Source: Candidatus Thorarchaeota archaeon
Lineage (GTDB): Archaea > Asgardarchaeota > Thorarchaeia > Thorarchaeales > Thorarchaeaceae
DNA length: 7,277 bases
Direction: 5' to 3'
NCBI GenBank assembly: GCA_016840245.1
Contig: JAEOST010000217.1
Location: 1 to 7,277, forward strand
Within the stretch, counting starts at the first letter, position 1. Each line of letters begins with the position of its first letter. A program made the translations under genes and the position numbers. Shown here in pieces: positions 1 through 7,277 of the stretch. Under the pieces are notes generated by a model. It saw only the letters and a list, made by a program, of their open reading frames with translations. It did not search any database and had not been told where the DNA came from.

Positions 1-795
1 CACATTTGTTGGAAGACATACAAGTGCTACATCTTCAGGAATACGGCCCACTACATCTTGATTTCCTCTATCAATTGAAAGGACAATCTCAGCACCTGCA
101 TCGACTCCTGCCTCTATTTCCTTGGGATTGAGAGTATCAATACTCACAGGTAGACCTAGTTTTCGAACTTCAGCTACCACTTCAGCCATTCTTTCAGGGT
201 CTGGCTTCTCGATATTTGTACCCAAATCTAGGATGTCAGCATGTCTTGCAAGTCTACGGGCTTTAGATATTGATACATCAATGGACCGTGTTGTGACATC
301 AACAATCTCTGCCATAACTCTGGGTGGGAACTCCATTCCTATGGTAAGGCCTGAACGAAGCTTGAAGTTTCGAATCTTATAGCTGGCTTCATGCTCTATT
401 CTCTGAATCTGTTCTTTCAATTGTTCAGTCAGTTTGTCTTGGATGATTTTATCGGCTGGTTCAATTGGTGATAGTTTCTCGACTACCTCCTCAATTTCAC
501 GTAGCAGCAAGGCTAAGCCTGATACATTCTTCGTTCCTTTTAGAACACGTGTTCCAAGTTTCTCACTTGCCTCGGAAAAATCACCCTGAGTCATACCTGA
601 TACCAAGATGAGATCTGGATTGTACTTAGATACTAAATCAGGACCATGTCTAAGTACTATCTTCATTGTTGTGAATGCTGCAACTGAGATCGGAAGGGTC
701 TCTACACAGACATTGGGAAACTCATCTGCAACTCTGGACACATCATCATAGGCCATTCGACCAGTTAGAAGCAATATCTTGTCACTCTCAGACAA
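1..795 (-). CDS. Dihydropteroate synthase-like protein, N-terminal 265 codons (C-terminus off window)
   Basis: The reverse strand is open from a TTG at 795 down to base 1. The product starts MSESDKILLLTGRMAYDD, as archaeal dihydropteroate-synthase-like proteins do (the family I know as TIGR00284). Residues about 6-100 form an N-terminal alpha/beta domain (KILLLTG; DLILVSGMTQGDF at 61-73). Residues about 100-140 are a charged helical linker. From about 150 a pterin-binding TIM-barrel half follows, with HADILDLGTNIEKP at 185-198, LPVSIDT at 215-221 and EAGVDAGAEIVLSID at 228-242. These resemble the GADIIDIG, SIDT and GA-I-ND segments of true dihydropteroate synthase. A role in pterin (methanopterin or folate) synthesis is inferred by similarity; members of this branch have not all been shown to have the activity. 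The TTG start is chosen because a GGGAGCGG Shine-Dalgarno site lies 7 bases upstream, no ATG occurs between the in-frame TGA and this point, and the family begins right at this strand. The gene is divergent from the methyltransferase. Confidence 0.85.
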   Translation of the reverse strand, partial: MSESDKILLLTGRMAYDDVSRVADEFPNVCVETLPISVAAFTTMKIVLRHGPDLVSKYNPDLILVSGMTQGDFSEASEKLGTRVLKGTKNVSGLALLLREIEEVVEKLSPIEPADKIIQDKLTEQLKEQIQRIEHEASYKIRNFKLRSGLTIGMEFPPRVMAEIVDVTTRSIDVSISKARRLARHADILDLGTNIEKPDPERMAEVVAEVRKLGLPVSIDTLNPKEIEAGVDAGAEIVLSIDRGNQDVVGRIPEDVALVCLPTNV

Positions 796-802
796 ACCAG
801 GT

Positions 803-810
803 CCGCTCCC
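803..810 (-). promoter_or_regulatory. Shine-Dalgarno site deciding the TTG start at 795
   Basis: On the minus strand GGGAGCGG sits 7 bases before the TTG at 795. It supports TTG as the start of the dihydropteroate-synthase-like gene, in the absence of any upstream in-frame ATG. Confidence 0.5.
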
Positions 811-858
811 AATATTACACGTGAATATCCCTTTGATGAATTCTTGGGTGCTAATACT

Positions 859-884
859 GAATCAGTGATTCTTATGTAGTACAT
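859..884. promoter_or_regulatory. Divergent promoter region with nested palindromes and a TATA box for the methyltransferase gene
   Basis: Two back-to-back odd palindromes occur here: GAATCA-G-TGATTC at 859-871 and ATGTA-G-TACAT at 874-884. A further overlapping one, ACTGA-A-TCAGT, lies at 856-866. A TATA-like TTATGTA at 872-878 lies between and inside them. The 12-mer GATTCTTATGTA (867-878) nearly matches GATTCTTATATA (7023-7034), which precedes the last gene in the window. A protein bound here would cover the BRE/TATA of the plus-strand gene and also lie near the start of the minus-strand gene. The palindromes are seen directly; their role as operators is inferred. Confidence 0.5.
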
Positions 885-894
885 TAACGAGCCA

Positions 895-1506
895 ATGTCG
901 GTTGAAAAAATGAGTGAAAATGAATCAGAAGACACGTACAAACACGTCCACTTCATTGATCCTCAAGAAGTAACACTTGAGAAGATTGATAGTAGTGGAT
1001 ATCTCCTTGATATCGGAGGCGGTGGTGAGGGAGTCATAGGCCAGCTTGAGGGTACAAGAGTTGTGGCAATCGATATGCGCAAGGATGAACTTGAGGAAGC
1101 CAGCGTGGGTGAATATCTGAGAGTTGTCATGGATGCCACAGACCTTCAATTCCTTGACGCCACATTCTCTACTGTCACGGCATTCTACTCAATGATGTAT
1201 ATGAATATGGATACCAAACGTAAGGTCTTCGAAGAGGTGTATCGTGTTCTTACCCCTGGAGGAGAGTTTCTGCTCTGGGACATGAACATTCCCAAACAAT
1301 TTGATGATAGTAAGTCAGTATATGCCATCATGCTGCAGATACATCTACCAGATAGAACAATCGGAACCGGTTATGGTTGCCCGTGGGCAGATCGTAAACA
1401 GGATATTTCCGATTTCAAGGAACTTGGTACAGAACTTGGCTTTGAGGTGTTCGAGGAGTCCGTAAGCGAGCACATCTTCCAGCTGCGATTCAAAAAACCT
1501 GCTTGA
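895..1506 (+). CDS. Class I SAM-dependent methyltransferase (type 11-like)
   Basis: This 203-residue soluble protein has the Rossmann-like methyltransferase core. Motif I is YLLDIGGGGEGVIGQL (36-51), which is the glycine-rich SAM loop. The acidic end of strand 2 is VVAIDM (56-61, D60), contacting the SAM ribose. VVMDATDL (77-84, D80) is the adenine-side acidic motif. FSTVTAFYSMMYM (91-103) is the strand-4 region, and VYRVLTPGGEFLLWDM (115-130) is the post-motif signature typical of methyltransferase type 11 proteins. The substrate cannot be read from the sequence. The C-terminal part (150-203) has no motif I recognise. The start is uncertain. ATG 895 lacks a clear Shine-Dalgarno site, and if the TATA at 872-878 is real the transcript would begin near 902. 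That would favour the in-frame ATG at 910 (198 residues, MSENESEDT). It is not in an operon with the PadR gene, which has its own promoter 50-70 bases downstream. Confidence 0.85.
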   Translation: MSVEKMSENESEDTYKHVHFIDPQEVTLEKIDSSGYLLDIGGGGEGVIGQLEGTRVVAIDMRKDELEEASVGEYLRVVMDATDLQFLDATFSTVTAFYSMMYMNMDTKRKVFEEVYRVLTPGGEFLLWDMNIPKQFDDSKSVYAIMLQIHLPDRTIGTGYGCPWADRKQDISDFKELGTELGFEVFEESVSEHIFQLRFKKPA

Positions 1507-1509
1507 CCA

Positions 1510-1530
1510 GTTTCACTTCATTTCTTATTC
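1510..1530 (+). terminator. Possible T-rich archaeal terminator after the methyltransferase gene
   Basis: Pyrimidine-rich DNA with repeated short T runs (TTTCACTTCATTTCTTATTC) starts just past the TGA stop. Archaeal termination often needs only T-rich tracts, and no hairpin is seen. It separates this gene from the PadR promoter. The call is weak. Confidence 0.3.
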
Positions 1531-1541
1531 AATACCCAGAG

Positions 1542-1590
1542 AGGAAGCTTTATATTCAATTGATGTACAGTACTATATAACGTACAGTAC
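1542..1590 (+). promoter_or_regulatory. PadR promoter with two GTACAGTACT operator-like copies around a TATA box
   Basis: GTACAGTACT occurs at 1565-1574 and again at 1582-1591, a 17-base repeat period. Each copy contains GTAC-A-GTAC, an odd palindrome. TATATAA (1574-1580) lies between them. A second TATA candidate, CTTTATATTC (1548-1557), lies upstream behind a purine-rich BRE-like AGGAAG. The predicted transcript start is near 1604 or near 1580, depending on which TATA is used. In both cases the repeats would overlap TATA/TFB or initiation contacts. PadR proteins are commonly autorepressors that bind inverted repeats in their own promoters, so these are the likely PadR sites. That assignment is inference. 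Confidence 0.7.
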
Positions 1591-1626
1591 TTGGTTATGC
1601 CTGTTACACGGCGATGCCAAGTAGTT

Positions 1627-1631
1627 GGTGA
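1627..1631 (+). promoter_or_regulatory. Shine-Dalgarno GGTGA for the PadR gene
   Basis: GGTGA lies 6 bases before TTG 1638, fits the 3' end of archaeal 16S rRNA, and decides the TTG start over later codons. Confidence 0.6.
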
Positions 1632-1637
1632 GATAAG

Positions 1638-2012
1638 TTGAGCTTACAATCAAAGAAAGCAAATGAAGAATTCGAGCGTTGGTCCAAGGAGGTAAAGAGA
1701 GGCGCTGCATCTCTTGCGATATTGGCCGTGCTTGAAGATGAGAGTAGCTACGGTTACGAGATTGTCAAGAAACTCGAGGACAAGGGAGCAAGCTTTCTTG
1801 CCTTTGAGCAGGGTACAGTCTATCCACTTCTTCGCAGATTAGAGGAGAAGCGTGGACTCTTACAGGCAACCTGGAATTATGATGACCCTACAAAGCCAAG
1901 AAAGTACTACTCTATCACTTCAGAGGGACAAGAAGTCTTCAAGCTTATGAAAGAAAAATGGACCGAACTCTCCCGGGAAATGGAGAGAATACTAGAGGGT
2001 GATGCGCTATGA
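1638..2012 (+). CDS. PadR-family winged-helix transcriptional regulator
   Basis: This 124-residue protein is of typical length for a small PadR repressor. The winged-helix core runs from about 21 to 95. It contains RGAASLAILAVLEDESSYGYEI (21-42), the PadR helix 1-2 signature with the usual L-A-L and YGYEI. GTVYPLLRRLEEKRGLL (59-75) is the recognition helix and start of the wing. RKYYSITSEG (88-97) is the PadR wing signature. A C-terminal helix (about 99-119) would be used for dimerisation. An additional charged N-terminal segment (1-20) precedes the core. PadR proteins act as dimeric repressors, often responding to small ligands or membrane stress. The start is TTG behind GGTGA. The stop overlaps the start of the membrane-protein gene as ATGA, so the two are co-transcribed and probably translationally coupled. 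The twin GTACAGTACT sites in its promoter suggest autoregulation of the pair. Confidence 0.93.
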   Translation: MSLQSKKANEEFERWSKEVKRGAASLAILAVLEDESSYGYEIVKKLEDKGASFLAFEQGTVYPLLRRLEEKRGLLQATWNYDDPTKPRKYYSITSEGQEVFKLMKEKWTELSREMERILEGDAL

Positions 2013-3121
2013 CAAGTGATCCCGAGAAACTAATTGAACAATATTTGGAGAGAGTGAGAGTCTATCTACCACTGGATAGTGAAGACACTCTAATGGAAAT
2101 CAGAACACATCTACTGGACTCAGCCGAGGAGATTGGGCAGGGTGCAGTGACTGCAGGATCGGTCACAATGGCTATTGAGCGTCTTGGTGACCCCAAACGA
2201 GTTGCCAATGAGTACGCAGGTACTGGCGAGACGAAGGGACCCGTCCCTGCAGAGTACGTACAACCAGTGATGCGGGTTCTCTTGACAATTCTTGCACTCA
2301 GTATTGCAGTCATCGTTGGAGTCAACGTAATTGGAGCTGCATTTGGTGATGCCTTTGTAATTCCAACCTTCCCATTCAACATACCCGCAATGATAGCATT
2401 GAATGTCCTAATCATTGTTGGAATTGTTGTAATCGTTTCACTAGTTGTAGATCGCGATAAGGCAGTGACTGAGAAGACCACACTTGAGGTAGTCTTAGGT
2501 GCAGGAGGCGAGGGTTTCAAACCAAAGGGTCGCTGGGAGGCTGCTGGTGAGGTTATCTTTGGAATGATCGGGGCATATGTGATAATCATTCCCGCCATCC
2601 AGTTCGCATTGAAACCTGGTCTTGTCCCCCTCATGAACATAGCTGCACTTCTATTGATGCTTGGTGCAATCAAGGGTGCACTCTACTTCAGAGCTGGTGA
2701 GAACAATGTGAACCTCCTACTTGAGGTTCTCATAAGTGTAGGTTTGGTCATACTTGGGATACTCTTCACAGGTTTCCTCTATCCAATGGACTACATCTAC
2801 GCCTTCAATGATGGTGCTTGGCACACCTACTCTGTACAACAATTAATTGGATTAGTATCCATTGAAGAATTCGATATAACAATCGTCTTCGCAGTCGGTT
2901 GGAGTATCTTCATCTTCATCCTGATAGTGGTCAACGTCTGGAAAGTGTTGGTTTCAACAGCTAAGATTTCCATGTATCTTAAAGATGGTAAAGGATGGTG
3001 GTGGCAAGGGATGTGGGGTACTCCAAAGTACCGAAAACTCAGACGTCGTTTCTGGCAGAGAGAAGCACCATCACCAACCCCCTCTGATCAGAGGACGTAT
3101 CAAGACGGTTACCAAGAATAA
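2009..3121 (+). CDS. HAAS/DUF1700-like multi-pass membrane protein, partner of PadR
   Basis: This is a 370-residue protein. Residues 4-72 form a soluble helical domain (IEQYLERVRVYLPL at 9-22, MEIRTHLLDSAEE at 29-41, MAIERLGDPKRVANEYAG at 54-71). It has the E-I-x-x-H-L and LGDP-x-x-A-x-E pattern of the HAAS/DUF1700 domain, which is characteristically encoded beside PadR regulators. Six hydrophobic helices follow at roughly 87-112, 124-147, 180-200, 205-227, 235-258 and 289-312. A cytoplasmic-looking tail (320-350) is tryptophan-rich and basic (GKGWWWQGMWG, then KYRKLRRRFW). There is no transporter ATPase or catalytic motif. A role in membrane sensing, or in holding the PadR protein at the membrane or controlling its activity, is inferred from the gene pairing and has not been shown. 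The ATG at 2009 overlaps the PadR stop by four bases (ATGA). A hairpin plus T-tract follows the stop. Confidence 0.8.
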   Translation: MTSDPEKLIEQYLERVRVYLPLDSEDTLMEIRTHLLDSAEEIGQGAVTAGSVTMAIERLGDPKRVANEYAGTGETKGPVPAEYVQPVMRVLLTILALSIAVIVGVNVIGAAFGDAFVIPTFPFNIPAMIALNVLIIVGIVVIVSLVVDRDKAVTEKTTLEVVLGAGGEGFKPKGRWEAAGEVIFGMIGAYVIIIPAIQFALKPGLVPLMNIAALLLMLGAIKGALYFRAGENNVNLLLEVLISVGLVILGILFTGFLYPMDYIYAFNDGAWHTYSVQQLIGLVSIEEFDITIVFAVGWSIFIFILIVVNVWKVLVSTAKISMYLKDGKGWWWQGMWGTPKYRKLRRRFWQREAPSPTPSDQRTYQDGYQE

Positions 3122-3140
3122 TTAGACAAGTGTCACACAA

Positions 3141-3181
3141 ATGGATGGGGCACACAAACCTCATCCGTGCTTTTCTTTTTT
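3141..3181 (+). terminator. Hairpin plus T-tract terminator after the PadR/membrane-protein operon
   Basis: GGATGGGG (3143-3150) pairs with CCTCATCC (3159-3166) around an 8-base loop; one position is a G-U wobble. The stem can extend by U-G and A-U pairs to 3141/3168. After four bases comes TTTTCTTTTTT (3171-3181). This looks like a bacterial intrinsic terminator, whereas many archaeal terminators are T-tracts alone. It lies between convergent genes. On the minus strand the wobble becomes an A-C mismatch and no T run follows, so it should act mainly on the plus strand. Confidence 0.7.
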
Positions 3182-3183
3182 GA

Positions 3184-4707
3184 TCAATTATGGACTGTAA
3201 ATGAAAATTCGCAAGCATTTTCTTCAGTTGCATCATCGCGTAAGCAATCAATTTGTCCGTTATATCGACTCATTAGCAGTTTGATTGTAAATAGGTCAAG
3301 ATCCAACATTATGTTTCCAACAAGTGCTTCACTCTTGAGAAATTGATGTGTGTCTTGAGGCATTGGTTTCCCACGGGTCTTAATGGATACAGTGTAGATA
3401 TCTTCGTTTTGCTTTACAGATATTGACAAAATGGGAACGTCATCAAGCCGATTTTTCATAAGGAGGAAGATTGCACTCTGAAACGCAAGGTCGAGAAGAT
3501 CATCGCCCAGCACTATGAGTGATTCTTGTTGTGTGTACTCAACAGAAAACACATCTTCACCTAGAAGTCTGATTGCTGATTTGATTGCTTTTCTAATAGC
3601 ATCTGAGATGTCGACGGGCCTTAAAGATTGATGAAAACTATCTTTTATTTGAGTGAGCTGTAGAACCTGATGATTGACCAAGGTTGCTTCTCTACTTATG
3701 TCACGAGCAACTACACGAGTCTTTCGGTCATCCTCGCCATGTTGGGCTGCAGATTCCAAGATATCAAGATAGGTCACAACACCTTGTAAGATGTTTCCCA
3801 TCTTGTGAGTCCACATATTCAGGTAGAACTCACTCTCCTGCTTGGAAATCTCCAACTCTGTAGTACGTTGTTCCACCAGACTCTCCAAGGCTTTATGGGG
3901 CTGTAGAATCGAAGTGATAAACTGAATAGCTGCTACCAAGAGAAATCCTGCTATATTAGTCGCCATCCAGATTAACTCGGCAACCTGTAATGGGTCCCAG
4001 AGAACAATGACGAAGATTGTACCTGTTATCCAGAGGCCAAGTGCTAATAGCAGAGATAGGTCAAGGATGTCCCTGGTCTTCCACCACTTGTGCACGAATC
4101 GAATCAGAGCCACTATCTGTGCGATTAGATAGCCCATCGAGATGATCATTCCCAGAGGCGTCAATCCCTCAAATCCACCCTCAGGTGATGTCATGAGGAA
4201 CACGGGGTCATGGCTGAAGAAGAACCATAGACTGATGGCTGGCATTATCACTGCGCCCCATAGAAGGAGCAAGAACACGCTTGGGCGTTTAGGTTTTGCA
4301 TCACCGGTGAACGAACCAAGGAGAATAGTAGGTACGACAACAAGCACCAATGCCATTGCCAGAGTTCGATTCCTTTCTCTACTTGCAAAAACTGACCATT
4401 CAGTGGATGATGGATGAGTCACGAGAAATAGGAATGTCCAAATAACAATATTCGCACCCAACAAAACCAACATGAAACTACGAATCTCTCTATATTGGGC
4501 AAAAGAAACCACCGAATAGGTCGATATCCATCCTGCTGATATTGCTAAGAGAAACGAGAGTATAATCAACCAGAAGGAGAATTCAGATCGACTGAGAATG
4601 TTCCATGCGAATCCAGTTATAGATGTAGAGATGAAAAGATACAATGCTATGATAAACAAACTGACCTCTAACCAGTTTACCCAGCTATAGTCAGAATGCT
4701 CTCCCAT
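3184..4707 (-). CDS. Eight-helix histidine-kinase-like membrane sensor with degenerate ATP-binding domain
   Basis: Numbered from the ATG at 4707 this is 507 residues. Eight hydrophobic helices (about 11-33, 44-64, 76-96, 115-134, 142-165, 183-205, 215-236, 242-268) resemble the N-terminal membrane sensor of archaeal histidine kinases. A charged helical linker follows (about 271-297), then the dimerisation helix LNMWTHKMGNILQGVVTYLD (296-315). This matches the H-D-x-x-N-x-x-Q pattern of archaeal kinases but has Lys instead of Asp/Glu after His301. The last 130 residues align loosely with a GHKL ATPase. However, the N-box region (FQSAIFLLMKN, 409-419) lacks the conserved Asn, the G1 box DxGxG is TRGKP (444-448), and the G2 glycines are replaced (LDLDLF, 468-473). 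It is therefore probably a pseudokinase or a very divergent enzyme. A longer GTG start at 4755 (523 residues) is open. The ATG 4707 start is preferred because the BRE/TATA at 4761-4777 would start transcription near 4739 and GTGAGAGG lies 9 bases before the ATG. No response regulator is adjacent. Confidence 0.82.
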   Translation of the reverse strand: MGEHSDYSWVNWLEVSLFIIALYLFISTSITGFAWNILSRSEFSFWLIILSFLLAISAGWISTYSVVSFAQYREIRSFMLVLLGANIVIWTFLFLVTHPSSTEWSVFASRERNRTLAMALVLVVVPTILLGSFTGDAKPKRPSVFLLLLWGAVIMPAISLWFFFSHDPVFLMTSPEGGFEGLTPLGMIISMGYLIAQIVALIRFVHKWWKTRDILDLSLLLALGLWITGTIFVIVLWDPLQVAELIWMATNIAGFLLVAAIQFITSILQPHKALESLVEQRTTELEISKQESEFYLNMWTHKMGNILQGVVTYLDILESAAQHGEDDRKTRVVARDISREATLVNHQVLQLTQIKDSFHQSLRPVDISDAIRKAIKSAIRLLGEDVFSVEYTQQESLIVLGDDLLDLAFQSAIFLLMKNRLDDVPILSISVKQNEDIYTVSIKTRGKPMPQDTHQFLKSEALVGNIMLDLDLFTIKLLMSRYNGQIDCLRDDATEENACEFSFTVHN

Positions 4708-4760
4708 TCTTTGTAGCCTCTCACTGACCTGATATATCGCAGGAATGAAAGCCACTGGTA

Positions 4761-4777
4761 GACAATAAAGCTTCCTT
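4761..4777 (-). promoter_or_regulatory. BRE/TATA promoter of the sensor gene
   Basis: On the minus strand this reads AAGGAAGCTTTATTGTC. Its AGGAAGCTTTAT core (4765-4776) is identical over 12 bases to 1542-1553 in the PadR promoter. The TATA lies about 26 bases before a predicted transcript start near 4739, downstream of the GTG at 4755 and 32 bases before the ATG at 4707. It suggests the sensor can be transcribed separately from the small gene upstream. Confidence 0.5.
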
Positions 4778-4846
4778 GTTGAGCTAGTGCTACCAATTCT
4801 GATACCAAGTTGTGTGAACGCATTGATTCTTAGATATCTGCCAAAC

Positions 4847-5167
4847 TCATTCTAGAGTTCTAGGTTGCACAAGCTCCTTTACCGAAACGATAAAGAGGCT
4901 CAATTGTTTTCTCGCCTTTTCCAAATCAGAAGCATCTCCAGAACAGAGCACAGGAAGTTCGTTCTCTACAAACTCATACATCACTGGAGGGAGAGTTCTT
5001 ACATCAGTTTCAATGGTCCCCTCTTGGTACAATCTCATTGCTTTGTTGACAGCTTCTGTGAATACATTCAATGCTAGAGTCATATCTGGACATGCACCCT
5101 GAATTTCAATAATCTCAACCAGCATCTCACAGGCTTCAAGCATTTCCTGTATCGGATCTTGAGTCAT
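4847..5167 (-). CDS. Small helical protein of unknown function upstream of the sensor gene
   Basis: I do not recognise this protein. From the ATG at 5167 it has 106 residues and is acidic, soluble and apparently all-helical. There is no signal peptide or membrane segment. Three helical stretches can be seen: about 5-23 (IQEMLEACEMLVEIIEIQG), about 30-50 (TLALNVFTEAVNKAMRLYQ), and about 62-100 broken near CSGDAS. There are three cysteines with no metal-site spacing. An alternative TTG start at 5182 would add five residues (MSWET), but the TATATA at 5203-5208 predicts a transcript start near 5180, inside that TTG, so the ATG is preferred. It lies in the same direction as the sensor gene, 139 bases upstream of the sensor ATG. 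This could mean shared expression and a partner role, though the sensor also has its own promoter. The helical-bundle shape would suit a binding adaptor; this is speculation from shape only. Confidence 0.7.
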   Translation of the reverse strand: MTQDPIQEMLEACEMLVEIIEIQGACPDMTLALNVFTEAVNKAMRLYQEGTIETDVRTLPPVMYEFVENELPVLCSGDASDLEKARKQLSLFIVSVKELVQPRTLE

Positions 5168-5202
5168 AGTTTCCCATGACAATTTCCTAACATATCAGTT
5201 TG

Positions 5203-5210
5203 TATATAGC
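5203..5210 (-). promoter_or_regulatory. TATA box of the small helical-protein gene
   Basis: GCTATATA on the minus strand lies about 25-30 bases before a predicted transcript start near 5180. That leaves a short leader of about 12 bases before ATG 5167. Confidence 0.5.
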
Positions 5211-5219
5211 ATGATTATT

Positions 5220-5234
5220 GTGACCAGATGTCAC
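5220..5234. promoter_or_regulatory. Inverted repeat GTGAC-N5-GTCAC in the divergent region
   Basis: GTGAC (5220-5224) and GTCAC (5230-5234) form a perfect inverted repeat with a five-base spacer. It begins ten bases upstream of the TATA/BRE of the minus-strand small gene and lies between it and the divergent dehydrogenase gene. One more GTGAC half-site lies at 5311-5315, just upstream of the dehydrogenase start. It is a candidate operator; the regulator is unknown. Confidence 0.45.
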
Positions 5235-5324
5235 TAGCGATGTTTCAATAGAGATTTATCACCAATCAATCGATTTTCTTGTGCCGTAATTCAGAGAGAA
5301 TGATGGTATAGTGACTGTAGAACT

Positions 5325-5329
5325 GGTGA
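5325..5329 (+). promoter_or_regulatory. Shine-Dalgarno GGTGA for the dehydrogenase TTG start
   Basis: GGTGA ends 4 bases before TTG 5334. It is the same core found before the PadR TTG, and supports this start over the in-frame GTG nine codons in. Confidence 0.45.
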
Positions 5330-5333
5330 TTGT

Positions 5334-6443
5334 TTGATCCGTAAAAGTAGAGCTGCCGTGGTTCCTGAACCCAATGCCACACTCGAAATCAAGAGCTTTG
5401 AAATCCCAGAATTAGTTCCCGGATCTGTTTTAGTGCGAGTTGCAAATGCGGGAGTGTGTGGAACCGATGTACATCTCTGGCATGGTAAACTTGCTGGGGT
5501 CCCTTACCCGCTCATCCTCGGTCATGAGTTTGTTGGTACCATTGAGGAGATTGGCCCAGAACCCGTACACGATCTCAATGGCAACGAGATTGCAGTTGGA
5601 AACCGTATCACAATACACGATGTCACAGAAACCTGTTACTCATGTTGGAACTGTCTTGTAGCAAAAGCCCCTACCAAGTGTCAGAACCGAAGTGTGTACG
5701 GGATAACTTTTGACTCAACCAAGTGGCCCTTCCTGATAGGCGGTTACAGTGAATACGTCTATCTCACACCAGGCACACCGATAATCAAGATTCCCAATCA
5801 TGTGAGTTTCGAGGGTGCACTTGTTGCTGGATGTGCATTACCTACTGCAACACATGCTGTGACTCGTAGTCCCTTGAAATGGGGTACAAATGTCGTTGTA
5901 CAAGGTGCAGGACCAGTTGGTCTCATGATTACCATGCTAGCAAAGACAAATGGTGCATCAATGATTACCACTATTGACCAGGCTCCCCATCGTCTGAAGA
6001 TGGCTGAACGATTTGGTGCCACTCACACACTCAATATCCGTGATACCACTCTAGAGGAACGGAAGGAGTTCTTACTGAATCTCACAGATCGGCGTGGTCC
6101 TGATATTGTCTATGAGGCCACGGGAAATGCATTAGCTGTTCCAGAGGGTCTCGAGTTTGTCAGAGAAGGGGGTACCTATACAATCTGCGGGCAGTACACA
6201 GACAGCGGAACTGTGGAAATCAATCCTCACCAGATGAACAAGAAACATCTCGATATCCGGACCGTGTGGGGCACAGAAACCACTCATGTCTATCAGGCTG
6301 TGAAGACCATTGCTGATAACTACAGTCGGTTTCCATTCGATGAGATAGTCACTCACAGATATCCATTGGAAGAGGCACAAACAGCTCTTGAAACACAAGG
6401 GTCACAAGAGTCCCTGAAGGCCACTATATTACCCCACGAATAG
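5334..6443 (+). CDS. Zinc-dependent MDR-family alcohol dehydrogenase
   Basis: This 369-residue cytosolic enzyme has the usual length for medium-chain dehydrogenases. The N-terminal GroES-like domain carries the catalytic zinc ligands C42 (AGVCGTDVHLWHG) and H64-E65 (LGHEFVG), probably with C167 (AGCALPTATHA). Structural zinc cysteines are C101, C104, C107 and C116. The last gap has eight residues where seven is usual, a one-residue longer lobe. The Rossmann domain has VVVQGAGPVGL (187-197, GxGxxG) and an acidic end of strand 2 (TTIDQAPHR, D215), which favours NAD over NADP. YEATGNALAVPEGL (260-273) and VREGGTYTICGQY (276-288) are further MDR landmarks. The reaction is oxidation of an alcohol or polyol to the carbonyl, or its reverse. 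The substrate is not predictable; the GCALPT segment recurs in several zinc dehydrogenases of unassigned substrate. TTG 5334 is preceded by GGTGA. The gene is alone on its strand, with a divergent promoter region upstream and a convergent membrane-protein gene downstream. Confidence 0.9.
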   Translation: MIRKSRAAVVPEPNATLEIKSFEIPELVPGSVLVRVANAGVCGTDVHLWHGKLAGVPYPLILGHEFVGTIEEIGPEPVHDLNGNEIAVGNRITIHDVTETCYSCWNCLVAKAPTKCQNRSVYGITFDSTKWPFLIGGYSEYVYLTPGTPIIKIPNHVSFEGALVAGCALPTATHAVTRSPLKWGTNVVVQGAGPVGLMITMLAKTNGASMITTIDQAPHRLKMAERFGATHTLNIRDTTLEERKEFLLNLTDRRGPDIVYEATGNALAVPEGLEFVREGGTYTICGQYTDSGTVEINPHQMNKKHLDIRTVWGTETTHVYQAVKTIADNYSRFPFDEIVTHRYPLEEAQTALETQGSQESLKATILPHE

Positions 6444-6449
6444 ATGTAC

Positions 6450-6477
6450 CTCAGCATTTAGGATGAGTTTTCTATTC
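6450..6477 (+). terminator. Weak terminator candidate between convergent genes
   Basis: CTCA (6450-6453) can pair with TGAG (6464-6467), followed by TTTTCTATT (6468-6476). The stem has only four pairs and the tract overlaps the 3' end of the minus-strand gene, so it is weak. Confidence 0.25.
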
Positions 6478-6912
6478 ACTGGAATTGCTTCGTCTACTCC
6501 TCAACCATGTTATAATTGGCAATATTGCTACAATAACGTACCAGATGATTCCTCCAAGCAACAGCATGCCAACTATCGTACTTGTGGTTTCACCAATGTC
6601 TGTCCCCATTAAATCTGCAAAAACTGCAAACTGCACAATCACAAATAGTAAGTTGGTCGCTAGAATGCCAATGAAACCAATTGGTGTAATTCCCGCCTTG
6701 TATAGCATTCGTGCAACCTCAGCTCCCAATAGAAGCATCATGAGGCATGCAAGGGCCACTAGAAAGACCAATCGAATCCTATAATCTGCTACAAGTCCTG
6801 CAAATGCATTGCTCATCACAATCAATACGATGACCGCAAGCATTATTGCGACATAGATAGTGGTCATGGGCTTTGCAGCCCTTATATTCAATTCACTCTG
6901 ACTCTCAGTCAA
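6472..6912 (-). CDS. Small four-helix membrane protein of unknown function
   Basis: I do not recognise the family. This is a 146-residue protein with a short polar N-terminus (1-15) and four hydrophobic helices. They lie at roughly 17-40 (MTTIYVAIMLAVIVLIVMSN), 47-69, 76-102 (ending FADLM) and 110-136. A short basic, serine-rich tail (RSRRSNSSE) suggests a cytoplasmic C-terminus by the positive-inside rule. No enzymatic motif and no HAAS-like domain are seen. The TTG start at 6912 is supported by a strong Shine-Dalgarno site, GGTGGAGGAG, five bases upstream; later in-frame ATG codons would cut into helix 1. The gene is convergent with the dehydrogenase gene, with 28 bases between the two stops, and divergent from the probable 4Fe-4S gene. 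A possible TATA (TTTATTGA) lies at 6974-6981 on the minus strand. Confidence 0.8.
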   Translation of the reverse strand: MTESQSELNIRAAKPMTTIYVAIMLAVIVLIVMSNAFAGLVADYRIRLVFLVALACLMMLLLGAEVARMLYKAGITPIGFIGILATNLLFVIVQFAVFADLMGTDIGETTSTIVGMLLLGGIIWYVIVAILPIITWLRSRRSNSSE

Positions 6913-6917
6913 ATCTA

Positions 6918-6927
6918 CTCCTCCACC
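6918..6927 (-). promoter_or_regulatory. Strong Shine-Dalgarno site for the TTG start at 6912
   Basis: GGTGGAGGAG on the minus strand lies five bases before TTG. It is the best match to the 16S anti-SD in the window and settles the non-ATG start. Confidence 0.65.
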
Positions 6928-7003
6928 CTATCATTTGCTGAGGTTCCTTATCATGTTTCTGAACTACTGATGCTCAATAAACCACATACCCTCTGAGAAT
7001 GGT

Positions 7004-7034
7004 TTCTAGAACATCTAGTCGAGATTCTTATATA
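7004..7034 (+). promoter_or_regulatory. Promoter of the partial 4Fe-4S gene
   Basis: GATTCTTATATATC (7023-7036) holds a strong TATA. The expected transcript start is near 7058, leaving a leader of about 26 bases with CGGTG (7071-7075) ahead of ATG 7084. A TTCTAGAA palindrome (7004-7011) lies upstream and could be a regulator site. The divergent interval 6913-7083 holds only this promoter and the 5' signals of the membrane-protein gene. Confidence 0.55.
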
Positions 7035-7083
7035 TCGCAAAACAATTCTGAACAATTCCAAGAACAAACGCGGTGCAAAACCT

Positions 7084-7277
7084 ATGTGTAAATGGTGCTT
7101 CAAACACGGTGATGGAGGAAAGTGGTATGAGAACGCCCGCCTCTATTCCAATGAACTAGCTGACGAATACAACCTAGGTGAATATCTAGAAGAACAGTGG
7201 AAGAACATGGAGACCCTTTTCATCCGGAAAATTATGGGATTCAACTCCATTGGACTTGGGTACAAGATGCAAATGCC
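7084..7277 (+). CDS. Probable 4Fe-4S cluster protein, N-terminal 64 codons (C-terminus off window)
   Basis: The frame is open from ATG 7084 to the window end (64 codons and two bases). The product starts MCKWCFKHGDGGKWYENA. I recall this C-x-x-C-x-x-HG-x-G-x-KWY-x-A opening from a family of soluble anaerobe 4Fe-4S proteins, whose further cysteines would lie beyond this window. Cys2 and Cys5 are the only cysteines so far. The rest (residues 19-45) is helical and acidic. The frame has no stop close upstream, but the TATA at 7028-7034 and GGTG nine bases before make this ATG the likely start. Family and cofactor are inferred from the N-terminus only; function is unknown. Confidence 0.65.
   Translation, partial: MCKWCFKHGDGGKWYENARLYSNELADEYNLGEYLEEQWKNMETLFIRKIMGFNSIGLGYKMQM

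What the first reader, a model, noticed from the sequence alone, without database searches (positions are those of the whole stretch)
3184..4707. Histidine-kinase-like sensor that keeps its His helix but has lost the ATP-binding boxes
Seen: the dimerisation helix has H301 in W-T-H-K-M-G-N-x-x-Q-G, but the acidic residue that normally follows the His is Lys. The N-box Asn residues are Ser/Leu, the G1 Asp is Thr (TRGKP), and the G2 glycines are Asp/Leu (LDLDL). In known kinases these residues bind ATP-Mg and catalyse transfer. The frame is intact over 500 codons, so this is not a decaying pseudogene. Inference: it is a pseudokinase that signals by conformation, heterodimerises with an active kinase, or is phosphorylated in trans.
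Basis: partly seen in the sequence, partly recalled or inferred. Interest (0 to 1): 0.7.

Follow-up and report, generated by a model that had tools for sequence, protein, structure and literature searches.

The report
ATP-less histidine-kinase relative in Thorarchaeota
A membrane sensor protein from Asgard archaea looks like a signalling kinase that has kept the spot where phosphate is carried but lost the part that takes phosphate from ATP, so it probably receives its phosphate from another protein; in two related archaea a version of the gene sits beside a gene with the opposite defect.

Summary
The 507-codon minus-strand gene (3184-4707) encodes about eight membrane helices, a histidine-kinase dimerisation (DHp) domain and a Bergerat-fold (CA) domain without its ATP residues. 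Of 84 aligned rows with Lys after the His (window and at least four repeats included), 84 keep the His and 84 the Asn at H+4; G1 Asp is kept in 0 of 78, the second G2 Gly in 0 of 78. They form one clade, found full-length only in Thorarchaeota, beside relatives of the same architecture that keep the acid after His, four of them with an essentially intact ATP site; a half-degenerate one is its sister. Best reading: an ATP-incompetent, membrane-anchored phospho-acceptor/phosphatase subunit fed in trans, working like PhyT, Spo0B or ChpT. A conformational pseudokinase remains possible. New: in one subclade (2 genomes) the gene lies directly downstream of a PAS kinase with the mirror defect (phospho-His replaced by Ser, ATP boxes complete), suggesting a reciprocal split kinase there. 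The window locus has no such neighbour, and the mirror proteins fetched from four genomes of the window's clade lack one ATP-site Asn, so the pair is not shown for the window protein.

The parts
3184..4707 (-). gene of the ATP-less histidine-kinase-like protein (507 aa from ATG 4707; open to GTG 4755, 523 aa)
3901..4686 (-). membrane sensor region, about eight helices (residues 24-285 of 523); MASE3-like by its relatives only
3637..3900 (-). DHp region, two long helices (residues 286-373); the model is weakest here (block pLDDT 61-73 for residues 301-370)
3784..3807 (-). H317-K-M-G-N-I-L-Q324 phospho-acceptor motif; His codon 3805-3807
3187..3630 (-). degenerate CA (Bergerat-fold) domain, residues 376-523
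3445..3489 (-). former N-box (S427 and L431 in place of the two Asn)
3361..3384 (-). former G1 box (T460 in place of Asp; IKTRGKPM)
3286..3306 (-). former G2 box (LDLDLFT; D485 and D487 in place of Gly), slow-evolving

Best explanation
It is a membrane-anchored protein descended from a MASE3-like sensor histidine kinase. The ATP-using half has been disabled; the phospho-acceptor half is preserved. Inferred mechanism: the membrane domain senses a signal and sets the conformation of a homo- or heterodimeric DHp bundle. H317 does not autophosphorylate but takes its phosphoryl group from another protein (a partner kinase's CA domain, or the receiver of a phosphorylated regulator or hybrid kinase) and passes it to, or with N321 removes it from, a receiver domain. 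That is the working mode of PhyT/PhyP, Spo0B and ChpT. Shown here: the anatomy, the clade-wide loss and retention pattern, one clade beside intact relatives, purifying selection. Inferred: phosphoryl traffic, its direction and its partners.
Against: No biochemical test. A faster CA than DHp is also seen in intact kinases (rates; dN/dS 0.20 against 0.06 in the intact pair L033/L035), so that contrast alone proves little; the box residues carry the argument. No receiver among the eight window proteins scanned, and 0 of 52 receivers of five window-clade genomes lie on the contig of this gene (some of these contigs are short, one 3.7 kb). G014 holds two such genes but no receiver at E<=1e-5 (one weak match, E 0.045); G008, mostly one 3.16 Mb contig, has one receiver. 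HPt is equally absent from the 29 genomes without the gene, so the gene is not needed to close a relay. The G2 helix is very slow (0.44), which mere loss of CA function does not explain. In RocA the equivalent His can be mutated without effect (passages of PMC7028121); whether RocA's His is conserved was not examined.
Confidence: 0.5

Rival explanations
1. Reciprocal split kinase: the His-bearing ATP-less protein forms a heterodimer (or trans complex) with a His-less, ATP-complete PAS kinase, which phosphorylates it; two half-enzymes make one working histidine kinase.
For: In G002 and G012 the two genes are adjacent on the same strand, kinase first (gaps 63 bp and 1 bp), although the loci have diverged to 43% (ATP-less) and 58% (kinase) identity and share no other neighbour in the stretches held (only about 2.5 and 1.3 kb of flank in G002). 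They are the only 2 of 47 genomes with a match of 58% or more to that kinase. All 14 members of its subgroup (P0076-P0089, the two linked ones included) have Ser at the His site and Ile at H+4 but keep both N-box Asn, G1 Asp and both G2 Gly. In G012 the contig also has at least four receiver genes. CheA4/CheA3 is a proven split kinase (passages of PMC2817712).
Against: Adjacency in only 2 of 26 loci examined with very unequal flanks, and both are one subclade; two other loci (L045, L068) have a kinase-like frame some 2-3 kb away instead. At the window nothing similar is adjacent. The His-less copy fetched from the window-clade genomes G001, G022, G029 and G032 lacks the second N-box Asn (the G028 copy was not fetched). 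His-less proteins are common in genomes without the ATP-less gene. Co-variation of gene presence with an intact N-box is not supported once kinship is counted.
Confidence: 0.25
2. Conformational pseudokinase (RocA/DivL mode): it binds an active kinase or a receiver and changes its activity without carrying phosphate.
For: ATP boxes lost, fold kept, structural hits include DivL and RetS. RocA has six putative membrane helices and works without its His (passages of PMC7028121). The conserved G2 helix suggests a retained binding surface.
Against: Fixation of His and H+4 Asn in 84 of 84 rows is not expected if phosphate chemistry is gone; DivL, for contrast, has Tyr there (passages of PMC4211667).
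Confidence: 0.2
3. Decaying or mis-assembled kinase gene without function.
For: Two related genes carry an in-frame stop (G032:C264 TAG, G002:C295 TGA).
Against: dN/dS 0.19 and 0.11 overall, 0.07-0.08 in DHp, similar to an intact control pair at 0.14 (the first pair includes the interrupted G032 gene); long-lived clade with open frames in most full-length members listed.
Confidence: 0.03

Closest known systems
PhyP/PhyT (alphaproteobacterial general stress response)
   Same: membrane-anchored, histidine-kinase architecture, DHp motif with basic residue after His and Asn at H+4 (HRxxN versus HKxGN), degenerated ATPase domain (passages of PMC5898713)
   Different: archaeal; no sequence kinship shown; the trees place this clade with acidic-H+1 Thorarchaeota kinases, so the resemblance is probably convergent; no receiver gene beside it; activity untested
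ChpT and Spo0B dimeric phosphotransferases
   Same: DHp hairpin with His plus, in ChpT, a Bergerat-like domain that cannot use ATP (passages of PMC3433190)
   Different: as recalled those are soluble; this one has a large membrane region; phosphotransfer untested; no such Pfam family among the matches of 54 members
DivL and RocA pseudokinases
   Same: kinase fold with lost catalysis; RocA also multi-membrane-span
   Different: DivL lacks the His; RocA's His is dispensable; here His and H+4 Asn are fixed in the rows examined
CheA3/CheA4 split chemotaxis kinase
   Same: division of His and ATP functions over two proteins, as proposed for the G002/G012 gene pair
   Different: CheA architecture with HPt-type P1; here a DHp on both proteins, and only adjacency is shown
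Archaeal oddities in print: His-less kinases (Methanosarcina MA_type 2), a Lokiarchaeum kinase lacking the His, HisKA proteins without HATPase (A. fulgidus AF_1472)
   Same: His-less ATP-binding kinases resemble the partner; AF_1472-type proteins have a HisKA domain without an ATPase domain (passages of PMC11784639, PMC10343646, PMC5847659)
   Different: AF_1472 is a receiver-PAS protein that lacks the domain altogether; no linked reciprocal pair appears in the passages seen

Membership tests
Histidine kinase (HisKA + HATPase_c) | DHp with phospho-acceptor His | tested here: met
   84 of 84 rows
Histidine kinase (HisKA + HATPase_c) | Bergerat-fold CA domain | tested here: met
Histidine kinase (HisKA + HATPase_c) | N-box, G1 and G2 ATP/Mg residues | tested here: not met
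   N2 Asn 4 of 81, G1 Asp 0 of 78, second G2 Gly 0 of 78; HATPase_c matched in 1 of 54 A1 members against 6 of 6 A3 members at E<=0.01
Histidine kinase (HisKA + HATPase_c) | ATP-dependent autophosphorylation | not testable with these tools
   needs purified protein
Degenerate-kinase phosphotransferase (PhyT, Spo0B, ChpT mode) | His kept, ATPase domain degenerate | tested here: met
Degenerate-kinase phosphotransferase (PhyT, Spo0B, ChpT mode) | sequence membership in a described phosphotransferase family | tested here: inconclusive
   no such Pfam match at E<=0.01 in 54 members; absence is not proof
Degenerate-kinase phosphotransferase (PhyT, Spo0B, ChpT mode) | receiver-to-receiver phosphate transfer | not testable with these tools
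   needs biochemistry
DivL-type pseudokinase | phospho-acceptor His replaced | tested here: not met
   His in 84 of 84
RocA-type pseudokinase | His dispensable, acts on a partner kinase | not testable with these tools
   needs mutant and interaction assays
Split kinase (CheA3/CheA4 mode) | linked partner with ATP site but no His | tested here: inconclusive
   present in 2 of 26 loci; absent at the window locus
MASE3 sensor | Pfam PF17159 match of the membrane region | tested here: inconclusive
   no match in window; 5 of 6 A3 members at E<=0.01, best 3.3e-7; the one member shown in detail was below the curated cut-off; 2 of 15 A4 members

The most novel reading that the evidence does not exclude
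Thorarchaeota have split the DHp-type histidine kinase into two reciprocal half-enzymes: a membrane sensor that keeps only the phospho-acceptor His (with Lys replacing the acid after it) and a PAS protein that keeps only the ATP site (with Ser replacing the His), linked as a gene pair in one subclade and unlinked in others. The window protein would be an unlinked His half whose ATP half is another kinase.
Probability: 0.2. Interest if true: 0.8.

Novelty: new variant of a known kind. Interest (0 to 1): 0.5.

Why it matters
The degenerate, ATP-less kinases with a tested function in the papers seen here are bacterial. This is an archaeal clade with intact and half-degenerate relatives of the same architecture still extant, so the order of loss can be read and the retained residues say which chemistry was kept. 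The mirror-image neighbour in one subclade makes a concrete two-protein test possible: does a His-less kinase phosphorylate an ATP-less one? Asgard signalling has little experimental work (recalled), and HPt proteins were not detected in the 47 class genomes searched.

Tried and rejected
Displaced ATP boxes: looked for in the alignments; none seen. Pseudogene: disfavoured. Virus origin: no PHROG match at E<=0.1 for three window proteins including this one. Operon with a receiver or kinase at the window: no Pfam receiver or kinase among eight window proteins scanned, no kinase frame by local profile (that script did not scan for receivers). The gene's neighbourhood in related genomes (L001, L048, L049, L050, partly L010) is conserved, and I recognised no kinase or receiver family in the shared clusters (read by eye, not scanned with Pfam). 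Other Asgard classes: 227 genomes of the phylum searched with A4; every hit down to E 3.6e-38 is in the 47 genomes of the class, the best elsewhere (E 3.5e-25) covers profile positions 277-498, though a few reach into the last membrane helices. Co-occurrence of the gene with an ATP-complete His-less kinase: Fisher p 0.26 over all 30 fetched copies, 0.008 only if six Q-type copies are left out, and kinship-aware pairs are too few, so I claim no correlation. HPt absence as support: weakened, since it holds for all 47 genomes. DHp slow and CA fast as proof of CA loss: weakened by the controls. The DHp-CA tree gave weak support for one clade (66; canonical kinases as outgroup); the careful full-length tree gave 98/92 (49 rows; 14 repeats, fragments or interrupted genes and 28 A1 rows left out; rooted by me on four HE rows). 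Structure-library absence of Spo0B or ChpT among the 50 rows shown is not used. A salt bridge between K318 and D487 was considered; no coordinates were available, so untested. The C-terminal CxFC domain of the partner looks thioredoxin-like from its strand order, but Pfam and PDB sequence searches of that piece found nothing and Foldseek's 50 rows were mostly PAS- and kinase-type entries. Literature: seven searches of open-licence text (one search found none) listed no paper that I recognised as being on this clade.

Full report
What is there. The window most likely comes from Thorarchaeota: its nearest relative, 95% identical over 70% of the length, is named Candidatus Thorarchaeota. The minus-strand gene 3184-4707 gives 507 aa. 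Residue numbers below use the 523-aa frame from GTG 4755. The AlphaFold model (mean pLDDT 82.7, pTM 0.62; weakest in the first 20 residues and, at 61-73, in residues 301-370 around the His) shows about eight membrane helices, a continuous helix into a DHp hairpin, and a Bergerat-type alpha/beta domain. The structural neighbours listed are mostly histidine kinases, including the pseudokinase DivL. The window protein alone has no Pfam kinase match and no PDB sequence match, only weak NCBIfam kinase hits (best E 3.8e-4, far below its cut-off), but a profile of the window and 14 relatives finds ZraS at 1.8e-12, with its GLGL aligned to the LdLd of this family.

The losses are clade-wide. I aligned the window, 62 proteins (P0001-P0062) and frames from the class genomes. 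Grouped by the residue after the His, 84 rows have Lys (the window included; at least four proteins occur twice): His 84 of 84, Asn at H+4 84 of 84, first N-box Asn 21 of 81, second N-box Asn 4 of 81, G1 Asp 0 of 78, first G2 Gly 5 of 78, second G2 Gly 0 of 78, where 77 of 78 have Asp, Asn or Glu. Seven rows have Glu (one protein twice): second N-box Asn 5 of 7, G1 Asp 6 of 7, first G2 Gly 6 of 7, second 7 of 7. Twelve paralogues have Asp: second N-box Asn 11 of 12, G1 Asp 12 of 12, second G2 Gly 10 of 12.

Origin. The Glu proteins share the whole architecture with the Lys proteins: profile comparison A1 against A3 aligns 500 columns at probability 100, and HATPase_c matches 6 of 6 A3 members but 1 of 54 A1 members. 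In the careful full-length tree, rooted by me on four Glu rows, the Lys proteins form one clade (98/92); its sister (100/99) is L019, which still has HE and the G2 glycines but has lost the G1 Asp and the second N-box Asn; another Glu protein, L040, has also lost both N-box Asn and one G2 Gly. With canonical kinases as outgroup the same order appears with weaker support. So ATP-site decay seems to have begun before the acid after His became Lys. Lys-type genes were found in 18 of 47 class genomes by my count (fragments included, a 59-residue piece in G030 not); in the 227-genome phylum search hits elsewhere were weak and mainly DHp-CA. Where database sources name the organism of a Lys protein it is Thorarchaeota, once only Promethearchaeota.

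Constraint. Site rates over 68 Lys proteins: DHp helix 1 0.55, helix 2 0.73, membrane region 0.81, CA 1.41; H317, K318, G320, N321, L323 and Q324 are in the slowest class. Within CA the G1 and lid stretches are fast (1.59, 1.52) but the G2 helix is slow (0.44), so the old G2 region seems to have a conserved role. Controls: CA is faster than DHp helix 1 in intact PAS kinases too (0.90 against 0.67) and in His-less ones (0.99 against 0.48), so the domain contrast is only stronger here (ratio 2.5 against 1.3 and 2.1). The sharper contrast is at the boxes: N2 0.70 and G1 1.00 here against 0.17 and 0.20 in intact kinases. Two close pairs have dN/dS 0.19 (DHp 0.07, CA 0.27; one member is the interrupted G032 gene) and 0.11 (membrane 0.07, DHp 0.08, CA 0.18); an intact control pair has 0.14 (DHp 0.06, CA 0.20). 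The gene family is maintained with its phospho-acceptor, without its ATP site.

Mechanism. An ATP-less protein with a fixed His needs a donor if it carries phosphate. Receivers occur in 45 of 47 class genomes, 9-12 per genome in the five window-clade genomes G001, G022, G028, G029 and G032, several in the same open frame as an HATPase_c match, and classical HPt was found in none of 47. A PhyT- or Spo0B-like role is therefore plausible, but genomes without the gene lack HPt too, none of the 52 receivers in those five genomes lies on the contig of this gene, and G008 and G014 have one and no clear receiver respectively. PhyT/PhyP is the closest working analogue in the passages read.

The mirror partner. 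In G002 and G012 the ATP-less gene follows directly on a PAS-PAS-DHp-CA protein with a C-terminal CxFC domain. Its motif MTSDLNIILQ replaces His by Ser and H+4 Asn by Ile, keeps the acid at H+1, and keeps the ATP residues. The loci have diverged to 43% and 58% identity and stay paired. Among 115 homologues of the partner at E<=1e-60, 96 lack the His; the 14 closest (P0076-P0089, the two linked ones included) all keep the full ATP site, while of the other 82 only 9 keep the second N-box Asn; 19 have the His. No other class genome holds a match above 53% to that subgroup. So where the ATP-complete His-less subgroup could be placed on a genome it sits next to an ATP-less His protein (2 of 2), but only 2 of 26 ATP-less loci show it (flanks range from none at a contig end to over 10 kb, and two loci are fragments). 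For the window's own clade the fetched His-less copy lacks the second N-box Asn in G001, G022, G029 and G032, so another donor must be assumed there.

Verdict. I file the protein as a new variant of a known kind: an archaeal clade of ATP-incompetent histidine-kinase descendants that keep the phospho-acceptor. The split-kinase reading is supported by linkage in one subclade and remains a hypothesis for the window.

Noticed in passing
L060:3428-5152 (-), L061:2483-4291 (+), and L071-L100: Widespread family of PAS-PAS kinases with the phospho-His replaced (Ser, Gln, Asn, Thr, Lys or Arg), the H+1 acid kept and most ATP boxes kept, plus an unnamed C-terminal CxFC domain; all 18 second copies fetched, from 17 genomes, are paralogues that have the His.
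   Followed up: partly
47 genomes of the class of G001: No HPt domain (PF01627) detected in any, although receivers occur in 45 and some share an open frame with an HATPase_c match.
   Followed up: partly
window 7084-7275 (+): ORF cut by the window end, 48% identical over 62 residues to the start of a 4Fe-4S protein that lies beside ATP-less kinase genes in the distant loci L044 and L046.
   Followed up: partly
window 1638-3121 (+): PadR-type regulator followed by a HAAS-domain protein, overlapping by four bases.
   Followed up: no
window 1-795 (-): Dihydropteroate-synthase-like protein (TIGR00284 / DUF6513), cut by the window edge.
   Followed up: no
G032:C264 (L011/L048) and G002:C295 (L002/L004): Two relatives of the gene carry a single in-frame stop; assembly error or local loss cannot be told apart.
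   Followed up: no
window 3295-3303 (residues 485-487): The second G2 glycine is replaced by Asp, Asn or Glu in 77 of 78 Lys-clade rows and the surrounding helix is as slow as DHp helix 1, which looks like a specific replacement rather than drift.
   Followed up: partly
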